The translations under genes were made by a program, and so were the position numbers. A DNA stretch of 64,000 nt from Solirubrobacter pauli (GTDB lineage Bacteria; Actinomycetota; Thermoleophilia; Solirubrobacterales; Solirubrobacteraceae): the NCBI RefSeq assembly GCF_003633755.1, contig NZ_RBIL01000001.1, forward strand, positions 4,077,426 through 4,141,425. The letters are read 5' to 3'. Positions 1 through 64,000 of the stretch are shown here, in pieces (the stretch's first letter is position 1; each line of letters starts with the position of its first letter). The notes under the pieces were generated by a model that was given only the letters and a program-made list of their open reading frames with translations, had not been told where the DNA came from and searched no databases.

Positions 1-1
1 C

Positions 2-3000
2 CCGGCGGGCTTCGCGCAGCGCCTGACCGTCACCGGCCCGTTCGTGCTCTACGTCCTGCTCGCCGACGGCACCTACAAGACGACCGCGCAGCTGGCCGCG
101 AACGCCACCGCCGCGCAGATCCAGGCCGAGCTGTCGAAGATCGTCAACCCGTACAGCGGCTCGTTGTTCCCGTTCACCGACAACGTGCGCGTCGCCCGCT
201 TCGGCAACCTCGTCGAGGTCTTCTTCCAGGGCCAGTACCGCACGCGCGGCGTCGCCTTCGCCGAGGGTGCGGTCGTCGAGCGGCGTGCCGCCGGCGTCGA
301 CTACTACGGCGTCGAGACCCTCGAGATCCTCACGGGCTCGGGCGCCGACGTGATCAACGTGAACGGCACGTCGGCCGCGACCACGGTCAAGACCGCCGAC
401 GGCGACGACCGCGTCTACGTCTCCTCGCTCGCCGCGTTCGGCCTGACCGACCGCCCGGCGTACCTGCGCGGCGACCTGAACCGGCTGAGCGGCTCGCTCA
501 CGCTCGACCTCGGCGCCGGCCGCCACACGCTGATGATCAGCGACGAGGCCGCGACCGCCGGCGACACCGTCACCATCGACGCGGTGGCCGACGCGATCCG
601 GATCGCCGGCCTCGCGACGGGCACGATCACGTACCGCACCGACGGCACCTTCGCCGACGGCATCACGGTCTGGACCGGCTCCGGCGCCGACACGATCAGC
701 ATCAGCGCGACGCACCGCGCTCCGGGCGTGCGCACCGTCACCTTCCTCAACACCGGCCTCGGCAACGACGTCGTCACCGTCGACCTGAAGGCCGGCGAGG
801 ACGACCTGCTCGTGCTCAACACGCAGGGCGCCGTCCAGCAGCTGCTGCCGGCCGGCGGGGACGTCGTCGGCGTGAGCGTCGACGGCCTCCCGGTCGCGGC
901 CGCCGCCTGGGTCGCGTACACCGGAAGCCTCGGACTGCTGACCGCGCCCGCGGCCGGCTCGACCATCGCCGTCACCACGCGCACGACGGACATCCGCGCC
1001 TACCGCCTGGGTGCGAGCGGCGTGATCGTCAGCACGCTCGACATCAAGGCCGGAGACGTCGTCACCGCAACCGTCGACGGCCTCGCGGTTTCCGTCCTGG
1101 GCGTGGACGCGGCCAACAACACCGTCACCCTCGCGGGCCGCGACGGCGCGCTCGCGATCCTGACCGTCGTCTCGACCACGACGCAGACGTTCGGCGCGCC
1201 GCAGACGCCGCTCGTGGCCGACGACGACACCGTCCACGCGGAGACCTCGACGCTGCCGCTGATCCTCTTCGGCGGTCAGGGAGACGACAAGCTCTACGGC
1301 GGCACCGGTGGCGACATCATCTTCGGCGACCGCGGCCGCGTGATCGCCGGCGGCAACGTGTTCGGCACCGGCGGCCTGGGCGACACCACCAACGGCCTCG
1401 ACGAGGCGGTCAACCTGCTCTACGGCGTCGACGTCTGGGTCGGCGGCAACGACGTGATCGTCGCGCTCGACGCCGACGACCTGATCGTCGGTGGCTCGGG
1501 TAGCGACACCATCACCGCTGGTGGGGGCGACGACGTGGTGTTCGGCGACAACGGCCGGATCGAGATCGGCAAGTCGATCGCGACGACCGACGCCACCTTC
1601 GGCGGCGGCGACCACATCACCGCCGGCGCGGGCCGCGACCTGCTGCTCGGCGGCGCCGGCAACGACACGCTGATCGCGGGCACCGGCGACGACATCGTCC
1701 TCGGCGACCACGGCGTCTTCACGTTCGAGGGCGGCGTGCTGCGCTTCGTGCGCACCACCGACTTCAACGACGGCGGTCGCGACCGGCTCGAGGGCAACGA
1801 GGGCGACGACGTCCTCGTCGGCGGCTCCGCGGGCGACTCGATCGACGGCGACGCCGGCAACGACCTCATCTTCGGCGACCAGGTCAGCCTGGACGGCCGC
1901 ACGGTCCTCGACCTGTACCACTCGATCGCGTACGCGACGGCGGCGATCCCGGCCGGCAAGGTCGCGAGCTTCGGCGACGACTACATCACCGGCGGTGCCG
2001 GCGACGACCGGATCTTCGGCCAGCTCGGCAACGACGTGCTGCTCGGCGACGGCGCGCTCGAGGACCCGGCCGCGGGCGCGACGCGCATCCCCGGCGCCGG
2101 TGACCCGCTCGGCGCGCTGATCCTCAACCCGGCGGTCGAGCGCCTCACCGACGGCGATGACTCCATCGAGGGCGGCGGCGGCGACGACGTGCTGTTCGGC
2201 GGGCTCGGCAACGACAACCTGATCGGCGGCAGCTCGAGCCTGCACACGCTCGTGCGTCCGGACCAGCGCCCGGACGGCAACGACTACCTGTTCGGCGGCG
2301 CGGGCACGCGGGTCGCCGCCAACGACCTCGCGTCCGGCAACGCCGACGCCGACGTGCTGGTCGGCGACAACGGCATCATCGCCGCCGACCGCTCGGTCAC
2401 GCTGCTCGATGGCGCCGGGGCGGACGAGCTTCACGGCGAGGCCGACGCCGACCGCCTCTACGGCCAGCTCGGCAACGACCGCCTGTTCGGCGACGCGGGC
2501 GCGGACGCGATCTTCGGCGGCGCCGGCCACGACTGGATCAGCGGCGGCACCGGCAACGACACGATCCTCGGCGAGGACGGTGACGACGTCATCTTCGGCG
2601 GCCTCGGCGACGACGCGATCGACGGCGGCGCCGGCGACGACGCGCTCTCCGGCGCCGAGGCGCTCGAGCTCGCGTACGCGGCCAACCGGTTCGACGGCGG
2701 CGTCTTCGACGTCGTCCGCAGCGACTACCTGCGGCCCTTCAACCCGGGTGGCCTGCTCCACTACGGCCTGCACGCGACGGGCGCCACGCTCGCCGGCTTC
2801 GCCCTGTTCGACGAGGCGCGGCCGTTCCAGCGCATCCTCGTCGGAGGCGCGGACTTCTTCCTCAACCACGACGCGGCCAACGGCCCGAAGCTGCCGCTCG
2901 TCCCGAGCGACGGCGACGACCAGATCGTCGGCGGCGTCGGCAACGATTGGCTGACGGGCGGCACGGGCCGCGACCAGCTGTCGGGCAACGACGGCGACGA

Positions 3001-3472
3001 CGTGCTCAACGCGGACGACGACCTGACCACGGGCGGCGGCTCGAACCTCGTCAACGACGCCGACCCGAGCTACGCGGACGTGCTCCGCGGCGGGGCCGGG
3101 CGCGACCGCTTCCTGACCAACAACGACGGCGACCAGGTCGTCGACCCGGACGCCGCGGACACCGCCACGCCGCTGCCGACGCCGAACACGCCGCAGCCGG
3201 GCACGCCGCAGCCGGTCGACCCGACGCCGATCGCGGTGCCGTCGGTCGAGGGGACGGTCGTGGGCGCTTCGCCGCTGAACCCGCAGTCGGGCAAGACGGG
3301 CACGCGCCTGAACCCCGACCGCGACAAGGCCAAGAAGAAGAAGAAGAAGGCGAAGAAGAAGCCCAAGAAGAAGGCCAAGAAGAAGAAGGCGACCAAGAAG
3401 AAGAAGAAGGTCGTCAAGAAGAAGAAGACTTCAAAGAAGAAGAAGCCCGCGAAGAAGAAGAGGAAGTCGTGA
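2..3472 (+). CDS. RTX-type calcium-binding repeat surface protein, 5' end outside window
   Basis: The frame is open from base 2 and no signal peptide is visible, so the N-terminus lies upstream; 1,156 residues are seen. From about base 1255 to 3050 the protein consists of glycine/aspartate-rich nonapeptides of the RTX type (GGxGxDxhx, e.g. GGAGNDTL, GGLGNDNL, GGTGNDTI). In this family these bind calcium and fold into parallel beta rolls outside the cell. The first third is beta-rich with scattered GSGADxI units. After a Pro/Thr linker (about 3160-3300) it ends in about 50 residues containing 34 lysines, all AAG. No catalytic motif is visible; an adhesin or matrix role is inference. Its TGA overlaps the GTG of the next gene (GTGA). 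Confidence 0.9.
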   Translation, partial: PAGFAQRLTVTGPFVLYVLLADGTYKTTAQLAANATAAQIQAELSKIVNPYSGSLFPFTDNVRVARFGNLVEVFFQGQYRTRGVAFAEGAVVERRAAGVDYYGVETLEILTGSGADVINVNGTSAATTVKTADGDDRVYVSSLAAFGLTDRPAYLRGDLNRLSGSLTLDLGAGRHTLMISDEAATAGDTVTIDAVADAIRIAGLATGTITYRTDGTFADGITVWTGSGADTISISATHRAPGVRTVTFLNTGLGNDVVTVDLKAGEDDLLVLNTQGAVQQLLPAGGDVVGVSVDGLPVAAAAWVAYTGSLGLLTAPAAGSTIAVTTRTTDIRAYRLGASGVIVSTLDIKAGDVVTATVDGLAVSVLGVDAANNTVTLAGRDGALAILTVVSTTTQTFGAPQTPLVADDDTVHAETSTLPLILFGGQGDDKLYGGTGGDIIFGDRGRVIAGGNVFGTGGLGDTTNGLDEAVNLLYGVDVWVGGNDVIVALDADDLIVGGSGSDTITAGGGDDVVFGDNGRIEIGKSIATTDATFGGGDHITAGAGRDLLLGGAGNDTLIAGTGDDIVLGDHGVFTFEGGVLRFVRTTDFNDGGRDRLEGNEGDDVLVGGSAGDSIDGDAGNDLIFGDQVSLDGRTVLDLYHSIAYATAAIPAGKVASFGDDYITGGAGDDRIFGQLGNDVLLGDGALEDPAAGATRIPGAGDPLGALILNPAVERLTDGDDSIEGGGGDDVLFGGLGNDNLIGGSSSLHTLVRPDQRPDGNDYLFGGAGTRVAANDLASGNADADVLVGDNGIIAADRSVTLLDGAGADELHGEADADRLYGQLGNDRLFGDAGADAIFGGAGHDWISGGTGNDTILGEDGDDVIFGGLGDDAIDGGAGDDALSGAEALELAYAANRFDGGVFDVVRSDYLRPFNPGGLLHYGLHATGATLAGFALFDEARPFQRILVGGADFFLNHDAANGPKLPLVPSDGDDQIVGGVGNDWLTGGTGRDQLSGNDGDDVLNADDDLTTGGGSNLVNDADPSYADVLRGGAGRDRFLTNNDGDQVVDPDAADTATPLPTPNTPQPGTPQPVDPTPIAVPSVEGTVVGASPLNPQSGKTGTRLNPDRDKAKKKKKKAKKKPKKKAKKKKATKKKKKVVKKKKTSKKKKPAKKKRKS

Positions 3473-4827
3473 AACGACTCTTGACACTCGCCGCGGTCCT
3501 CGTGGTGTGCTGCCAGGCGGCGCCCGCGCAGGCCGTCGGCCTCGACGATCCAGCCGCCCAGTGGCTCCCGCGCTCGGACGGCGCGACGTGGATCTACCAA
3601 TGGGGCAACAGCGCCTTCTCGCCGCCGCGCGCGGAGCGCTACACGATGACCGCGCGCACGGGCACGGGCTTCCGCGTGGCCTGGGAGGAGTTCGGGCTGC
3701 GCCCCGACGAGTTCCCGGCGAACGGCTTCGCCGACTTCCGCCACACGGACGCGGGCCTGATCAACACGAACTTCCAGTCGACGCCGGTGCCGCCGCAGTT
3801 CCCGGTGCTGTGCGGCACCGCGGCGCGCTGCTCGAACACCCTCGCGGGCACGCTCTTCCAGGTCATGTGGGGCACGCGCTCGCCGGTGCTGGCCGAGCCG
3901 CTCGTGGCCGGCACGACCTGGAACTCCGTCGGCGGGACGACGAACGACGTGACGGCGTCCAACCGCTACCGCGGCGTGGTCGACGTGTCCGTCCCGGCGT
4001 TCCCGGTGCCGGTCAAGGCGGCCAAAGTCGAGTCCGTCATCACGCAGGCGGGCGCGCTCGGCGATCCGTTCGGCTCCGGCCTGCGGACGGTCTGGTGGGT
4101 GTACGGCGTCGGCCCGGTCAAGGTGCTCTTCCAGCACACCTCCGGCGAGACGAGCTACGCGACGCTGCAGCAGACGAACCTCACGCCGCTGGCGCCGCCG
4201 AGCGACGTGAACCTGATGCCGCTGACGCTCGGCGCGGAGTCCACCTACCGCTGGCGCAACTCGCGGCACATGAAGCGCTGGTCCGAGCAGCGGGTGACGG
4301 TCGCGGCGTCCGCGAACAACACGTCGCGGATCAACGTGCTCGACACGCGCGGCCCGATCGACGTCAACGCGAGCTACCTGTTCTCGAACCGGCTCGGCGG
4401 GCTCACGAACGTGACGACGCGGCTCCGGCGCGCCGAGACGAGCTCGAAGCTGCCGGCGCTCGGCCCGGCCAAGGGGCCTGAGGGCCGCGCGCGCTTCGTC
4501 ACGCCGCTGGACCTGATGACCTACGGCTTCAACCCGGTGTTCCCGTCGTACGCGACGGACGGGCAGACGTGGCGGTCCTCGCGTGAGTCGCGCGACTTCG
4601 CGGTGTACGGCGTGACGGGCTCGTCGACCGTGCTCGGCACGCGCACCGTGCGCGTGCCGGCGGGCCGCTACCGCGACGCGGTCGCGATCCGCTCACGCCT
4701 GCGCCAGAGCAACCACGCGTTCGGCTCGGGCACGCGCACGATGTACTTCGCGCCGGGCGTCGGGCTCGTGAAGATCACGTTCCGGCACGCGGACGGCAGC
4801 ACGTCGACCGTGGAGAAGACGGGGTGA
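3469..4827 (+). CDS. Secreted protein, cassette gene B (copy 1), unknown family
   Basis: 452 residues. The GTG start at 3469 overlaps the preceding stop by 4 bases, and the purine-rich end of the poly-lysine codon tract (AGAGGAAG) supplies a Shine-Dalgarno-like sequence. An N-terminal signal peptide ends near residue 21 (APAQA); the mature part begins LDDPAAQWLPRSDG. No membrane helix or known catalytic motif. It is clearly paralogous to the protein at 7106-8440: both have WLPR(S/T)DGA, HTDxGLxNTN, WGTRSPV, TQAGA(L/I)GDPFG, DLMxYGFNPV and FAPGVGLVK. I do not recognise the family; it looks like a secreted beta-rich protein. Its stop overlaps the next start by 4 bases, so it is co-translated with the delta-60 repeat gene. 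Confidence 0.85.
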   Translation: MKRLLTLAAVLVVCCQAAPAQAVGLDDPAAQWLPRSDGATWIYQWGNSAFSPPRAERYTMTARTGTGFRVAWEEFGLRPDEFPANGFADFRHTDAGLINTNFQSTPVPPQFPVLCGTAARCSNTLAGTLFQVMWGTRSPVLAEPLVAGTTWNSVGGTTNDVTASNRYRGVVDVSVPAFPVPVKAAKVESVITQAGALGDPFGSGLRTVWWVYGVGPVKVLFQHTSGETSYATLQQTNLTPLAPPSDVNLMPLTLGAESTYRWRNSRHMKRWSEQRVTVAASANNTSRINVLDTRGPIDVNASYLFSNRLGGLTNVTTRLRRAETSSKLPALGPAKGPEGRARFVTPLDLMTYGFNPVFPSYATDGQTWRSSRESRDFAVYGVTGSSTVLGTRTVRVPAGRYRDAVAIRSRLRQSNHAFGSGTRTMYFAPGVGLVKITFRHADGSTSTVEKTG

Positions 4828-7055
4828 GGCGCCGGCGCGTCCTTGCCGCGGTGGCCCTGTCGGCGGGCGTCTTCGCCGCGCCCGCGGCGGCGCAGGTCCA
4901 GCCGCCCTCGCTCACGACGGACACGCGCTTCGCGTTCGCGGGCGTGTCGGAGTTCGACTTCACCGCCGGCGTGGTGGACGACACCGCGGCGCGAGCCGCC
5001 GTCGACCCCGACCTCGACCGCGCGTACGCGGTCGGCGCCACCAGCACGTCGATCGCGGTGGTCGCCCGCCGTGCGGACGGGACGCTGGACTCGGGCTTCG
5101 CCGGGGACGGCTCGCTCGAGCTCGCGCTGGGCCGGAAGGCGAACGCGGTCGACGTGGCCGTGCTCGACGACGGCCGGCTGCGCGTGCTGGCCCGCACCGA
5201 CGTGGCGGCGAGCGGACCGGCCGACTACGACACCGCGATCGTCGGCCTGCTGCCCGACGGCTCGCCCGACCCCGCCTTCCCGACCGTGACGTTCGCGGGC
5301 GGAGCCGGGAACGACGCGCCGGGCGCGATCGACGTCGACGTCGACGGGACGATCGCCGTGGTCGGCGGCACCGGCGCCGACACCTACCTGTGGACCGGAG
5401 GCGTCCTGACGACCATCGACGCGTTCCCCGGCGCCAACGACGCGGGCGTCGACGTGGCGTTCAACGCCGCCGGGCCGGTGGTGCTCAGCAGCACGGGCAC
5501 GCGCACCGCGGTGCGGTCGGGTGGGCTCAGCACGGAGGTCACGGTGCCGCTCGCGACGTCGGTCAGCGGCGCCGCGCTGCTCGTCCACGGCGGCTCGGCC
5601 TACGTCACCGGCGCGGCGACCGTCGCGGGTGACTCGGACGCGTATCTCGCGCGCGTCGGGTCGACGGTCGAGACGCGGCGCTTCGACTTCCGCGGCTCGG
5701 TCTTCTCCGGCGACCAGCCCGTCACGGGCGCGGGCCAGGATCTCACGCTCGTGCCGGGTGACCCGGACACGCTCGTGGTCAGCGGCTTCGCCGAGACCGA
5801 CCGCGGGCGCGAGTGGGGCTTCGCCGCGTTCAACTCGCTCGAGCGTCCGCTCGCGGAGCTGCAGTACACGGATCTCGTGGTCCCGGTCGCCGGCCAGGGC
5901 GGCGCGTCCGGCGTCGCCGGCACGGAGGGCTACGTCGCCGCCGCGGGCACGCTGCGCGACTTCTCGCTCGAGACCGGGACGGGGACGAACGACCTGAGCA
6001 TCGGCCTGGGTCGCGTGCTGATCGACAACGAGAAGCGCTGCGACCTGGCGCTGGCGGTCATCGCGCCGGTCGAGCTGGTGCTGCGGGGCCGGACGCCCGG
6101 CGAGGTGTCGGTCCGGGTGACGAACAACGGCAAGCGCCCGTGCGCGGGCGTGATCCGCGCGCCCGCTCCGTGGGTCGTGGGCGGCGCCGTCGACGTCGGC
6201 CGGCTCGTGCCCGGGCAGACGCTCACGCGCACGCTCGCGGTCGGCTACGACGCGCCGCTGCCCAACGACGGCACGCTCGAGCTGACGCTGGCCGCTCCGG
6301 CCGACACCGCGCTCGGCGACAACGTCGTGCGGCTGCGCGCCGTGTTCTCCTTCTGCGACCTCGCGCTGTCCGTGCTCGAGGCGCCGCCGGTGATCGGCAC
6401 GGAGGGCGCGCGCCGGTTCGCGTTCACGGTCCGCAACGTCGGCACGGCGCCGTGCCGCGCCGCGCAGGTGATCACGCGCGCGCCCGGCGTGCGCGGCGGC
6501 GCGGTCAAGCCGTACTCGGTCGCGCCGGGCAAGTCGGTCGAGGACGAGATCAGCGTCAGCATCGTGCGCGGGCTCAAGACCGGCACGAAGGCGCCGCTCG
6601 CGTTCCGCGTGGTCCACGGCGAGGACGTGGTCATCGCCAACGACACGGCGACGAGCGAGCCGGTGGTGGTCAAGCCGGGTGACACGAACGCGCGCACCCC
6701 GCTCAGAGGCATCTCGTTCTCCGGGCGCGCGACCAAGGGCTCGGCGCGCTTTGTCTCCGCGCGGACACTCCGGGTGGCGCGCGTGCAACTGGCGGTGCGC
6801 CGCCTTGGCGGCGAGTGCCGCTGGCTGAGCTCGGCCCGTGGCGACGTGCGGACCGTCGACGAGAGCGACGCGGGCAAGTGCGACGAGCCGGTGTGGGTGA
6901 CGGTCAAGGGAACAGAGCGTTGGAGCCTGCGGCTCGCGAAGCGGCTTCCCAAGGGTCGGTATGAGCTGCGCACACGAGCGGTCCTGCGCAACGGGCTCGC
7001 CGAGGGGCGCTTCACCCGATCGGACAAGAACCTGATCCGGTTCCGCGTGCGCTAG
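4824..7055 (+). CDS. Secreted delta-60 repeat / CARDB-like protein, cassette gene C (copy 1)
   Basis: 743 residues, GTG start at 4824 inside the previous stop (GTGA). Signal peptide of about 23 residues ending AAAQ. The N-terminal half has delta-60-type units (RADGTLDSGFAGDG, LLPDGSPDPAF), which in known families form beta-propeller-like repeats. The middle holds two CARDB-like Ig domains, each introduced by a cysteine-containing strand (KRCDLAL, FSFCDLAL). The last 110 residues form another beta domain (VRRLGGECRWL, LPKGRYELRTRAV). The protein at 9229-11559 has the same layout. Surface location is inferred from the signal peptide; function is unknown. A GC hairpin lies directly behind the gene. 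Confidence 0.85.
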   Translation: MRRRRVLAAVALSAGVFAAPAAAQVQPPSLTTDTRFAFAGVSEFDFTAGVVDDTAARAAVDPDLDRAYAVGATSTSIAVVARRADGTLDSGFAGDGSLELALGRKANAVDVAVLDDGRLRVLARTDVAASGPADYDTAIVGLLPDGSPDPAFPTVTFAGGAGNDAPGAIDVDVDGTIAVVGGTGADTYLWTGGVLTTIDAFPGANDAGVDVAFNAAGPVVLSSTGTRTAVRSGGLSTEVTVPLATSVSGAALLVHGGSAYVTGAATVAGDSDAYLARVGSTVETRRFDFRGSVFSGDQPVTGAGQDLTLVPGDPDTLVVSGFAETDRGREWGFAAFNSLERPLAELQYTDLVVPVAGQGGASGVAGTEGYVAAAGTLRDFSLETGTGTNDLSIGLGRVLIDNEKRCDLALAVIAPVELVLRGRTPGEVSVRVTNNGKRPCAGVIRAPAPWVVGGAVDVGRLVPGQTLTRTLAVGYDAPLPNDGTLELTLAAPADTALGDNVVRLRAVFSFCDLALSVLEAPPVIGTEGARRFAFTVRNVGTAPCRAAQVITRAPGVRGGAVKPYSVAPGKSVEDEISVSIVRGLKTGTKAPLAFRVVHGEDVVIANDTATSEPVVVKPGDTNARTPLRGISFSGRATKGSARFVSARTLRVARVQLAVRRLGGECRWLSSARGDVRTVDESDAGKCDEPVWVTVKGTERWSLRLAKRLPKGRYELRTRAVLRNGLAEGRFTRSDKNLIRFRVR

Positions 7056-7064
7056 ACGAATGTC

Positions 7065-7087
7065 GGGGGCGGCTCGGAGCCGCCCTC
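7065..7087 (+). terminator. GC-rich hairpin behind first secreted cassette
   Basis: An 8-base stem GGGCGGCT/AGCCGCCC (7067-7085, loop CGG), extendable by a G-U and a G-C pair, sits 9 bases after the stop at 7055. No T-tract follows, so it may be a weak terminator or an mRNA 3' stabiliser. Confidence 0.4.
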
Positions 7088-7091
7088 GCTC

Positions 7092-7105
7092 TAGATTCGC
7101 CCTCT
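7092..7105 (+). promoter_or_regulatory. Putative -10 box of a leaderless promoter
   Basis: TAGATT at 7092-7097 is followed by 8 bases and then the ATG at 7106. No Shine-Dalgarno sequence precedes the ATG. The arrangement recurs at many gene starts in this window. Confidence 0.45.
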
Positions 7106-8440
7106 ATGCGGAGGACGATCTGCCTTGGCCTGCTCGCGCTCGCGCTCCTTCCGGGGACCGCGGCCGCCGGCCCGCTCGACGACCCGGCCGAGCAGTGGCT
7201 CCCGCGCACGGACGGCGCCAGCTGGACGTACGCGTGGTCGAACACGACCTACCAGCCGACGCCGCGCGTCGAGAAGTACACGGTCGCGGCGCGCGCGGGC
7301 ACGTCGTTCCGCCTGAAGTGGGATGAGGTCAACCCGCCGGCGACGGACACCGCGTCGGCGGGCACCATCGACTTCCAGCACACCGATACCGGGCTGGTGA
7401 ACACGAACTACCAGTCGTCGCAGCCGCCGCCGCGGTTCCCGATCCTGTGCGCGGCCGCGACCGACTGCGCGAGCTCGCTCAGCGCCGCCTGGTACATGGT
7501 GATCTGGGGCACGCGCTCGCCCGTCTTCGCTGAGCCGATGCTGCAGGGCACGCGCTGGAGCTCGGTCGGCGGCGCGTCCAACGACGTCGCCTCCAACAAC
7601 CGCTATGTCGGGCACGTGAAGGTCAAGGTGCCGGCGTTCCCGGCGGGCATCGACGCCGCGCGCGTGGACTCCGACGTGACGCAGGCGGGCGCGATCGGCG
7701 ATCCGTTCGGAACGGTGTCACGCACGGTCTACTGGGTGCGCGGCGTCGGGCCGGTGCGCGTCGTGATGAAGCACGCGTCGGGCGAGACGTCCACGGCCGA
7801 CCTGACCGAAACGAACCTCAAGCCGCGGCCGCTCCCGTCCGACGAGAACCTGCTGCCGCTCAACCGGGGCGACTCGGGCACCCTGCGCTGGCGCAACTCG
7901 AAGTGGATGAAGGCCTGGTCGACGCAGTCCTACAGCGTCGTCGACGTCGTCAACTCGACCGCGCGCGTGGACTTCAAGCACGTCAGCGGGCCGCTGCGCG
8001 TGGCCGCCGCCTACGGGCTGTCCTCGCGGCTGTCGGGCGTGACGCTGCTGTCGGGCTCGAGCCAGTCCACCGGCGGGAAGTTCCCGAAGCTCGGCAAGTC
8101 GCGCCGGTTCACGACGCCGTTCGACCTGATGGTCTACGGCTTCAACCCCGTCATCCCGTCGCCGGGCTCGCGCACGGGCACGACGTGGCGCACGTCGCGG
8201 ACGAGCCGTGACTACTCGATCTTCGGCGTGACCGGCAACGCGACCGTGCTCGGCACGCAGACGGTCCGCGCGCGCGGCAAGCGGTACAAGGCGGTCGCCA
8301 TCCGCTCGCGCCTGGAGCAGGGCTCCAACCGCTTCGGGTCAGGCACGCGCACGTCGTGGTTCGCGCCGGGCGTGGGCCTCGTCAAGCTCGTCTTCAAGCA
8401 CGCCGACGGCTCCGTCTCCACGGTCGAGCGGGTCAAGTAG
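7106..8440 (+). CDS. Secreted protein, cassette gene B (copy 2), unknown family
   Basis: 444 residues, with a signal peptide of about 21 residues (ends GTAAAG). It is the paralogue of the 3469-4827 product over its full length; shared blocks include LDDPAxQWLPR, HTDTGLVNTNYQS, WGTRSPVFAEP, DVTQAGAIGDPFG, TPFDLMVYGFNPV and FAPGVGLVKL. Conservation is even along the chain, as expected for a duplicated whole gene rather than a shared domain. Unlike copy 1 it begins a transcription unit (hairpin and TAGATT box upstream). The stop is immediately followed by the GTG of the lipoprotein gene. Function unknown. Confidence 0.85.
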   Translation: MRRTICLGLLALALLPGTAAAGPLDDPAEQWLPRTDGASWTYAWSNTTYQPTPRVEKYTVAARAGTSFRLKWDEVNPPATDTASAGTIDFQHTDTGLVNTNYQSSQPPPRFPILCAAATDCASSLSAAWYMVIWGTRSPVFAEPMLQGTRWSSVGGASNDVASNNRYVGHVKVKVPAFPAGIDAARVDSDVTQAGAIGDPFGTVSRTVYWVRGVGPVRVVMKHASGETSTADLTETNLKPRPLPSDENLLPLNRGDSGTLRWRNSKWMKAWSTQSYSVVDVVNSTARVDFKHVSGPLRVAAAYGLSSRLSGVTLLSGSSQSTGGKFPKLGKSRRFTTPFDLMVYGFNPVIPSPGSRTGTTWRTSRTSRDYSIFGVTGNATVLGTQTVRARGKRYKAVAIRSRLEQGSNRFGSGTRTSWFAPGVGLVKLVFKHADGSVSTVERVK

Positions 8441-9232
8441 GTGCGACGGGCCGTCGTCGTGCTGCTGGGCGGGGCGCTCGTCGCCGGCTGCGGCGGCGAG
8501 GACGCCGAGCGAGCCGAGGTGCGGTCGTACCTCACGCGCGTGAACGAGGTGCAGTCGGCGCAGAAGGACGTGCTCGTGCGGGCCGACACGGTGCTGCGCG
8601 GCTACGCCGAGAGCAAGCCGATCGGCGCGCCCGCGCTCGAGGGCGTCGAGGCCGACGTGCGCCGCGTGCGTGCCGAGGTGGCGGCGGTCCGGCCCCCGGC
8701 GGCGGCGCGCGAGGTGCACGACTCGCTGCTCGCGATCTACGACCTCGACGCCGAGCTCGTGGGGGAGGCCGTGCGGATGCTCGAGTACCAGGACGCCGCG
8801 CCGGAAGCGCTCGCGCCGCTGGACAAGGCCAGCAGCCGCCTGCGCCGCGACCTCGACCGCGCGAAGACGGCACCGGCCCAGGCACGCGCGTTGGACCGCT
8901 TCGGCTCAGCGCTGGGGCGCGCCTCCAAGCGGCTGGACCTGCTGGACGTGCCGGTGCTCCTCGAGCCCGCGCACGCCGCGCAGGTCAAGCGCCTGGGCTC
9001 GACACGCGCGCTGTCCTCGCAGCTCGAGTCGGCGGTGCGCAATAAGGACTCGCGCCGCGTCGCCACGCTCCTGCTCCGCTTCCGCAAGAACACCGCCTCC
9101 AAGCGCGCCGAGCGCCGCCTGACCCGGAGCGGCATCAAGGCCTACACGGCCCGGCTCCAGGAGCTCACCGAAGCGCAGACCGAGCTCGGTCGCGCCCAAG
9201 CCCGACTGAACCGGACGTTCCGCACTTCATGA
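8441..9232 (+). CDS. Putative lipoprotein with helical, coiled-coil-like body
   Basis: 263 residues. The GTG start abuts the previous stop (TAG GTG). The N-terminus is a lipoprotein signal with lipobox LVAGC near residue 15-19. The rest is rich in Arg, Glu, Ala and Leu with heptad-like spacing and no enzymatic motif, so a helical envelope protein is likely. It sits between the second B and C cassette genes and has no counterpart in the first cassette, so it was inserted after, or lost from, one copy. Its TGA overlaps the next ATG (ATGA). Confidence 0.75.
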   Translation: MRRAVVVLLGGALVAGCGGEDAERAEVRSYLTRVNEVQSAQKDVLVRADTVLRGYAESKPIGAPALEGVEADVRRVRAEVAAVRPPAAAREVHDSLLAIYDLDAELVGEAVRMLEYQDAAPEALAPLDKASSRLRRDLDRAKTAPAQARALDRFGSALGRASKRLDLLDVPVLLEPAHAAQVKRLGSTRALSSQLESAVRNKDSRRVATLLLRFRKNTASKRAERRLTRSGIKAYTARLQELTEAQTELGRAQARLNRTFRTS

Positions 9233-11559
9233 AGCGCTTCCTCCTCACCTCGCTCGTCTTCCTCGCGGCGCCCGCCACGGCGTCCGCCGCGCCGTCGCTG
9301 AGCATCGACACGCTGTTCGCGCCGCTGTCGGGCATCGCGACCGACGACTACAGCGCCAGCGTCGCGTCCGACATCCCGGCGGAGATCATCGCCGCGGGCG
9401 GCCGCGTCTACACGATCGGCTCCACGTCGGCCGACGACGGGAACCTGTACATCGTCGCCCGACGCTCCGACGGCACGTTCGACACGTCGTTCTCGGGCGA
9501 CGGCCGGCTGACGGTGTCCGTGCCCGGCACGGAGGCCGAGAACGTCAAGGCCGCCGCGCTGGCGCCGAACGGCGCGCTGCGGGTCGCGGCGTCCGTCGAC
9601 ACGAGCATCGGCTCCTCGAGCAACCGCGACGTCGCGATCATCGGCGTGCTGCCGGACGGATCGCTGGATCCGAGCGTCGGCTCCGGCGGCATCACGGTCT
9701 TCCCGGTCGGTGGCGGCGACGACGACCCGAACGGGATCGCGGTCGATGCCGGCGGCCGGATCGCGATGACCGGCTCCACGCTGGCGTCCAACGTCAAGGA
9801 CACGTTCGTGTCGCTGCGCAACGCGGACGGGTCCCCGGCGGCGTTCGGGGCCGGCGGCGTGGTCGTGCTCCCGCGCGCGGCGGGCGGGCTGGCGGACGAG
9901 GGCCAGGACGTCGTCTTCCGCCCAGGGGGTGGACTCGTCGCGTTGATGAGCGTGCACCTGCCGGGGGTCGGCGCGGACACGAACGAGACCTCGGTGCTGC
10001 GCGGGTTCACCGAGGACGGCTCGACCGACCCGAGCTTCGGGGACGGCGGCGAGACCGCGCTGAACGTCGGCACGCCGGACACGAGCGCGCCCGGCCTGAT
10101 GATCCACGGCAACCGGCTGTGGGTGACGGGCAAGACGATGAGCGGCGTGCAGCAGCTCGCGTTCCTCGCGCGCACCGAGCTCAACGGCACGGGCCTGCGC
10201 TTCCACCAGTTCGAGATGCGCGGCAAGTCGAGCGGCACCGAGGCGCTCAAGTCCGCCGGCGCCGACCTGACCGTGCTGAGCGGCCCGCCCGAGACGCTCG
10301 TGGTCGTCGGCTCCTCGGTCACGCCTTCGTCGGGACTCGGCGGGTTCGCCGCGACCGCGTTCACCGGCTTCGAGGGCGACTTCCCGAACGGCATCAGCCA
10401 GGCCACGTACGTCGACTCCGGCTCCAACCAGACCGGGCTCGTCTCGGCTTCGCCCGAGGGTCCCTACTCGCTGGTCGCCGCGGGCCTGCTGCTGAACTCG
10501 TCGTCGTTCGACACGAGCTTCGCGACCCTGCGCCTGCTGCTCGACGCGGACAAGAAGTGCGACCTCGCGATCGACGTGCCGTCGCCGCTCGAGCTGACGT
10601 TCGTCGGCCGCAAGGGCACCGCAGCGCAGATCTCGGTCGAGAACAAGGGCGAGCGGCCGTGCGGCGGGACGGTCACGGTCAACGCGCCGTACGCGCTCGG
10701 CCGCGCGGTCCAGACGGGCACGATCGAGCCGGGCGCGAAGTTCGTCGCCAACGGCGTGCCGGTCACCAGCGGGACGATCCGGCGTGCCGACGACGTCGCG
10801 CGCTTCACGGTCAGCACCGCGGGCGACAGCGACGCCAGCAACGACGTGCGCGGCGTGCGCGCGGTCTTCTCGTTCTGCGACCTCGCGCTCAGCGCGGTGC
10901 AGAAGCCGGCGACGATCCCGAACGAAGGTGGGCGCCGCGTCGAGGTCGGGCTGCGCAATGCCGGGACGCGCACCTGCCGGTCGGTGCGGATGAGCGTCCC
11001 CGACGGCGCCGGCGAGGGCGCCAGCAAGCCCTACTCGATCGACCGCGGGCGCAGCGTCTCCGACGACGTGCTCGTGTCCTCGAAGCGCAGCGCGAAGATC
11101 GGCAAGAAGGTCACCGTGCGCGTCGCGAGCTCCTCGTCGGACGACGACCCGTTCACGACGAACAACACGTTCCGGCTGACCGCGCGCGTGGTCGGCGTGG
11201 GGGACTCGCGCGTCTCGTCGGCTTCGGCGACGCGCATCTCGGGCTCCGCCTCGCGTGGGCGGGGCGTCAAGGCCGATCTGAAGGGGCTCCGGGTCACGCG
11301 CGTCGAAGTGGCGGTGCGCCGGCTCGGGTCGGGTTGCCGCTGGCTGTCCGGCAAGCGCGGGAAGTTCGTGTCCAAGCAGGGCACGTGCACGCCGTCCGGC
11401 TGGCAGGCCGCCTCGGGACGCGGCTCATGGCGCTTCTCGATGCGTGCGCTGCCGAAGGGCCGCTACGAGGCGTACTCGCGCGTGGTCACGGCCAACGGGT
11501 TCCGGGAGGGGCGCTTCTCCAGCTCGGACGGGAATCGGAAGGCGTTCCGGGTCCGCTAG
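9229..11559 (+). CDS. Secreted delta-60 repeat / CARDB-like protein, cassette gene C (copy 2)
   Basis: 776 residues, ATG at 9229 overlapping the lipoprotein stop. Signal peptide of about 20 residues (ends ASAAP). Delta-60-type units (RSDGTFDTSFSGDG, LPDGSLDPSVGSGG, TEDGSTDPSFGDGG) are followed by two CARDB-like domains with the same cysteine strands as the first copy (KKCDLAI, FSFCDLAL) and the same C-terminal beta domain (VRRLGSGCRWLSG, ALPKGRYEAYSRV). Same order and length class as the 4824-7055 product. Probably cell-surface or extracellular; no catalytic residues recognised. Confidence 0.85.
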   Translation: MKRFLLTSLVFLAAPATASAAPSLSIDTLFAPLSGIATDDYSASVASDIPAEIIAAGGRVYTIGSTSADDGNLYIVARRSDGTFDTSFSGDGRLTVSVPGTEAENVKAAALAPNGALRVAASVDTSIGSSSNRDVAIIGVLPDGSLDPSVGSGGITVFPVGGGDDDPNGIAVDAGGRIAMTGSTLASNVKDTFVSLRNADGSPAAFGAGGVVVLPRAAGGLADEGQDVVFRPGGGLVALMSVHLPGVGADTNETSVLRGFTEDGSTDPSFGDGGETALNVGTPDTSAPGLMIHGNRLWVTGKTMSGVQQLAFLARTELNGTGLRFHQFEMRGKSSGTEALKSAGADLTVLSGPPETLVVVGSSVTPSSGLGGFAATAFTGFEGDFPNGISQATYVDSGSNQTGLVSASPEGPYSLVAAGLLLNSSSFDTSFATLRLLLDADKKCDLAIDVPSPLELTFVGRKGTAAQISVENKGERPCGGTVTVNAPYALGRAVQTGTIEPGAKFVANGVPVTSGTIRRADDVARFTVSTAGDSDASNDVRGVRAVFSFCDLALSAVQKPATIPNEGGRRVEVGLRNAGTRTCRSVRMSVPDGAGEGASKPYSIDRGRSVSDDVLVSSKRSAKIGKKVTVRVASSSSDDDPFTTNNTFRLTARVVGVGDSRVSSASATRISGSASRGRGVKADLKGLRVTRVEVAVRRLGSGCRWLSGKRGKFVSKQGTCTPSGWQAASGRGSWRFSMRALPKGRYEAYSRVVTANGFREGRFSSSDGNRKAFRVR

Positions 11560-11653
11560 AACGGCCCACCGGAGGGGGTGCCGCAATCCGGCGCCACCTG
11601 TCGGAGGCGTACTGCTGCACCCCTCAGCGGCCGACGTCGCGCGCCGCCCGCGC

Positions 11654-12601
11654 TCATGGGTCCGGATAGGGCTGGAGCGGGACCCCGCCCGCATCCAGCT
11701 CGCGCCCACCGAGCTCGTAGGCACCGCCGGCCACGGTCGCCAGCTCAGCCGACGCGCGCCCGGGCCGCCGCACGCCCAGGCGCACGCTCGCGAGTCCGGC
11801 GTGCAGCGCCGTCCGGTCGTCGCCCGGGACCGTCCCGGCGTACGTGAACGCGACGGTCTGGTCGAGGTCCGCGTCGGCCGCCACCCGCACCTCGATGCCG
11901 CGTCCGGGCACGATCGCCTCCAGCCGCCCCGCCGCGGCGACGACGCGCACGCCCGGCACGTGCCCGACCCCGCCCAGCCGGAACCGGCGTCCGCCGAGGA
12001 ACACCGCGCCGTTCGCGATCCACGGCGTGAGCGCGCCGGCGACGCGTACGCGGGCGAGGGCCAGCTCGAGCCACACCTCGGGGGCGTCGGGGAAGCCCGC
12101 GGCGTGCAGCCAGACCCACTTCTCGGCGTGCTCGCGGCCCCAGTTGTGGCCGACCGTGGCGCGCCAGCTCATCACGTCGACCACGACGCCGTCCACGACG
12201 ACGTGGCCGCTGACGACGCCGTCGGGGACGGGCGCGACCAGCTTCGTGCGCGGGATCGGCGTGCGGTAGAGCAGCCCCGGGCGCAGGTGGCGCAGCTCGG
12301 CCGCGCCGCCGCCGGCCACGGCGAGCTCCCACTCGGCCATGCGGCCGCGCGCCCGCGCTTCACCGCGGAAGCCGTCCGCGCCGCACCGCGCGTCCGCGCG
12401 CACCGCCGACTCCTTCACGGCCGCCGGGCCGCCGCCCGCGGCCGGGTCGAACACCGTGCACCAGAGCGCGCCGCCGCCGGGGTCGGCGTCCTCGTACGCG
12501 TGGCGCGTGTGGCGGATCCAAAGGGCCCGGGGCGGTCGCCCCGGCTCGGCGTCGCGGGCGCTCAGGAACCACGACTCGTAACGGCCACGCACACCCACCA
12601 T
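11654..12601 (-). CDS. Lipocalin-like protein resembling carotenoid hydratase/tocopherol cyclase (CrtC-type)
   Basis: 315 residues from the ATG at 12601; an upstream ATG at 12655 is possible but would overlap the divergent gene. No signal peptide. The pattern YESWFLSARDAEPGRPP, ALWIRHTRHAYED, AAVKES, GHNWGREHAEKWVWLHAAGF resembles hydroxyneurosporene/tocopherol-cyclase-like beta-barrel proteins. The assignment rests on memory of the fold's motifs and is tentative. The gene converges on the 9229-11559 gene; the 94 bases between (11560-11653) show only a loose G/C inverted pairing and no clear terminator. Confidence 0.65.
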   Translation of the reverse strand: MVGVRGRYESWFLSARDAEPGRPPRALWIRHTRHAYEDADPGGGALWCTVFDPAAGGGPAAVKESAVRADARCGADGFRGEARARGRMAEWELAVAGGGAAELRHLRPGLLYRTPIPRTKLVAPVPDGVVSGHVVVDGVVVDVMSWRATVGHNWGREHAEKWVWLHAAGFPDAPEVWLELALARVRVAGALTPWIANGAVFLGGRRFRLGGVGHVPGVRVVAAAGRLEAIVPGRGIEVRVAADADLDQTVAFTYAGTVPGDDRTALHAGLASVRLGVRRPGRASAELATVAGGAYELGGRELDAGGVPLQPYPDP

Positions 12602-12638
12602 TGTGCCGTCCGACCCACCTCGTACCGTTCGCGAGGCA
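12601..12638 (+). promoter_or_regulatory. Divergent intergenic region with -10 box TACCGT
   Basis: TACCGT at 12623-12628 lies 10 bases before the ATG at 12639; TTGTGC at 12601-12606 is 16 bases upstream of it and could be the -35. There is no Shine-Dalgarno sequence for the rightward gene, so a leaderless mRNA is likely. Confidence 0.5.
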
Positions 12639-13094
12639 ATGTCCCTTTGCTTCATTGAGCCACAGGACGCGATCCGGGTGATCGCGGAGTCGGTCGGCCG
12701 CGAGGCCCGCCGCCAGCTGCTCGGCGAGCTGGTCCGCGCGTGGGTGGACGAGATCCCCGAGGGTGAGCTGGCCTCGCACTACGCGAAGGCCGTCGCCGAC
12801 TTGGACGAGAACGATCTCTCGATGCTCGCCGCCTGGCACGCCTCGATGGAAGTTGGCACGCCGCTGGCCAACCGGGACTTTCTCGTCGGTGCGTTCAAGA
12901 ACCTCGGGGACAACCGTCGCGAGGCGCTGAAGATCGCCGCCGGCCTGCGCGGTGAGGACGCGTTCAACGCGGGCGTCGCCGAAGAGCAGGCGCTGGAGAG
13001 CGTGCTGCCGTGGTTGAGCAACGAGCGCGCCACGGAGCTCCTGGCCGAGTGCCTGGAGCTCTACATGTGGGACCGCCTCGGCTCAGAGAACTAG
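12639..13094 (+). CDS. Conserved-looking soluble protein of unknown function
   Basis: 151 residues, all-helical in appearance, no signal peptide or membrane segment. It starts MSLCFIEPQDAIRVIAESVG and ends LELYMWDRLGSEN. The ATG at 12639 is preferred over an earlier in-frame TTG/GTG because it is preceded at leaderless distance by TACCGT. I do not recognise the family. It ends inside the last 12 bases of the convergent HAD gene. Confidence 0.75.
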   Translation: MSLCFIEPQDAIRVIAESVGREARRQLLGELVRAWVDEIPEGELASHYAKAVADLDENDLSMLAAWHASMEVGTPLANRDFLVGAFKNLGDNRREALKIAAGLRGEDAFNAGVAEEQALESVLPWLSNERATELLAECLELYMWDRLGSEN

Positions 13095-13706
13095 CTGGTC
13101 AAGCGCGGCGACCGCCTGGTCGGTCGTCTTGAACCACACGCCGTGCAGGCCGAGCGCATCCGCGGCCTTCACGTTCACTTCCAGATCGTCCACGAACGCG
13201 CAGTCGGCCGCCTCGAGCCCGAGCCGGTCCAGCGTCCGGTGGTAGATCTCCGGCTCGGGTTTGCGCACGCCCTCGAAGCCCGAGTCCACGATCAGCTCGA
13301 ACATCCCGTCGGGGAGGAGCGGCATCCAGCGCGGCTGCCATTCCCGCACGTTGTTGGTGAGGATCGCGAGTCGCACGCCGCGCGCCTTCAGGCTCGCGTA
13401 GTACTCCAGCAGCGGCTCGTTCGGCCGCAGCTCGCGCATGAGCCGCTCGCCGTAGTTGTCGAGCACGACCTCACGCTCGACCACCTCGCTGATCGAGCGC
13501 TGCATGATCGCCATGAACTCGGGGTCGGTCAGCTCGCCGCGCTCGAGCTTGAACAGCGGTGGCTCGTCCGAGCGTGACGCGGCGAGCTTCATCGCCGCGC
13601 CGAGTGCCGACAGCGGCACGCCGAGCTCCTCGTGCGCGCGGGCGAACGCCTCGTCGAGCGGCAGCGTGATCACGCCGCCGAAGTCGCTGATGACCGCCTT
13701 GATCAC
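13083..13706 (-). CDS. HAD-superfamily hydrolase
   Basis: 207 residues. HAD motifs are in order: motif I ISDFGGVIT (nucleophile Asp8; the usual second Asp is Gly, as in the DFGG subgroup of HAD-IA proteins), motif II LTNN, motif III Lys in RKPEPEIY, motif IV FVDDLEVNV. A small helical cap lies between motifs I and II. Substrate cannot be read; this subgroup contains phosphatases of small metabolites. The ATG overlaps the stop of the gene upstream (ATGA), making it the third gene of the leftward run FxsA, lipocalin-like protein, HAD. Confidence 0.88.
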   Translation of the reverse strand: MIKAVISDFGGVITLPLDEAFARAHEELGVPLSALGAAMKLAASRSDEPPLFKLERGELTDPEFMAIMQRSISEVVEREVVLDNYGERLMRELRPNEPLLEYYASLKARGVRLAILTNNVREWQPRWMPLLPDGMFELIVDSGFEGVRKPEPEIYHRTLDRLGLEAADCAFVDDLEVNVKAADALGLHGVWFKTTDQAVAALDQLVL

Positions 13707-14542
13707 GCGATCCGGCGGATCAGGTCGTAGCGACCGACGCCTGTCCGGCCTTCCACGTGCCAGCGGAAGAACGCGACGTCCATGCGGAGCGCGCCGAGCT
13801 CGAGCGTCGAGCCGGTGAGCACCTCGCCGACGCCGCGGTACGGGTACTCGGAGTCCTTGTCCAGGTACAGCTCGAGGCCGGCGCGGATCTGACGCGCCTC
13901 CTCGTCGGTCGTCGTGGAGAGGCGCACCTCGTCGACCGGGAAGGACTCGTCAGGCGTGAAGTGCGCGCCCCACGCGGCCTCGTCGGCGTGGTGGGAGGCC
14001 TTCGTCGAGCGGACGAGCCCCAGCGCCACGCCGGTGCCGTCCTCGAACCAGGCGCCGACCGACCGTGTGAGCGTGATCTTGTCCCAGTCCGGGTTGCCCC
14101 ACGCCCGCCCGCGCTGGCCGAGCCCGTCGACCGTCCGGCCCTCCATCGTCCCGGTGACGCGGCAGAGCTGCTCGTAGCCCTCCATCCCGCCGGCCTTCAC
14201 GAGCGCCTGGCGCCCGCTGTACGTGACGGGGTCGGTGAGCGCGGAGAACGTCAGCTCGAAGTCCAGCTCGCCCGCGCCGCGCACGGTCCAGCGCGTGAGC
14301 GGCTCGTCGGTCACCGCCTGCACGCCCTCCGCCGGGGAGGTGACGGTCGCGCCGAGCGTCTCGCGCCCGAGGAAGCCGATCGCGAGCGCGCTGCTCGAGA
14401 CCTCGCCGTCCCCGCCCATGCCGGTCGCGACGCGCGCGAGCCCGTACAGGCCGGCGTCGACGTCCGCCCACGAGAACGTGACCGCGTCCGTATCCCCGGG
14501 CTTGCGGAGCTCCCGGGGCGCCTCCAGATCGACCTTGCTCAT
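13703..14542 (-). CDS. Lipocalin-fold-like protein (DUF7064/CrtC-like, tentative)
   Basis: 279 residues from the ATG at 14542, which overlaps the fxsA stop (ATGA). The frame stays open upstream, but that part only mirrors fxsA. No signal peptide. Beta-rich, with GLGQRGRAWGNPDWDKI, RSVGAWFEDGTGVALGLVR and a C-terminal MDVAFFRWHVEGRTGVGRYD, a pattern seen in uncharacterised lipocalin-like proteins related to hydroxyneurosporene synthases. It may be a distant relative of the 11654-12601 product. Role unknown. Confidence 0.65.
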   Translation of the reverse strand: MSKVDLEAPRELRKPGDTDAVTFSWADVDAGLYGLARVATGMGGDGEVSSSALAIGFLGRETLGATVTSPAEGVQAVTDEPLTRWTVRGAGELDFELTFSALTDPVTYSGRQALVKAGGMEGYEQLCRVTGTMEGRTVDGLGQRGRAWGNPDWDKITLTRSVGAWFEDGTGVALGLVRSTKASHHADEAAWGAHFTPDESFPVDEVRLSTTTDEEARQIRAGLELYLDKDSEYPYRGVGEVLTGSTLELGALRMDVAFFRWHVEGRTGVGRYDLIRRIA

Positions 14543-15024
14543 CGCGACGGCGGGGGTGGGTCGATGTCGATCGCGCTGCCCTCGATGTCCCGCGGGTGCC
14601 CGTTCCCGGAGTACGGCGACGCGCCGCCGCGCGGCGGGGACGCCGTGCCCGGCATCGCCCCGACCAGCCGCAGCGCGCCACGGCGCACGAGCAGCCGCCG
14701 CAGCACCACGCGCGTGGGCGGGAACAGGAACAGCAGGCCGAAGATGTCCGTGATGAACCCGGGGCAGAGCAGCAGCACGCCGCCGAAGATCACCAGCACC
14801 CCGTCCACGACCTCCTTGTGCGGCAGCCGCCCGGACGCGAGCGCCTCGTTGAAGCGCCGCCACGCGAGCCGCCCCTGCGAGCGCAGCAGGTACGAGCCGA
14901 GCAGCGCGTCGGCGATCAGGATCAGCACTGTCCACCACACGCCGATGGCCTGACCCACCTGGATCAGCAGCGCCAGCTCGGCGATCGGGACGATGATGAA
15001 GAGGAGGACGAGCAGGAGGGGCAT
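14539..15024 (-). CDS. fxsA: FxsA family membrane protein
   Basis: 161 residues. Two N-terminal membrane helices, a short loop with LLRSQGRLAWRRFNEAL, then the family hallmark GVLLLCPGFITDIFGLLFL followed by PPTR. The last 50 residues are a Pro/Gly/Ser-rich cytoplasmic tail. In E. coli FxsA affects phage T7 exclusion by F; in actinobacteria its role is unclear. First gene of a three-gene leftward operon with 4-base overlaps. A TAGAGT box lies 14 bases before the ATG (15039-15044). Confidence 0.9.
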   Translation of the reverse strand: MPLLLVLLFIIVPIAELALLIQVGQAIGVWWTVLILIADALLGSYLLRSQGRLAWRRFNEALASGRLPHKEVVDGVLVIFGGVLLLCPGFITDIFGLLFLFPPTRVVLRRLLVRRGALRLVGAMPGTASPPRGGASPYSGNGHPRDIEGSAIDIDPPPPSR

Positions 15025-15050
15025 TGATCTCGCCCCGGACTCTACGACGG

Positions 15051-15371
15051 TTACGTCAACGCCGGCTTAGCGCCGTCGTTCACGCGCACGGCGGGCAGCC
15101 GGTGCAGCCCGACCGTCTCGATCAGCGTCCGCACGTTCGGCTGCGGATGCGCGAGCCAGAGCGTCACCCCGTTGGCCCGCAGCCGCTGCGCGAGGCATGC
15201 CAGGTCGATCATCAGCGACGGGTCCGCGAACGTCAGCTCGCTCAGGTCCACGATCACGTCGCGCGTGGCGTTCAAGGCCGTGGAGAAGGGTCGCCGGCGC
15301 CGACCGCTGGTCGTTCGGTCCTCGTCCCCCGTGATGCGGAGGATGGCGAGCTCTGCGTCGAAGGAGACGAT
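15051..15371 (-). CDS. STAS-domain (anti-anti-sigma-like) protein, start codon abnormal
   Basis: The readable STAS core is VIVDLSELTFADPSLMIDL, then RLRANGVTLWLAHPQPNVRTL; the nucleotide-responsive Ser of the usual DSSG motif falls in DPSLM. The only canonical start in frame is TTG at 15275, which gives 74 residues and removes the first strand. The same frame runs upstream as a plausible STAS beginning (AIVSFDAELAILRITGDEDR) back to a stop codon, without ATG, GTG or TTG. Taking ATC at 15371 gives 106 residues, normal for a STAS domain; it lies exactly 6 bases behind TAGGGT. Either a rare AUC start, a sequence error or a damaged start. Partner kinase not nearby. Confidence 0.6.
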   Translation of the reverse strand: MVSFDAELAILRITGDEDRTTSGRRRRPFSTALNATRDVIVDLSELTFADPSLMIDLACLAQRLRANGVTLWLAHPQPNVRTLIETVGLHRLPAVRVNDGAKPALT

Positions 15372-15377
15372 CGCGTG

Positions 15378-15383
15378 ACCCTA
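15378..15383 (-). promoter_or_regulatory. -10-like TAGGGT for the STAS gene
   Basis: On the minus strand TAGGGT (15383 to 15378) is followed by 6 bases and then the proposed ATC start at 15371, the same geometry as the other leaderless starts here. Confidence 0.4.
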
Positions 15384-15385
15384 CA

Positions 15386-15403
15386 ACGAACCGCCCGGTT
15401 CGT
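15386..15403. promoter_or_regulatory. 18-bp perfect palindrome between divergent promoters
   Basis: Arms ACGAACCG and CGGTTCGT around a central CC. It lies between the -10 boxes of the STAS gene (15378-15383) and the MIP18-type gene (15428-15433). Candidate operator for a dimeric regulator acting on both; binder unknown. Confidence 0.5.
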
Positions 15404-15427
15404 ACAGGTCACAAGGACCGACTGGCC

Positions 15428-15443
15428 TACACTCGTACTCGAG
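15428..15443 (+). promoter_or_regulatory. -10 box TACACT, leaderless start
   Basis: TACACT at 15428-15433 is followed by 10 bases and the ATG at 15444. No Shine-Dalgarno sequence is present. Confidence 0.5.
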
Positions 15444-15740
15444 ATGATCCAAGAAGACGACGTCCTCGAGGCGCTTTCGAACGTGATCGACCCGGAGCTC
15501 GGGCTCGACTTCGTGGAGCTCGGGCTGGTCTACGGCGTCGAGATCGACGGCAGCAAGGTGGGCATCACCTTCACGCTGACGACCCCGGCCTGCCCGATCG
15601 GCCCGCAGGTCTCCGAGCAGATGCAGGAGTTCGTCGGCGAGCTCCCGGGCGTGACCGAGGTCACCCCGAACATGGTCTTCACCCCCGCGTGGACCCCGGA
15701 CAAGATGTCCGAGGACGCGAAGTTCGCGCTCGGCTACTGA
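15444..15740 (+). CDS. MIP18/DUF59 (SufT-type) iron-sulfur assembly protein
   Basis: 98 residues, start MIQEDDVLEALSNVIDPELG. The family signatures are complete: DPELGLDFVELGLVYGVEI, the conserved Cys in TTPACPIG, and the C-terminal TPAWTPDKMSEDAK. Proteins of this family help mature Fe-S clusters (SufT, the N-terminal domain of Mrp/ApbC). It stands alone, divergent from the STAS gene, with no suf genes in view. A 7-base-arm inverted repeat (GAACGCG/CGCGTTC, 15759-15781) lies 18 bases behind the stop and may end transcription. Confidence 0.9.
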   Translation: MIQEDDVLEALSNVIDPELGLDFVELGLVYGVEIDGSKVGITFTLTTPACPIGPQVSEQMQEFVGELPGVTEVTPNMVFTPAWTPDKMSEDAKFALGY

Positions 15741-15867
15741 GCCGCTGAAGCGCCTGTAGAACGCGTGTTACGCGCGCGTTCACGCACGGACCGCTGACGA
15801 CGCCCAAGAAGCAGCAAGCCACGCGCCGTCTCGCTGGCGCCAGGCGTCGCGCCCGGCTTCGACGACT

Positions 15868-16453
15868 TCACGTCGACCAGGGAGCGCCGCCGGCGTCCGC
15901 CTTGCTTTCCCAGACCCCATGGACCGGCGTCTCGTAGAGCTGGCGGGAGGGGTGTCGTTTGAGGGCTCGGTTGGATTCGCAGCGGGTCTTGCCCTTGCGT
16001 TTGCGGCGTTCGAATGTAGGCGTGTCTCGCGGTCGTGGAGGTACGGCTGAGCGCGATCGTGTGCAGGGCGTAGTTGGCCTATCGGTCGCCGTCGCGGTCT
16101 GGCGGTGGTGGGTGGTCTGGCCCGAGCAGGCCGGCTTGGAAGCGCTGCCGTGACGGCGCGCGAAGGCGGTTACCGCTGCGGAAGCGGCGCGCGTCGTTGA
16201 CGAGCAGCTGGGCTGCGGAGACGTGGTCCGACCCCGGTTGCGCGGTAGACCAGCAACACCGCCGCCAGTGCTTGGCGGTTGCCTCCGGTGCGCGGGATTG
16301 CGAGGCCGTCGATGGCCAGGACCTTGCGGGCGGCGATCGGCGCGTCGGTGCCGTCGGACTTGCCGAGCGTGCGGTTCCGGCGAAGTGTTCGCTCACCGTC
16401 GACATCGAAGCCGTCGGCACCGAGAGCTCGCACAGGCCCGCTCCGACACGCAC
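15868..16453 (-). pseudogene. Decayed IS110-family transposase remnant
   Basis: On the minus strand, pieces of one IS110-like transposase appear in changing frames: GAGLC (from 16444), then after a shift RALGADGFDVDGERTLRRNR and GKSDGTDAPIAARKVLA (the region after the DEDD N-terminal part), then LLVYRATG, another shift to VSAAQLLVNDARRFRSG, then DGDR, an in-frame TAG at 16081-16079 where the family has Gln, then ANYALHTIALSR, a shift, and ERRKRKGKTRCESN with LKRHPSRQLYETP. The extreme N-terminus and the central serine-containing part are missing. It cannot encode a working transposase. Boundaries are approximate and no terminal sequences were identified. Confidence 0.7.
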
Positions 16454-16604
16454 GACCAACAGGCGTGAGTTTGCTCTAGTGAAAATCGTCTGCGTAATTA
16501 CAAATGAGCTGATCGATTTGTAAGTCAAGTTTTGAGCATTTTGACCAGTACCGATATGGTCTCACGCGTCTAGACGGTCATGTTGTCCGTATCGACGGGG
16601 TAAG
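16454..16604. other. AT-richer intergenic stretch
   Basis: About 150 bases, much richer in A and T than the surrounding DNA, with short poor repeats (GACCA/TGGTC arms at 16543-16561) and a TTGACC at 16541-16546 that could be a -35. No gene seen. It joins the IS110 remnant to the secreted-protein gene and probably holds that gene's promoter. Confidence 0.4.
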
Positions 16605-16985
16605 TTGCATTACTCAGTAGCCGATAGGCGCTCGCGACCATCGCTGCGTTCGCGGCGAACGGGATTGGCCGCGCTCGCTAGTGCTGCAGCTCTGCTTGCG
16701 ACACCAACAGCAGCGAACGCATGGAACTTCTTTGATGGCCCATTGGACCCGAATCAGGCCACGATCGGAAACGCGAACTCCATCCGCTCAGTCGCTGGCT
16801 ACGCGTCGAGCAGCGCCTACCGGGTATCCGTGGGCCTCTGGGCATACGCCAACCTGGAGACGCACTACACCTACTCGTGCCACGCGTACGCGTCGGCGCA
16901 CTGGGATATGCCGATGATCGCCAACCTGGAGGCGGTGAGGCAAAGCCGGATGCAGGGCTACGCCTACTCCGCGAACATATGCTGA
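16605..16985 (+). CDS. Small secreted protein, unknown
   Basis: 126 residues if the TTG at 16605 is the start (GGGG about 6 bases upstream). Signal peptide with a basic n-region and cleavage near TAANA/WNFF (about residue 39). The mature part of about 85 residues is rich in Ala, Ser and Tyr, with two cysteines (YSCHAY and the terminal NIC). No family recognised. Base composition is less GC-biased than the neighbouring kilobases. The next gene starts inside its last 7 bases. Confidence 0.6.
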   Translation: MHYSVADRRSRPSLRSRRTGLAALASAAALLATPTAANAWNFFDGPLDPNQATIGNANSIRSVAGYASSSAYRVSVGLWAYANLETHYTYSCHAYASAHWDMPMIANLEAVRQSRMQGYAYSANIC

Positions 16986-17575
16986 CCACTCAATTGAAGT
17001 CGGTGGTCGCGGTCGCGACGGCCGCGAGCGCGTGCGTCCTGGCTGCATCGGCCACGCTTGGTGCATCATCCGGTGCCCGTGCGGCGAGCTCGTCCCACCA
17101 ACCAGCGTCGCCAGGTTCGACGCTCACCGCTGTTCCCGCGGTGCCTCCCGCAGTCCGAGACCATTTCGCGCTGTTCCGGGATCAGCCGGCTGCGAAAATT
17201 CCGAGCGACGTGGCGGCCGCTGTCGCGTCCCCCGCTCGGTTCGGGCGCAACCCGGACCTCGCGCGAGAAATCGCTACGACGTACGGGAAGGGCTGGATCG
17301 TGCCCGGAGACGGGTACCTGTGCATCATCGTCCCTGACCCTGACTTCGGCGGATACGGAACGGGTTGCGACACCGTCGAGAACGCCGTGGCTCGCGGACT
17401 TGTTCTCACGCGACGACAGGGACCTGATGGACCCGGTAACGCCGTCGGCCTCGTTCCGGACGGAGCCCAAGCCGCCCTCACGCGCGGGTCTCTGCCGCTC
17501 CGTACCTCGGGTGGCGTTGTCAACAGCCCGGTGCGAGCGGACGAAGAACTCGACATTGCGTCGAAAGTCGGCTAG
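16979..17575 (+). CDS. Secreted protein with cysteine-pair domain, unknown
   Basis: 198 residues from the ATG at 16979, overlapping the previous gene by 7 bases. Signal peptide to about residue 35 (SGARAASSS). The mature domain contains VRDHFALFRDQPAAKIP, PGDGYLCIIVPDPD, GYGTGCDTVENAVARG and AVGLVPDGAQ. The C...GxGC and (A/V)xxxPDG pattern also occurs in the ectodomain of the membrane protein at 18252-19058, suggesting related folds on either side of the sigma factor. The two cysteines probably form a disulphide outside the cell. Function unknown. Confidence 0.7.
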   Translation: MLTTQLKSVVAVATAASACVLAASATLGASSGARAASSSHQPASPGSTLTAVPAVPPAVRDHFALFRDQPAAKIPSDVAAAVASPARFGRNPDLAREIATTYGKGWIVPGDGYLCIIVPDPDFGGYGTGCDTVENAVARGLVLTRRQGPDGPGNAVGLVPDGAQAALTRGSLPLRTSGGVVNSPVRADEELDIASKVG

Positions 17576-17590
17576 CCACTGACGGATCAT

Positions 17591-17624
17591 CGCCGGTCGA
17601 GCGCGGCAATTGGCTCGACCGGCG
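17591..17624 (+). terminator. 12-bp hairpin between secreted-protein gene and sigma gene
   Basis: Perfect stem CGCCGGTCGAGC/GCTCGACCGGCG with a 10-base loop (17603-17612), 16 bases behind the stop at 17575. No T-tract. It probably separates the two transcription units. Confidence 0.5.
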
Positions 17625-17700
17625 ACTCGGTCGGCCCAAAGTTGCTCCGCGACGATCGAACGCTTGGTCACATTTCGTCTTGTCGCGGAAGGAGTTGGTT

Positions 17701-18249
17701 GTGAGAGATCTCCGCACGGCGAGCGATGAGGAGTTGCTCGCGCTGACTCCTCAGCAGCCCCGTGCCTTCGGCGAGTTCTACGCGAGGCATGAGACGCTTG
17801 TTCTCGGGTTCTTTCGCCAACGGACCGTGTCTGCGGACGTGGCCTTGGACCTGACGGCGGAGACCTTCGTGCAGGCGTTGAGCTCGGTGCGGCGATTCAA
17901 GCCTGGTCCAGAGCCCGCCGTCGCGTGGTTGCTTGCGATCGCCCGTCATGTGCTGTTGAAGTCGCTGCGTCGTAGGCGTGTGGCGACTCGTGCGCGAGCT
18001 CGTATGGCCATGGAGCCGATCGCCGTGGACGACTGGGACTTGCAGCAGATCGACGAGCTGGGAGAGCTGTCGGCCTCGCAACTGCTCTCCGGCTTGCCGG
18101 CCGAACAAGCCGCGGCGATTCAGGCTCGAGTGTTCGACGAGCAGCCGTACTCCGCAATCGCGGAGCAGCTCCGTTGTTCGCCGCTTGTGGCCCGCAAACG
18201 CGTGAGCCGTGGGCTCGCCGCGCTCCGAACGATGCTCGACCAGGACTGA
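17701..18249 (+). CDS. ECF-type RNA polymerase sigma factor (module 1)
   Basis: 182 residues. The GTG at 17701 is chosen because AAGGAG (17689-17694) lies 6 bases upstream; the frame continues to a TTG at 17680. Region 2 (about residues 25-95) includes FGEFYARHETLVLGFFRQRT, LDLTAETFVQALSSV and VAWLLAIARHVLLKSLRRRR. Region 4 (about 130-180) has LPAEQAAAIQARVF, YSAIAEQLRCS and ARKRVSRGLAALR. There is no classical zinc anti-sigma gene nearby; the next gene, 2 bases on, encodes a single-span membrane protein that may take that role (inference). GGTCAC occurs at 17666-17671, as near the other two sigma genes. Confidence 0.92.
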   Translation: MRDLRTASDEELLALTPQQPRAFGEFYARHETLVLGFFRQRTVSADVALDLTAETFVQALSSVRRFKPGPEPAVAWLLAIARHVLLKSLRRRRVATRARARMAMEPIAVDDWDLQQIDELGELSASQLLSGLPAEQAAAIQARVFDEQPYSAIAEQLRCSPLVARKRVSRGLAALRTMLDQD

Positions 18250-18251
18250 TC

Positions 18252-19058
18252 ATGACCAAGATCCCCGCCCTTCGAGAAGCCCTAGAGAGCACGGCAGAGC
18301 GCCACTACGCGCGCCGACGTCTCCTTGTGTGGCCCAGGCGTGTGCTCATCCCGAGTGCCGTTGCGGTAGCCGTGTGGCTCGCCTTCTCGACCCTCAACGG
18401 CCGGTCGCCGGAGTCCAACGACGAAGTGGCGGCGACCCCCACGCCCGTTCCGCACACGGTGAAGGTCACGACCAAGCAACCGCCGGCTACCTCCAACAAG
18501 ACCGTGTTCGTCCGAGCTTCCCTTCTCGACGGCAACGCGGCCGTCGAGGCGTTTCGCGCCGAGACCGGGGCCAACGGTCAGCTGGACCACGCGTGGCGGA
18601 CGCCGGGGATGCAAGGCGAGCAGGCACACGTCTTTCTCTACCGTCGAGGTGGGGAACGGTGTCTGAGCGTCGTCGATCCGTCCGCCAGCGAGCCTGGGGA
18701 CCGAGGCGTCGGCTGCAGCGACGACGTCACGTTCCGTCGCTTCGGGGTCTCGTCGATGGTCGGGACCAACTACGCCGCCGTGATCCCTGACGGGCGTCCC
18801 GCTCCTGTCTACCGGGACGCCGACGGGCATCAGCGAAAGCTGAAGATCGCCGACGGAGGTCTTGTCGCAATCACCGGTGCACCCGGAGGCGCGTCGGTCA
18901 CGCTGCACGGACCACGCGCCACGCAGCGCGCCGATGCGTTTCCGCGGTCCAGACCTATGACCCTGTACAGCTGCTCGAACGGCAAGGGAGTCGCATTCCC
19001 CGCAGACGCACCGAAGCCAGCCAGCGATCCCTGCGCAACGGTAGGTTCGCAAGGCTGA
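18252..19058 (+). CDS. Single-span membrane protein paired with ECF sigma (module 1)
   Basis: 268 residues, ATG 2 bases after the sigma stop. A short cytoplasmic tail MTKIPALREALESTAERHYA with basic residues, one membrane helix (about 28-47), a Thr/Pro linker, then an ectodomain of about 200 residues with CLSVVDPSASEPG, VGCSDDVTF, AAVIPDGRPAPVY and LYSCSNGKG. No HxxxCxxC zinc motif of classical anti-sigma factors. By position and topology it may be an anti-sigma or sensor (inference). The ectodomain resembles the secreted protein at 16979-17575. The next 85 bases (19059-19143) show no clear feature. Confidence 0.75.
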   Translation: MTKIPALREALESTAERHYARRRLLVWPRRVLIPSAVAVAVWLAFSTLNGRSPESNDEVAATPTPVPHTVKVTTKQPPATSNKTVFVRASLLDGNAAVEAFRAETGANGQLDHAWRTPGMQGEQAHVFLYRRGGERCLSVVDPSASEPGDRGVGCSDDVTFRRFGVSSMVGTNYAAVIPDGRPAPVYRDADGHQRKLKIADGGLVAITGAPGGASVTLHGPRATQRADAFPRSRPMTLYSCSNGKGVAFPADAPKPASDPCATVGSQG

Positions 19059-19143
19059 GCACGAGCGGGCGGCGCACTTCGGGCTCACCGCATCGAACCA
19101 GGGCCAGCCGAAGGGGTCCTTCTCCGCGACGTCTCTCGGCCGC

Positions 19144-20358
19144 TCAGCGCAGCTGGTTCACCTTGGGCAACGTCCCGGACAACGGGTCGTCGACCACGGG
19201 TACGAACTCGAAGCCCTCATAGCGGGCGAAGTACGTGTCCTGCGGCGACACGCCCTCGTGGTAGTCGCGGTTGTAGGCGCGCTGGTCGCCGTTGGCGCCC
19301 GTGATGCGGGTGCCGTCGTTGAGGGCTTGGACGAGCGGGGCGCCGAGCGCGCCCGCGTCCTTGGCCGCCTCGGCGGCGAGCTTGACCGCGTCGTAGGGGT
19401 ACATGGGCCAGTCGGGCGGCTGGATCACGTCGCGGCCGTCCTGCTGGACGCCGACCTCGTCCACGCCGACGGCCCGCTCGTAGCGGGCGCGGAACTGGTT
19501 GAAGGGCTTCGGGCCCATCTCGGCGGTGATGCGGCTGGAGACGAAGCGCAGCCGGCTCAGGTACTCGGGGTGGGCGACGAGCCGCTGCCGGATCAGCGGG
19601 TCCTCGCCCGTCTGGCCGGACAGCACCGGGACGTCCCAGCCGGCCTTGGCGACGGCCTCGAGCGTGGCCGCGACGTCGGCCGCGCTCGCCCATACGACCA
19701 GGCGGTCGGCGCCTGAGCGCTTCGCCTGCAGGATCTGCGGGGCGAGGTCCTGGGCGCGGCGGGGGATCACCTGGTCGGAGACGACCTGCACCTCGTCGAC
19801 GGTGAAGGCGTCGCGCAGGGCGGCCCGGCCCTGGGTGCCGTAGCCGGAGTCGTCGGTGATCATGGCGACCTTGGGCAGCTGGTTGGCGATGTAGTCGGCC
19901 AGGCGGCGGGTCATGATCGCGTCGGCCGGGGCGAGGCGGAAGACGGTCGGGTGGCGCTGCGGGTCGATCAGCCCGGCGCCGCCCTCGAAGACGACGAACG
20001 CCGGCAGGTGGGCGCGGTCGGTGAGGTCGCCGATGGCGCGGGCGCCGGTGCCGTCGGTGATCAGGATCGCGGCCTTGCGGTCGACCGCTTCGCGGGCGTT
20101 GGCCAGCGCGGTCGCCGGGCTCGAGGCGTTGTCGAGCGTGACGAGCTTCAGCGGGCGGCGCTCGTCGCGGGCGAGCGTCAGGCCGCCGGCGGCGTTGATC
20201 TCGTCGACGGCGAGCTTCGCGCCGTTGGTGATCGAGCGGGCGATCCAGGGCTCCGTCGAGACCGGCGCGCTGACGACGACCGGCACGGCGTCGTCGTCGC
20301 CGCCACACGCGCTGAGCACGGCGGCGAGCAGAAGGGGGAGGAGCACCCTGCGCGGCAT
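19144..20358 (-). CDS. Branched-chain amino-acid type ABC substrate-binding lipoprotein
   Basis: 404 residues from the ATG at 20358. Lipobox LSACGGDDD near residue 14-17. Type I periplasmic-binding fold typical of LivJ/LivK: ITNGAKLAVDEINAAGGL, the loop with VTLDNASSPATAL, ILITDGTGARAIGDL and VVWASAADVAATLEAV. It delivers a small solute, in this family often an amino acid or amide, to the permease encoded divergently from 20969. The true ligand cannot be read. The leftward gene ends 86 bases from the convergent module-1 membrane protein gene. Confidence 0.88.
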   Translation of the reverse strand: MPRRVLLPLLLAAVLSACGGDDDAVPVVVSAPVSTEPWIARSITNGAKLAVDEINAAGGLTLARDERRPLKLVTLDNASSPATALANAREAVDRKAAILITDGTGARAIGDLTDRAHLPAFVVFEGGAGLIDPQRHPTVFRLAPADAIMTRRLADYIANQLPKVAMITDDSGYGTQGRAALRDAFTVDEVQVVSDQVIPRRAQDLAPQILQAKRSGADRLVVWASAADVAATLEAVAKAGWDVPVLSGQTGEDPLIRQRLVAHPEYLSRLRFVSSRITAEMGPKPFNQFRARYERAVGVDEVGVQQDGRDVIQPPDWPMYPYDAVKLAAEAAKDAGALGAPLVQALNDGTRITGANGDQRAYNRDYHEGVSPQDTYFARYEGFEFVPVVDDPLSGTLPKVNQLR

Positions 20359-20403
20359 GGTCAGGCATGATGACTCCAAACTCGGGGTTTCGAGGGGGTC
20401 TAT

Positions 20404-20967
20404 ATGAGTGTTCGTCCGGCCACGTTGGCCGCATTGCTGCTTGCCGTCTGCGCGCTGCTGGTCGCGGCGTGTGGCGACGACGAGCCAGCGCAGGAATCAG
20501 GAGCGGCGCCGCCCGCCGCCACGCAGGACGCCGACGCCGGCACGGAGCCGGAAGGCGAGGCGGGCGAAGAGGGCGAATCCGAGGAGGAGCGCGAGCGCGA
20601 GGAGGAGGAAGCGCGCGAGGCGACCGGCAAGCCGTGCACCGAGGTGGGGGACATCGACGGCGAGCCGGAGAACCAACCGCCCGACGACGTGACGATCCTC
20701 GACGGGGCCAAGGTCTATGAGTCCGAGGGCCCGTTCGGCAAGACGGAGCGGTTCTTCGCGGCGGTCGACGGCGAGACCAGCGAGCTGGTCGAGAAGCGCG
20801 ACGCGGCCGCTTCGGCGCTCGAGGGCTCGGGCTTCAAGATCCTGTCCACCGATCAGGAGGAGGGCACCGAGGCCGAGGCGCACCTCGAAGGCGACGGCAA
20901 GACGGTCGACATCCAGGTGATCTCGCTGTGCGAGGGCAAGCTGCGCATCCGCTACACGGTCTCGTGA
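20404..20967 (+). CDS. Glutamate-rich lipoprotein in the transporter operon
   Basis: 187 residues, ATG at 20404 with AGGGGG six bases upstream. Lipobox LVAACGDDE (Cys near residue 23), followed by a highly acidic linker (residues about 45-75, nearly all Glu, Arg, Gly and Ala) and a C-terminal domain of about 110 residues with two cysteines (GKPCTEV, SLCEGKL). No known family recognised. One untranslated base separates its stop from the permease GTG, so it is co-transcribed with the transporter and could be an accessory surface component. Confidence 0.75.
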   Translation: MSVRPATLAALLLAVCALLVAACGDDEPAQESGAAPPAATQDADAGTEPEGEAGEEGESEEEREREEEEAREATGKPCTEVGDIDGEPENQPPDDVTILDGAKVYESEGPFGKTERFFAAVDGETSELVEKRDAAASALEGSGFKILSTDQEEGTEAEAHLEGDGKTVDIQVISLCEGKLRIRYTVS

Positions 20968-20968
20968 G

Positions 20969-22093
20969 GTGAGCGGGCCGGTCGCCATCCAGGCGCTGGT
21001 GACCGGCCTGGCCACGGGCGCCGCGTACGGGCTGATCGGGCTCGGGTTCGCGCTCGTCTGGCGGCTCACCCGCACGCTGGCGTTCGCGCACGGGGACGTC
21101 GTGACCGGCGCGGTGTTCGTCGGCGTGCTGGCGGTGGTCGGCACCGTCCCCGTGGCGTCCTCGCTCGGCGCGGGCGCCACGCTCGCGCTGAGTGCGGTGA
21201 CCGTGCTCGCCGGGGCGGCGCTCTCGGTCGCCGTGTACGCGATCGCGGTGCGGCCGTTCGCGCCGCGGGAGAGCGCGTGGGGCGGCCCGGCCATCGTCGG
21301 GGCGGACGCGGGGGCCGAGGCGCCGCCGGTCACGGATTCGCGGTGGCGGCCCGCGCGCGGCGCCGCGGATGCACGGTACGAGGCGCCGGTCGCCGATGCG
21401 CCGCGCCGGCCCGCCCGCGGGGCCGCGGACACGCCGGTCGCCGGTGCGCCGCACCGGCCCGCCCGCGGCGCCGCGCCGCTGGCACGGCTGGCCGCCGATC
21501 CGCTGCGCCGCGGCGCGCTCGGCTGGGCGGCCGGCGGCCTGGCGGCGGGCCTGCTCGTCCGCGAGCTGCTCGGCCTGATCTTCCCGCAGCAGTCGTACGC
21601 GCTGCCGGACCCGCTCGGCTCACCGGGGACGCTCGCACTCGGCGGCGGCGTCGCGCTGCCCGTGCGGGCGCTGGAGGTGCTCGCGGTGGGGCTGGCGGTC
21701 GGCGTGCTCGTCGAGCGGCTGCTCGCGTGGACGGGGGCGGGCGCGGTCATGCGCGCCGTCGCCGACGACGCGGGCGCGGCCGCGCTGCTGGGCGTCCCGA
21801 CCGAACGCGTCGTGCTCGTGGCCTTCGCGCTGGCCGGCGCGCTGGCCGGGCTCGCCGGGCTGCTGATCGCGCCGCAGGCCCCGCTGGGGCTGGAGGACGG
21901 CGTCCTGCTCGGGCTCAAAGGCATGACCGCCGCGCTGCTGCTCAAGCTCGGGGCGCTGCGCCTCGCCATCGCGGGCGGGCTGATCGTCGGCGCGGTCGAG
22001 GGGCTGATCCTCGCCACGCCCTCGCTCGGCGCGGGCTGGGCGGACCTGACGATCCTCGCCGCGCTCGCGGTGCTGGCCGCGCTGCGGCGATGA
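20969..22093 (+). CDS. livH: LivH-like branched-chain amino-acid ABC permease with repeat insertion
   Basis: 374 residues, against about 290 for ordinary LivH. The GTG start lies one base after the upstream stop. The N-terminal part (GLATGAAYGLIGLGFALVWR, TLAFAHGDVV) and the C-terminal part (GAVMRAVADDAGAAALLGV, ALAGLAGLLIAPQ) are typical LivH membrane segments. Between them, residues about 105-175 are a Pro/Arg/Ala-rich loop with three tandem RPARGAA units (bases 21344-21475) not found in the usual family members. Works with the fused LivM-ATPase that starts in its stop codon (ATGA). Confidence 0.85.
   Translation: MSGPVAIQALVTGLATGAAYGLIGLGFALVWRLTRTLAFAHGDVVTGAVFVGVLAVVGTVPVASSLGAGATLALSAVTVLAGAALSVAVYAIAVRPFAPRESAWGGPAIVGADAGAEAPPVTDSRWRPARGAADARYEAPVADAPRRPARGAADTPVAGAPHRPARGAAPLARLAADPLRRGALGWAAGGLAAGLLVRELLGLIFPQQSYALPDPLGSPGTLALGGGVALPVRALEVLAVGLAVGVLVERLLAWTGAGAVMRAVADDAGAAALLGVPTERVVLVAFALAGALAGLAGLLIAPQAPLGLEDGVLLGLKGMTAALLLKLGALRLAIAGGLIVGAVEGLILATPSLGAGWADLTILAALAVLAALRR
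21344..21475 (+). repeat. Three in-frame RPARGAA repeats inside livH
   Basis: Units start at 21344 (20 codons), 21404 (16 codons) and 21452 (8 codons seen). The 16-residue unit reads RRPARGAADTPVAGAP; the first copy has four extra residues. They lie in a cytoplasmic or external loop between membrane helices. Confidence 0.75.
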
Positions 22094-23508
22094 CCGACGC
22101 CGCGCACGACCTGTACCTGTTCGCCGCGGTGCTCGGGCTGCTGCCGGCCGTGGCGCTCGCCGGGCTGCCGGTGCTCGCCCAGAGCGCGTTCGTCGCGCTC
22201 GGCGGGGTGGGGGCGCTGAAGCTCGAGCAGGCGGGACTGCCGATCGGCGGCGCGGTGCTGATCGCGATCGCGCTGGGCACGGTGGCGGGAGCGCTCACCG
22301 GGCTGCTCGTCGGCCGCACGCCGCCGGCGTTCGTCGCGCTCGCGACGTGGGCGCTCACCTGGCTCGCCTACACGGCGCTGCTCGACTTCCCCGCGCTCGC
22401 GGGCGGCACCGAGGGGCTCACGCGACCCGCCTTCGACCGCGTGCAGACGCCGTTCGGCGCCGCGCTCGAGCTCACGCCGACCGTGCACCTCGTCGGCGCG
22501 GTCGTGCTGTGCGCGCTGGCCTACGCGCTCGTCGCGCGGCTGCGCGGCGGCCCACTCGGCAGCGACGCGCTCGCGTTGCGCGACGACGCCGAGCTCGCCG
22601 CGTCCGTCGGGGTGCCGATCCCGGCCCGCAAGGCGGCCCTGCTGGCGCTGTGCGGCGCGACGTCGGCCGCTGCGGGAGCCGGGATCGCGATCCTGCTCGG
22701 CGTCGCCGCGCCCGCCGACGCGGCGCCGCTGCTCGCGCTGCAGCTGCTCGCCGCGGCGATCGCCGGCGCCCGCCACCCGCTGCTCGGGCTGGTGGCGATC
22801 GTCGTCCTGCAACGCACGCCCGACCTGGTGACGCCGCTCGCGCTGCTGGCCGCGGTCGCGCTCCGGCCCGTCCCCAAGCCGGCTGTCGACGCGATCGACC
22901 CGCCGGCCCCGGTCCCGCCGCTGGAGCCGGTGACGGGCCGGATCACCGCGCGCGACCTGCACGTGACGCTCGGCGGCCGCCCGATCCTGCGCGGGCTCGA
23001 CCTCGACGTCGAGCCCGGGGAGATCCATGCGCTGGTCGGCGCAAACGGCAGCGGCAAGACGACCGCCCTGCGCGCGCTGGGCGTTCCGCACACGTTCCAG
23101 CGGGCCGCCGGCTTCCCGTCGCTCACGCCGTACCGGCAAGTGCTGGTCGCCCTGCGCGCGCGGTTCCACGACCCGCGCGCCTGGACCTATCTGCGGCTCG
23201 TGGGCGTCGACCCGTTCGCGACCACGCTGACCGCGGGCGAGCGGCGACTGCTCGACGTGGCGCGGATCGCCGCCACCGGCGCTCCGGCTCTCGCCTTCGA
23301 CGAGCCGGCGGTGGGCATGTCGGCCTCCGAGCGCGGCCGGCTCGAGGCGGCGCTGCGGGCCCTGGCCGACAGCGGCCGGGCGATCCTCGTCGTCGAGCAC
23401 GACCTGCGCTTCGTCGCGGCGCTGGCCGACCGCGTGACGGTGATCGACGACGGGCGCGTCGTCACCGGCGACCCACAGGCGGCGATCGAGCGGGTGTACC
23501 TCACATGA
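22090..23508 (+). CDS. LivM-LivG fusion: ABC permease joined to shortened ATPase
   Basis: 472 residues, ATG overlapping the livH stop. Residues 1-270 are a LivM-type permease (FVALATWALTWLAYTALL, ELAASVGVPIPARKAALLAL). Residues about 282-472 are an ABC ATPase: Walker A GANGSGKTT (317-325), Q-loop HTFQ (334-337), a signature region changed to LTAGERR (about 380), Walker B ALAFDEP (about 403-406) and H-loop VVEHD (His about 437). Only about 9 residues separate Walker A from the Q-loop, where LivG usually has about 45, so the antiparallel beta part is deleted. LivM-LivG fusions are known; the compaction and weak signature are unusual. Confidence 0.85.
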   Translation: MTDAAHDLYLFAAVLGLLPAVALAGLPVLAQSAFVALGGVGALKLEQAGLPIGGAVLIAIALGTVAGALTGLLVGRTPPAFVALATWALTWLAYTALLDFPALAGGTEGLTRPAFDRVQTPFGAALELTPTVHLVGAVVLCALAYALVARLRGGPLGSDALALRDDAELAASVGVPIPARKAALLALCGATSAAAGAGIAILLGVAAPADAAPLLALQLLAAAIAGARHPLLGLVAIVVLQRTPDLVTPLALLAAVALRPVPKPAVDAIDPPAPVPPLEPVTGRITARDLHVTLGGRPILRGLDLDVEPGEIHALVGANGSGKTTALRALGVPHTFQRAAGFPSLTPYRQVLVALRARFHDPRAWTYLRLVGVDPFATTLTAGERRLLDVARIAATGAPALAFDEPAVGMSASERGRLEAALRALADSGRAILVVEHDLRFVAALADRVTVIDDGRVVTGDPQAAIERVYLT

Positions 23509-24032
23509 TCGAGGTCGCGCCCGGGACGATCGTCGCCGTCCTCGGCCACGACGGCGCGCCCGCGCGGGCCGTCCGGTGCTTCGCCGGCCGCGGCTACGTC
23601 CCGCCCGGGCGGCGCGTGTTCGGCTCCCTGACCGTCGAGGAGAACCTGGCCGTCGGCGCCTACGGCCGGCCCAAGCGCTACGACCGCGTCTACGACCGGT
23701 TCCCGCGCCTGCGCGAGCGTCGCCGCCAGCGGGCGGGCACGCTCTCCGGCGGCGAGCAGCAGCTGCTGGTGATCGCGCGGGCGTTGATGGGGGAGCCCGA
23801 GCTGCTCGTGCTCGAGGACCCGTCGGCCGGGCTCGCCCCGCCCGCGATCCAGGCGGTGGCCGAGGCGATCGCGGGCCTGACGGTGCTGATCGCCGACGAG
23901 CACCTCGCGCTCGCCCGGGCCGCGGCGCAGCGGGTCGTGCTGGTCGAAGGCGGTACGACGATCTTCGACCTGCCACGTGAGGAGGCGTTCGCGGACGTGC
24001 GCCTCGGCTCCGGCTTCCTGTCCTCCGGATGA
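23505..24032 (+). CDS. LivF-like ABC ATPase lacking Walker A
   Basis: 175 residues (LivF is normally about 235), ATG overlapping the upstream stop. It keeps the LivF-type YVPPGRRVFGSLTVEENL segment, a perfect signature LSGGEQQLLVIARALM (from about residue 80) and the switch His (DEHLAL). The P-loop position reads GHDGAPAR with no GKT/S, and the Walker B DE is reversed to LEDPSAG. As in the fused domain, the segment between P-loop and Q-loop is deleted. It probably cannot bind ATP at its own P-loop but can supply a signature motif to its partner. Confidence 0.85.
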   Translation: MIEVAPGTIVAVLGHDGAPARAVRCFAGRGYVPPGRRVFGSLTVEENLAVGAYGRPKRYDRVYDRFPRLRERRRQRAGTLSGGEQQLLVIARALMGEPELLVLEDPSAGLAPPAIQAVAEAIAGLTVLIADEHLALARAAAQRVVLVEGGTTIFDLPREEAFADVRLGSGFLSSG

Positions 24033-24060
24033 CCCTTTCGGACCAGCCCTCCGCGAGGTC

Positions 24061-24097
24061 GGTCACACGGGTCACACCCGCTCGTCTTCCCCTGTAG
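24061..24097 (+). promoter_or_regulatory. Putative ECF-type autoregulatory promoter
   Basis: GGTCAC (24061-24066), 16 bases, CGTCTT (24083-24088), 9 bases, then the ATG of the sigma gene. A second GGTCACA is at 24070-24076. Spacing matches ECF promoters, whose -10 is typically CGTC/CGTT. The same layout occurs before the sigma gene at 27749. Confidence 0.45.
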
Positions 24098-24592
24098 ATG
24101 CACTCGTTCGACGAGCTGTACCTCCGGTACCGCGAGCCCGTCCTCGGCTACTTCGCACGCCGCGTGCGGGACCCCGAGGTGGCGGCCGACCTGATGGCCG
24201 AGACCTTCGCGCGGGCGCTGGTGCACCACCGCACCAACCCGTCCGGGGAACCGGTCGCGTGGCTGCTGGTGATCGCCCGCAACCTGCTGGTGGACAGCGC
24301 TCGCCGCGGGCAGGTCGAGGAGTCGGCACGGCGGAAACTCCACATGGAGCCGCTCGTGCTCGACGACGCCGACCTGCAGCGGATCGAGGAGATCGCGGAG
24401 GCGGCCGACCTGGCCGAGACCGTCCGCGCGACGCTGTCGGCCACGGAGTACGCGGCCCTCCGGGGCCGGGTCGTCGACGAGGAGTCATACGCCGAGCTGG
24501 CGCTGCGGATGCGCTGCTCGGAGGCGGTCGCGCGCAAGCGCGTCAGCCGCGCGATAGCCCACATGCGCACCGTGATCGAGGACGGAAGATGA
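24098..24592 (+). CDS. ECF-type RNA polymerase sigma factor (module 2)
   Basis: 164 residues. Region 2 near the N-terminus: FDELYLRYREPVLGYFARRV, DPEVAADLMAETFARALVH, VAWLLVIARNLLVDSARRG. Region 4 at the end: LSATEYAALRGRVV, YAELALRMRCS, ARKRVSRAIAHMR. No Shine-Dalgarno sequence; the ATG lies 9 bases behind a CGTCTT box, so a leaderless mRNA from its own promoter is plausible. Its stop overlaps the ATG of the giant membrane-anchored partner (ATGA), giving tight stoichiometric coupling. Confidence 0.92.
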   Translation: MHSFDELYLRYREPVLGYFARRVRDPEVAADLMAETFARALVHHRTNPSGEPVAWLLVIARNLLVDSARRGQVEESARRKLHMEPLVLDDADLQRIEEIAEAADLAETVRATLSATEYAALRGRVVDEESYAELALRMRCSEAVARKRVSRAIAHMRTVIEDGR

Positions 24593-27500
24593 GTGACTTT
24601 CTGGACCGCTACGGCGAGGAGCTCAAGCGGGCTCGCCGGCGTCAGCGCTGGCACCGGGTCCGCGGGTTCGGCGGGATGCCGACCCGACAGCGGTCCCGCC
24701 ACCGGACCGCCGTGGTGGCCTTCGGCCTGGCGGCCGTCCTCGCCGCGGTCCTGACCGTCGCGTTCACGCACTCGACGACCCGGGTCTCGTCCAAGGCCCC
24801 CGTGGACGTCGCTTCCGCGGTGCCGCCCGAGAACGAGGCGCTCGAGCACCGCAACGGCTTCACGCCGAACGAGTTCAAGGACTTCCAGCTCAGCTCGAAC
24901 GACACCGTCTCGCGCGCGCAGGTGGACCGGATGAAGGCCCAGGCGGCCGCGGTCGCCCCGGCCGCGGGCGCGGCGGGCCTCCCGTGGAAGCAGCTCGGCC
25001 CGTACAACATCGGCGGGCGCGTGACCGACGTCGTGGCCGACCGCTTCACGCCCAACTCCGCGATCGCCGCGGTGTCCGGTGGTGGCATCTGGAGGACCAC
25101 CGACGGTGGTGAGCACTGGGCATCGATCTGGCCCGACGACTGGACGCAGACGATGGGCGCGGTCGCGCAGGGCGCCGACGGCGCGCTGTGGGCCGGCACC
25201 GGCGAGGCGAACCCGCCGGGCGGCGGCCTGACCTACTTCGGCGACGGCCTCTACAAGTCGACCGACAAGGGCGGCCACTGGACGCGCGTCGGGCTCGAGA
25301 AGAGCGAGTCGATCGGCCGCATCGCGGTCGACCCGAGCAACCCGGACGTCGTCTTCGCGGCGGCCGCCGGTCACGTCGCGCGCAGCGCCGCCCAGCGCGG
25401 CCTGTACCGCACGACGGACGGCGGCAAGACCTGGGACCTCGTGCTCGCGCCGCCGAACAGCACCACCGGCGCCGTCGACGTCGCCATCAACCCGAAGAAC
25501 CCGCGGATCGTCTACGGCGTGCTGTGGGACCACAAGCGCACGAACGGCACGCGCACCTACGGCGGCATCGGCTCCGGCCTGTTCCGGTCCGACGACGGCG
25601 GCACCACCTGGAAGCGCCTCGAGACGATGGCGCCCGGCCAGGCGCTGCCGACCTACGACCAGACGCAGACCGGCCTGAAGGCGGACGCGAGCCTCGGCCG
25701 CATCGGCGTCGCCGTCGCGCCCAGCAACCCGAACCGCGTCTACGTCGTGTTCGGCTCGCCCTACGGTCCCGACAAGGGCTTCTACTACTCCAACGACGGC
25801 GGCGACAGCTGGTGCACGACCGGCGGCACGACCGAGTGCCCGTTCACCGCGGGCCGCGCGTACCAGGCCAACGGCGGCTACCAGTGGTGGTTCGGCCGCG
25901 TCTGGGTCGACCCGGACGACCAGAACCACCTGTTCAACGCCGACGTGTCCCTGCGCACGTCCACCAACGGCGGCGCCACCTGGACGGCGATCAACGCGCC
26001 GCACTCCGACCAGCACGGCATGGACTGGGATCCGGCCTCGCTGGACGGTGACCCGGCGACGCCCAACAAGGTCTTCCTCGGCAACGACGGCGGCGTCTAC
26101 CGCTCCGACGCCAGCGGCGTCAACGGCACGTGGGTGAAGGCGAACAACCAGCCGTGGAACCAGGCCTACCACCTGTCGGTGTCCAAGCAGCGTCCGCGCC
26201 GCCTGGTCCAGGGCCTGCAGGACAACGGCTCGGTGAAGACGTGGACGCCGCAGGCGCAGGTGCCGACCGACCCCGAGCTGCGCGACTGGACGAGCGCGGG
26301 CGGCGGCGACGGCCACCAGAACGCGATCGACCCGACCGACGACAACATCTACTACACGTGCTCGCAGTCGTCCGGCGGCGGCACGCACAGCTGCGGGCGC
26401 CGCACCGACTCCGCGACCGGGACCACGACGGCGAACGTCGCCCAGGTCGGCCCGGCGGGCAGCAACCGCTACACCACCGACGCCCCGATCGTGACCGACC
26501 CGAACGTCCCGCCGGCCGGCGCCGACGGCACTCAGCCGCCGAACGCGCTCTACGTCGCCGGGGCCATCGTCGGCCGGTCGCTGAACCGCGGCACCTCGTT
26601 CAGCGAGATCTCGCCGCGGCCGCTGCCGCAGGCCAACTACACCGATCCCGACCCGTCGCTGCCCGGCCACGTCCCGGCCAGCGAGGTGGACATCGGGCTC
26701 TACACCAACCTCTACGGCGCGGTCACCGCGCTCGCGCCCGCCAAGTCGAAGACCCCCGTCCCGTACGCGCAGGTCATCTACGCGGGCACGGACACCGGCA
26801 AGGTCTGGAAGACGAGCGACGCCGGCGCCAACTGGGTCCAGATGCAGGGGCTGCCCACCCGCTGGGTGAACTCGGTCATCGCCGACCCGGACGACGCCGA
26901 CCACGCGTACGTCGCGTTCTCGGGCTTCCGCGAGGGCGACGACGCGGCCAACGTGTGGGAGACCACCGACGGCGGCGCGACCTGGCTGAACATCTCCAGC
27001 AACCTGCCGAACGGCCCGATCGAGATGCTCGAGTACGACCCGAAGGGCAACGTGCTGTTCGCCGCCACCGACGTCGGCGTCTTCGACCACAAGGACGGCG
27101 ACACGTCCTGGTACACGGTCAGCGTCGGCCTCCCGCAGGTGCCGGTGCTCGACGTCAAGCTCAGCCAGGACGGCAAGTCCCTCTACGCGGCCACGTTCGG
27201 CCGCTCCGTGTGGGAGCTGCCGCTGAGCGTCGACGCCACCGACGGCGGCGGCGTGGGCGGCTCCGTGCCGGCGACGCTCTCGCTCACCCTGGGCGCGCCC
27301 GGCTCGTTCGGCGCGTTCCAGCCGGGCGTGCCCCGCGACTACGCGACGTCGACCACCGCGACCGTGATCTCCACGGCAGGTGACGCGGCGCTGAGCGTGC
27401 AGGACCCGTCCTCGACGGCGCCCGGCCATCTCGTCAACGGCGCGTTCTCGCTGCCGCAGGCGCTGCAGGCGGGTGTCGGCGGGACCTTCGCGCCGCTGTC

Positions 27501-27654
27501 GGCCGCCGCGCTCGTCGTCAAGACGTGGACGGCGCCGACCGCCAACGAGCCGGTCAAGGTCGACTTCAAGCAGTCGATCGGCGCCAACGACGCGCTGCGT
27601 ACCGGCAGCTACAGCAAGACGCTCACCTTCACCCTGTCCACCACGAACCCCTGA
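24589..27654 (+). CDS. Membrane-anchored BNR/VPS10-like propeller protein paired with ECF sigma (module 2)
   Basis: 1,021 residues from the ATG at 24589 (GGAAG upstream). Short basic cytoplasmic tail (MSDFLDRYGEELKRARRRQR), one membrane helix (about 43-62), linker, then about 750 residues of BNR/Asp-box-type units (GGGIWRTTDGGEHW, GLYRTTDGGKTWD, GLFRSDDGGTTWKR, VWETTDGGATW), which in known proteins build large beta propellers binding glycans or peptides. The last 140 residues are a separate module ending GSYSKTLTFTLSTTNP that recurs at the end of the 30067-36153 product. Coupling to the sigma gene suggests sensing or anti-sigma function (inference). Confidence 0.85.
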   Translation: MSDFLDRYGEELKRARRRQRWHRVRGFGGMPTRQRSRHRTAVVAFGLAAVLAAVLTVAFTHSTTRVSSKAPVDVASAVPPENEALEHRNGFTPNEFKDFQLSSNDTVSRAQVDRMKAQAAAVAPAAGAAGLPWKQLGPYNIGGRVTDVVADRFTPNSAIAAVSGGGIWRTTDGGEHWASIWPDDWTQTMGAVAQGADGALWAGTGEANPPGGGLTYFGDGLYKSTDKGGHWTRVGLEKSESIGRIAVDPSNPDVVFAAAAGHVARSAAQRGLYRTTDGGKTWDLVLAPPNSTTGAVDVAINPKNPRIVYGVLWDHKRTNGTRTYGGIGSGLFRSDDGGTTWKRLETMAPGQALPTYDQTQTGLKADASLGRIGVAVAPSNPNRVYVVFGSPYGPDKGFYYSNDGGDSWCTTGGTTECPFTAGRAYQANGGYQWWFGRVWVDPDDQNHLFNADVSLRTSTNGGATWTAINAPHSDQHGMDWDPASLDGDPATPNKVFLGNDGGVYRSDASGVNGTWVKANNQPWNQAYHLSVSKQRPRRLVQGLQDNGSVKTWTPQAQVPTDPELRDWTSAGGGDGHQNAIDPTDDNIYYTCSQSSGGGTHSCGRRTDSATGTTTANVAQVGPAGSNRYTTDAPIVTDPNVPPAGADGTQPPNALYVAGAIVGRSLNRGTSFSEISPRPLPQANYTDPDPSLPGHVPASEVDIGLYTNLYGAVTALAPAKSKTPVPYAQVIYAGTDTGKVWKTSDAGANWVQMQGLPTRWVNSVIADPDDADHAYVAFSGFREGDDAANVWETTDGGATWLNISSNLPNGPIEMLEYDPKGNVLFAATDVGVFDHKDGDTSWYTVSVGLPQVPVLDVKLSQDGKSLYAATFGRSVWELPLSVDATDGGGVGGSVPATLSLTLGAPGSFGAFQPGVPRDYATSTTATVISTAGDAALSVQDPSSTAPGHLVNGAFSLPQALQAGVGGTFAPLSAAALVVKTWTAPTANEPVKVDFKQSIGANDALRTGSYSKTLTFTLSTTNP

Positions 27655-27662
27655 TGGAACCC

Positions 27663-27696
27663 GTGCTCAGAGGCTCACGGACGAGCCTCTGAGCAC
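27663..27696 (+). terminator. 14-bp perfect hairpin behind the propeller gene
   Basis: Stem GTGCTCAGAGGCTC/GAGCCTCTGAGCAC, loop ACGGAC, 8 bases behind the stop. There is no T-tract, but the stem is long and perfect; it separates sigma modules 2 and 3. Confidence 0.65.
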
Positions 27697-27712
27697 ACCC
27701 TCCGACGGCGTC

Positions 27713-27748
27713 CGTCACAGAACGGCCCGTGCCTCGCAATATGGAGGC
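27713..27748 (+). promoter_or_regulatory. Putative ECF-type autoregulatory promoter
   Basis: CGTCAC (27713-27718), 16 bases, CGCAAT (27735-27740), 8 bases, then the ATG at 27749. The geometry matches that before the sigma gene at 24098. GGAGG at 27743-27747 is too close to the ATG to be an ordinary Shine-Dalgarno sequence. Confidence 0.4.
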
Positions 27749-28264
27749 ATGGGTCACGATCCCCTGAGTGATGGCGCCGGCTTCTACCGGCGCCACGAGC
27801 GCGCAGTGGTCGCGTTCGTCGGATCGATGGTGCGGGACCCGGAGGTGACGGTGGACGCCGTCGCCGAGACGTTCGCACGTGCGTACGAGTCGCGGTCGAC
27901 GTACCGGCCCGAGCTCGGCGGAGAACGGGCGTGGGTGCTCGGCATCGCGCGGCACGTCGTGCTCGCCGCGTGGCGGAAGGGCCGCGTGGAGAGCGAGATG
28001 CGCGCGCGGCTCGGCATGCGGACGTTGCGGCCGAGCGCCGAGACGCTCGCGTCCGTCGAGGAGGCCGTGCTCGAGTCGGAGGCCGCGGTCGTGCAGGCGT
28101 GGCTGTCCGACCTGCCGGAGGACCAGCGCGAGGCCGTGCGGCGGCGGGTGCTGGGGGACGAGGACTACGACGCCATCGCGCGGGACCTCGAATGCTCGCC
28201 CGCGGTGGTGCGCCAGCGGGTCAGCCGCGGGATCGCGACGTTGAGAAGGGGGCTCGGGTCATGA
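27749..28264 (+). CDS. ECF-type RNA polymerase sigma factor (module 3)
   Basis: 171 residues. Region 2: FYRRHERAVVAFVGSMVRD, VTVDAVAETFARAYESR, RAWVLGIARHVVLAAWRKGR. Region 4: LPEDQREAVRRRVL, YDAIARDLECS, VRQRVSRGIATLRRG. Start chosen at the ATG 8 bases behind a CGCAAT box. The stop overlaps the next ATG (ATGA). Related to the other two sigma factors in the window but with a Gln instead of Lys in the region-4 recognition helix (VRQRVSRG against ARKRVSRG), so its targets may differ. Confidence 0.92.
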   Translation: MGHDPLSDGAGFYRRHERAVVAFVGSMVRDPEVTVDAVAETFARAYESRSTYRPELGGERAWVLGIARHVVLAAWRKGRVESEMRARLGMRTLRPSAETLASVEEAVLESEAAVVQAWLSDLPEDQREAVRRRVLGDEDYDAIARDLECSPAVVRQRVSRGIATLRRGLGS

Positions 28265-29463
28265 GCCTGATTCCGGAGCTGGAACGCGAATGGGAGCGGG
28301 TGATGCCGGTGCGCCGTGCGCGCAGGACGTTGCGGCTGTCGGTGGCGATCGGGGCGGCGCTGTTGTGCGGCGGGACGGCGGCGCTGGCCGCGACCGGCGT
28401 GCTGCAGGTGCCGATCGGCTCGCCGGCGGACGACGAGCTGCAGCTCAAGCCCGACGAGGGCATCGGCACGCTCACGCCGGGCGGCGCGCGGGTGCTGGCG
28501 GTCCAGGCCGAGGACCCGGACGGCGGGCCGCCCTGGGGCCTGCAGGTCTCGATGACCACGCGCAAGCTCGGCTGCCTGCAGGCGGCGCGGATGCAGGACG
28601 GCCGGCTGGGCGTCTTCGGCCGCGACGGCGCGTTCGACGACGACGGCAAGTTCCATCCGTTCGCCGACGGCGGCATCGGCCACCGCGTGTCCTGCACGCA
28701 GCTGGACGCCAACGGCCGGCTGATCACCAACGTGGTCGCCGGCGGGCTCGCCGCGAGTGCCAGTCCGAAGGGGGAGTGCTACGCGCCGCAGTTCACGAGG
28801 GGTGTGCCGAAGGACCAGCTGTGCGATCCCCAGGCCATCCGGATCCTCTACTTCGGGCTGCTCGGCCCGGAGGCGAAGAGCATCGTCGCGCACGGCAAGG
28901 AGATCCCGACGACCGGCCCCGAAGGCGCGTACCTGCTCGTGGACCGGATCGGTGACAGCGGCGCCGGCGGCATGGGGAGCGGGACCCTGTTCCCGACGAG
29001 CTCGCCGATCACCGAGGTCCGCTTCAAGGACGGCTCCTCGTGCGCGATCAAGCCGAGCGGGGCGGACGAGGCGTGCGTGAACCCGGGCTACGCCGCGCCG
29101 CCCGAGTCGACGCTCACCGAGGCGGACGTCAAGTCCAAGATCACCGTGCGCAAGACGAAGGGCAAGCGTGGCCACCGCTGGAAGGTGCGGGTCAGCTTCC
29201 GGGCGCCCGTCGCGATCCCGGACGCGGGCTCGGCGTACTCGATCTACCTGTCCGTACCGCCGAACACGCAGCGCCATCGCGGGATCGGCACGTCCACGTT
29301 CAAGAACCTGAAGGCCGGCGAGACGGTCACGTTCACGTTCAACTCCCTCGGCGGCCACGGGCGCTATCACGGCACGGTCCGCTACGGCCGCGTGAACGGG
29401 ATGTTCGGCACACCGGCCCGCGACGGCCTCGAGGTCGGCAAGGTGTCGTTCCGGCTGCCCTAG
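28261..29463 (+). CDS. Single-span membrane protein paired with ECF sigma (module 3)
   Basis: 400 residues, ATG overlapping the sigma stop. Cytoplasmic tail MSLIPELEREWERVMPVRRA, one membrane helix (about 25-45), then an ectodomain of about 350 residues with cysteines in RKLGCLQAARMQDGRLG, RVSCTQLD, KGECYAP, DQLCDP, SSCAIK and DEACVN, and an Ig-like C-terminal domain (SYRxGRVNG-like: TVRYGRVNGMFG). No catalytic or zinc anti-sigma motif. Same topology and gene order as the other two modules, with an unrelated-looking ectodomain. Anti-sigma or sensor function is inference. Confidence 0.78.
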   Translation: MSLIPELEREWERVMPVRRARRTLRLSVAIGAALLCGGTAALAATGVLQVPIGSPADDELQLKPDEGIGTLTPGGARVLAVQAEDPDGGPPWGLQVSMTTRKLGCLQAARMQDGRLGVFGRDGAFDDDGKFHPFADGGIGHRVSCTQLDANGRLITNVVAGGLAASASPKGECYAPQFTRGVPKDQLCDPQAIRILYFGLLGPEAKSIVAHGKEIPTTGPEGAYLLVDRIGDSGAGGMGSGTLFPTSSPITEVRFKDGSSCAIKPSGADEACVNPGYAAPPESTLTEADVKSKITVRKTKGKRGHRWKVRVSFRAPVAIPDAGSAYSIYLSVPPNTQRHRGIGTSTFKNLKAGETVTFTFNSLGGHGRYHGTVRYGRVNGMFGTPARDGLEVGKVSFRLP

Positions 29464-29496
29464 GAACCGCGCGCACCGGTCCGGTGTACTCCCGAC

Positions 29497-30024
29497 ATGC
29501 GCGCCCTCGCCCTCGCCGGACTCATCGCGCTCGCCACCGCGGCGGACGCGTCGGCCGCCACGTTCGACCGCACCTGTGAGACGCACGCCGAAGGCCCGGA
29601 CCCCGACGAGATCGTCAAGCCGGACGCCCGCCGAGACCTCGTCGTCGGGCGGGTCATGCTCCTCAACGTGCGCGCCGCCGGCCGTGAGCTGCCGACGTAC
29701 AAGAGCCGCGACCGGTACCTGATCAAGACGCCGGTGATCATCCGGACCGGCGCTCCGGTGGTCGTGCGGGTCGCCGAGCGGGACCGCAAGCACGTCGCGC
29801 TCAACTTCGACGCGAGCGACCAGCGCCGCGGCCAGCACAGCGTGCGCTTCCATCCGTGCCCGCCGGACACGGAGCGCTTCAGCGACGGGAAGCCGCTCGG
29901 CGAGTGGACCGCCTATCCGGGCGGGCTCATCCTCCGGCGCCCGCGCTGCGTGACGTTCGAGTTCCTGGAGGAGGGCAAGCCGACGGTGCGGCGGCGCGTC
30001 GCGCTCGGCAAGCGCTGCCGCTGA
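29497..30024 (+). CDS. Small secreted protein, unknown
   Basis: 175 residues with a signal peptide of about 21 residues (ADASAATF). The mature domain is beta-rich and basic with four cysteines (DRTCETH, FHPCPPD, PRCVTFEF, GKRC-R), probably two disulphides; it contains YKSRDRYLIKTPVIIRTG and LGEWTAYPGGLILRRPRC. No family recognised. It lies 33 bases behind module 3 in the same direction; a CACCGG/CCGGTG palindrome (about 29474-29487) lies in the gap. It ends 1 base before a strong hairpin. Confidence 0.72.
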   Translation: MRALALAGLIALATAADASAATFDRTCETHAEGPDPDEIVKPDARRDLVVGRVMLLNVRAAGRELPTYKSRDRYLIKTPVIIRTGAPVVVRVAERDRKHVALNFDASDQRRGQHSVRFHPCPPDTERFSDGKPLGEWTAYPGGLILRRPRCVTFEFLEEGKPTVRRRVALGKRCR

Positions 30025-30050
30025 GGGCCGCGGCGTCTCCGCCGCGGCCC
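30025..30050. terminator. Bidirectional terminator between convergent genes
   Basis: Perfect 11-bp stem GGGCCGCGGCG/CGCCGCGGCCC with loop TCTC, starting right behind the stop at 30024 and 17 bases from the stop of the minus-strand gene. Serves both convergent genes. Confidence 0.7.
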
Positions 30051-30066
30051 CGCGTGCATCAGGCGC

Positions 30067-33000
30067 TTACGGTGTCGTGGTCGACAGCGTGAACGTCAGG
30101 GTCTTGCTGTAGGTGCCGCGGCGCAGGCCGTCGCCCTCGGCGATCGGCTGCTTGAACGCCAGCGGCACGGACTGCGTGCCGAACGGACCCGTCCAGGCCT
30201 TCAGCGTGGTCGGCGCGGCGGAGCCGCCGACCGGCGCGTCGTTGACCTGCAGGGCCTGCGGCAGCGCGAACGCGCCGTTGACGAGCTTGCCCGTGTTGGT
30301 CGTGTCCGCGTCGGACACGGTCAGGCGGGCGTCGCCGGCGGAGGAGGTGACCTTCGCCTCCGCCGTGGTGGTGTAGTCCTTCGCCACGCCCGGCATGAAC
30401 GTGCCGAGGCTGATCGGCCCCGTGAGGTTCAACGCCAGCACGCCCGGAACCTCGCCGCCGATGACGACGGGCACCTGGGTGCTGCTCGCGCGGACCTTGA
30501 TCACGAGCTCCTTGACGGCCTCGACGAGCCCGGCCTGGTCGGTCGAGCGGTAGCGGATCGTGTGCTCGCCCTCGGGCGCCACGAACGGCGCCGTGTAGGT
30601 CTGCCACGCGCCGCCGTCGATCGCGAACTCGGTCTTGGCGACGCCCGAGCCGGTCCCGTCGGTCGCGGCCAGCGTGATCGTCGGAGCCGCCGCGTACCAG
30701 CCGTCCGCGCCGGGCTGGGCCGAGGCGGTGGCCGTCGTGACCGGCGCCTCGGTGTCGGCCGCGCCAATGCGGAAGTACTCGAAGTCCACGTCGATCGGGG
30801 CCGCCTGCGCCGGGCCGATGCCCATCAGGCCGATCGCCGGGTTGCTCAGGGCGACCGTCACCGACCCGGGCGACTGCACCCAGGTCGTGCCGTCCGCGCT
30901 GATCGCGCCGGTGTAGGTGTTGCCCTTCTTGGTCAGGCGCAGCCACCACGTGTCCGTGGCGGACGCGGGCGGCTCGATGTCACCCGCGCCGGTGGGACCG
31001 AAGGCCCCGCCGCCGTTCTCGCCGCGCAGCTCGACCCGTCGCACCTTCGCGGCGCCCGGGTCGTTGTCGGCCACGACGTCGTACTTGACGTAGTGGTCGA
31101 CGTCGCTGAACAGCATGAAGCCGGCCAGCTGCCAGGCGTCGCCGAGCGGCGCCGTCATCTTCGTCTCGGCCACCCAGTCGCCGCTCGGCGGCGTCTGGAG
31201 GATGAGGTTCTCGATCGGCCCGTTGTCGGCGCCGCTGATGTCGGCGTCGAACGTGCGGATGCGGAGCTTGCCGTCGACGAGCTTGACGCGGTTCGAGTTC
31301 CAGCCGTGGATCTTGTCCCAGCGGCAGCCGTCGATCGAGGTGCCGTCGAACTCGTCGTTCGCGGCCGGCTTCGGCTTCGCCTCGTCCGGGGTGACCCGGA
31401 ACCAGTCGAAGGCCGCGGTCTTGTTCTGGGCGTCGGTGTCACCGGCGGCGAGCAGCCCGATCGAGCTGTTGGCCTTCAGCGGCGCAGTGGCGCCCATGTT
31501 CGTCCAGTCCGTGCCGTTCGTCGAGTAGGCGCCCGTCAGGGTGCCGTTCGCGTTCGTCAGGCGCAGGTGGATCGTGGCGGGGTGGTCCGTGGCCACGTAG
31601 GCGTTGCCGCCGTGCGCGGTCCGCGAGCCGTTCGTCTCGGTCCAGAACTCCACGAAGCGCCGCCCGTCCTGATGGCGGGTGAACGAGAGCTTCGTGTAGT
31701 TGTCGTCGTCGACGTGAAGCACGAGGCCGGCGTACTGCCAGTAGTTGTCGTGGTCGAGCGTCACCTTCGTCGTCGCCTGCCAGTTGCCGGCGGGCGTCTT
31801 CTGGGCGACGTGGGAGACGGGCGCCGTGTTGGCGCCGTCGATGTCGCCGTTGGTCACGGCGAGGTTGAGCGCGCCGTTCGTGACGGCGGGAGCGCTCGCG
31901 GCCGGGCCACGGGCGGTCGTCCAACGCGCGCGGTTCAGCGCGCCGTCGAACTCGTCCGAGGCTGTCGGCGCGCAGCCCGGAGCCGGCGTCGTCGGCTCCT
32001 CGGGCTCACCCGGGACCTCCGGGTCGGTGTCGAGGTTCCAGTTGGTGAACTTGGCCGTCGCGCGCGTCCCGCTGATGTGCGAGACGACGAACAGGCCGAT
32101 GTCCTGCGTGGTCGTGGCCGCGGGGATCGTCGTCGTGACGCCGACCTGCGTCCACTCGGTGCCGTTGCGTGAGCAGTAGACCGAGAACTGCTTGCCGAAC
32201 TTCTCGACCTTCAGCCACGTGGGCGCGCTGCCCGTGCCACAGCCGTTGGCCACCGGCTCACCCGAGTCGTTGACCTGGCCGTTGCCGCCGGCGTCGTGCA
32301 TGAACTCGGCTTCGCCGTTGCCCTTCTCGCCGATGACGAGGTAGCCCTTGTTGTCGTTGCCGCCACCCTGCGGGATCTGGTTGCGGACGATGATGCCCGC
32401 CTTGCCGCTCGCGTGGGTGCCGTCGAACTCGGCCACCTTGACGGTCGCGACGAAGTTCTCGCCGACACCGCCCGGCAGGTAGACCGCGCCGAACTCGTTG
32501 GCGGCCTGCCACAGGTCCGCGCCGGCGGCGGACACGGTGAACTCGTCACCGACCTTGTCGAACGCCGCGTCGACGTTCGCGAACGTCTCCCACGGCGGGC
32601 GGACGCCGGACTCGCCGACCGAGAAGCGCACCTTGCGCGAGTCGTTCGTGAGGCCCTTGCTGTTGGTGGCGACCGCGTGGACGGCGTAGAACTTCTCCGT
32701 CGTCTGGTTCCACGTGGTGGTGTACGGCGCGGACGTGTCCTCGCCGATCTTCTGCCCGTCGACGAAGAACTCGACCTTCGTGATCTGGTTCTCGGCGTCG
32801 GTGGCGTCGGCCGTGAAGGTCACGGCGCCGGGCGTCACCGCGGCGTTCTCCGTCGGGGCGGTGATCTTCACCGTGGGACGGGTCTCGGGCGAGAGGCCCT
32901 TGCCGTTGACCTCGAAGAAGTTCAGCCGGAAGTTCGCGGTGCCCTTGAACACCAGGAACAGGCTCATCGAGGCCTTGTCGGCCGGCGCCGGGATCGTGAC

Positions 33001-36000
33001 GTCGGTCCAGCGGTTGACGCTGCCCGTGGCCGGCACGGTGGCCGTGCCGAGCAGCGCGCCCTCCGGGCTGTCCTTGCGCAGCTCGATCGAGCCGCCCGCG
33101 GCCTGGGCCGCGACGCGGAACGTGATCGAGTCGATGCCGGTGAAGTTGACGGGCTCGTAGGACGCCCAGTCACCGTTGCTCAGGTTGCTCAGCGCGGAGG
33201 TGCCTTCGGCGTCGCCGGAGGCCTCGGCGGTGTCGGTGCCGAGGCGGCCGTCGGCGTGCTCGGCCTCCTTGCGCTTGGGCTGCAGGACGATCGTGTCCGT
33301 GCCGGTGAGCGCGGGCACGTCGCCGTCGCCCTTGTCGGTGTAGCGGGCGTCGAGCGCGAAGAACACCTTCATGTCCTCCGAGTGGCCCGTGCCCAGGTCG
33401 GTCACGACCGAGCCCGTCTTGCCGCGGTACTCGAGCAGCGGGTGCGCGTGGTCGTCATGGCCGAGCGCCGGCTGGACGATCAGGTTCTGGTAGTCGACCG
33501 TGTCCTCGGCGTCGGTGACCTCCACGTCCCAGTTCACGCGGTCGCCCCACTCGACGAAGCCGCCGTTCAGCGGCCCCTTGAACTTCACCGTCGGCTTGGT
33601 GTTGCCGACCGTGACCAGCACCACCGTCGTGCCGGTCTTGCCGGCCGGGTCGGTGACGGTCAGGCGCGCCTGGTAGACGCCCGGCGTCGTGTACTGGTGC
33701 GTCGGGTTGGCGAGCGTGGAGTCGGTGGTCCCGTTGCCGTCGAAGTCCCACGCGTACGTGAGCGCGCCGCCCTCGGGGTCGGACGAGCTCACGCTCGAGA
33801 ACGTGACCGTCAGCGGCTCCTGGCCGTTGTCGGGCGTGGCCGTCGCGGACGCGATCGGCGACCGCGAGCCGTTGATGTAGTCGATCCGGTAGATGCCGGA
33901 GTTCGGGTTGTCACGGCCGTAGCCGCCGCCCCACTCGAGCGCGTACAGCGAGCCGTCCGGGCCGAACGACAGCGACTGCGGCGCCAGGAACGACGTGTTC
34001 GGCATGAACGGGTTGACCTTCTCGACCTTGCCACCCTCGCCGAGCTGGACGGTCCAGACCTTGTTGCGGGCCCAGTCGTAGTAGAAGGCCTTGCCGTCGT
34101 AGGAGGCCGGGAACTTCGTGTCCGACGTCGAGGCGGCGTTGTAGTCGTAGAACGGGCCGCCCATCGGGGCCAGGCCGCCGCCCGCGGCGATCGCCGGCAC
34201 CGACGTCTTGCGGTAGCCGTACCACATATCCGGCGCCTTGGCCGGCGGCAGCTCACGCAGACCCGTGTTCTTGATCGAGTCGTTGATCGGCTTGGCGCAG
34301 TCGAAGAACGGGCCGACCGTGGGCGTCGGCGTCATGTAGTCGACGTCGCGGAACGGCTCGTTGTTGCCCATGCACAGCGGCCAGCCGTAGTTGCCCGGCT
34401 CCTTGATGATGTTGTACTCGACGATGCCCGCCGGGCCGCGGGTGGCCGGGGCGTCGTTGGAGTTGTCGGGCGCGTAGTCGGCGACGCCGATCCAGCCCGT
34501 GTTCGGGTCCACCGAGAACTTCCACGGGTTGCGGAAGCCCATCGCGTAGATCTCGGGGCGGGTCTTCTCGGTCCCGACCGGGAACAGGTTGCCGGCGGGG
34601 ATGTCGTAGCCGCCGTCGGCCTTCGGCTTGACGCGCAGGATCTTGCCGCGCAGGTCGTTCGTGTTGGCCGACGTCTCGCGGGCGTCCCACATGCGGTCGG
34701 CGCGCTCGGAGAGCGGGGCGTAGCCGCCCGACGGCTCCGAGTGCGGGTTGACGTCGTCGCCGACGCCGAGCAGCAGGTTGCCCTGCAGGTCGAAGTCGAG
34801 GTTGCCGCCGGTGTGGCCGGGCTCGTCGGGCTCGCGGGAGGCGGGGACCTCGATGATCAGCTTGGCCGACGCCGGATCGATCGTGCTCGTGGCGTCGACG
34901 GTGAAGCGCGTGACACGGCTCTTGAAGTTGGCCGGGTCGCTGTTGTTGGACGAGTTGGGCGCGTGGTAGACGTAGACCCAGCCGTTCTCGGCGAACTTCG
35001 GGTCGAGCGCGATGCCCATCAGGCCGTCCTCACCGCCCGAGTAGACGTTCAGCGTGATCGCGGTCTTGACGCTCCTGGTCTTCGGGTCGTAGACGCGGAT
35101 CTGGCCGCGCACGAGCTCGGTGAAGAACACGCGGCCGTCCGGCGCCACGTCGAGCGCGAACGGCGCGCTCGTGTTCTCGTCCAGCGCGACCTTCTCGAAG
35201 TTCGAGTTGATCGTGCCGCCGCAGTCGCCGGCCTCGACACCCGCGGCCCACTTGACGCCGCCGATGATGTGCTGCAGGAGCGCGGGCTCCTGGAAGTGGG
35301 CGCCGAAGTGGCCCATGCCCGTCACCCAGGCGCGACCGCCGTCGTACGGCTTGCACCACGAGATCGGGTGGTCGTACCCCATCTTGTTGCCGCCGGCGTC
35401 GTAGGTCGACTCGTCGAGCGACAGCAGCACGTGCGCGTTGCCGCGGACGTTGGTGGCGAAGTTGTACCACTCGTCGTTGCGCGTCCAGCGGTCGGCCAGC
35501 GGCTGCGTCGACGGGTGCGCCTTGTCCTCGCGGATGACCTGCGCGGTCAAGCCGCCGACGCCCGAGCTCCATGGCGGTGGATCACCCGCGGGCGGGGTGC
35601 TGCCGGTCGCGGCGTGGCCCGGCATGAGCGAGCCGATCAGGTCGTCCCACCACTTGTAGTTGCCGCGCATGTCCGTCGCGTTGTGGATGGCGACGATGCC
35701 GCCGCCCGCGCGCTGGTACTTCTCGAGCGCGACCTTCTCGGCCGCGGTCCACGGATCACCCGACGTCTGGAACATCACCAGCGCGTCGAAGCGGGCGAGG
35801 TCCGCGTCGTTGAAGATCGACGAGTCCTCCGTGTGCTCGGACGTGACGCCGGCCTGCTCGAGCGCCGCGCGCAGCAGCGGGGTGCCGTTCGTGATCGCGT
35901 CCGTGTGCCGGAACGCGGCCGTCTCCGTGAAGACGAGCACGTGCGCCGGCGCGGCCGGCTGCTTGAGCTCCGCCAGCGGCGCGGTCGACGCCCATCCCGG

Positions 36001-36153
36001 AGTGCTTGCGCCCATCAGGGCCGCGGCGTTCATCGCCGGGGCGTGCGAGTGCGCAGCGCCCGTGTCGTGTGCCTGTGCGGAGCCCGCCAGGACCCCCGCG
36101 CACGTTGCTGCCAGCACTGCGCCCTTGAGCGCAGTTCTCCCGATCCTTCTCAC
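30067..36153 (-). CDS. Giant secreted ThuA / PQQ-type sugar dehydrogenase / PKD / CBM multidomain protein
   Basis: 2,028 residues; GTG at 36153 with GGAGGAGAG upstream. Signal peptide to about 28. Modules: ThuA (about 70-310; VLVFTETAAFRHTDAI, GGGIVAIHNATD, WVTGMGHFG); glucose/sorbosone dehydrogenase-like propeller (about 312-758; GLMGIALDPKF, EIYAMGFRNPWKFS, YGWPLCMG); PKD (about 763-851; YAWDFDGNGTTD); CBM6-like (about 960-1083); Ig-like (about 1090-1170); three concanavalin-like DUF1349-type modules (about 1188-1373, 1403-1583, 1601-1794); an OmpL47-like domain (about 1798-1885); and a C-terminal module shared with the 24589-27654 protein. Likely extracellular glycan binding and oxidation. 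ThuA-dehydrogenase fusions are known; this length and number of lectin-like modules are large. Confidence 0.88.
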   Translation of the reverse strand: MRRIGRTALKGAVLAATCAGVLAGSAQAHDTGAAHSHAPAMNAAALMGASTPGWASTAPLAELKQPAAPAHVLVFTETAAFRHTDAITNGTPLLRAALEQAGVTSEHTEDSSIFNDADLARFDALVMFQTSGDPWTAAEKVALEKYQRAGGGIVAIHNATDMRGNYKWWDDLIGSLMPGHAATGSTPPAGDPPPWSSGVGGLTAQVIREDKAHPSTQPLADRWTRNDEWYNFATNVRGNAHVLLSLDESTYDAGGNKMGYDHPISWCKPYDGGRAWVTGMGHFGAHFQEPALLQHIIGGVKWAAGVEAGDCGGTINSNFEKVALDENTSAPFALDVAPDGRVFFTELVRGQIRVYDPKTRSVKTAITLNVYSGGEDGLMGIALDPKFAENGWVYVYHAPNSSNNSDPANFKSRVTRFTVDATSTIDPASAKLIIEVPASREPDEPGHTGGNLDFDLQGNLLLGVGDDVNPHSEPSGGYAPLSERADRMWDARETSANTNDLRGKILRVKPKADGGYDIPAGNLFPVGTEKTRPEIYAMGFRNPWKFSVDPNTGWIGVADYAPDNSNDAPATRGPAGIVEYNIIKEPGNYGWPLCMGNNEPFRDVDYMTPTPTVGPFFDCAKPINDSIKNTGLRELPPAKAPDMWYGYRKTSVPAIAAGGGLAPMGGPFYDYNAASTSDTKFPASYDGKAFYYDWARNKVWTVQLGEGGKVEKVNPFMPNTSFLAPQSLSFGPDGSLYALEWGGGYGRDNPNSGIYRIDYINGSRSPIASATATPDNGQEPLTVTFSSVSSSDPEGGALTYAWDFDGNGTTDSTLANPTHQYTTPGVYQARLTVTDPAGKTGTTVVLVTVGNTKPTVKFKGPLNGGFVEWGDRVNWDVEVTDAEDTVDYQNLIVQPALGHDDHAHPLLEYRGKTGSVVTDLGTGHSEDMKVFFALDARYTDKGDGDVPALTGTDTIVLQPKRKEAEHADGRLGTDTAEASGDAEGTSALSNLSNGDWASYEPVNFTGIDSITFRVAAQAAGGSIELRKDSPEGALLGTATVPATGSVNRWTDVTIPAPADKASMSLFLVFKGTANFRLNFFEVNGKGLSPETRPTVKITAPTENAAVTPGAVTFTADATDAENQITKVEFFVDGQKIGEDTSAPYTTTWNQTTEKFYAVHAVATNSKGLTNDSRKVRFSVGESGVRPPWETFANVDAAFDKVGDEFTVSAAGADLWQAANEFGAVYLPGGVGENFVATVKVAEFDGTHASGKAGIIVRNQIPQGGGNDNKGYLVIGEKGNGEAEFMHDAGGNGQVNDSGEPVANGCGTGSAPTWLKVEKFGKQFSVYCSRNGTEWTQVGVTTTIPAATTTQDIGLFVVSHISGTRATAKFTNWNLDTDPEVPGEPEEPTTPAPGCAPTASDEFDGALNRARWTTARGPAASAPAVTNGALNLAVTNGDIDGANTAPVSHVAQKTPAGNWQATTKVTLDHDNYWQYAGLVLHVDDDNYTKLSFTRHQDGRRFVEFWTETNGSRTAHGGNAYVATDHPATIHLRLTNANGTLTGAYSTNGTDWTNMGATAPLKANSSIGLLAAGDTDAQNKTAAFDWFRVTPDEAKPKPAANDEFDGTSIDGCRWDKIHGWNSNRVKLVDGKLRIRTFDADISGADNGPIENLILQTPPSGDWVAETKMTAPLGDAWQLAGFMLFSDVDHYVKYDVVADNDPGAAKVRRVELRGENGGGAFGPTGAGDIEPPASATDTWWLRLTKKGNTYTGAISADGTTWVQSPGSVTVALSNPAIGLMGIGPAQAAPIDVDFEYFRIGAADTEAPVTTATASAQPGADGWYAAAPTITLAATDGTGSGVAKTEFAIDGGAWQTYTAPFVAPEGEHTIRYRSTDQAGLVEAVKELVIKVRASSTQVPVVIGGEVPGVLALNLTGPISLGTFMPGVAKDYTTTAEAKVTSSAGDARLTVSDADTTNTGKLVNGAFALPQALQVNDAPVGGSAAPTTLKAWTGPFGTQSVPLAFKQPIAEGDGLRRGTYSKTLTFTLSTTTP

Positions 36154-36305
36154 GACTCTCCTCCGTCGGCGCGACGCGCGGGTGCATCACGCGTAAGCCA
36201 GTCCAACTACGGCCGAAGATACCAGCGAATCTACGCATAAGTCGCAAGTCTTTTGTTCTTGGACCGTCAAATGGTCCATGTGGGTCTCACGCGCCGTTCG
36301 CGTGG
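36154..36305. promoter_or_regulatory. Upstream region of the giant secreted protein gene with inverted repeat
   Basis: An AT-richer gap. TAGATT on the minus strand (36233 to 36228) could be a -10. TGGACC (36260-36265) and GGTCCA (36273-36278) form an inverted repeat with a 7-base spacer and could bind a regulator. A GGAGGAGAG ribosome site precedes the GTG start. Confidence 0.4.
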
Positions 36306-36725
36306 TCAGCGGTCGGCGACGGCCGACACCCGCCAGTCGCCGGGACCGATCTCGCGCAGCGACAAGGTGCACCGGCCGACGTGGACCGTCGCCAGCGGCG
36401 GGTCGAAGCGCTGGATGCGAACGCCGTCCGGGTCGGCCGCGCCGCACGCGCGCACCTGCGGGGCGGCCGTGTCGCAGCGGAACGCCTTCACCGGCTCGCC
36501 GGTGAGCGCGGTGCAGGCGCCGCGCCGGTCACCGGTCTCGGCCAGCCGGACGTAGGTGAGCGCGACCGCGGCCGGGATGACCTCGAGCGAGGTGCTGCGG
36601 GGCGCGTGTCCGTCGCCGCCGAACGACACCAGGCGCGGGCCGAGCCCGACGAGCAGCACGAGCACGAGGAGCGCGGCGACGGCGACCAGTGGACGCCGCT
36701 CGCCGATGCGGATGAGCCGATCCAC
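36306..36725 (-). CDS. Small single-span membrane protein, unknown
   Basis: 139 residues from the GTG at 36725, one base behind the upstream stop. N-terminal VDRLIRIGERRP, one membrane helix (about 15-33), then an exported domain with cysteines in RRGACTAL, AFRCDTA, VRACGAAD and GRCTLSL (two possible disulphides). The pattern of a short tail, one helix and a small Cys-rich domain resembles actinobacterial DUF-type exported proteins, but I recognise no family. Last gene of the leftward run that begins with the manganese transporter. Confidence 0.7.
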   Translation of the reverse strand: MDRLIRIGERRPLVAVAALLVLVLLVGLGPRLVSFGGDGHAPRSTSLEVIPAAVALTYVRLAETGDRRGACTALTGEPVKAFRCDTAAPQVRACGAADPDGVRIQRFDPPLATVHVGRCTLSLREIGPGDWRVSAVADR

Positions 36726-36726
36726 G

Positions 36727-38034
36727 TCAGTCGAACTCGATGATCGCCTCGGCGCGGTCGAAGCGGCCGGCGGCGAGGTCGGCGGTGGGGACGCCGATGT
36801 ACAGCTCACCGTCCAGCGCGTCGGTCTGCAGCAGCACGGTCCAGTCCGCGGCCGTCCCGCCGCCGAGCTCGGCGAGGGAGCCGAGGTTGTCGTCGTTCTG
36901 CCAGGTCGGCCAGCCGAGCAGCTGGCCCTCGCTGTTCAGCCAGCCCTGCTCGGCGGCGAGGCGCTCCCGGAGCGACCAGAGCGCCTCCCAGTCGTAGTCG
37001 GTCCCGAGCCGGTCGGGCGTGGTCAAGCCGACCGTCGGCACGACCCGCTGCCGGTGCAGCTCGCCGTACTCGTTCAGGTCGGGTGGGGAGTCCCGGACCT
37101 CGACCGCGCCGACGGAACGCAGGACGCGGCATGCGCCCGCGTCGTCGAATCCGCCGTTCTCCGGGTCGACGTCGCAGAAGATGTGGAGGTGGCCGTCGCG
37201 CGGGCCTGGCCAGACGGCGGGGTCGAGGTCCGTAAGGGCGAGCTGGGCGATGAACGTCATCGGCCCGTGGGGACCGGTGGGCCAGCGTGTGCCGGCGGGC
37301 AGCGCCGGACGGCCGCCGATCCAGCTCGCGCTCTCCTTGTCCGTGGCGAGAAGGGCGATTCCGGGCCGGGCCGCCTTGGCCAGCTGCGCGCCGGAGGCCT
37401 CGAGGGGCGTGTCGTCCGTCAGCTCGACCACGCGCTGCGGGTCGAGTACGGCGCGCTCCTCGCGCAGCGTGGCGTACCGGGGCGAGTCGGCAAGCGCTTC
37501 GGTCGGGGCGGCGAGCCGTCGGAGGTGCAGCCTGTCGGGATCGACACCGCGGCCCGAGACGGCGACCAGCGCCGTGCCGACCTGGGCGACGGCGGCCCAC
37601 GACGTGCCCGCCGCGGCGAACGCGAACGGCCGCTTGACGCCGTCGACGAGCAGCGAGCGCGTCGACGAGACGACCTTCGCGTCGGGGTCGTCGAAGTCCT
37701 CCGCCTGCTCGGCCGCCTCGGCGCGCAGGTCGTGCTCGTACTCGTCGACGGGCTCGGAGTCGACGTAGAGCTCGGTGTCCGCTTCGACGCTGGTCAGGCG
37801 CACGTCGCTGGGCGGCAGCTCGCCCCCATCGGGCGCGTGACCGTAGCCGCCGAGCTCCATCGGCATGCCTTCGACCGTGTACACGGGGAAGGTGATCGCG
37901 CCGAGCACCTTGCGCTGCTCGGCGTCCCACTCGTCCGTGACCGCGGTCGGCGCCGCCCGCGGGCTCGCGTCCTGGTTGCCACAGCCCGCGAGCAACGCGC
38001 CGATTGCGGCGAAGGTCACGGACGCGCGTCGCAC
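36727..38034 (-). CDS. DUF1963 (YwqG-like) lipoprotein
   Basis: 435 residues from the GTG at 38034. Lipobox ALLAGCGNQD (Cys near residue 18). The C-terminal half has the DUF1963 pattern: SWIGGRPALPAGTRWP, MTFIAQLAL, GHLHIFCDVDPENG, LLGWPTWQND, WTVLLQTD. YwqG-like proteins have no established biochemical role. Here the domain is exported and carries a 170-residue N-terminal extension. It starts 17 bases behind the metal permease gene, so it may belong to the same transcript. Confidence 0.8.
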   Translation of the reverse strand: MRRASVTFAAIGALLAGCGNQDASPRAAPTAVTDEWDAEQRKVLGAITFPVYTVEGMPMELGGYGHAPDGGELPPSDVRLTSVEADTELYVDSEPVDEYEHDLRAEAAEQAEDFDDPDAKVVSSTRSLLVDGVKRPFAFAAAGTSWAAVAQVGTALVAVSGRGVDPDRLHLRRLAAPTEALADSPRYATLREERAVLDPQRVVELTDDTPLEASGAQLAKAARPGIALLATDKESASWIGGRPALPAGTRWPTGPHGPMTFIAQLALTDLDPAVWPGPRDGHLHIFCDVDPENGGFDDAGACRVLRSVGAVEVRDSPPDLNEYGELHRQRVVPTVGLTTPDRLGTDYDWEALWSLRERLAAEQGWLNSEGQLLGWPTWQNDDNLGSLAELGGGTAADWTVLLQTDALDGELYIGVPTADLAAGRFDRAEAIIEFD

Positions 38035-38051
38035 ATCCTGACCACTACCCG

Positions 38052-38879
38052 CTATCGGGCGGTGATCACGCCCTGGCGTGGGCTGAACAGGTACGCCAGC
38101 AGGAACAACACGGTGAGCACGACGACGATCATGCCGCCCGTGGACGCGTCGAAGTGGTAGCTGAGGTAGGTGCCGAGCACGGTCGACAGCACGCCGGTGC
38201 CGATCGCCAGCGCGAGCATCTTGTCGAAGCGGTCGGTGAGCAGGTAGGCGGTCGCGCCGGGCGTGATCAGCATCGCGACCACGAGCACGATCCCGACGGC
38301 CTGCAGCGCGACGATCACGGTCAGCGCCAGCGCACCCAGCAGGACCATCTCCAGCCGCCGCGGCGAGATCCCGATCGCGTGCGCGTGCACCGGATCGAAC
38401 GCGTAGAGCACGAGCGACTTGCGCAGGAGCAGCAGCGCAGCGATCACGAGCGCGCCGAGCACGAGCACCTGGAGGATGTCGCCGTCGCTGACGCCGAGCA
38501 CGTTGCCGAAGAGGATGTGGAAGAGGTCGACCTGCGACGGGATCACGCTCACCAGCACGAGCCCGAGGGCGAACAGGCCGGTGAAGACGATGCCGATCGC
38601 GGCGTCCTCCTTCACGCGGCTGGTGCGGTTCAGGCCGCCGATCAGGCCGACCGCGCCCGCGCCGAACAGGAACGCGCCCGCGGCGAACGGCGCGCCGATC
38701 ACGTAGCTCAGCACCACGCCGGGGAGGACCGCGTGCGAGACGGCATCGCCCATCAGCGACCAGCCGAGCAGCGTCAGCCAGCACGACAGCACCGCGCACG
38801 CGACGCCGACCACGACGGCGACGAGCATCGCCCGCTGCATGAACTCGAACGTCAGCGGTTCCAGGAGCAGCTCGTTCAT
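38052..38879 (-). CDS. mntC: Manganese/zinc-type ABC transporter permease
   Basis: 275 residues, ATG at 38879 overlapping the ATPase stop. Eight or so membrane helices of the ABC-3 family: RAMLVAVVVGVACAVLSCWL, GDAVSHAVLPGVVLSYVIG, RVKEDAAIGIVFTGLFALG, LITPGATAYLLTDRF. DAVSHAVLPG and the coupling region KEDAAIGIVF are characteristic. Imports Mn2+ (or Zn2+/Fe2+) with the two genes upstream. Symbol follows B. subtilis usage. Confidence 0.9.
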   Translation of the reverse strand: MNELLLEPLTFEFMQRAMLVAVVVGVACAVLSCWLTLLGWSLMGDAVSHAVLPGVVLSYVIGAPFAAGAFLFGAGAVGLIGGLNRTSRVKEDAAIGIVFTGLFALGLVLVSVIPSQVDLFHILFGNVLGVSDGDILQVLVLGALVIAALLLLRKSLVLYAFDPVHAHAIGISPRRLEMVLLGALALTVIVALQAVGIVLVVAMLITPGATAYLLTDRFDKMLALAIGTGVLSTVLGTYLSYHFDASTGGMIVVVLTVLFLLAYLFSPRQGVITAR

Positions 38880-39616
38880 GCGCGCAGCGCCTCCTGCGGC
38901 ACGAAGCCGCCGAACGCCTCGGCCAGGAGGTCCGGCCGCAGCGTCTCGTCGACCTCGCCGTGGGCGATGATGCGGCGGTTGATCAGCGCGACCTGGTCGC
39001 ACAGTGCCGGCACCGCGACGAGGTCGTGCGTGGAGACGACGACCGTACGGCCCTCGGCGGCGAGGTCGCGCAGCAGCTGCGTGATCGTCGCCTCGCTGCG
39101 CTTGTCGACGCCGGCGAACGGCTCGTCGAGGAACAGCAGCTCGGCGCCCTGGGCGAGCCCGCGGGCGACGAACGCGCGCTTGCGCTGCCCGCCGGAGAGG
39201 GCGCCGATCTGGCGGTCGCGCAGGTCCCCGAGCTCGACGCGCTCCAGCGCCTCGCTCACCCGCCGGCGGTCCTCCGCGCGCGTGCGGCGACGCCAGCCGA
39301 GCTGCCCGTAGCGGCCCATGGTCACGACCTCCTCGACCGAGACGGGGAACGCCCAGTCGACGTCCTCGCTCTGCGGCGCGTAGGCGACGCGGCCGCTGCG
39401 GCGCGCCTGGTCGGGCGCGTCGTCGAACAGGCGCACGTCGCCCGAATCCAGCTTCACGAGGCCCATCAGCGCCTTGAACAGCGTCGACTTGCCCGAGCCG
39501 TTCATGCCGATCAGCCCGTGCACGAGGCCGGGTTCGACGGTCAGGTCCAGGCCGTCGAGCGCGAGGGTGTCGCCGTAGCGGACCCGCAGGCCGGTGGCGG
39601 TGATGGCGTGGGTCAT
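38876..39616 (-). CDS. mntB: Manganese/zinc-type ABC transporter ATPase
   Basis: 246 residues. Walker A GMNGSGKST, Q-loop YAPQSEDVDWAFPVSVEEVV (the DWxFPVxV stretch is typical of metal ABC ATPases), signature LSGGQRKRAFVARGLAQ, Walker B LLFLDEPFAGVD, H-loop VSTHDL. All catalytic residues are present. Start and stop overlap both neighbours by 4 bases (ATGA), so the three transporter genes are translated as one unit. Confidence 0.93.
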   Translation of the reverse strand: MTHAITATGLRVRYGDTLALDGLDLTVEPGLVHGLIGMNGSGKSTLFKALMGLVKLDSGDVRLFDDAPDQARRSGRVAYAPQSEDVDWAFPVSVEEVVTMGRYGQLGWRRRTRAEDRRRVSEALERVELGDLRDRQIGALSGGQRKRAFVARGLAQGAELLFLDEPFAGVDKRSEATITQLLRDLAAEGRTVVVSTHDLVAVPALCDQVALINRRIIAHGEVDETLRPDLLAEAFGGFVPQEALRA

Positions 39617-40527
39617 GTGGAGGCTCCCGTGAGGCCGGCGATGATCGTGTCCGCGTCGCGGCGGAGCAGGTCCAAGTAGGTCGGGACCGGGCCGCCGGCC
39701 TCCGACAGCGAGTCGACGTACAGCACCCCGGCGAAGCGCGCGCCCGACTCGCGGGCGACCTGCTTCTGCGCCTTGTCGGAGACCGTCGACTCGCAGAAGA
39801 TCGCGGGCACCTGCCGCTCGCGCACGAACCGCACGGTCGACGCGATCTGCTGCGGCGTGCCCTCCTGCTCGGCGTTGACCGGCCACAGGTAGCGCTCGGT
39901 CAGGCCGAAGTCGCGCGCCATGTAGGAGAACGCGCCCTCGCAGGTGACGAGCGCGCGGCGCTGTGGCGGCAGCGCGGCGAGCTCGCGCCGGACGGTCGCG
40001 CCGACCTCGTCGAGCGCGCCGCTGTACTCCCGCGCGTTGGCGGCGAAGACCGGCGCCCCGGCGGGGTCGAGCTCGGTCAGCGCCTTGCGGATGTTCTCGA
40101 CGTAGACCTTCGCGTTCGCGACCGACATCCACGCGTGCGGGTTCGGCTTGCCCGCGTACTCGCTCTCGCCGGCGATCGGGATCGGCTCGACCCCTTCGGA
40201 GAGCGTCACGTGCTTCGCGTCGGCCAGGTCGACGAACTGCTCGAACCAGCGCTCGAGCCCCATCCCGTTCTGCAGCACGAGGTCGGAGGTGGCGGCGTGC
40301 TTGAGGTCGGACGGCGTCGGCTCGTAGCCGTGGATCTCGGCGCCGGGCTTGGTGATCGACGCCACCTCGATCCGGTCGCCACCCACCTGGCGGACCATGT
40401 CGGCGACGACGGTGAAGGTCGTCAGCACCTTCGGCTTGCCCGAGTCCTCGCTGTCCGCGGCCCCGCAACCCGACAGCACGAGCGCGAGCGCTCCCGCGGC
40501 CACGACGGCACGAAGCAAGTTAGACAT
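39613..40527 (-). CDS. mntA: Manganese-type ABC metal-binding lipoprotein
   Basis: 304 residues. Lipobox LVLSGCGAAD (Cys21). Cluster A-I metal-binding protein with ligands at His66 (AEIHGYEP), His131 (NPHAWMS), Glu197 (TCEGAFSY) and Asp272 (LYVDSLSE). His-His-Glu-Asp with GAFSYMARDFGL and NAEQEGTP is the manganese/iron pattern of PsaA/MntC-like proteins; ZnuA has a third His and a His-rich loop, which is missing here. First gene of the operon. A DtxR/MntR-like inverted repeat covers its start codon. Confidence 0.9.
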   Translation of the reverse strand: MSNLLRAVVAAGALALVLSGCGAADSEDSGKPKVLTTFTVVADMVRQVGGDRIEVASITKPGAEIHGYEPTPSDLKHAATSDLVLQNGMGLERWFEQFVDLADAKHVTLSEGVEPIPIAGESEYAGKPNPHAWMSVANAKVYVENIRKALTELDPAGAPVFAANAREYSGALDEVGATVRRELAALPPQRRALVTCEGAFSYMARDFGLTERYLWPVNAEQEGTPQQIASTVRFVRERQVPAIFCESTVSDKAQKQVARESGARFAGVLYVDSLSEAGGPVPTYLDLLRRDADTIIAGLTGAST

Positions 40528-40540
40528 GCCTAAAAAGCTA
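40520..40540 (-). promoter_or_regulatory. Leaderless promoter with DtxR/MntR-like operator at mntA start
   Basis: On the minus strand TAGCTT (40540 to 40535) is followed by 7 bases and the ATG at 40527. The inverted repeat TTAG-N6-CTAA (40520-40533), reading TTAGGCATGTCTAA, covers start site and start codon. It resembles operators of DtxR/IdeR/MntR metal repressors (TTAGGnnnnCCTAA-like). A second repeat TAACT/AGTTA lies at 40553-40566. Confidence 0.55.
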
Positions 40541-40607
40541 GCGCATCAGCCCTAACTTCCCAGTTAAGGGACGGATGATCGGGGTGGGGCGGAGGGGATG
40601 TTCCCCT

Positions 40608-42044
40608 TCACTGAACGGCTGAAGTCTTCTTTCGGCGCCCGCGAGGCTTGCCGCCCGCGGCCTCGACGAGCTCGGCCAGCGCGTCACGCAGGGCCTGCCC
40701 GAGGTCCTCGATGTCGGTGAGGTTGTCGTAGTCGCCGAGCAGGCCGAAGTCCATGCCGCCGTTGTAGGACATGACCGCCACGGCCAGCGACTGGTTCTCG
40801 GGCAGGAACGCGATCGGGTACGTGTTCAGCAGCTCGCGGCCGAGGATGTAGATCGGGAACTGCGGCCCGGGGACGTTGGTCACGAGCAGGTTGAACAGCC
40901 GCGTGGAGAACTGCAGCCGGCTCGCCTGGGCGAGGATCGTGGGCGGGGCGAGCGCCTCCAGCCCGGTGATCGCGGCCGCGCCGACCGCCTGCTTGGACTC
41001 CTTCAGGCCGTCCATCGCCTGGCGCACGACGCGCAGCCGCGCGACGGGGTCCTCGACGTAGACGGGCAGCGGCCCGCGCATGACGACGATGCGGTTGCCG
41101 AGCTGGCCCTGGTCGTCCTTCGTGCGCACGGACACCGGCACGAGCGCGCGCAGCTCGAGGCCCTCGGTACGCACGCCGCGGGAGCGCAGCCAGGTGCGCA
41201 GGCCGCCGGCGACCACGGTCAGCACGACGTCGTTGACGGTGCCGCCGAGCGTGTTCTTGACGAGCTTGAAGTCGTCGAGGTCGTTGCGGACGAACGACAG
41301 TCGGCGGTGCGGGCCGATCGGGACGTTGAGCGGCGTCTCCGGCGCGGGGTTCAGGCCGGCCCACGCGACTTCGCCGATGCCCTCCAACGCCTCCTTGACG
41401 TGGTCGAGTGAGGATGCCGGGCGCGTGGCGGCGGAGAGCGCGCCGTTGGCGAGCTCGAGCGGCAGCTTGAGCAGCCCCTTGATCCCGCGCGCGGCGAGCT
41501 GCGCCGCGTGCGGCTCCGGCTGCGCGGCCCACGGCTCGCCCTCGTGCGAGACGATCTGCGGGACGGGCGAGAGGTCGAACAGCACGGTCATCAGGTCGAC
41601 GCCGCTGATGCCGTCGACGAGCGCGTGGTGGGTCTTGGAGATGAGCGCGAAGCGCCCGTCCTCGAGGCCCTGCACGAGCCACAGCTCCCACAGCGGCTTC
41701 GCGCGGTCGAGCCGCTGCGAGTGGATGCGGGCGGCGAGCGCGCGCAACTGCTCGGGCGAGCCGGGGGACGGCAGCGCCGTGTGGCGGACGTGGTACTCGA
41801 GGTTGAAGCTTGCGTCGTCGATCCAGATCGGCCGGCCGGTCTCCAGCGGCGGGACCGCGAGCTTCTGGCGATAGCGCGGCACGAGGTGCAGTCGCGAGCG
41901 GATGTGGTTGAGGAAGTCCTCGTACGACGGCGGTGGACCCTCGAGGATGAGGACCGCGCCGATGTGCATGTGGCTGTTCGCCCGTTCCTGTGCGAGGAAG
42001 GACGCGTCAACGGCTGAGAGCCGGTCTCCGTGCGCCTGCGCCAT
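40608..42044 (-). CDS. WS/DGAT family O-acyltransferase
   Basis: 478 residues. Wax ester synthase/diacylglycerol acyltransferase. N-terminus RLSAVDASFLAQE, catalytic HHALVDG (His139, His140, Asp144), PLWELWLVQGL, then the family's C-terminal blocks GTVNDVVLTVVAGGLR, LVTNVPGPQFPIYILG and LAVAVMSYNGGMDFGL. Joins acyl-CoA to alcohols or diacylglycerol to make storage lipid. Ends in a basic tail (GKPRGRRKKTS). A TAGGCT box lies 9 bases before its ATG, inside the end of the next gene upstream. Confidence 0.93.
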   Translation of the reverse strand: MAQAHGDRLSAVDASFLAQERANSHMHIGAVLILEGPPPSYEDFLNHIRSRLHLVPRYRQKLAVPPLETGRPIWIDDASFNLEYHVRHTALPSPGSPEQLRALAARIHSQRLDRAKPLWELWLVQGLEDGRFALISKTHHALVDGISGVDLMTVLFDLSPVPQIVSHEGEPWAAQPEPHAAQLAARGIKGLLKLPLELANGALSAATRPASSLDHVKEALEGIGEVAWAGLNPAPETPLNVPIGPHRRLSFVRNDLDDFKLVKNTLGGTVNDVVLTVVAGGLRTWLRSRGVRTEGLELRALVPVSVRTKDDQGQLGNRIVVMRGPLPVYVEDPVARLRVVRQAMDGLKESKQAVGAAAITGLEALAPPTILAQASRLQFSTRLFNLLVTNVPGPQFPIYILGRELLNTYPIAFLPENQSLAVAVMSYNGGMDFGLLGDYDNLTDIEDLGQALRDALAELVEAAGGKPRGRRKKTSAVQ

Positions 42045-42053
42045 CGATGCGAG

Positions 42054-42059
42054 AGCCTA
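42054..42059 (-). promoter_or_regulatory. -10 box TAGGCT, leaderless start of WS/DGAT gene
   Basis: Minus strand, 9 bases between the box and the ATG at 42044; no Shine-Dalgarno sequence. It lies across the stop codon of the TauE/SafE gene. Confidence 0.5.
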
Positions 42060-42770
42060 ACTGAGCGCTCCGACCAGCCCAACCATGACGGCGACGACCA
42101 TCACAGCGGTTAACACGCGCTCGTAGTGGTCGGAGGCGGCGAGCCGTCTGAACGCCCGCCGGCCGACGAGGTGCGCGACGGCGACCGCCGGGATGAGCCC
42201 GAGCACGAGCGCGGCGTCGGGCAGCGCGGGTGTGCCGGTGGCGGCGAGCGCGACCGCCCCGATCAGCGCGAGGCCGATGAAGGTCGTGGTGAGCGTGTCG
42301 CGGACCTGCTCGGGCGTCACGCCGCGGCCGAGCAGGTGCAGGAGCATCGGCGGCCCGTTGGTCGACGTCGAGGTCGTGAGCGCGCCGGCGGCGAACCCGG
42401 CGAGCGGCGCGGGCACGTGCGCGGTCTTGACCTGGCGCGCGACGAGCGTGCCGAGCACGCCGAGCGTCACCGCCACCTGCAGCGCCACCTCCGGCAGCGC
42501 GCGCAGCACGACGACGCCGAGGAGCGCGCCGGGAGCGGCCGCGATCAGCATGGTCGTCACCGCGCGGCGCAGCGGTCGTGGCCGGCGGCGCTCCGTCCCG
42601 AGCGTGAGCAGGTTGACCTCGAACCCGAGGATCAGCAGCAGCCCGACGGCGGGCTCGGCGTCCAGCGCGGCGAACACCAGCGGCGCGGCGACGAGGCTGA
42701 ACCCGAACCCGGTCGCCGCCTGCAGCACGGTGCCCAAGGCGATGGACGCGCAGGCGGCGGCGAGAAGCAC
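42057..42770 (-). CDS. TauE/SafE-family sulfite/anion exporter-like membrane protein
   Basis: 237 residues, GTG start at 42770. Seven to eight membrane helices with the family's two half-repeats: VLQAATGFGFSLVAAPLVFA in the first and AGALTTSTSTNGPPMLLHLL in the second (GxxTxxTSTNGPP motif). Family members export sulfite, sulfoacetate or related anions; substrate here unknown. Two operator-like palindromes lie immediately upstream. Confidence 0.88.
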   Translation of the reverse strand: MLLAAACASIALGTVLQAATGFGFSLVAAPLVFAALDAEPAVGLLLILGFEVNLLTLGTERRRPRPLRRAVTTMLIAAAPGALLGVVVLRALPEVALQVAVTLGVLGTLVARQVKTAHVPAPLAGFAAGALTTSTSTNGPPMLLHLLGRGVTPEQVRDTLTTTFIGLALIGAVALAATGTPALPDAALVLGLIPAVAVAHLVGRRAFRRLAASDHYERVLTAVMVVAVMVGLVGALS

Positions 42771-42779
42771 GCCAGGAAG

Positions 42780-42832
42780 TTAAACGTCCAGGACGCTTAA
42801 GCGACGGGAAGTTAAACGTCCAGGACGTTTAA
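42780..42832. promoter_or_regulatory. Two tandem 21-bp palindromes spaced 32 bases apart
   Basis: Copy 1 (42780-42800): TTAAACGTCC, A, GGACGCTTAA (one mismatch). Copy 2 (42812-42832): TTAAACGTCC, A, GGACGTTTAA (perfect). The centres are 32 bases apart, about three helical turns, and the flanks repeat too (GGAAG before, GCGAC after). They lie between the LLM gene stop and the TauE/SafE start; twin operator sites are likely. Confidence 0.6.
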
Positions 42833-42837
42833 GCGAC

Positions 42838-43707
42838 TTAAGCGACGAGCTCGTCCGCGACCCAGCGGGCGACGCCCTCCGGGTACGGGGCGGGGAGGCC
42901 GAAGATGACGTGGGTGAAGCCCGCGCGCACGGCTGCGGCGACCGCCTCGCGGGTGCGGGCCGGGTCGTCGTAGCTGACCGGGAGGTGGATCGAACGCGTG
43001 AGCGTCGCCGGGTCGCGGCCGAGCTCGTCGAGCAGGCGGTCCATCGTCGCGCTGCGCTCGAGCGCGTCGGCGAAGTCCGCGCCCGGCACGTTCCACAGGT
43101 CCGCGTGCTCGGCGACGACGCGCAGCACCGACTTCGAGCGACCGCCGATCATCAGCGGCGGGTGCGGCGACTGCACCGGCTTGGGGTTGCCGAACGCGCC
43201 CTTGAGCTGGTGGTAGGTGCCGTCGAAGTCGAACGGCTCCTCCTCCGTCCAGACGCGCTTGATGATCGTGCACGCCTCCGCGAGACTGCCGATCGCGTGC
43301 TTCGCGTCGTGGAACGGCAGGCCGTGCGCGTCGTACTCACGGCGCGCGCCCGGCCAGCTGGGGCGCGAGCCGGCGCCGAGGCCGAGGTCCAGCCGGCCGT
43401 CGCTCACGACGTCGACCGTCGCCGCCATCTTGGCGAGCAGCGCGGGTGGCCGGATGCGGTTGGACGTGACCAGGACGCCGACGCGCAGGCGCGACGTTTG
43501 GGCCGCCAGCGCCGACAGCAGCGTCCAGCCCTCGAAGACGGGGCCGAGCGGGTCGCCACCGATCGGCAGCAGGTGGTCGAACAGCCACGCGTGCTCGATC
43601 TCGGGGATCGCGTCCGCCTCCAGCCAGACGCGCTGGACGTCGCGGTAGTCGACCTGCTGGGGCGCGGTCATGATCCCGAACCGCGGCTGAGGAGAAGCGG
43701 ATAGCAT
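42838..43707 (-). CDS. LLM-class, probably F420-dependent, oxidoreductase
   Basis: 289 residues. Luciferase-like TIM-barrel family: WLFDHLLPIGG, TSRLRVGVLVTSNRIRPPAL, DVVSDGRLDLGLGAGS, RVWTEEEPFDFDG, KPVQSPHPPLMIGG. In actinobacteria such proteins normally use coenzyme F420. The substrate cannot be read. ATG at 43707 is chosen; it lies 9 bases behind TAAGCT. Another ATG 12 codons in is possible. Ends 5 bases before the twin palindromes. Confidence 0.88.
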   Translation of the reverse strand: MLSASPQPRFGIMTAPQQVDYRDVQRVWLEADAIPEIEHAWLFDHLLPIGGDPLGPVFEGWTLLSALAAQTSRLRVGVLVTSNRIRPPALLAKMAATVDVVSDGRLDLGLGAGSRPSWPGARREYDAHGLPFHDAKHAIGSLAEACTIIKRVWTEEEPFDFDGTYHQLKGAFGNPKPVQSPHPPLMIGGRSKSVLRVVAEHADLWNVPGADFADALERSATMDRLLDELGRDPATLTRSIHLPVSYDDPARTREAVAAAVRAGFTHVIFGLPAPYPEGVARWVADELVA

Positions 43708-43708
43708 G

Positions 43709-43727
43709 TCCGCTTCAGCTTAGCGGA
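43709..43727 (-). promoter_or_regulatory. -10 box and inverted repeat at LLM gene start
   Basis: TAAGCT (43722 to 43717) precedes the ATG at 43707 by 9 bases. TCCGCT (43709-43714) and AGCGGA (43722-43727) form an inverted repeat over the box with a 7-base spacer, a possible operator. Confidence 0.45.
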
Positions 43728-43740
43728 TACCCTCTCCACA

Positions 43741-43759
43741 TAAAGGGCCAGACCCTTTA
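43741..43759 (-). terminator. Short hairpin behind the 43768-44157 gene
   Basis: TAAAGGG and CCCTTTA with a 5-base loop, 8 bases behind the stop of the minus-strand gene; the 3' arm ends in a short T run. Weak terminator or operator. Confidence 0.4.
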
Positions 43760-43767
43760 ATGTTGCT

Positions 43768-44157
43768 TCAGGTACGGACGAAGGCGTTCGCGCGGCGTTC
43801 GCGGTCGCGCTGGGCGATGGCTTCGTTGGGCTTGTCGCGCCAGCCGTGGAACGCGCGGGCCGCGGCGGCGCGCGGCGTGTCGACGATCGGCGCGGGCTCC
43901 GGGGGCGCGGCGGGCGCGGTCGCGACGAAGATCGCCGTCGGCTCCTCCTCCACGTAGTCGGCGTCGATGTAGTCCTTCTCCGAGGTCATGGCGACGTGCC
44001 AGATGCCGAGCGTCGGACCGCTCGCGACGACGATCGCGGCGATCGTGAACGTCAGCGGCGTGGCGGGCCACACGCCGTAGAGCCAGCCGGCGACGGCGGC
44101 GGCGAGGAAGAACGGGCTGGCGAGCGCAGCGAGGAGGGAGAGGGCTCGAGACGTCAC
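43768..44157 (-). CDS. Small two-helix membrane protein, unknown
   Basis: 129 residues, GTG start. Two membrane helices (about 5-25 and 35-55), then an acidic and proline-rich stretch (DADYVEEEP, APAAPPEPAP) and a basic C-terminus (RDRERRANAF). Size and topology recall actinobacterial cytochrome oxidase subunit 4, but its motifs are absent and no oxidase genes are nearby, so the assignment is left open. Divergent from the amino-acid permease gene. Confidence 0.65.
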   Translation of the reverse strand: MTSRALSLLAALASPFFLAAAVAGWLYGVWPATPLTFTIAAIVVASGPTLGIWHVAMTSEKDYIDADYVEEEPTAIFVATAPAAPPEPAPIVDTPRAAAARAFHGWRDKPNEAIAQRDRERRANAFVRT

Positions 44158-44221
44158 ACGCGCTGTATCGGCGCGACGGCCGTCGGGCTTGATGGGGTCC
44201 CGACCCGGGTATCGCGCCTCA

Positions 44222-45550
44222 ATGGCTGCCTACGCGGACACGTCCGGGCCGACCGAGCGGGAGGGAAGCCCGCTCGCCGCCGGCATCACGAAGAAGACGC
44301 TGCTGCTGTTCATCGTCGGGGACATCCTCGGCGGCGGGATCTACGCGCGGACGGGCGAGGTGGCCGGCGAGATCGGCGGCGCGATCTGGACCGGGTTCCT
44401 GCTCGCGGCGATCGTCGCGGGGTTCACCGCCGCCTCCTACGCGGAGCTCGTGAGCAAGTACCCGCAGGCCGCCGGTGCGGCGCTGTACATCCACAAGGCG
44501 TTCAACAAGGAGCTGCTGACGTTCGTCGTCGCGTTCGCGGTCATGTGCTCGGGCCTGGCGTCCGCCGCCGCGCTGGCGACGGCCTTCGGCGGCGACTACC
44601 TGAGCCAGTTCGTCGAGCTGCCGCAGATCCTCGTCGGCCTCGTCGTGATCGGCGTGGTCACGGCGATCAACTTCCGCGGCATCAAGGAGTCCGCGGGCTT
44701 CAACGTCGTCTGCACGCTGATCGAGATCGCCGGCCTGTTCCTGGTCGTGGTGATCGGCGCGACGTTCCTGTTCGACGGCGGCGGCGACGTCGGCCGCGCG
44801 CTCGAGTTCAACGACGACGCCACGCCCGCGCTGCTGATGGTCGCCGGCGCGTCGATCGCCTTCTACGCGCTGATCGGCTTCGAGGACGCGGTCAACGTCG
44901 CCGAGGAGACGCAGGACTCGACGCGCACGTTCCCGCGCACGCTGTTCACCGGCCTCGCGATCGCCGGCGGCATCTACCTGCTGGTGACGCTGATCGCCGG
45001 CATGGCCGTGCCCGCGAACACGCTCGCGAAGTCCGACGGCCCGCTGCTCGAGGTCGTCACGCAGGGTCCGCTCGCGGTCAACAGCAAGGTGTTCGCCGCG
45101 ATCGCCCTGTTCGCGCTCATCAACGGCTGCCTGCTGAACCTGATCATGGCCAGCCGCCTGATGTACGGCATGGCGCGCGAGAAGGTCGTCCCCGAGGTGC
45201 TCGGCACGGTCCATCGCGGGCGCCGCACCCCGTGGGTGGCGATCGCGTTCACGGCCTCCATCGCCGCCGTGCTGGTCGTCATCGGCGACCTCACGACGCT
45301 CGCCGACACGACCGTCCTGCTGCTGCTCCTGGTGTTCATCGGGGTCCACGTCGCGCTGCTGCGCCTGCGCGGCGAGCCGGTCGACCACGAGCACTTCAGG
45401 GCGCCGATCGTGCTGCCGTACCTCGGGATCATCACGTGCGCCGGACTCGCGGTCCAGTCCGTCACCGACGATCCCAAGCTCGTCCTGTGGGCCGGCGGCC
45501 TGATCGTGTTCGGCCTGATCCTCTGGGTGGTCGAGCGCGCCGTGCGATGA
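44222..45550 (+). CDS. APC-family amino-acid permease
   Basis: 442 residues from the ATG at 44222; an in-frame ATG at 44189 is less likely as it adds a non-conserved tail. Twelve membrane helices. Helix 1 contains IVGDILGGGIYARTGEVAG (the GGGIY unwinding motif of APC transporters); further AASYAELVSKYPQAAGAALY and ALIGFEDAVNVAEETQDSTR. Probably a proton-coupled amino-acid importer; substrate unknown. The acyl-CoA dehydrogenase gene begins 7 bases behind its stop. Confidence 0.9.
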   Translation: MAAYADTSGPTEREGSPLAAGITKKTLLLFIVGDILGGGIYARTGEVAGEIGGAIWTGFLLAAIVAGFTAASYAELVSKYPQAAGAALYIHKAFNKELLTFVVAFAVMCSGLASAAALATAFGGDYLSQFVELPQILVGLVVIGVVTAINFRGIKESAGFNVVCTLIEIAGLFLVVVIGATFLFDGGGDVGRALEFNDDATPALLMVAGASIAFYALIGFEDAVNVAEETQDSTRTFPRTLFTGLAIAGGIYLLVTLIAGMAVPANTLAKSDGPLLEVVTQGPLAVNSKVFAAIALFALINGCLLNLIMASRLMYGMAREKVVPEVLGTVHRGRRTPWVAIAFTASIAAVLVVIGDLTTLADTTVLLLLLVFIGVHVALLRLRGEPVDHEHFRAPIVLPYLGIITCAGLAVQSVTDDPKLVLWAGGLIVFGLILWVVERAVR

Positions 45551-45557
45551 TCGACGC

Positions 45558-46853
45558 ATGGCATGGGACTTCGCCACCGAGCCTGAGTTCCAGGAGCACC
45601 TGGACTGGATGCGCGCCCTCGTCCGCGACGAGGTGTGGCCGATCGAGACCGTCTTCGACGACCTCGGATACGACGGGTTCAAGCGCGCGATCGCGCCGCT
45701 CCAGGACCGGGTGAAGGAGCGCGGCCTGTGGGCCGCGCACCTGCCACCCGACCTCGGGGGGCAAGGCTACGGGCAGGTCAAGCTCGGGCTGATGCACGAG
45801 ATCCTCGGCACGAGCCCGCTCGCGCCCGCCGTGTTCGGGAACGCCGCGCCCGACAGCGGCAACAGCGAGATCCTCGCGCTGGCGGGCAGCAACGACCAGA
45901 AGGACCGCTACCTGCACCCGCTGCTCGCGGGCGACCTGCGCAGCGCGTTCTCCATGACCGAGCCGGAGACGGCGGGCAGCGACCCCACGCTTCTCCAGAC
46001 CCGAGCCGTGAAGGACGGCGACGACTGGGTCATCAACGGCCACAAGTGGTTCTCCACCAACGGCTCGATCGCGGACTTCCTGATCGTGATGGCGGTCACC
46101 GACCCGGACGCGCGACCACACCAGCGCGCCTCGATGTTCATCGTCGACGCCGACACGCCGGGCGTGCACGTGGTCCGCGACGTCGCGACGATGGAGCACC
46201 CGGGCGAGAGCTTCGGCCACTACGGCAACCACGCGGAGATCCGCTACGAGGACGTCCGCGTGCCCGCCGACGCGCTCTTGGGCGGCGAAGGCGAGGGCTT
46301 CCTGATCGCCCAGCACCGGCTCGGCCCCGGGCGCATCCACCACGCCATGCGCTGGCTGGGCGTGTCCCGCCGCGCGTTCGACGCCCTGTGCGAGCGGGCG
46401 GTGTCGCGGCACGCCTTCGGCAGCGTGCTGGCCGACAAGCAGTCGATCCAGAACTTCGTCGCCGACTCGGCGGCGGAGATGCACGCGGCGCGGCTGATGA
46501 CCCTGCACGCGGCCTGGAAGATGGACAACGAGGGCGCGAGCGCCGCCCGCACCGAGATCTCGATGATCAAGTTCTACGGGGCGCGCGTGCTCCACGACGT
46601 GATCGACCGCGCGATCCAGGTCCACGGGGCACTTGGGTACTCGACCGACCTACCCTTGGAGGCGATGTACCGCTACGCCCGCGCCGCGCGCCTCTACGAC
46701 GGAGCCGACGAGGTCCACCGCCAGTCGGTGGCCCGCCGCGTGCTGCGCGGCTACGAGCCGACCGACGTGCCGTCTGAGCACGTCCCCACCCGCCGCGAGG
46801 CGGCCCGCGAGCGCTTCGCGGACCTGCTCGAGGCGGTGACCTCCAACGACTAG
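45558..46853 (+). CDS. Acyl-CoA dehydrogenase (ACAD10/11-like)
   Basis: 431 residues. Motifs: HLPPDLGGQGYGQVKLGL, FSMTEPETAGSDPTLLQT (flavin-binding), WVINGHKWFSTNGSIADFLI, LGPGRIHHAMRWLGVSRRAFD, HGALGYSTDLPL and a C-terminal RLYDGADEVHRQSVAR. The sequence best fits the ACAD10/11-like branch, which oxidises longer or hydroxylated acyl-CoAs; the substrate is inference. Sits between the permease and a peptidase with gaps of 7 bases on each side, so probably one transcript. Confidence 0.92.
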   Translation: MAWDFATEPEFQEHLDWMRALVRDEVWPIETVFDDLGYDGFKRAIAPLQDRVKERGLWAAHLPPDLGGQGYGQVKLGLMHEILGTSPLAPAVFGNAAPDSGNSEILALAGSNDQKDRYLHPLLAGDLRSAFSMTEPETAGSDPTLLQTRAVKDGDDWVINGHKWFSTNGSIADFLIVMAVTDPDARPHQRASMFIVDADTPGVHVVRDVATMEHPGESFGHYGNHAEIRYEDVRVPADALLGGEGEGFLIAQHRLGPGRIHHAMRWLGVSRRAFDALCERAVSRHAFGSVLADKQSIQNFVADSAAEMHAARLMTLHAAWKMDNEGASAARTEISMIKFYGARVLHDVIDRAIQVHGALGYSTDLPLEAMYRYARAARLYDGADEVHRQSVARRVLRGYEPTDVPSEHVPTRREAARERFADLLEAVTSND

Positions 46854-46860
46854 GAAGCCG

Positions 46861-47760
46861 ATGCTCGCCACGCTGATGTGCGCCCTCGCCCTCGCGGCGT
46901 GTGGCGGGAGTGACGAGCCCCAGCCGACGACCTCGGCGCCGGACGTGCGGCCCACGGAGACGGCCCAGGCGGCCGCGGCCAAGCCCAAGGTCGACCGCTT
47001 CGACGAGGACCGCGCCTGGGCGCAGCTCGAGTACCAGGTCGACCTCGGCCCCCGTCCGGCCGGCTCGCCCGAGCTCGAGCAGCTCGCCGCCTACATCAAG
47101 AAGCGGCTCCCGCGCGGCAGGTACGAGCGCGTTCCCGGCGGGCTCACGAACGTCGTCGGCGAGATCCCCGGCAAGGGCAAGGCGATCGTGCTCGCCGCGC
47201 ACTACGACACGAAGGACATCCCGGACTTCGTCGGCGCCAACGACGGCGCGGGCGGCACGGCCGGCGTCCTGGAGATCGCGCGTGTCATGAAGGGCATGAA
47301 GCGGCCCAAGAACGCGCCGCCGATCCGCTTCGTCTTCTTCGACGGCGAGGAGGCGACCGACGACGCCGACTTCTACGGCACCGGCGTCCGCGGCTCGAAG
47401 GCGTACGCCGACAAGCACCACAAGGACATCAAGGAGCTCGTCCTCCTCGACTTCATCGCCGACAAGGACCTCTCGATCCCGCGCGACGCGACCTCGGACG
47501 AGCAGATGTGGGCGAAGCTGCGCAAGGCCGCCAGGCAGGTCGGCTCCGAGCGCGCGTTCCCGGACGAGACCCAGGGCGAGGTCCTCGACGACCACACGCC
47601 GTTCCTGCGCAAGGGCGTGCCGGCGATCGACCTGATCGACTTCACCTTCGACTGCTGGCACCAGCCCTGCGACGACCTCACCGCCGTGTCCAAGGCGTCC
47701 CTGGACCTCAGCGGCGAGGCCGTCCTTCAGTACATGCTCACGGAGTGGCGCGGGCGCTAG
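46861..47760 (+). CDS. M28-family zinc peptidase, lipoprotein
   Basis: 299 residues. Lipobox LALAACGGSD (Cys near residue 14). Zinc-site motifs of M28: LAAHYDTKD (His, Asp), GANDGAGGTAGVLEIA (bridging Asp), FFDGEEA (general base Glu and ligand Glu), LLDFIADKDL (Asp) and DFTFDCWHQPCDD (His). The opening QVDLGPRPAGSPELEQL and the last His block resemble glutaminyl-cyclase-like M28 proteins, so either aminopeptidase or cyclase activity on the cell surface is possible. Ends overlapping the convergent response-regulator gene by 4 bases. Confidence 0.9.
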   Translation: MLATLMCALALAACGGSDEPQPTTSAPDVRPTETAQAAAAKPKVDRFDEDRAWAQLEYQVDLGPRPAGSPELEQLAAYIKKRLPRGRYERVPGGLTNVVGEIPGKGKAIVLAAHYDTKDIPDFVGANDGAGGTAGVLEIARVMKGMKRPKNAPPIRFVFFDGEEATDDADFYGTGVRGSKAYADKHHKDIKELVLLDFIADKDLSIPRDATSDEQMWAKLRKAARQVGSERAFPDETQGEVLDDHTPFLRKGVPAIDLIDFTFDCWHQPCDDLTAVSKASLDLSGEAVLQYMLTEWRGR

Positions 47761-48398
47761 GCCTCTTGTAGGTACGTCACCACCGCGAGCACGCGGCGGT
47801 GGTGGTCCTCCGTGGGTGGGAGGTCGAGCTTGTCGAAGACGTTGCGGATGTGCTTGGCGACGGTGGTCTCGGTGACGACGAGCCGGCGCGCGATCGCGGC
47901 GTTCGAATGGCCCTCCGCCATCAGCGCGAGCGTCTCCCGCTCGCGGCCCGTCAGGCGTTCCAGCGGGCGGCGCTGGAGCAGCCGCCGGACGACCTCCGGG
48001 TCGACGACGGTGCCGCCGTCGAGCACCTGGTGCAGGGCGTGGACGAGGGCGCGGACGTCCGCGACCCGGTCCTTGAGCAGGTAGCCGACCCCGCCTTGCT
48101 CGCCGGCCAGCAGCTCCGCCGCGTACGTCTGCTCGACGTACTGGGAGAGGACCACGATCTTCAGGTCGGGGTGGGTGCTTCGGAGCGCGAGCGCGGCGCG
48201 CAGGCCCTCGTCGCGGAAGGTCGGCGGCATGCGGACGTCGGTGATCACGAGCTGTGGTGCGTGCTCGTCGACGGCCCTGAGCAGCTGGGCGGCGTCCTCG
48301 ACGGCGGCTTGCACCGTGAAGTCGAAGCGCTCGAGCATGCCGACGAGGCCGTCCCGGAGGAGGCCGCTGTCCTCGGCGATGACGGTCGTCACGGGCAC
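47757..48398 (-). CDS. NarL/FixJ-type response regulator
   Basis: 213 residues. Receiver domain with phospho-acceptor Asp54 (VITDVRMPP), acidic pair ED at 9-10, and Lys in YLLKDRVADV. C-terminal LuxR-type HTH: LTGRERETLALMAEGHSNAAI, TETTVAKHIRNVFDKLDL. Start overlaps the kinase gene's end by 10 bases. Last gene of the leftward operon ABC ATPase, ABC permease, kinase, regulator; it probably controls the exporter genes. Confidence 0.95.
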   Translation of the reverse strand: MPVTTVIAEDSGLLRDGLVGMLERFDFTVQAAVEDAAQLLRAVDEHAPQLVITDVRMPPTFRDEGLRAALALRSTHPDLKIVVLSQYVEQTYAAELLAGEQGGVGYLLKDRVADVRALVHALHQVLDGGTVVDPEVVRRLLQRRPLERLTGRERETLALMAEGHSNAAIARRLVVTETTVAKHIRNVFDKLDLPPTEDHHRRVLAVVTYLQEA

Positions 48399-49543
48399 GG
48401 GATCTCCGCCCGGATGATGGTCGGGCCGCCGGTCGGGGAGGAGAGCGTGAGCCGACCGCCGACGGCGGCGACGCGGTCACCGAGTCCGGCGAGGCCGCTC
48501 TTGGGGCGCGCGCCGCCCCGGCCGTCGTCGCTGACCTCGAGCGTCAGCGTGCGGTCCTCGAGCTGGACGGACAGCTCGACCTGCTCGGCCCGGCTGTGCT
48601 TGGCGGCGTTGGCGAGCGCTTCGGCGAGCACGAAGTACGCGGTGGTCTCGATGCTCTCCGGGAGCCGGTGCGGGAGCGCCGTGGTGTGGTGGATCGGGAG
48701 CGGCGAGCGGTCGGCGAGCGCCTCGATCGCGCCGGGGAGTCCGCGGTCGGCGAGCACGGGCGGGTGGATGCCGTGGATCAGGTCCCGCAGCTCGCGCATC
48801 GTGCTCGTGGCCTGCCGGTGGGCCTGGTCGACGAGCCGCTCGGCTTCGGTGTCGCTGCCTTCCAGCTCGATCCGGGCCAGGTCGAGCGTCATGGCGAGGT
48901 TGACGAGCTGCTGCTGCGCGCCGTCGTGCAGGTCGCGCTCGATCCGGCGGCGCTCGACGTCGAACGCGTCGATCAGGCGCAGGCGCGAGCTGGTGAGCTC
49001 GGTGACCTGGTGCTGCAGCTCGCCGTCGGTCGGGCTGAGCAGCTCGCGCGCGAGGAACGCGTGCACGGTGGCAAGGCCGACGGTCGCGTACGTGCCGACG
49101 GCGAGGATGACGATGCCGACGGGGACGGCGATCCACGCTTCGGCGGCCGTGTCGACGGTCACCACGCCCGCCGCGACGGGACCCTCGCCGAGCAGCGCGG
49201 GGCTGAGGACCAGCGCGAGGCCGCCGAGGCTCCAGCCGGCGAGGAAGAGGCACTCGAACGGCGCGGCGACCAGCCCGATCGCCGCGTGGGCGACCGTCTT
49301 CAGCTGCGGCCGCGCGGGCGGGATCGGCGGCCGGTCGAGGATCGTCACGAGCCGCCGCTCGAACGGGGCCGCGAACGTCGCGGCGGTCAGGTACGCGAGC
49401 AGGATCGGCACGGCGAGCGCGATCGTCCACCCGCCGCCGGCTGTCAAGAGCACGAGCAGCGCCCCGACGGCGGGCAGCGGCAGCCGGGCGGCCAGATACG
49501 CGACGGACCGCCACGGCGCGAGCATGGGGCGGATCGTAGTCAC
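48389..49543 (-). CDS. NarL-partner (HisKA_3) sensor histidine kinase
   Basis: 384 residues; GTG at 49543 overlaps the permease stop (GTGA). N-terminal membrane part with about five helices (residues 20-165) and no large extracellular domain, then HisKA_3: FDVERRRIERDLHDGAQQQL (His206) and an ATPase with EALANAAKHSRA (N box), VSDDGRGG (G1) and GLAGLGDRVAAVGG. Such short-looped kinases often sense membrane stress or the neighbouring ABC exporter. Cognate regulator follows immediately. Confidence 0.93.
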   Translation of the reverse strand: MTTIRPMLAPWRSVAYLAARLPLPAVGALLVLLTAGGGWTIALAVPILLAYLTAATFAAPFERRLVTILDRPPIPPARPQLKTVAHAAIGLVAAPFECLFLAGWSLGGLALVLSPALLGEGPVAAGVVTVDTAAEAWIAVPVGIVILAVGTYATVGLATVHAFLARELLSPTDGELQHQVTELTSSRLRLIDAFDVERRRIERDLHDGAQQQLVNLAMTLDLARIELEGSDTEAERLVDQAHRQATSTMRELRDLIHGIHPPVLADRGLPGAIEALADRSPLPIHHTTALPHRLPESIETTAYFVLAEALANAAKHSRAEQVELSVQLEDRTLTLEVSDDGRGGARPKSGLAGLGDRVAAVGGRLTLSSPTGGPTIIRAEIPCP

Positions 49544-52059
49544 GACGGGCTGCCGACCACGGGGCGCATCGTGTGCCGCGCGGCGAGTGCGGAGGCCGTG
49601 ACGGAGATCGCGGCGAACACGGCGATCAGCGTCGCCAGCAGGGCCCAGGGCAGCGCGATCGCGACCGGGCCCTGCAGCGACGCAGCGCCACGCTGCAGGC
49701 CGGCCACGATCAGCGCCGTGATCGCGCAGCCGAGCAGCCCGCCGACGAGCGTGACCGCGAGCGCCTCGGCGGCGACGAGGCGGACGACGTCGCGGCGCGT
49801 CGCGCCCGCGAGGCGCAGGAGGGCGAGCTCGTCGGCGCGCGCGACCGTGCCCGTGACGGCCGTCGCGGCGAGCGCGATCGCCACGTACAGCACCGCCACA
49901 CCCAGGATCACGACCAGCGCCAGCGGGTTCATGTTGCTCGAGTCCGTGACGTCGTCGACCGTGCGCGTGACGGTCCCGCCCGTGACCCGCAGGCCCAGGC
50001 GGGTCGCGACGGCGCCGATGGCGCGCGCGTCGCCGCGCACGTAGACCGCGGTCGCGGCGCGGTCCCCGACGTGGCCGGCGAGCACGTCGTAGGGCACGTA
50101 CAGCCCGACCGAGCCGAACCCGTCCGCGACGACCGCGATCACGCGCAACGTCCGCAGCTTCCCGTCCGGCAGGCGCACGCCGACCCGGTCGCCGACCTTC
50201 CGGCCGAGCTGCTTCGCCGCCAGCTCACCGAGCACGATCCCGTCGAACGGCACGAGCGACCCATCCAGCACGGGCGCGCGGAGCATCAGCGGCAACGCGG
50301 CGGGCTCCGCGCCGACCGCGCGCAGCAGCACGCCGCGCACGCGCACGTCCCCTTCGAGGGTCGCACCGAGGACGGGTGCGGGCGCGCGCGGCGAGGCCCC
50401 AGCGCGCGCGGTCGTGGCCGACGCCGCCTCGTCGGCCGCCGTCGCGGCTCGCAGCGCGGCCACGTCGGCCGTGGACAGGTCGCCGTCCGCCGTGACGACG
50501 AGCGCGGCCGGGTCCACGCGGGCGCGGGTCGCGGCGGCGTCGGACGCGCTGAGCGAGTTCACCATCGTCGCGAGCGCGCCGGTCAGGCCGATCGCGACCA
50601 GCACGGGCGCGGCGGTCGAGGCGGTGCGGCGGACGCCGGCGCGGGCGTGCTGGCGGATCAACAGGCCGCCGGCGCTGCGGAGCGGGAGCACGAGCAGCGC
50701 CACCAGTCGCGGGACGAGGAGCGGCGCGAGCAGCCCGAGGCCGACGATCGCCAGCGACGCGGTGCCGAAGGCCAGGGGCAGCTGCGCCTCGGGCTCGGCC
50801 TCGACGTCGAGCAGCGCGAGCGCGACCGCGCCGCCCAGCGACGGCAGCCCGAAGAGCCAGCGCGAGATCGTCATCACGCCGCGGTCGACCGCCGCGTCGC
50901 GCAGCGCCTCGGCCGGCCGGACCCGTGCGGCTCGGCGCGCCGCCAGCCACGCCCCGCACAGGCCGACGACGAACATGAAGCCGGCGCCGGCCGCGATCGC
51001 CGACGGCTGCGGCCGCACCGCCATGGACTCGGGAGCGAGCCCTTTGGCGACGATCCAGCGGCCGAGCAACGGCCCGGTGACGAGGCTCAGCAGCGCGCCC
51101 GCGCCACCGCCGGCGAGTCCGACGAGCGCGGCCTCGCGCATCACCAACCGCCGGACCTGGCGCGGCGTCGCCCCGACCGCGCGCAGCAGGCCGAGCTCCC
51201 GCCGCCGCAGCGCGACCGAGAACGCGAACGACGAGGCCGTGACGAACACCGCGACGAACGCGAGCGTCATCCCCATCAGCGACAGCAGCACGCTGGCCCC
51301 GGCCAGCGCGTCGCGCGCGGGGTTCGGCTCGGCCAGCGCGCGCCGCGAGCCCGTGAGCACGACGCCGCGCTCCCCGACGGCCTTCCGCACGGCCGGAGCG
51401 GCCGACCGCGGCCAGACGGCGAGCGCCTCGACCCGCGGCGCGAGCCGCGCGGCCTCGTCGTCGCCGAAGAACACCCCCTCGGCGACCCGCCCGACCACCC
51501 GCACGGTCCTCGGCCCGGCGGGCGTGACGAGCGACACCGCGGCGGGCGCCTCGGGCGTGGCGCCGCCCGCGCGCGGCGGCGGCGATCCGGTGGACGGGGC
51601 GGCGCCACCCGTGCGCGGTGGCGCCACCTTCGCGAGCGCGGACAGGTCCGGGCCGGCGACGATCTCGCCGCGCGCCGACGGCGGGCGGCCCGACAGCAGG
51701 CGTGTGTCCAACCGCGCCGACCACGGGCGAGCCGTCAACGCGACGCCGTGCGCGCGGACCACGATCGCGCGGTCGCGCACGACGCGCCGCACCTCGGGCA
51801 GCGCCGCCACGCGCGCGGCCAACGTCGCCCCGACGGCCGCCCGGCGGCGATACCGCTCCTCGGCCGAGCCGAGTGGCGCCGTGACGACGATCGGCGCGGC
51901 GGCGTACCGCGCCGGGCCGGAGTCGACGGCGTCCTCGGCCGCGACGAGCACGGCGCCCGCGCCGATGGCGAGCGCCGCGCCCAGCGCGAGCGCGACGAAC
52001 GCCCCGGCCAGCGACGGCCACCGATCGCGCAGCGTGGCGAACGCGAGCCCGAACGTCAC
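49540..52059 (-). CDS. FtsX-like ABC exporter permease (duplicated MacB-type)
   Basis: 839 residues with two FtsX-type halves: an N-terminal helix, a large extracytoplasmic domain, then three helices (FSVALRRRELGLLRAVGATP, around residues 290-385), followed by a second set (ADELALLRLAGATRRDVVRL, around residues 755-830). This layout belongs to exporters of peptides, antibiotics or lipoproteins (MacB/LolCE/BceB relatives). A Pro/Gly-rich insertion (PPRTGGAAPSTGSPPP) lies in the first external domain. Partner ATPase is encoded 91 bases upstream; that gap is very GC-rich without obvious signal. Confidence 0.9.
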   Translation of the reverse strand: MTFGLAFATLRDRWPSLAGAFVALALGAALAIGAGAVLVAAEDAVDSGPARYAAAPIVVTAPLGSAEERYRRRAAVGATLAARVAALPEVRRVVRDRAIVVRAHGVALTARPWSARLDTRLLSGRPPSARGEIVAGPDLSALAKVAPPRTGGAAPSTGSPPPRAGGATPEAPAAVSLVTPAGPRTVRVVGRVAEGVFFGDDEAARLAPRVEALAVWPRSAAPAVRKAVGERGVVLTGSRRALAEPNPARDALAGASVLLSLMGMTLAFVAVFVTASSFAFSVALRRRELGLLRAVGATPRQVRRLVMREAALVGLAGGGAGALLSLVTGPLLGRWIVAKGLAPESMAVRPQPSAIAAGAGFMFVVGLCGAWLAARRAARVRPAEALRDAAVDRGVMTISRWLFGLPSLGGAVALALLDVEAEPEAQLPLAFGTASLAIVGLGLLAPLLVPRLVALLVLPLRSAGGLLIRQHARAGVRRTASTAAPVLVAIGLTGALATMVNSLSASDAAATRARVDPAALVVTADGDLSTADVAALRAATAADEAASATTARAGASPRAPAPVLGATLEGDVRVRGVLLRAVGAEPAALPLMLRAPVLDGSLVPFDGIVLGELAAKQLGRKVGDRVGVRLPDGKLRTLRVIAVVADGFGSVGLYVPYDVLAGHVGDRAATAVYVRGDARAIGAVATRLGLRVTGGTVTRTVDDVTDSSNMNPLALVVILGVAVLYVAIALAATAVTGTVARADELALLRLAGATRRDVVRLVAAEALAVTLVGGLLGCAITALIVAGLQRGAASLQGPVAIALPWALLATLIAVFAAISVTASALAARHTMRPVVGSPS

Positions 52060-52150
52060 GCCGACGCCCCGAGGCGCGGCGAGCTGACGGGTGGCGCGGC
52101 GAGGGGCGGCGCGGCGGCGAGCGGCGCGGCCCCCGAGGCCTTGGCGCGCG

Positions 52151-52867
<717 letters not shown>

Positions 52868-52889
52868 GCATCAAGCATCGAAATCCGCA

Positions 52890-52913
52890 CGTGGCGGGAC
52901 CAGTCTCGCCACG
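52890..52913 (-). terminator. Hairpin between decarboxylase and ABC exporter operon
   Basis: CGTGGCG and CGCCACG arms (7 perfect pairs, extendable by a G-U and two more pairs) with a short loop, 23 bases behind the decarboxylase stop. No T-tract. Confidence 0.45.
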
Positions 52914-52936
52914 GCCACTCTTGGTGGTGGTGCCAG

Positions 52937-54250
52937 CTATCCCAAGGCGCGCAGGATCGCCGCGGCGGAGCGGCGCACGTCGTCCTCGGTGGTCTCGTAG
53001 CCGGACACCGAGATCCGCATCGCCGGCTGCTCGCGCCAGACGGTCCCGCCGAGCCAGCACGTGCCGTCCGCCTGCACGCGGGCGATCGCCTCGGGCGAAG
53101 CGGCCACCAGCACCTGGTTGAGGACGACGTCGTTGAGCACCGTCGCGCCACCCGCGTCCAGGAGTGAGGCGAACAGCCGCGCGTGGGCGCAGCACCGCTC
53201 GATCAGCGCCGCCAGCCCGGAACGCCCGAGCGACCGCAGCGCGGCGTAGACGGCGAACCCGCGCGCCCGCCGCGAGGCCTCCGGCGTGTAGTCGTAGTTC
53301 TGCCGGTGCTCGGACTCGGTCAGGTACGCCGCGGAGAGGCCCATCGCGGCCCGGTGCGCGACCCGGTCGGCGACGATCGCGAGCCCGCTGTCGTACGGCA
53401 CGTTCAGCCACTTGTGCGCGTCGGTCGCCCAGGAGTCCGCGAGCTCCACGCCGGCCACCGACGCGCGCAGCGACGGAGCGGCTGCCGCCCACAGACCGAA
53501 TGCCCCGTCCACGTGCAACCACGCGCCCGCGGCCCGGCACTTCGCCGCCAGCAGCGCCAGATCGTCGCTCGCACCGGTGTTGACGTTCCCCGCCTGCGCG
53601 CACACGATCGCGGGCCCGTCCAGCACCAAAGCCTCAGCGTCAAGTGCACCTTGAGGTGTGACGTCCACAAGCGTCGCCGACCCCGCGCCCAGCCCCACGA
53701 GCCGCAGCGCGGCGAAGATCGTCGCGTGCGCCTCCGCGCCGGCGAACACGCGCAGCGGCGGCGCCCCGATCAACCCGTCCCGTGCCGCATCCCAGCCGAG
53801 CCGCCCGAGGACCACATTGCGCGCGGCCGCCAGGCAGGTCGCGTTGGCCATCGACGCGCCCGTCACGAACCCGACCGACGCGGAAGCCGGCAGCCCCAGC
53901 ACGTCGAGCACCCACCGCTCCGCGACCTCTTCGACCACGGCCGCCGCCGGCGAGGACACGTACGAGAACGCGTTCTGATCCCAGACGGCCGCCAGCATGT
54001 CCGCCGCCCGCGCGGCGGGCAGCGCCTGTCCGGTCACGAACCCAAAGTACCGCGGCCCGGCACTGGCCACCAGGCCCGGATCGACGGCCGCGACCAGCTC
54101 GTCGATCACCTGCTCCGGCGCCAGGCCGACGTCCGGCAGCTCGCCCGCCAGGCGCGTCCGGAGCACGTCGGGCGCCACCGGCACCCCCACCGGGCGATCG
54201 TCCAAAGACGCCAGATATGCGTCCGTGTGACGGAATACCGAGTCCCACAT
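52937..54250 (-). CDS. PLP-dependent group II decarboxylase
   Basis: 437 residues. Fold-type I PLP enzyme: [18 protein letters not shown], the cofactor-stacking His in [13 protein letters not shown], Asp in [10 protein letters not shown], and the Schiff-base lysine in [14 protein letters not shown]. Closest by motif to aromatic-L-amino-acid/tyrosine decarboxylase-like enzymes; the substrate cannot be fixed from sequence. ATG at 54250 is divergent from ispH with about 31 bases between starts; AGGAG lies 11 bases before the ATG. Confidence 0.9.
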
Positions 54251-54265
54251 GGGCGTTGAGTCTCC

Positions 54266-54281
54266 TAGACTGGACCCTCAG
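54266..54281 (+). promoter_or_regulatory. -10 box TAGACT, leaderless ispH start
   Basis: TAGACT at 54266-54271, then 10 bases, then ATG at 54282. Same box as before the gene at 61988. It supports 54282 rather than the in-frame ATG at 54249. Confidence 0.5.
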
Positions 54282-55247
54282 ATGCACGCCCCGGAAAAGC
54301 TCCTGCTCGCCGCTCCGCGCGGCTACTGCGCCGGCGTCGACCGCGCCGTTCAGACCGTCGAACGCGCGCTCGAGCTGCACGGAGCCCCCGTGTACGTGCG
54401 CAAGGAGATCGTGCACAACAAGCACGTCGTGGAGACGTTGCGCGAGCGCGGCGCGATCTTCGTCGACGAGCTCGACGACACGATCCCCGAGGGCGCGCTC
54501 ACCGTCTTCTCCGCCCACGGCGTGTCGCCGGCGGTCCACGCGGACGCCGAGCGCCGCCAGCTGAAGACGATCGACGCCACCTGCCCGCTCGTCACCAAGG
54601 TCCACCGCGAGGCGATCAAGTTCGCCGCCGAGGGCTACACGATCGTCCTCATCGGCCACGCCGGCCACGAGGAGGTCGAGGGCACGATGGGCGAGGCGCC
54701 CGACCACATCGTGCTGATCGAGTCCGAGGCGGACGTCGACGCGCTCGAGGTCGAGGACGAGCGCAAGCTCGCCTACATCAACCAGACCACGCTCTCGGTC
54801 GACGAGACGCGCGGCATCATCGCCCGCCTGCGCGAGAAGTTCCCGCACATCACGGGTCCGCGCACCGACGACATCTGCTACGCCACCACGAACCGCCAGG
54901 CCGCCGTCCGCCAGATGGCCGACCGGTGCGACCTGGTCCTCGTGATCGGCTCCAAGAACTCCTCGAACAGCAACCGGCTGGTCGACGTCGCGCGCGACCT
55001 CGGCACGCCGTCGTACCTGATCGACAACGCGAGCCAGATCGACGAGGCCTGGCTCACGCCGGACACGAAGGTCGTCGGCGTCTCGTCCGGCGCCAGCGTT
55101 CCCGAGGAGCTCGTGGACGACCTCGTCGCCTTCTTCCGCGAGCGCGGCACGCAGGACGTCTCGGAGTTCGAGGTCCTGCGCGAGGACGTGCGCTTCATGC
55201 TGCCGAAGCAGATCCGGCAGGCGATGACCGCCGCCGCCGAAGCCTGA
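54282..55247 (+). CDS. ispH: 4-hydroxy-3-methylbut-2-enyl diphosphate reductase
   Basis: 321 residues. Last enzyme of the MEP isoprenoid pathway, making IPP and DMAPP with a [4Fe-4S] cluster. The three cluster cysteines are present: Cys16 ([11 protein letters not shown]), Cys101 ([11 protein letters not shown]), Cys199 ([11 protein letters not shown]). Further hallmarks: [69 protein letters not shown]. Full length. Start chosen at ATG 54282 because of the -10 box and because the family begins close to [10 protein letters not shown]. Confidence 0.98.
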
Positions 55248-55255
55248 GCGGCCCA

Positions 55256-55921
55256 TTGCGCAAGCTGCTGCTCACCCTGGTCGCGATCGCCGTCGCGGCC
55301 GCGGTGGTCGCGCTCGTCGAGCCGCTGCGCACCGCGCTCTCGCACGCGCTGCACGGCGACGTCGACGCCCTGCAGCTCCAGCTGCAGGACCTCGGCGTCG
55401 GCGGCGCGCTCGTCCTCGTCGCGATCATCCTCGTGCACGCGGTCGTGCTGTTCCCGGCCGAGATCCCGAACGCGGTCGCCGGCCTCGTCTACGGCTTCGC
55501 CGTCGCGCTGCCGATCGTGATGGTCGCCTGGACGCTGTCGGGGCTGATCGCCTACGCCCTCGGCGTGTGGATCGGCCGCCCGCTGGCGGTCCGGCTCGCG
55601 GGGGAGGAGCGGGTGAAGACCGCGGAGCGCGTGATCGGCCGCGGTGGCGCACCCGCCCTGGTGATGTCGCGGCTGGTCCCGTTCGTGCCCTTCAGCCTCG
55701 TCGGCTACATCGCCGGCGCGACGCGCGTGCCGGTCTGGCGCTACACGTGGACGTCGTTCGTCGGCGTGCTGCCGATCACCGCCGCCGCGACGTACCTGGG
55801 CCACGCGCTGGACGACCTGTCGGCGTCCGACCCGCTGCTGTGGGTAGCGGTCGGCACGCTGCTGGCGCTGCTCGTGCTGACCGCCACGGTCGCGCGGCGG
55901 ATGCGTCAATCAAGCCGCTAA
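55256..55921 (+). CDS. TVP38/TMEM64 (DedA-like) membrane protein
   Basis: 221 residues from the TTG at 55256, 8 bases behind ispH; no better start exists in frame. About six helices with the SNARE-associated Golgi/VTT domain: FPAEIPNAVAGLVYGFAVAL, YALGVWIGRPLAVRLAG, MSRLVPFVPFSLVGYIAGA, YTWTSFVGVLPITAAATYLG. In this superfamily proteins act in lipid scrambling or membrane homeostasis. The last 12 bases overlap the convergent gene. Confidence 0.85.
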   Translation: MRKLLLTLVAIAVAAAVVALVEPLRTALSHALHGDVDALQLQLQDLGVGGALVLVAIILVHAVVLFPAEIPNAVAGLVYGFAVALPIVMVAWTLSGLIAYALGVWIGRPLAVRLAGEERVKTAERVIGRGGAPALVMSRLVPFVPFSLVGYIAGATRVPVWRYTWTSFVGVLPITAAATYLGHALDDLSASDPLLWVAVGTLLALLVLTATVARRMRQSSR

Positions 55922-56599
55922 CGCCGCGCGGCGCCGACGCGGCGTGCGCAACCCGCCGGCGAGCAGCACGCCGCCGCCCGCGAGCAGCACCAGGCCACCG
56001 ATCAGCGACCCGGTGGCGAGCGTCCCGACGATCGGCAGGTCGGCTCCGACGGCGACCTCGGCGTCGACGTCCGCGGAGCCGTCGGCGTTCATCACCACCA
56101 CGGACCAGTCGCCGTCCTGGACGTCCCAGGTCAGGCGCTGCTCGCCCGTGCCCTGCCGCGCGGCGACCCAGAGGTCACGCGTGGCGGGCGGCGCCGGCGC
56201 GGCGGCGCCCCGCGCGGTCGTCCGGTAGTCGGCGGCGAAGGGGTCGGTCTGGACGTCGGTGAGCGTCGCGTGCGGCGCGTCGGCCAGGTAGGCCTCGACG
56301 TCCCGCGAGCGGGCGATGCCGACGAACACCGGCTTGGAGCCGTTCGCCTGCACGTCGAAGCGGACGGTGCCCGCGACGCTTCCCGGGACGTCGTCGTCGA
56401 TCTCCAGGTTCTCGGTGGCGAGCGCGTGCGTCGGCGTGGCGAAGCGCTCGCTGCTGGTCATGTAGTAGCCGTCGGCGTCCTTGCGGTGCTCGAGCCAGGT
56501 GAAGGCCGCGCCGGCGGCGAGCACCACGAGCGCGAGCGAGGCGATGACGCCGCCGGTGACGATCGCCGCGAGGCGGCCGGCGGTGGGGTTCGGGTTCAT
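55910..56599 (-). CDS. Two-helix membrane protein with exported beta domain
   Basis: 229 residues from the ATG at 56599. Helix 1 about 12-32, exported domain about 35-190 (DADGYYMTSSERFATPTHAL, GSKPVFVGIARSRDVEAYL, WDVQDGDWSVVVMNADGS), helix 2 about 195-215, basic end. This pattern (short cytoplasmic tail, stress-like VFVGIAR domain, C-terminal helix) is common in actinobacteria but has no known function. Confidence 0.75.
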   Translation of the reverse strand: MNPNPTAGRLAAIVTGGVIASLALVVLAAGAAFTWLEHRKDADGYYMTSSERFATPTHALATENLEIDDDVPGSVAGTVRFDVQANGSKPVFVGIARSRDVEAYLADAPHATLTDVQTDPFAADYRTTARGAAAPAPPATRDLWVAARQGTGEQRLTWDVQDGDWSVVVMNADGSADVDAEVAVGADLPIVGTLATGSLIGGLVLLAGGGVLLAGGLRTPRRRRAALAA

Positions 56600-56669
56600 G
56601 CCGCACAGGCTCGCGTCGCGTCGCCCCGTGCACGGCCGCGCCAGCAGGTGTCCGCGGCTTCCGGATTGC

Positions 56670-57137
56670 CTACGTCGCGCTCGAGATAGCCGCACTCAGC
56701 TCGTCGCGATCGACTCCGGCCAGCCCCAGTGCCCGCGGTACGGTGCCGCGCGTGGGGCGCAGCACGCCGAGCACGACGTGGCGGGACCCGATGTGCCGGT
56801 CGGCGCGCTCGGTCGCGGCCCGCAGCGCGCCCTCGAGCGCCGCCTTGGCCGACGTGGCGAAGCGCGGCTTGCCGGGGAAGGGCGTGAAGCGCGGCCGCTC
56901 GGCGGACACGCCGACCGCGGCCAGGCTCCGCTCGCTCTCCGCTTCCAGCGCGCGGTCCAGCCCGTCGAAATCGAGCCCGTGGCCGCGCAGGACGATCGCG
57001 GTCGGGTCCTCCCGTCGCGTCGCCGCGAGCAGCAGGTGCTCGGCCTCGACGGTCGAGGCGCCGCGCTCGCGGGCGATCTCCACGGCGGCCTCGACGATCG
57101 CCCGGGCGTCCTTCGTGAACCGTTGCAGCATCGTCAT
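56670..57137 (-). CDS. Clp N-terminal-domain protein (no ATPase domains)
   Basis: 155 residues from ATG 57137, overlapping the HTH gene's stop (ATGA); AGGAG lies close upstream. Two Clp-N repeats: FTKDARAIVEAAVEIARERG with EAEHLLLAATRRED, and TSAKAALEGALRAATERADR with GSRHVVLGVLRPTRG. This is the substrate/adaptor-binding domain of ClpA/ClpC, here free-standing, so it may act as an adaptor or peptide-binding partner. Always-adjacent HTH gene suggests a regulated pair. Confidence 0.85.
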   Translation of the reverse strand: MTMLQRFTKDARAIVEAAVEIARERGASTVEAEHLLLAATRREDPTAIVLRGHGLDFDGLDRALEAESERSLAAVGVSAERPRFTPFPGKPRFATSAKAALEGALRAATERADRHIGSRHVVLGVLRPTRGTVPRALGLAGVDRDELSAAISSAT

Positions 57138-57358
57138 CGTCTCCTGAGCTCGACGCCCGCGGCGATCAGCCGCTTGGCGTGCTTCTTGTGGACGGCTTGG
57201 CGCGTGACGCCGAGCGCCTCCGCGACCTCGGGCCAGCTCCAGCCGGTCCGCATCGCGCGCTCGACCTCCGCCGCCTCGAGTTGCTCGGCGAGGCGCCGGA
57301 GCGCGACGACGGCGGCGAGCCCGTCGGCGGGATCGGCGGGGGTGGCCAAATCGATCAT
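57134..57358 (-). CDS. Small HTH regulator coupled to Clp-N protein
   Basis: 74 residues: DGLAAVVALRRLAEQLEAAE, then a helix-turn-helix WSWPEVAEALGVTRQAVHKK and a basic end. The whole protein is little more than an HTH with a leading helix. Probably controls its own operon with the Clp-N gene: a perfect inverted repeat overlaps its -35 element. Confidence 0.85.
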   Translation of the reverse strand: MIDLATPADPADGLAAVVALRRLAEQLEAAEVERAMRTGWSWPEVAEALGVTRQAVHKKHAKRLIAAGVELRRR

Positions 57359-57364
57359 GGAGCA

Positions 57365-57394
57365 ACCGTAGTTGACTAACTGGCGATAGTCAAC
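57365..57394 (-). promoter_or_regulatory. Leaderless promoter and palindromic operator of HTH/Clp-N operon
   Basis: Minus strand TTGACT (57393 to 57388), 17 bases, TACGGT (57370 to 57365), 6 bases, ATG at 57358. The -35 is part of a perfect inverted repeat GTTGACTA (57371-57378) / TAGTCAAC (57387-57394) with an 8-base spacer. Best-formed promoter in the window. Confidence 0.65.
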
Positions 57395-57403
57395 CCCAGT
57401 TGC

Positions 57404-57417
57404 TAGCGTCCCGCCGC
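57404..57417 (+). promoter_or_regulatory. -10 box TAGCGT, leaderless phosphoesterase start
   Basis: TAGCGT at 57404-57409, 8 bases, GTG at 57418. The neighbouring palindrome (57371-57394) is shared with the divergent HTH gene. Confidence 0.5.
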
Positions 57418-58113
57418 GTGCCCCTCCTCATCGCCCAGATCAGCGACCCTCACATCCGCCTCGACGACGAGCCCTCGATCCCCGGCCTGGAGCGCGCGGC
57501 GGAGCGCGTCGCCGCGCTGAGCCCGGCCGCCGTCCTGCTCACGGGCGACATCGCCGACACCGGCGCGCCCGAGGAGTACGAGGCGGCCACCCGGGCGCTG
57601 GCCCCGATCCAGGCGCCCGTGTACCGCACGGCGGGCAACCATGACCGCTTCGACGAGCGCCAGCAGTACGTCGCGGAGGCCGGGAACGTGCGGCTCGTGG
57701 TCTGCGACACGTCCCAGCCCGGCCGCGACGACGGCTCGCTGGACGTCGACTGGGTCGAGCAGCAGCTCGAGCCGGGCACGCCCACGATCATCGCCATGCA
57801 CCACCCGCCGGTCGCGATGGGCCTCGCGTGGCTGGACCGCATCGGGCTGCCGAAGGAGCAGGCCGACGCGCTGGCGGAGCTGCTGACCGCCAACCCGCAG
57901 GTCGCGCTGGTCGCCGCCGGCCACGTCCACCGCGCCGCGACCGCCACGCTCGGCGGCACGCTCGTCGTCACCGCGGCCGGCACGCACATCCAGTCCACGC
58001 TGGACTTCGAGGCACCGGGCATGGCGACGAACCGCGAGGAGCCGCCGTCAGTGCTCGTCCACGCGTTCCTCGACGACGGCAGCGTCATCACGCACGTGCA
58101 GCCAGTGACGTAG
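57418..58113 (+). CDS. Calcineurin-like metallophosphoesterase (CpdA class)
   Basis: 231 residues from GTG 57418 (VPLLIAQISDPHI); a TTG 6 codons upstream would lie before the -10 box. All metal motifs: SDPHI, LTGDIAD, GNHDR, MHHPP, GHVH. The size and IAQISDPH start fit class III cyclic-nucleotide phosphodiesterases (CpdA/Rv0805 group), but other phosphoesters are possible. Its last 66 bases overlap the convergent CoA-transferase gene. Confidence 0.9.
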   Translation: MPLLIAQISDPHIRLDDEPSIPGLERAAERVAALSPAAVLLTGDIADTGAPEEYEAATRALAPIQAPVYRTAGNHDRFDERQQYVAEAGNVRLVVCDTSQPGRDDGSLDVDWVEQQLEPGTPTIIAMHHPPVAMGLAWLDRIGLPKEQADALAELLTANPQVALVAAGHVHRAATATLGGTLVVTAAGTHIQSTLDFEAPGMATNREEPPSVLVHAFLDDGSVITHVQPVT

Positions 58114-59217
58114 CTCGTCGCCGTGCTGGTCGAGACCCGGCGGCACGCGGCGGATCGCAGGCCGCTCGCCGTCGATCCGCAGCGGCGGCGTGACCAGCGG
58201 CAGCCCGTCGACCTCGGCGACGGGCTCCATCCCCAGCTCGGAGGCCAGCGCGAACGCCTCGTCGACGCCGTTGATCGGCCCGGCGGGCACCTTGGCGGCC
58301 CGCAGTACCTCGAGCCACTCGGCGGCCGGCCGGGTCCGCAGCACGGCCTCGAACGCCTCCATCAGCGCGTCCGCGTGCTCGACCCGCGCGGCGTTGGTGG
58401 CGAAGCGCTCGTCGCCCGGCAGGTCCGCGAGGCCGAGCGCGTCGCACAGCCGGGCGAAGATCCGCTCGTTGCCGACCGCGATCGCGAGCGGCCGGTCCGC
58501 GGTCGCGTAGGTCTCGTAGGGGACGATGCTCGGGTGGCGGTTCCCGCGGCGGCGCCCGGTGACCCCCGCCGCCACCCACGCGGAGCCCTGGTTCAGCAGG
58601 GTGGTGAGGGCCGAGTCCATCAGCGAGACCTCGACGTGACGGCCGACGCCCGTCGCCGCGCGCTCGAGCAGCGCGGCCTGGATCCCGTTGGCGGCCAGCA
58701 GCCCGCAGACGAGGTCGACGACCGCCGTGCCCGCCTTCAGCGGCTCGCCGTCGGGCTCGCCCGTCACGGACATGAGCCCGCCCATGGCCTGCAGCAGGAA
58801 GTCGTAGCCGGGCAGCCCGGCCGCGGCCTCGCCGCTCCCGAACGCGGTGACCGAGCACGTCACGAGCCCGGGGTTGCGCTCCCGCAACGTCTCCAGGCCG
58901 AGCCCGAGCTCGCCGATCAGCCCCGGCCGGAACGACTCGATCAGCACGTCCGCGCGCGTGGCCAGCTCCCGCGCCAGCTCGAGGTCACCCGCGTCCTTGA
59001 GGTCCAGCGCGATCGACCGCTTGTTGCGGTTGAGCCCCAGGTAGTACGTCGAGACGCCGTCGCGCCACGGCGGACCCCAGGCGCGCGTGTCGTCGCCGCC
59101 GTCGGGGCGCTCGACCTTGATCACGTCCGCGCCGAGGTCGCCGAGGAGCATCGCGGCGAGCGGCCCGGCGAGCACGCGCGAGAAGTCGGCGACGAGGATG
59201 CCTGCCAAAGGCGCCAT
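58048..59217 (-). CDS. CaiB/BaiF family (class III) CoA-transferase
   Basis: 389 residues from ATG 59217; the frame stays open upstream but mirrors the next gene. Motifs: ILVADFSRVLAGPLAAMLLG, LGADVIKVERPDGGDDTR, GLNRNKRSIALDLK, VLIESFRPG and the catalytic-region GYDFLLQAMGGLMSVTG (Asp in YDF). Moves CoA between carboxylic acids. A TAGTGT box (59231 to 59226) lies 8 bases before the ATG. The 3' end runs 66 bases into the convergent phosphoesterase gene. Confidence 0.92.
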   Translation of the reverse strand: MAPLAGILVADFSRVLAGPLAAMLLGDLGADVIKVERPDGGDDTRAWGPPWRDGVSTYYLGLNRNKRSIALDLKDAGDLELARELATRADVLIESFRPGLIGELGLGLETLRERNPGLVTCSVTAFGSGEAAAGLPGYDFLLQAMGGLMSVTGEPDGEPLKAGTAVVDLVCGLLAANGIQAALLERAATGVGRHVEVSLMDSALTTLLNQGSAWVAAGVTGRRRGNRHPSIVPYETYATADRPLAIAVGNERIFARLCDALGLADLPGDERFATNAARVEHADALMEAFEAVLRTRPAAEWLEVLRAAKVPAGPINGVDEAFALASELGMEPVAEVDGLPLVTPPLRIDGERPAIRRVPPGLDQHGDELRHWLHVRDDAAVVEERVDEH

Positions 59218-59225
59218 GGATGGGC

Positions 59226-59231
59226 ACACTA
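59226..59231 (-). promoter_or_regulatory. -10 box TAGTGT, leaderless CoA-transferase start
   Basis: Minus strand; 8 bases to the ATG at 59217 and no Shine-Dalgarno sequence. Sits between divergent genes only 22 bases apart. Confidence 0.45.
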
Positions 59232-59239
59232 GCCCGCAC

Positions 59240-60331
59240 ATGCGCACGCTCGTCGTCTCCGACCTCCACCTCGGCCGCGCCGAGCGCTCCGACCTCCTGC
59301 GCCGCCCCGAGCTGCAGGAGCCGCTGCTGGACGCGCTCGACCAGGTCGACCGGCTGGTGATCCTCGGCGACGGCCTGGAGCTGCGCGAGGCCGCGCACCG
59401 CGACGCGGTCCGGATCGCCCTGCCGTTCTTCACGGCGCTCGGGAAGCGGCTCGGGCCCGACCGGGAGCTGATCATCACCTCCGGCAACCACGACCACGGC
59501 CTCGCGGCGGGCTGGATCGACGCGCGCTTGCAGACCGAGCCGGCCGGCTTCCTCGGCTTCGAGCAGCACTTCGGCGCGCACACGCCGATCGCCGAGCTTC
59601 TGGTCGAGGCGGCGCGCCCCGCGCGCGTGCGCTTCGCGTACCCGGGCCTGTGGCTGCGCGAGGACGTCTACGCCTTCCACGGCCACTACGCGGACGTGCA
59701 CGCGACCGTGCCGACGTTCGAGCGGATCCTCGTCGGCGCGATGGCCAAGTGGATCGCGCCGCTCCCCGACCCGACGACGCCCGACGACTACGAGGCGGTG
59801 CTGTCGCCGCTGTACGCGTGGCTGAACGCGCTCGCCCAGCGCGCCGACAACTCGATCGTGGCCAAGGGCGGCGGCGCGTCGTCGCGCTCCTACAAGGCGC
59901 TCACCCGCGAGCGCACGCCGCGCTCGCTCGCGCTCAGGACCGGATACCGCGGGGCGGTTCGCACGCTGAACGCGGTCGGCCTCGGGCCGCTCCAGGTGAA
60001 CCTGTCACCGACCGCGCTGCGCCGCGGCTACCTGACCGGCATCGCCGAGGTCGTCCAGCGCCTGCGGATCCCGGCCGAGCACGTCATCTGGGGCCACTCG
60101 CACCGCTCCGGCCCGTGGCCGACCGACGACCTCGCCGAGTGGACCGTGAACGGCACACGGATCCACAACACCGGCTCGTGGACCTACCAGCCGCACTTCC
60201 TCGGCCCGGAGCCGAACGGCTCGCCCTACTGGCCCGGAACGGCGATCCTCGTCGAGGACGACGGCCCGCCGCGCCTGCTGCGCCTACTGGGCGAGCGGAC
60301 CCACGCGGACCTCAGGCCAGGCCCGGGGTGA
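59240..60331 (+). CDS. Metallophosphoesterase of the LpxH-like class
   Basis: 363 residues from ATG 59240. Metal motifs: VVSDLHLGR, ILGDGLELRE, TSGNHDHGLAAGW, FHGHYADVH and WGHSHRSGPW. The SDLHLGRAERSD opening recalls UDP-2,3-diacylglucosamine hydrolases, but the protein is longer (about 240 is usual for LpxH) and a lipid A route is not expected here. It has an insertion of about 110 residues before the last His motif. Overlaps the convergent gene by 20 bases. Confidence 0.85.
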   Translation: MRTLVVSDLHLGRAERSDLLRRPELQEPLLDALDQVDRLVILGDGLELREAAHRDAVRIALPFFTALGKRLGPDRELIITSGNHDHGLAAGWIDARLQTEPAGFLGFEQHFGAHTPIAELLVEAARPARVRFAYPGLWLREDVYAFHGHYADVHATVPTFERILVGAMAKWIAPLPDPTTPDDYEAVLSPLYAWLNALAQRADNSIVAKGGGASSRSYKALTRERTPRSLALRTGYRGAVRTLNAVGLGPLQVNLSPTALRRGYLTGIAEVVQRLRIPAEHVIWGHSHRSGPWPTDDLAEWTVNGTRIHNTGSWTYQPHFLGPEPNGSPYWPGTAILVEDDGPPRLLRLLGERTHADLRPGPG

Positions 60332-61052
60332 AGCAGGTGGCGTGCACGACCACGCCCTCGCTGACCTCGAAGACCAGCTCGCCGGCCGTGTGCCGCTCGT
60401 GGTGCAGCAGCTCGATCGCCCCCGGCTCGAGCACCGTGTGCTCGACGCCGTTGACGCGCACCGCGCCCATCCCGTCCACGACCGCCCACACGCCGCCCGC
60501 TTCGTACGGGCCCGAGTAGGCGCCCGGCTGGTCCTCGGTCTGCGGCGCGATCAGCGCGTCCTCGGCGTCCTCGGGCCGGACCGGTGCGACCGGGTCCATC
60601 GACACGCCGAGCAGCTCCTGGATCTCGCGCTCGGTCTCCGCGTACGCGCCCTCGCCGTAGTGCATCGAGAACAGGGTCTGCTCCGGCGTCCAGAGGTAGC
60701 GCGCCGGCCACCCCTCGTTGCCGTAGATGTCCCACACCTCGAGGTCGGTGTCGATCGCGACCGGCCACGGGATCTCCAGCCGCGCGACGGCCTCGCGCAC
60801 GTTGTCCTCGTCACGGGCGGGCGGGAACCCACCGGTGTGGACGCTGATGATCCGCAGGCCGTGCGCCTCGTAGCGCTCGTGCCAGGCCTTCAGGTACGGC
60901 AGGGTGCGCAGGTTGTTGACGCGGCAGAAGTCGAAGAACTCGACCAGGACGGCCTTGCCCTTCTGCTGGTCCATCCGCAGCATCGCGACGTTGACCCACG
61001 GGAGCTTGCGTGGGAAGGCGGGAGCCGCGATGCTGGCGTCGGAGGCACGCAT
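60312..61052 (-). CDS. Thioredoxin-fold protein without CxxC
   Basis: 246 residues from ATG 61052. Residues about 15-160 align with TlpA/DipZ-type thioredoxins: KGKAVLVEFFDF, LRTLPYLKAWHERYE, LRIISVHTGGFP, DNVREAVARLEIPWPVAIDT, YGNEGWPARYLW. Where DipZ-like proteins have CVNC this one has RVNN (44-47), with a Cys one place earlier (Cys43). Residues about 175-246 form a beta domain (YEAGGVWAVVDGMGAVRV, HTVLEPGAIELLHHERH), as in DipZ C-terminal domains. No signal peptide, so cytoplasmic. Probably a non-redox binding protein or a one-cysteine enzyme. TAGCGT (61069 to 61064) lies 11 bases before the ATG. Confidence 0.8.
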   Translation of the reverse strand: MRASDASIAAPAFPRKLPWVNVAMLRMDQQKGKAVLVEFFDFCRVNNLRTLPYLKAWHERYEAHGLRIISVHTGGFPPARDEDNVREAVARLEIPWPVAIDTDLEVWDIYGNEGWPARYLWTPEQTLFSMHYGEGAYAETEREIQELLGVSMDPVAPVRPEDAEDALIAPQTEDQPGAYSGPYEAGGVWAVVDGMGAVRVNGVEHTVLEPGAIELLHHERHTAGELVFEVSEGVVVHATCFTPGLA

Positions 61053-61167
61053 TGACGAAGGCGACGCTAGCAGCGCAACCTTCGCGCTCCTGACGTGTTG
61101 TTGATAAGTCTGTGGCGCGAACGGCGCCCGTTCGTCCAGAACCACCAGCTCCAAGAGGAGAGAACAC

Positions 61168-61872
61168 TTGCGCAAGACCTTCCTCGTCGCCGGCATGGCG
61201 GCGCTCGCCGTCGGCACGACCGGCGTGGCCGTCGCCCAGACGCCCGCCCCCAGCATCGAGGCCTCGGGCAGTGGTTCGCCGAGCAAGGCGGGCACGAAGT
61301 CCAAGCCGAAGGCCGTCAACTTCAAGCTCGACGTCAAGAACGACGCGGCGGCCAAGACGACCGCGAAGTCGATCAAGATCACCTTCCCGAAGACCATCAA
61401 GGTCTCGACCAAGGGCCTCGACCAGTGCACGCTCGGCGATCAGGAGCTGATCAACGACCCGAGCAAGTGCAAGAAGGCCTTCGCCGGCAAGGGCAAGGCC
61501 AGCGCCAACCTGAACCCGTTCTCGACGACGCCGACGTCGCTCAGCTTCGACGTCCAGCCGATCGTCGGCAAGAACGAGATCCTGTTCCTGCTCTCGGGCT
61601 CGGCCGACGCCGTCCTGCACGGCAAGATCAAGGGCAGCTCGATGACGATCGTCATCACGCCCGAGCTGCAGCAGCCGGTTCCCGGCGCCTACTCGGCGCT
61701 GAACGAGCTCGGCGCCACGATCAACAAGAAGAAGGGCAAGAACGCGCTCATCTCCTCCGTGGGCTGCAAGGGCAAGAAGCACACGATCGGCGTCGAGGTC
61801 GGCTACGCGCCGAACCCGAACCCGCCGTCCGCCGCCTCGGCGAAGGACTCGTTCGACATCAAGTGCAGCTGA
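61168..61872 (+). CDS. Secreted protein, unknown family
   Basis: 234 residues. TTG start at 61168 with a strong ribosome site (AAGAGGAG, 7-8 bases upstream). Signal peptide of about 23 residues (ends GVAVAQ). Mature domain is beta-rich and lysine-rich: FKLDVKNDAAAKTTAKSIKI, DQCTLGDQELINDPSKCKKAF, LSFDVQPIVGKNEILFLLSG, VGCKGKKHTIGVEVGYAP. Four cysteines could form two disulphides. Similar secreted proteins are common in Thermoleophilia (from memory); no function known. Followed by the best terminator of the window. Confidence 0.8.
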   Translation: MRKTFLVAGMAALAVGTTGVAVAQTPAPSIEASGSGSPSKAGTKSKPKAVNFKLDVKNDAAAKTTAKSIKITFPKTIKVSTKGLDQCTLGDQELINDPSKCKKAFAGKGKASANLNPFSTTPTSLSFDVQPIVGKNEILFLLSGSADAVLHGKIKGSSMTIVITPELQQPVPGAYSALNELGATINKKKGKNALISSVGCKGKKHTIGVEVGYAPNPNPPSAASAKDSFDIKCS

Positions 61873-61938
61873 AGGCGGGACATCCCCTCCGCCCCACCCC
61901 GATCATCCGGCCTTAGGCTCTAGGGCCATTCGTGAGAT

Positions 61939-61973
61939 AGGGCCCGGCGAACGTCGCCGGGCCCTTTCTCGTT
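61939..61973 (+). terminator. Rho-independent terminator
   Basis: Perfect stem GGGCCCGGCGA/TCGCCGGGCCC (61940-61964, loop ACG, plus an A-T pair at the base) followed by TTTCTCGTT. Ends the 61168-61872 transcript 67 bases behind its stop. Confidence 0.85.
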
Positions 61974-61975
61974 CC

Positions 61976-61987
61976 TAGACTCGGCGC
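61976..61987 (+). promoter_or_regulatory. -10 box TAGACT, leaderless start
   Basis: TAGACT at 61976-61981, 6 bases, GTG at 61988. It starts 3 bases behind the terminator's T-run. Confidence 0.55.
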
Positions 61988-63340
61988 GTGCTCCTGTTCG
62001 CGCACGGGATCGTCGGCCGCGCCGACCTCCCGATCCCCGAGACCCTCTTCGCCGCCGCCGCGGCCGCCGTCCTCGTCGTCTCGTTCGTCGCGCTGGCGCT
62101 CGGCTGGTCACAGCCCAAGCTGCAGGCGAAGACGGGCCGGCCGCTGTTCGCGGTCCCGCGCGTGCTGGAGATCGTCCTCGGCGCGCTCGGCGTCTTCCTC
62201 TTCTTCCTCGTCGTCTACGCCGGGCTGTTCGGCACGGACACGCAGAGCCAGAACCTCGCCCCGAGCGCGGTCTACGTCGGCTTCTGGGTCGGCGTCCCGT
62301 TCCTCGCCCTGCTGTTCGGGGACGTGTTCCGCCACCTCAGCCCGTGGCGGGCGATCGGTCGCGCGACCGGCTGGACCGCCGCGCGCTTCGGCGCGCTCCC
62401 GGAGCCGCTGGAGTACCCGGCGCGGCTCGGCCGCTACCCGGCGGCGTTCTGGCTGTTCGCGTTCGCGATCTGCGAGCTCGCGTGGGCGCGCGGCACGCAG
62501 CCCGGCTCGCTCGCGGTGCTGATGCTGATCTACCTCGTGGTGATGCTGGTCGGCATGAGCCTCTACGGCGTGGAGCCGTGGGTGCGCAACGCGGACGGCT
62601 TCGGCGTGCTGTTCGCGCTGATCGGCTCGCTGTCGCCGCTCGGCCGCGAGCCCGCCGACGGCAAGGTCCACCTGCGCGTGCCCGGCACCGGCACGGCGCG
62701 GCTCGCGCCCGTCATCGGCACGGCCGCGCTGGCGATCGTCTCGGTCGGCTCGACCGCGTTCGACGGGGCGAAGGAGGGCGCGCTGTTCAACGACATCGCG
62801 ATCGAGCTCCAGGGGTTCTTCCGCGACCTCGGCTTCGGGATCGGGCCGGCGCTGGAGCTCGGCTTCGTCGTCGGCCTCGCCGGTGCGGTGGCGATCGTCG
62901 GGCTCATCTACTTCGCGGGCATGCGTGGGATGGTCCCGCCCGAGGGCATGAGCCGCCGCCGCCTGAGCCTCGCGTTCGCCCACACGCTGATCCCGATCGC
63001 CGCCGGGTACCTCGTCGCGCACTACTTCTCGCTGCTCGCCTACAACGGCCAGGACCTGTGGCGGCTGCTCAGCGACCCGCTCGGTGACGGCTCGGACCTG
63101 CTCGGCGCGGCGAACCGCGACATCGACTACGGCGTCGTCAGCGCCACCGGCATCTGGTACGTGCAGGTCGGCGCGCTCGTCGTCGGTCACGTCGCGGCGC
63201 TCGTCCTCGCCCACGACCGCGCGCTCGAGCTCTACGGCTCCGCCCGCGCCGCCACCCGCTCGCAGGTTGTCATGCTGATCCTGATGGTGGCGTTCACCTG
63301 TCTCGGCCTCTTCCTGCTGTCGGCGGCGCTGAACGCATGA
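61988..63340 (+). CDS. Polytopic membrane protein (type annotated as fenitrothion hydrolase)
   Basis: 450 residues, about eleven membrane helices. The first residues MLLFAHGIVGRADLPIPETL, GVPFLALLFGDVFRHLSPWR, PEPLEYPARLGRYPAAFWL and the His-containing FAHTLIPIAAGYLVAHYFSL are typical of actinobacterial proteins that databases name fenitrothion hydrolase after one Burkholderia enzyme; that name may not describe the function. Conserved His residues in helices suggest metal binding. Its stop overlaps the ATG of a 48-residue partner (ATGA). Confidence 0.8.
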   Translation: MLLFAHGIVGRADLPIPETLFAAAAAAVLVVSFVALALGWSQPKLQAKTGRPLFAVPRVLEIVLGALGVFLFFLVVYAGLFGTDTQSQNLAPSAVYVGFWVGVPFLALLFGDVFRHLSPWRAIGRATGWTAARFGALPEPLEYPARLGRYPAAFWLFAFAICELAWARGTQPGSLAVLMLIYLVVMLVGMSLYGVEPWVRNADGFGVLFALIGSLSPLGREPADGKVHLRVPGTGTARLAPVIGTAALAIVSVGSTAFDGAKEGALFNDIAIELQGFFRDLGFGIGPALELGFVVGLAGAVAIVGLIYFAGMRGMVPPEGMSRRRLSLAFAHTLIPIAAGYLVAHYFSLLAYNGQDLWRLLSDPLGDGSDLLGAANRDIDYGVVSATGIWYVQVGALVVGHVAALVLAHDRALELYGSARAATRSQVVMLILMVAFTCLGLFLLSAALNA

Positions 63341-63483
63341 CGCCCCTGTTCGCGCACCCGGGCCACTGGGCCGCGCAGCTGCTCTACCTCGCGCCGGTGC
63401 TCGCGATGGTCGGCGCACTTCTGTGGGCGCGGTACCGTGGGCCGTCCGAGGAGATCGGCGCCGACGACGAAGACGAGGTCTAG
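63337..63483 (+). CDS. Tiny one-helix membrane protein, partner of upstream gene
   Basis: 48 residues: starts MTPLFAHPGHWAAQLLYLAP, one helix (about 10-31), then WARYRGPSEEIGADDEDEV. ATG overlaps the preceding stop (ATGA). It shares the LFAH opening of the larger protein, hinting at a similar N-terminal signal or ligand His. Probably a small subunit. Confidence 0.75.
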   Translation: MTPLFAHPGHWAAQLLYLAPVLAMVGALLWARYRGPSEEIGADDEDEV

Positions 63484-63610
63484 CGACGGGATCGCGAACC
63501 TCACGGCGGGCGCGCTCATCCTCGTCCGAGGTCCGAAAGGCAACCAGTTGGACCTGCAGTGCGTAGTTGATGGTGTGTCCAGCGAGCTTTCGGGCATCCC
63601 CCATCCCGCG

Positions 63611-63865
63611 ATGAGCACCAGCGATCTCCGCTCCCTCCTCGACGACGTGCCGGACACGCTCGAGATCGTGCTGCGCCGGGAACCCTCGTGGAGCCCGGTG
63701 GCGGAGGCCTGGCGGGACGCCGCCGAAGAGGCCGAGGACGCGCTGGCCGCCTGGCGCAGCCGGCCGTCACGAGGCGCCTACGCCGCCTACCGGGCGGCGC
63801 AGGACCGCGAGGACGCGGCGCAGGACGCGCTCTACACCCAGACGTCGCGCACGAGCGTCTCGTAG
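63611..63865 (+). CDS. Small helical protein, unknown
   Basis: 84 residues from the ATG at 63611; the frame is open further upstream but that part lacks conserved character. Two helices rich in Ala, Asp, Glu and Arg (EAWRDAAEEAEDALAAWRSR, YRAAQDREDAAQDALYTQ), no signal or membrane part. Its last 34 bases overlap the convergent gene at the window end. The gap 63484-63610 shows no clear promoter. Confidence 0.6.
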   Translation: MSTSDLRSLLDDVPDTLEIVLRREPSWSPVAEAWRDAAEEAEDALAAWRSRPSRGAYAAYRAAQDREDAAQDALYTQTSRTSVS

Positions 63866-64000
63866 CCGCCGTCGGCTGACGCCGCCTCGGCGCGTGCCTC
63901 GCGGCCCTCGTCGGTGCGCTGCGTGAACACGAGCCGGCCGGGCCCGACGGCTCGCCGCCACGCGCGCCCGAAGGTCTCGGCGCGCTCCTTGTTGCGCGCG
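63832..64000 (-). CDS. C-terminal end of a gene that continues beyond the window
   Basis: Open minus-strand frame from the window edge to a TAG at 63834-63832. The visible part reads NKERAETFGRAWRRAVGPGR, then LVFTQRTDEGREARAEAA and GGYETLVRDVWV. Too little to identify the family. Confidence 0.6.
   Translation of the reverse strand, partial: ARNKERAETFGRAWRRAVGPGRLVFTQRTDEGREARAEAASADGGYETLVRDVWV

What the first reader, a model, noticed from the sequence alone, without database searches (positions are those of the whole stretch)
27240..30480. A shared C-terminal module ends two unrelated giant surface proteins on opposite strands
The last about 135 residues of the propeller protein (27240-27654) and of the ThuA/dehydrogenase protein (30067-30480) match closely: PGV-x-x-DY, AGDA-x-L-x-V, LVNGAF-x-LPQALQ, FKQ-x-I, G-x-YSKTLTFTLSTT-x-P at the very end. 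The preceding domains are unrelated. A conserved terminal module ending in the same residues suggests a sorting or anchoring signal of this lineage.
Basis: partly seen in the sequence, partly recalled or inferred. Interest (0 to 1): 0.65.

Follow-up and report, generated by a model that had tools for sequence, protein, structure and literature searches.

The report
Cell-surface docking tail on 100+ enzymes
Solirubrobacter soil bacteria carry the same ~127-residue tail at the very end of about 70 to more than 150 different secreted proteins, many of them degradative enzymes; the tail looks like a much-changed, hugely multiplied relative of the WxL domain that other Gram-positive bacteria use to hold proteins on their cell wall.

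Summary
The two C-terminal modules (27271-27651 +, 30070-30438 -) match at 50% over 125 aa (E 2e-36). The same module ends about 108 proteins of this 7.1-Mb genome; all 106 fetched copies finish exactly at the stop codon after ...TLTFTLSTTxP, and nearly all have a signal peptide. Other Solirubrobacter genomes hold 69 to at least 150 copies; in a 396-genome phylum sample only the same family has any. Cargo is mostly degradative enzymes. No Pfam or NCBIfam family covers the module. AlphaFold2 (pLDDT 94) gives a pilin-like beta-sandwich (best PDB match CsuA/B, Z 9). Modules co-occur with two-Ig-domain partners; one partner class reaches Pfam's WxLIP cut-off and also flanks true WxL genes in the family. 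The module joins tryptophan-bearing small proteins (E 2.5e-15) and aligns end to end with WxL domains above all 150 decoys. Best reading: a WxL-derived, tryptophan-less docking domain that keeps secreted enzymes on the cell surface through WxLIP-like partners. Anchoring is inferred. It fails the WxL dual-tryptophan definition, so it is filed as a new variant, not a member.

The parts
27271..27651 (+). C-terminal module of the propeller protein (127 aa; VGGSVP lead-in begins at 27253)
   Evidence: AlphaFold2 model
30070..30438 (-). C-terminal module of the ThuA/GSDH/CBM6 protein
27604..27651 (+). terminal strand motif GSYSKTLTFTLSTTNP, immediately followed by the stop
30070..30117 (-). terminal strand motif GTYSKTLTFTLSTTTP, immediately followed by the stop
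24589..27654 (+). carrier 1: N-terminal cytoplasmic tail plus TM-like segment, VPS10/BNR propeller, module
30067..36153 (-). carrier 2: signal peptide, ThuA, GSDH, PKD, CBM_6, Big_7, GH43_C2/DUF1349, OmpL47-type domain, module

Best explanation
The module is a folded, non-cleaved C-terminal docking domain derived from the WxL type. After Sec or Tat export it folds as a pilin-like beta-sandwich at the outer face of the cell envelope and is held there by WxLIP-like proteins (two Ig-like domains, some with a C-terminal transmembrane helix), probably by strand complementation, plus binding to the wall. Solirubrobacter has fused this domain to ~70 to >150 unrelated secreted hydrolases, oxidoreductases and propellers and has lost both WxL tryptophans. 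Shown here: strict C-terminal position, export signals, cargo types, fold prediction, lineage distribution, co-occurrence and adjacency with WxLIP-like partners, and sequence links to tryptophan-bearing relatives. Inferred: physical binding to the partner, strand complementation, wall attachment.
For: 106/106 own copies end at the stop after ...P; 105/106 have a signal-peptide-like N-terminus by a crude scan. Copies per genome: ~108 own, 69 to >=150 in five other congeners. Cargo: M14, S15, M1 and M64 peptidases, GH10, GH67, ThuA, GSDH, phosphatases, amidases, esterases with CBM_6 and PKD. Model pLDDT 94.3; best PDB matches are archaic pilins CsuA/B, Z 9.2, rmsd 3.7, 122 aligned, and 6fm5 Z 9.0, rmsd 2.6, 117 aligned. 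Partner family A6 in 13/14 module genomes versus 3/107 others, and those 3 have small WxL-like genes beside the partner. Homology of the module to small proteins carrying SWTL/NWTL at the AGDATLSV position: hhalign E 2.5e-15. Module superfamily versus WxL, end to end over 139 columns: score 22.9 against a decoy mean of 4.8, sd 2.9, maximum 15.0, 0/150. WxLs of the same family end GTYTSTWTFSLVSGP* against the module's GTYSKTLTFTLSTTxP*. A TM-anchored partner lies directly downstream of a module gene in the own genome and in G459 at 32.8 bits, over the PF06030 cut-off; the same HMM hits neighbours of genuine WxL genes, E 5e-43 to 1e-6. The two partner classes are related, E 1.4e-9.
Against: The W-x-L tryptophans that define WxL are absent. 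PF13731 finds nothing in this genome. Local profile comparison of module and WxL is weak (prob 16-19%, E ~1e-3); only the global score against decoys is convincing. The AlphaFold model of the partner was poor (pLDDT 50), so no complex could be examined. Only five partner genes were found for ~108 modules in the own genome. No localisation data exist.
Confidence: 0.72

Rival explanations
1. The modules are pilin-like subunits: each carrier ends in an incomplete Ig fold that a two-Ig-domain chaperone loads into donor-strand-exchanged fibres, so enzymes are displayed on a filament built partly from the small module-only proteins.
For: Closest solved folds are donor-strand pilins (CsuA/B, FimG, CupE) and TLP-1; small module-only secreted proteins exist beside the partner genes; the partners have two Ig-like domains; the terminal strand alternates polar and hydrophobic residues as chaperone-bound pilin strands do (established knowledge).
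Against: Z around 9 on an all-beta fold is only moderate; no sequence match to pilins in the PDB; a fibre needs free N-terminal donor strands, but modules are C-terminal; usher genes were not sought.
Confidence: 0.15
2. A cleaved C-terminal sorting signal (like T9SS CTDs or PEP-CTERM) read by a dedicated protease or transpeptidase.
For: Invariant C-terminal position and terminal motif, many unrelated cargos.
Against: No transmembrane segment, basic tail or LPXTG in the module; well folded over its whole length; the co-occurring gene is an Ig-type WxLIP-like protein.
Confidence: 0.08
3. A carbohydrate- or ligand-binding module that simply sits last, unrelated to anchoring.
For: Many carriers act on polysaccharides and carry CBM_6 or GH43_C2.
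Against: No Pfam, NCBIfam or PDB sequence match; cargo includes peptidases, phosphatases and amidases; exact C-terminality is unusual for CBMs; linkage to WxLIP-like genes.
Confidence: 0.05

Closest known systems
WxL domain (Pfam PF13731) with WxLIP (PF06030/PF11797), Bacillota
   Same: C-terminal domain on secreted proteins; ends in a YxxTxTxTLxxxP-like strand; beta-sandwich; 'small' domain-only and 'large' multidomain versions; neighbouring WxLIP-type genes; relatives keep W-T-L at motif 1.
   Different: No W-x-L motifs in the Solirubrobacter module; below detection by PF13731; no host-adhesion cargo but degradative enzymes; ~70 to >150 dispersed copies instead of small clusters; only a few partner genes.
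Actinobacterial WxL + WxLIP clusters (HtaA-WxL of L293; G186; other genera of this family, L329-L343)
   Same: Same order and same WxLIP-like neighbour; WxL ends GTYTSTWTFSLVSGP*; HtaA cargo found with both WxL and module.
   Different: They keep the first Trp motif and match WxL profiles; few copies per genome.
Archaic chaperone-usher pilins (CsuA/B)
   Same: Predicted fold (Z 9); two-Ig-domain partner.
   Different: No sequence similarity found; domain is C-terminal on enzymes in a Gram-positive-type lineage; usher not sought.
T9SS C-terminal domains / PEP-CTERM signals
   Same: One C-terminal module shared by many unrelated secreted proteins of a genome.
   Different: No evidence of cleavage, no TM segment, different partner genes, different lineage.

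Membership tests
WxL domain (PF13731) | two W-x-L motifs on adjacent strands | tested here: not met
   No Trp at either position in the module; the only Trp-rich column (67/106) lies mid-domain. Outgroup relatives keep SWTL/NWTL, and one also TWDL.
WxL domain (PF13731) | match over the Pfam cut-off | tested here: not met
   PF13731 in own genome: none at E<=10; 74 modules scanned against Pfam: no WxL hit.
WxL domain (PF13731) | profile homology to WxL | tested here: inconclusive
   Local hhalign weak (prob 16-19%); global score 22.9 above all 150 decoys (max 15.0).
WxL domain (PF13731) | always the C-terminal domain of secreted proteins | tested here: met
   106/106 and 74/74; signal peptides 105/106.
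WxL domain (PF13731) | encoded beside WxLIP (DUF916-DUF3324-TM) | tested here: met
   G459 PF06030 over cut-off directly downstream of a module gene; own genome C1:208634-209434; partner adjacent to module genes in the other genera. Most of the ~108 own modules have no adjacent partner.
WxL domain (PF13731) | binds peptidoglycan | not testable with these tools
   Needs biochemistry.
Chaperone-usher pilin | incomplete Ig fold completed by a donor strand | tested here: inconclusive
Chaperone-usher pilin | usher in the genome | not tested
   Not searched.
Sortase (LPXTG) or PEP-CTERM substrate | recognition motif, C-terminal TM helix and basic tail | tested here: not met
   The module ends ...TFTLSTTxP with neither motif, TM segment nor basic tail.

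The most novel reading that the evidence does not exclude
A Gram-positive-type soil lineage runs a general donor-strand display system: more than a hundred secreted enzymes each end in a pilin-like, WxL-derived domain that WxLIP-like Ig proteins capture by strand insertion, linking WxL anchoring and chaperone-usher pilus assembly as one mechanism.
Probability: 0.25. Interest if true: 0.85.

Novelty: new variant of a known kind. Interest (0 to 1): 0.64.

Why it matters
It names the probable surface-display system of a common but little-studied soil genus, from a domain absent from Pfam and NCBIfam. The module works as a genome-wide tag that predicts the surface degradome of Solirubrobacter. It extends WxL/WxLIP from small host-adhesion clusters in Bacillota to a >100-member enzyme display system, and shows that the tryptophans giving WxL its name can be lost. 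It also makes a testable structural link between WxL docking and donor-strand pilins, and supplies a compact C-terminal tag that could be tried for display.

Tried and rejected
One search was run by mistake on the antisense strand and still gave 91 'hits' down to E 3e-19: antisense frames of the same GC-rich genes. It is ignored. Single-sequence and profile searches of Pfam, NCBIfam and the PDB found nothing. The search for related loci with A2 failed for lack of conserved patterns; the closer alignment A3 worked. WxL in viral contigs: none, so no Firmicute WxL could be folded for comparison. The WxLIP-like model was too poor to use. Direct profile comparison of small WxL-like proteins with Firmicute WxL was not significant; it became informative only after adding WxL domains from the same family. 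A cleaved sorting signal was rejected (no TM, no co-occurring enzyme). Literature: no paper in the library mentions both Solirubrobacter and WxL.

Full report
Observation. The two C-terminal modules are real. They share 63/125 residues (E 2e-36), score 313 against a maximum of 67 in 1000 shuffles, and follow unrelated domains: a VPS10/BNR propeller on one side and ThuA-GSDH-PKD-CBM6-GH43_C2 on the other. The conserved unit is ~127 aa, from VPATLSLTLG to the stop.

Scale. With the correct strand as query, the own genome (7.1 Mb, 4 contigs) holds about 108 copies. I fetched 106 of them: every one ends at the stop codon directly after the terminal proline, and 105 have a signal-peptide-like or signal-anchor-like N-terminus by a simple hydrophobicity scan. 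Two are small proteins consisting of a signal peptide and the module only (C2:842445, C2:413965). One copy (C1:43956-44129) has an internal deletion.

Who has it. The named database identifies the genus as Solirubrobacter (S. soli, S. taibaiensis, S. phytolaccae, S. deserti, Ca. S. pratensis; 432 confirmed stretches); all 74 distinct loci end at the stop. In 396 genomes of the phylum only members of the same family match. In 121 genomes of the family, all 7 congeners are positive, and 7 further genomes outside the genus carry only 1-3 copies.

Cargo. Pfam scans of 96 carriers with the module removed find mainly extracellular degradative proteins: M14 (12), S15 (6), M1 (5) and M64 peptidases, GH10, GH67, GDPD, amidases, alkaline and purple acid phosphatases, ThuA (15 in all), GSDH (12), CBM_6 and PKD.

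Fold. AlphaFold2 on 57 sequences gives pLDDT 94.3 and an all-beta domain. The closest solved structures are donor-strand pilins: CsuA/B 7zl4 Z 9.2 (rmsd 3.7, 122 aligned) and 6fm5 Z 9.0 (rmsd 2.6, 117 aligned), FimG Z 8.0, CupE Z 8.0, TLP-1a Z 7.8; best Foldseek E 3.6e-3. This is a moderate match that shows an arrangement, not a function.

Partners. In the other genera the module gene lies beside a ~260-aa secreted protein with two Ig-like halves (alignment A6), often with a secreted 'LWACHGP' protein. A6 occurs in 13 of 14 module genomes and 3 of 107 others (Fisher 8e-14, or 2e-7 without the genus; relatedness is not corrected for, and two weak partner hits at E ~1e-3 were left out). The three exceptions (G398, G457, G471) turned out to have small WxL-like genes directly beside the partner. 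The module genome that A6 misses (G400) has a diverged TM-anchored Ig protein in the same place. In the own genome the cluster lies at C2:411386-415186: LWACHGP protein, partner, small module protein, partner. A second, TM-anchored partner class lies directly downstream of a purple acid phosphatase-type module gene (own C1:208634-209434, L171, L201, G432). In G459 this neighbour passes the Pfam WxLIP_PGBD cut-off (32.8 bits). The two partner classes are related (E 1.4e-9).

Link to WxL. The small relatives carry SWTLTVSD, SWTLSVND, SWTLSIRD or GNWTLRASE where the module has AGDATLSVxD, and one also has TWDL in the last strand. Module versus these: hhalign E 2.5e-15 over 116 columns. Actinobacterial PF13731 domains are homologous to Firmicute WxL (E 2.5e-13). 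Genomes of this family without modules often carry true WxL genes beside WxLIP genes, and the module-partner HMM detects those WxLIPs (E 1e-13 to 1e-7; 5e-43 beside the HtaA-WxL of L293). These WxLs end GTYTSTWTFSLVSGP*, against the module's GTYSKTLTFTLSTTxP*. The combined module profile aligns end to end with the combined WxL profile (139 columns, score 22.9; 150 block-shuffled decoys: mean 4.8, sd 2.9, max 15.0; reversed 7.1). Local scores are weaker (E 1.6e-3), so descent from WxL rests on several agreeing lines rather than on one test.

Mechanism. For Enterococcus, AlphaFold2 predicts that a WxLIP hairpin strand fits a gap in WxL and completes its beta-sandwich (PMC10599100), and WxL is thought to attach proteins to peptidoglycan (PMC9772566). 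The same slot, partner type, C-terminal position and pilin-like fold here make partner-assisted docking at the wall the most likely role. Direct binding, strand insertion and wall attachment were not tested. Few partner genes serve many modules, so a partner would act as a shared receptor or as a folding or transfer chaperone.

Membership. The module fails the dual-tryptophan definition and the Pfam cut-off, so it is not filed as a WxL domain. It is a WxL-like variant that probably works like one.

Noticed in passing
24098-24592 (+) and 24589 onward: An ECF sigma factor gene overlaps (ATGA) the start of the propeller carrier, whose N-terminus looks like a cytoplasmic tail plus TM helix; a second sigma/membrane-protein pair of the same layout lies at about 27.7-29.46 kb. 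Some carriers may be membrane-held at both ends.
   Followed up: partly
L234 6386-7954; L226 7399-8808; L225; L229; L231: Secreted ~450-520 aa 'LWACHGPxGQ' protein family conserved next to the Ig partner and module genes; no Pfam match.
   Followed up: partly
L224, L227, L247: Small WxL-like genes and their partner lie next to smpB (and an RNase R-like gene in L224/L227), suggesting an ancestral chromosomal locus of the system.
   Followed up: no
L329-L343: Canonical WxL + WxLIP pairs in several other genera of the same family, ending GTYTSTWTFSLVSGP*; I found no description of them.
   Followed up: partly
G000:C1:43956-44129 (L039): A module copy with its middle deleted but both ends kept and the frame open.
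   Followed up: no
(antisense query of 27240-27660): Antisense translation of a repeated GC-rich domain gives many 'significant' matches; a caution for ORF-based reading of such genomes.
   Followed up: yes
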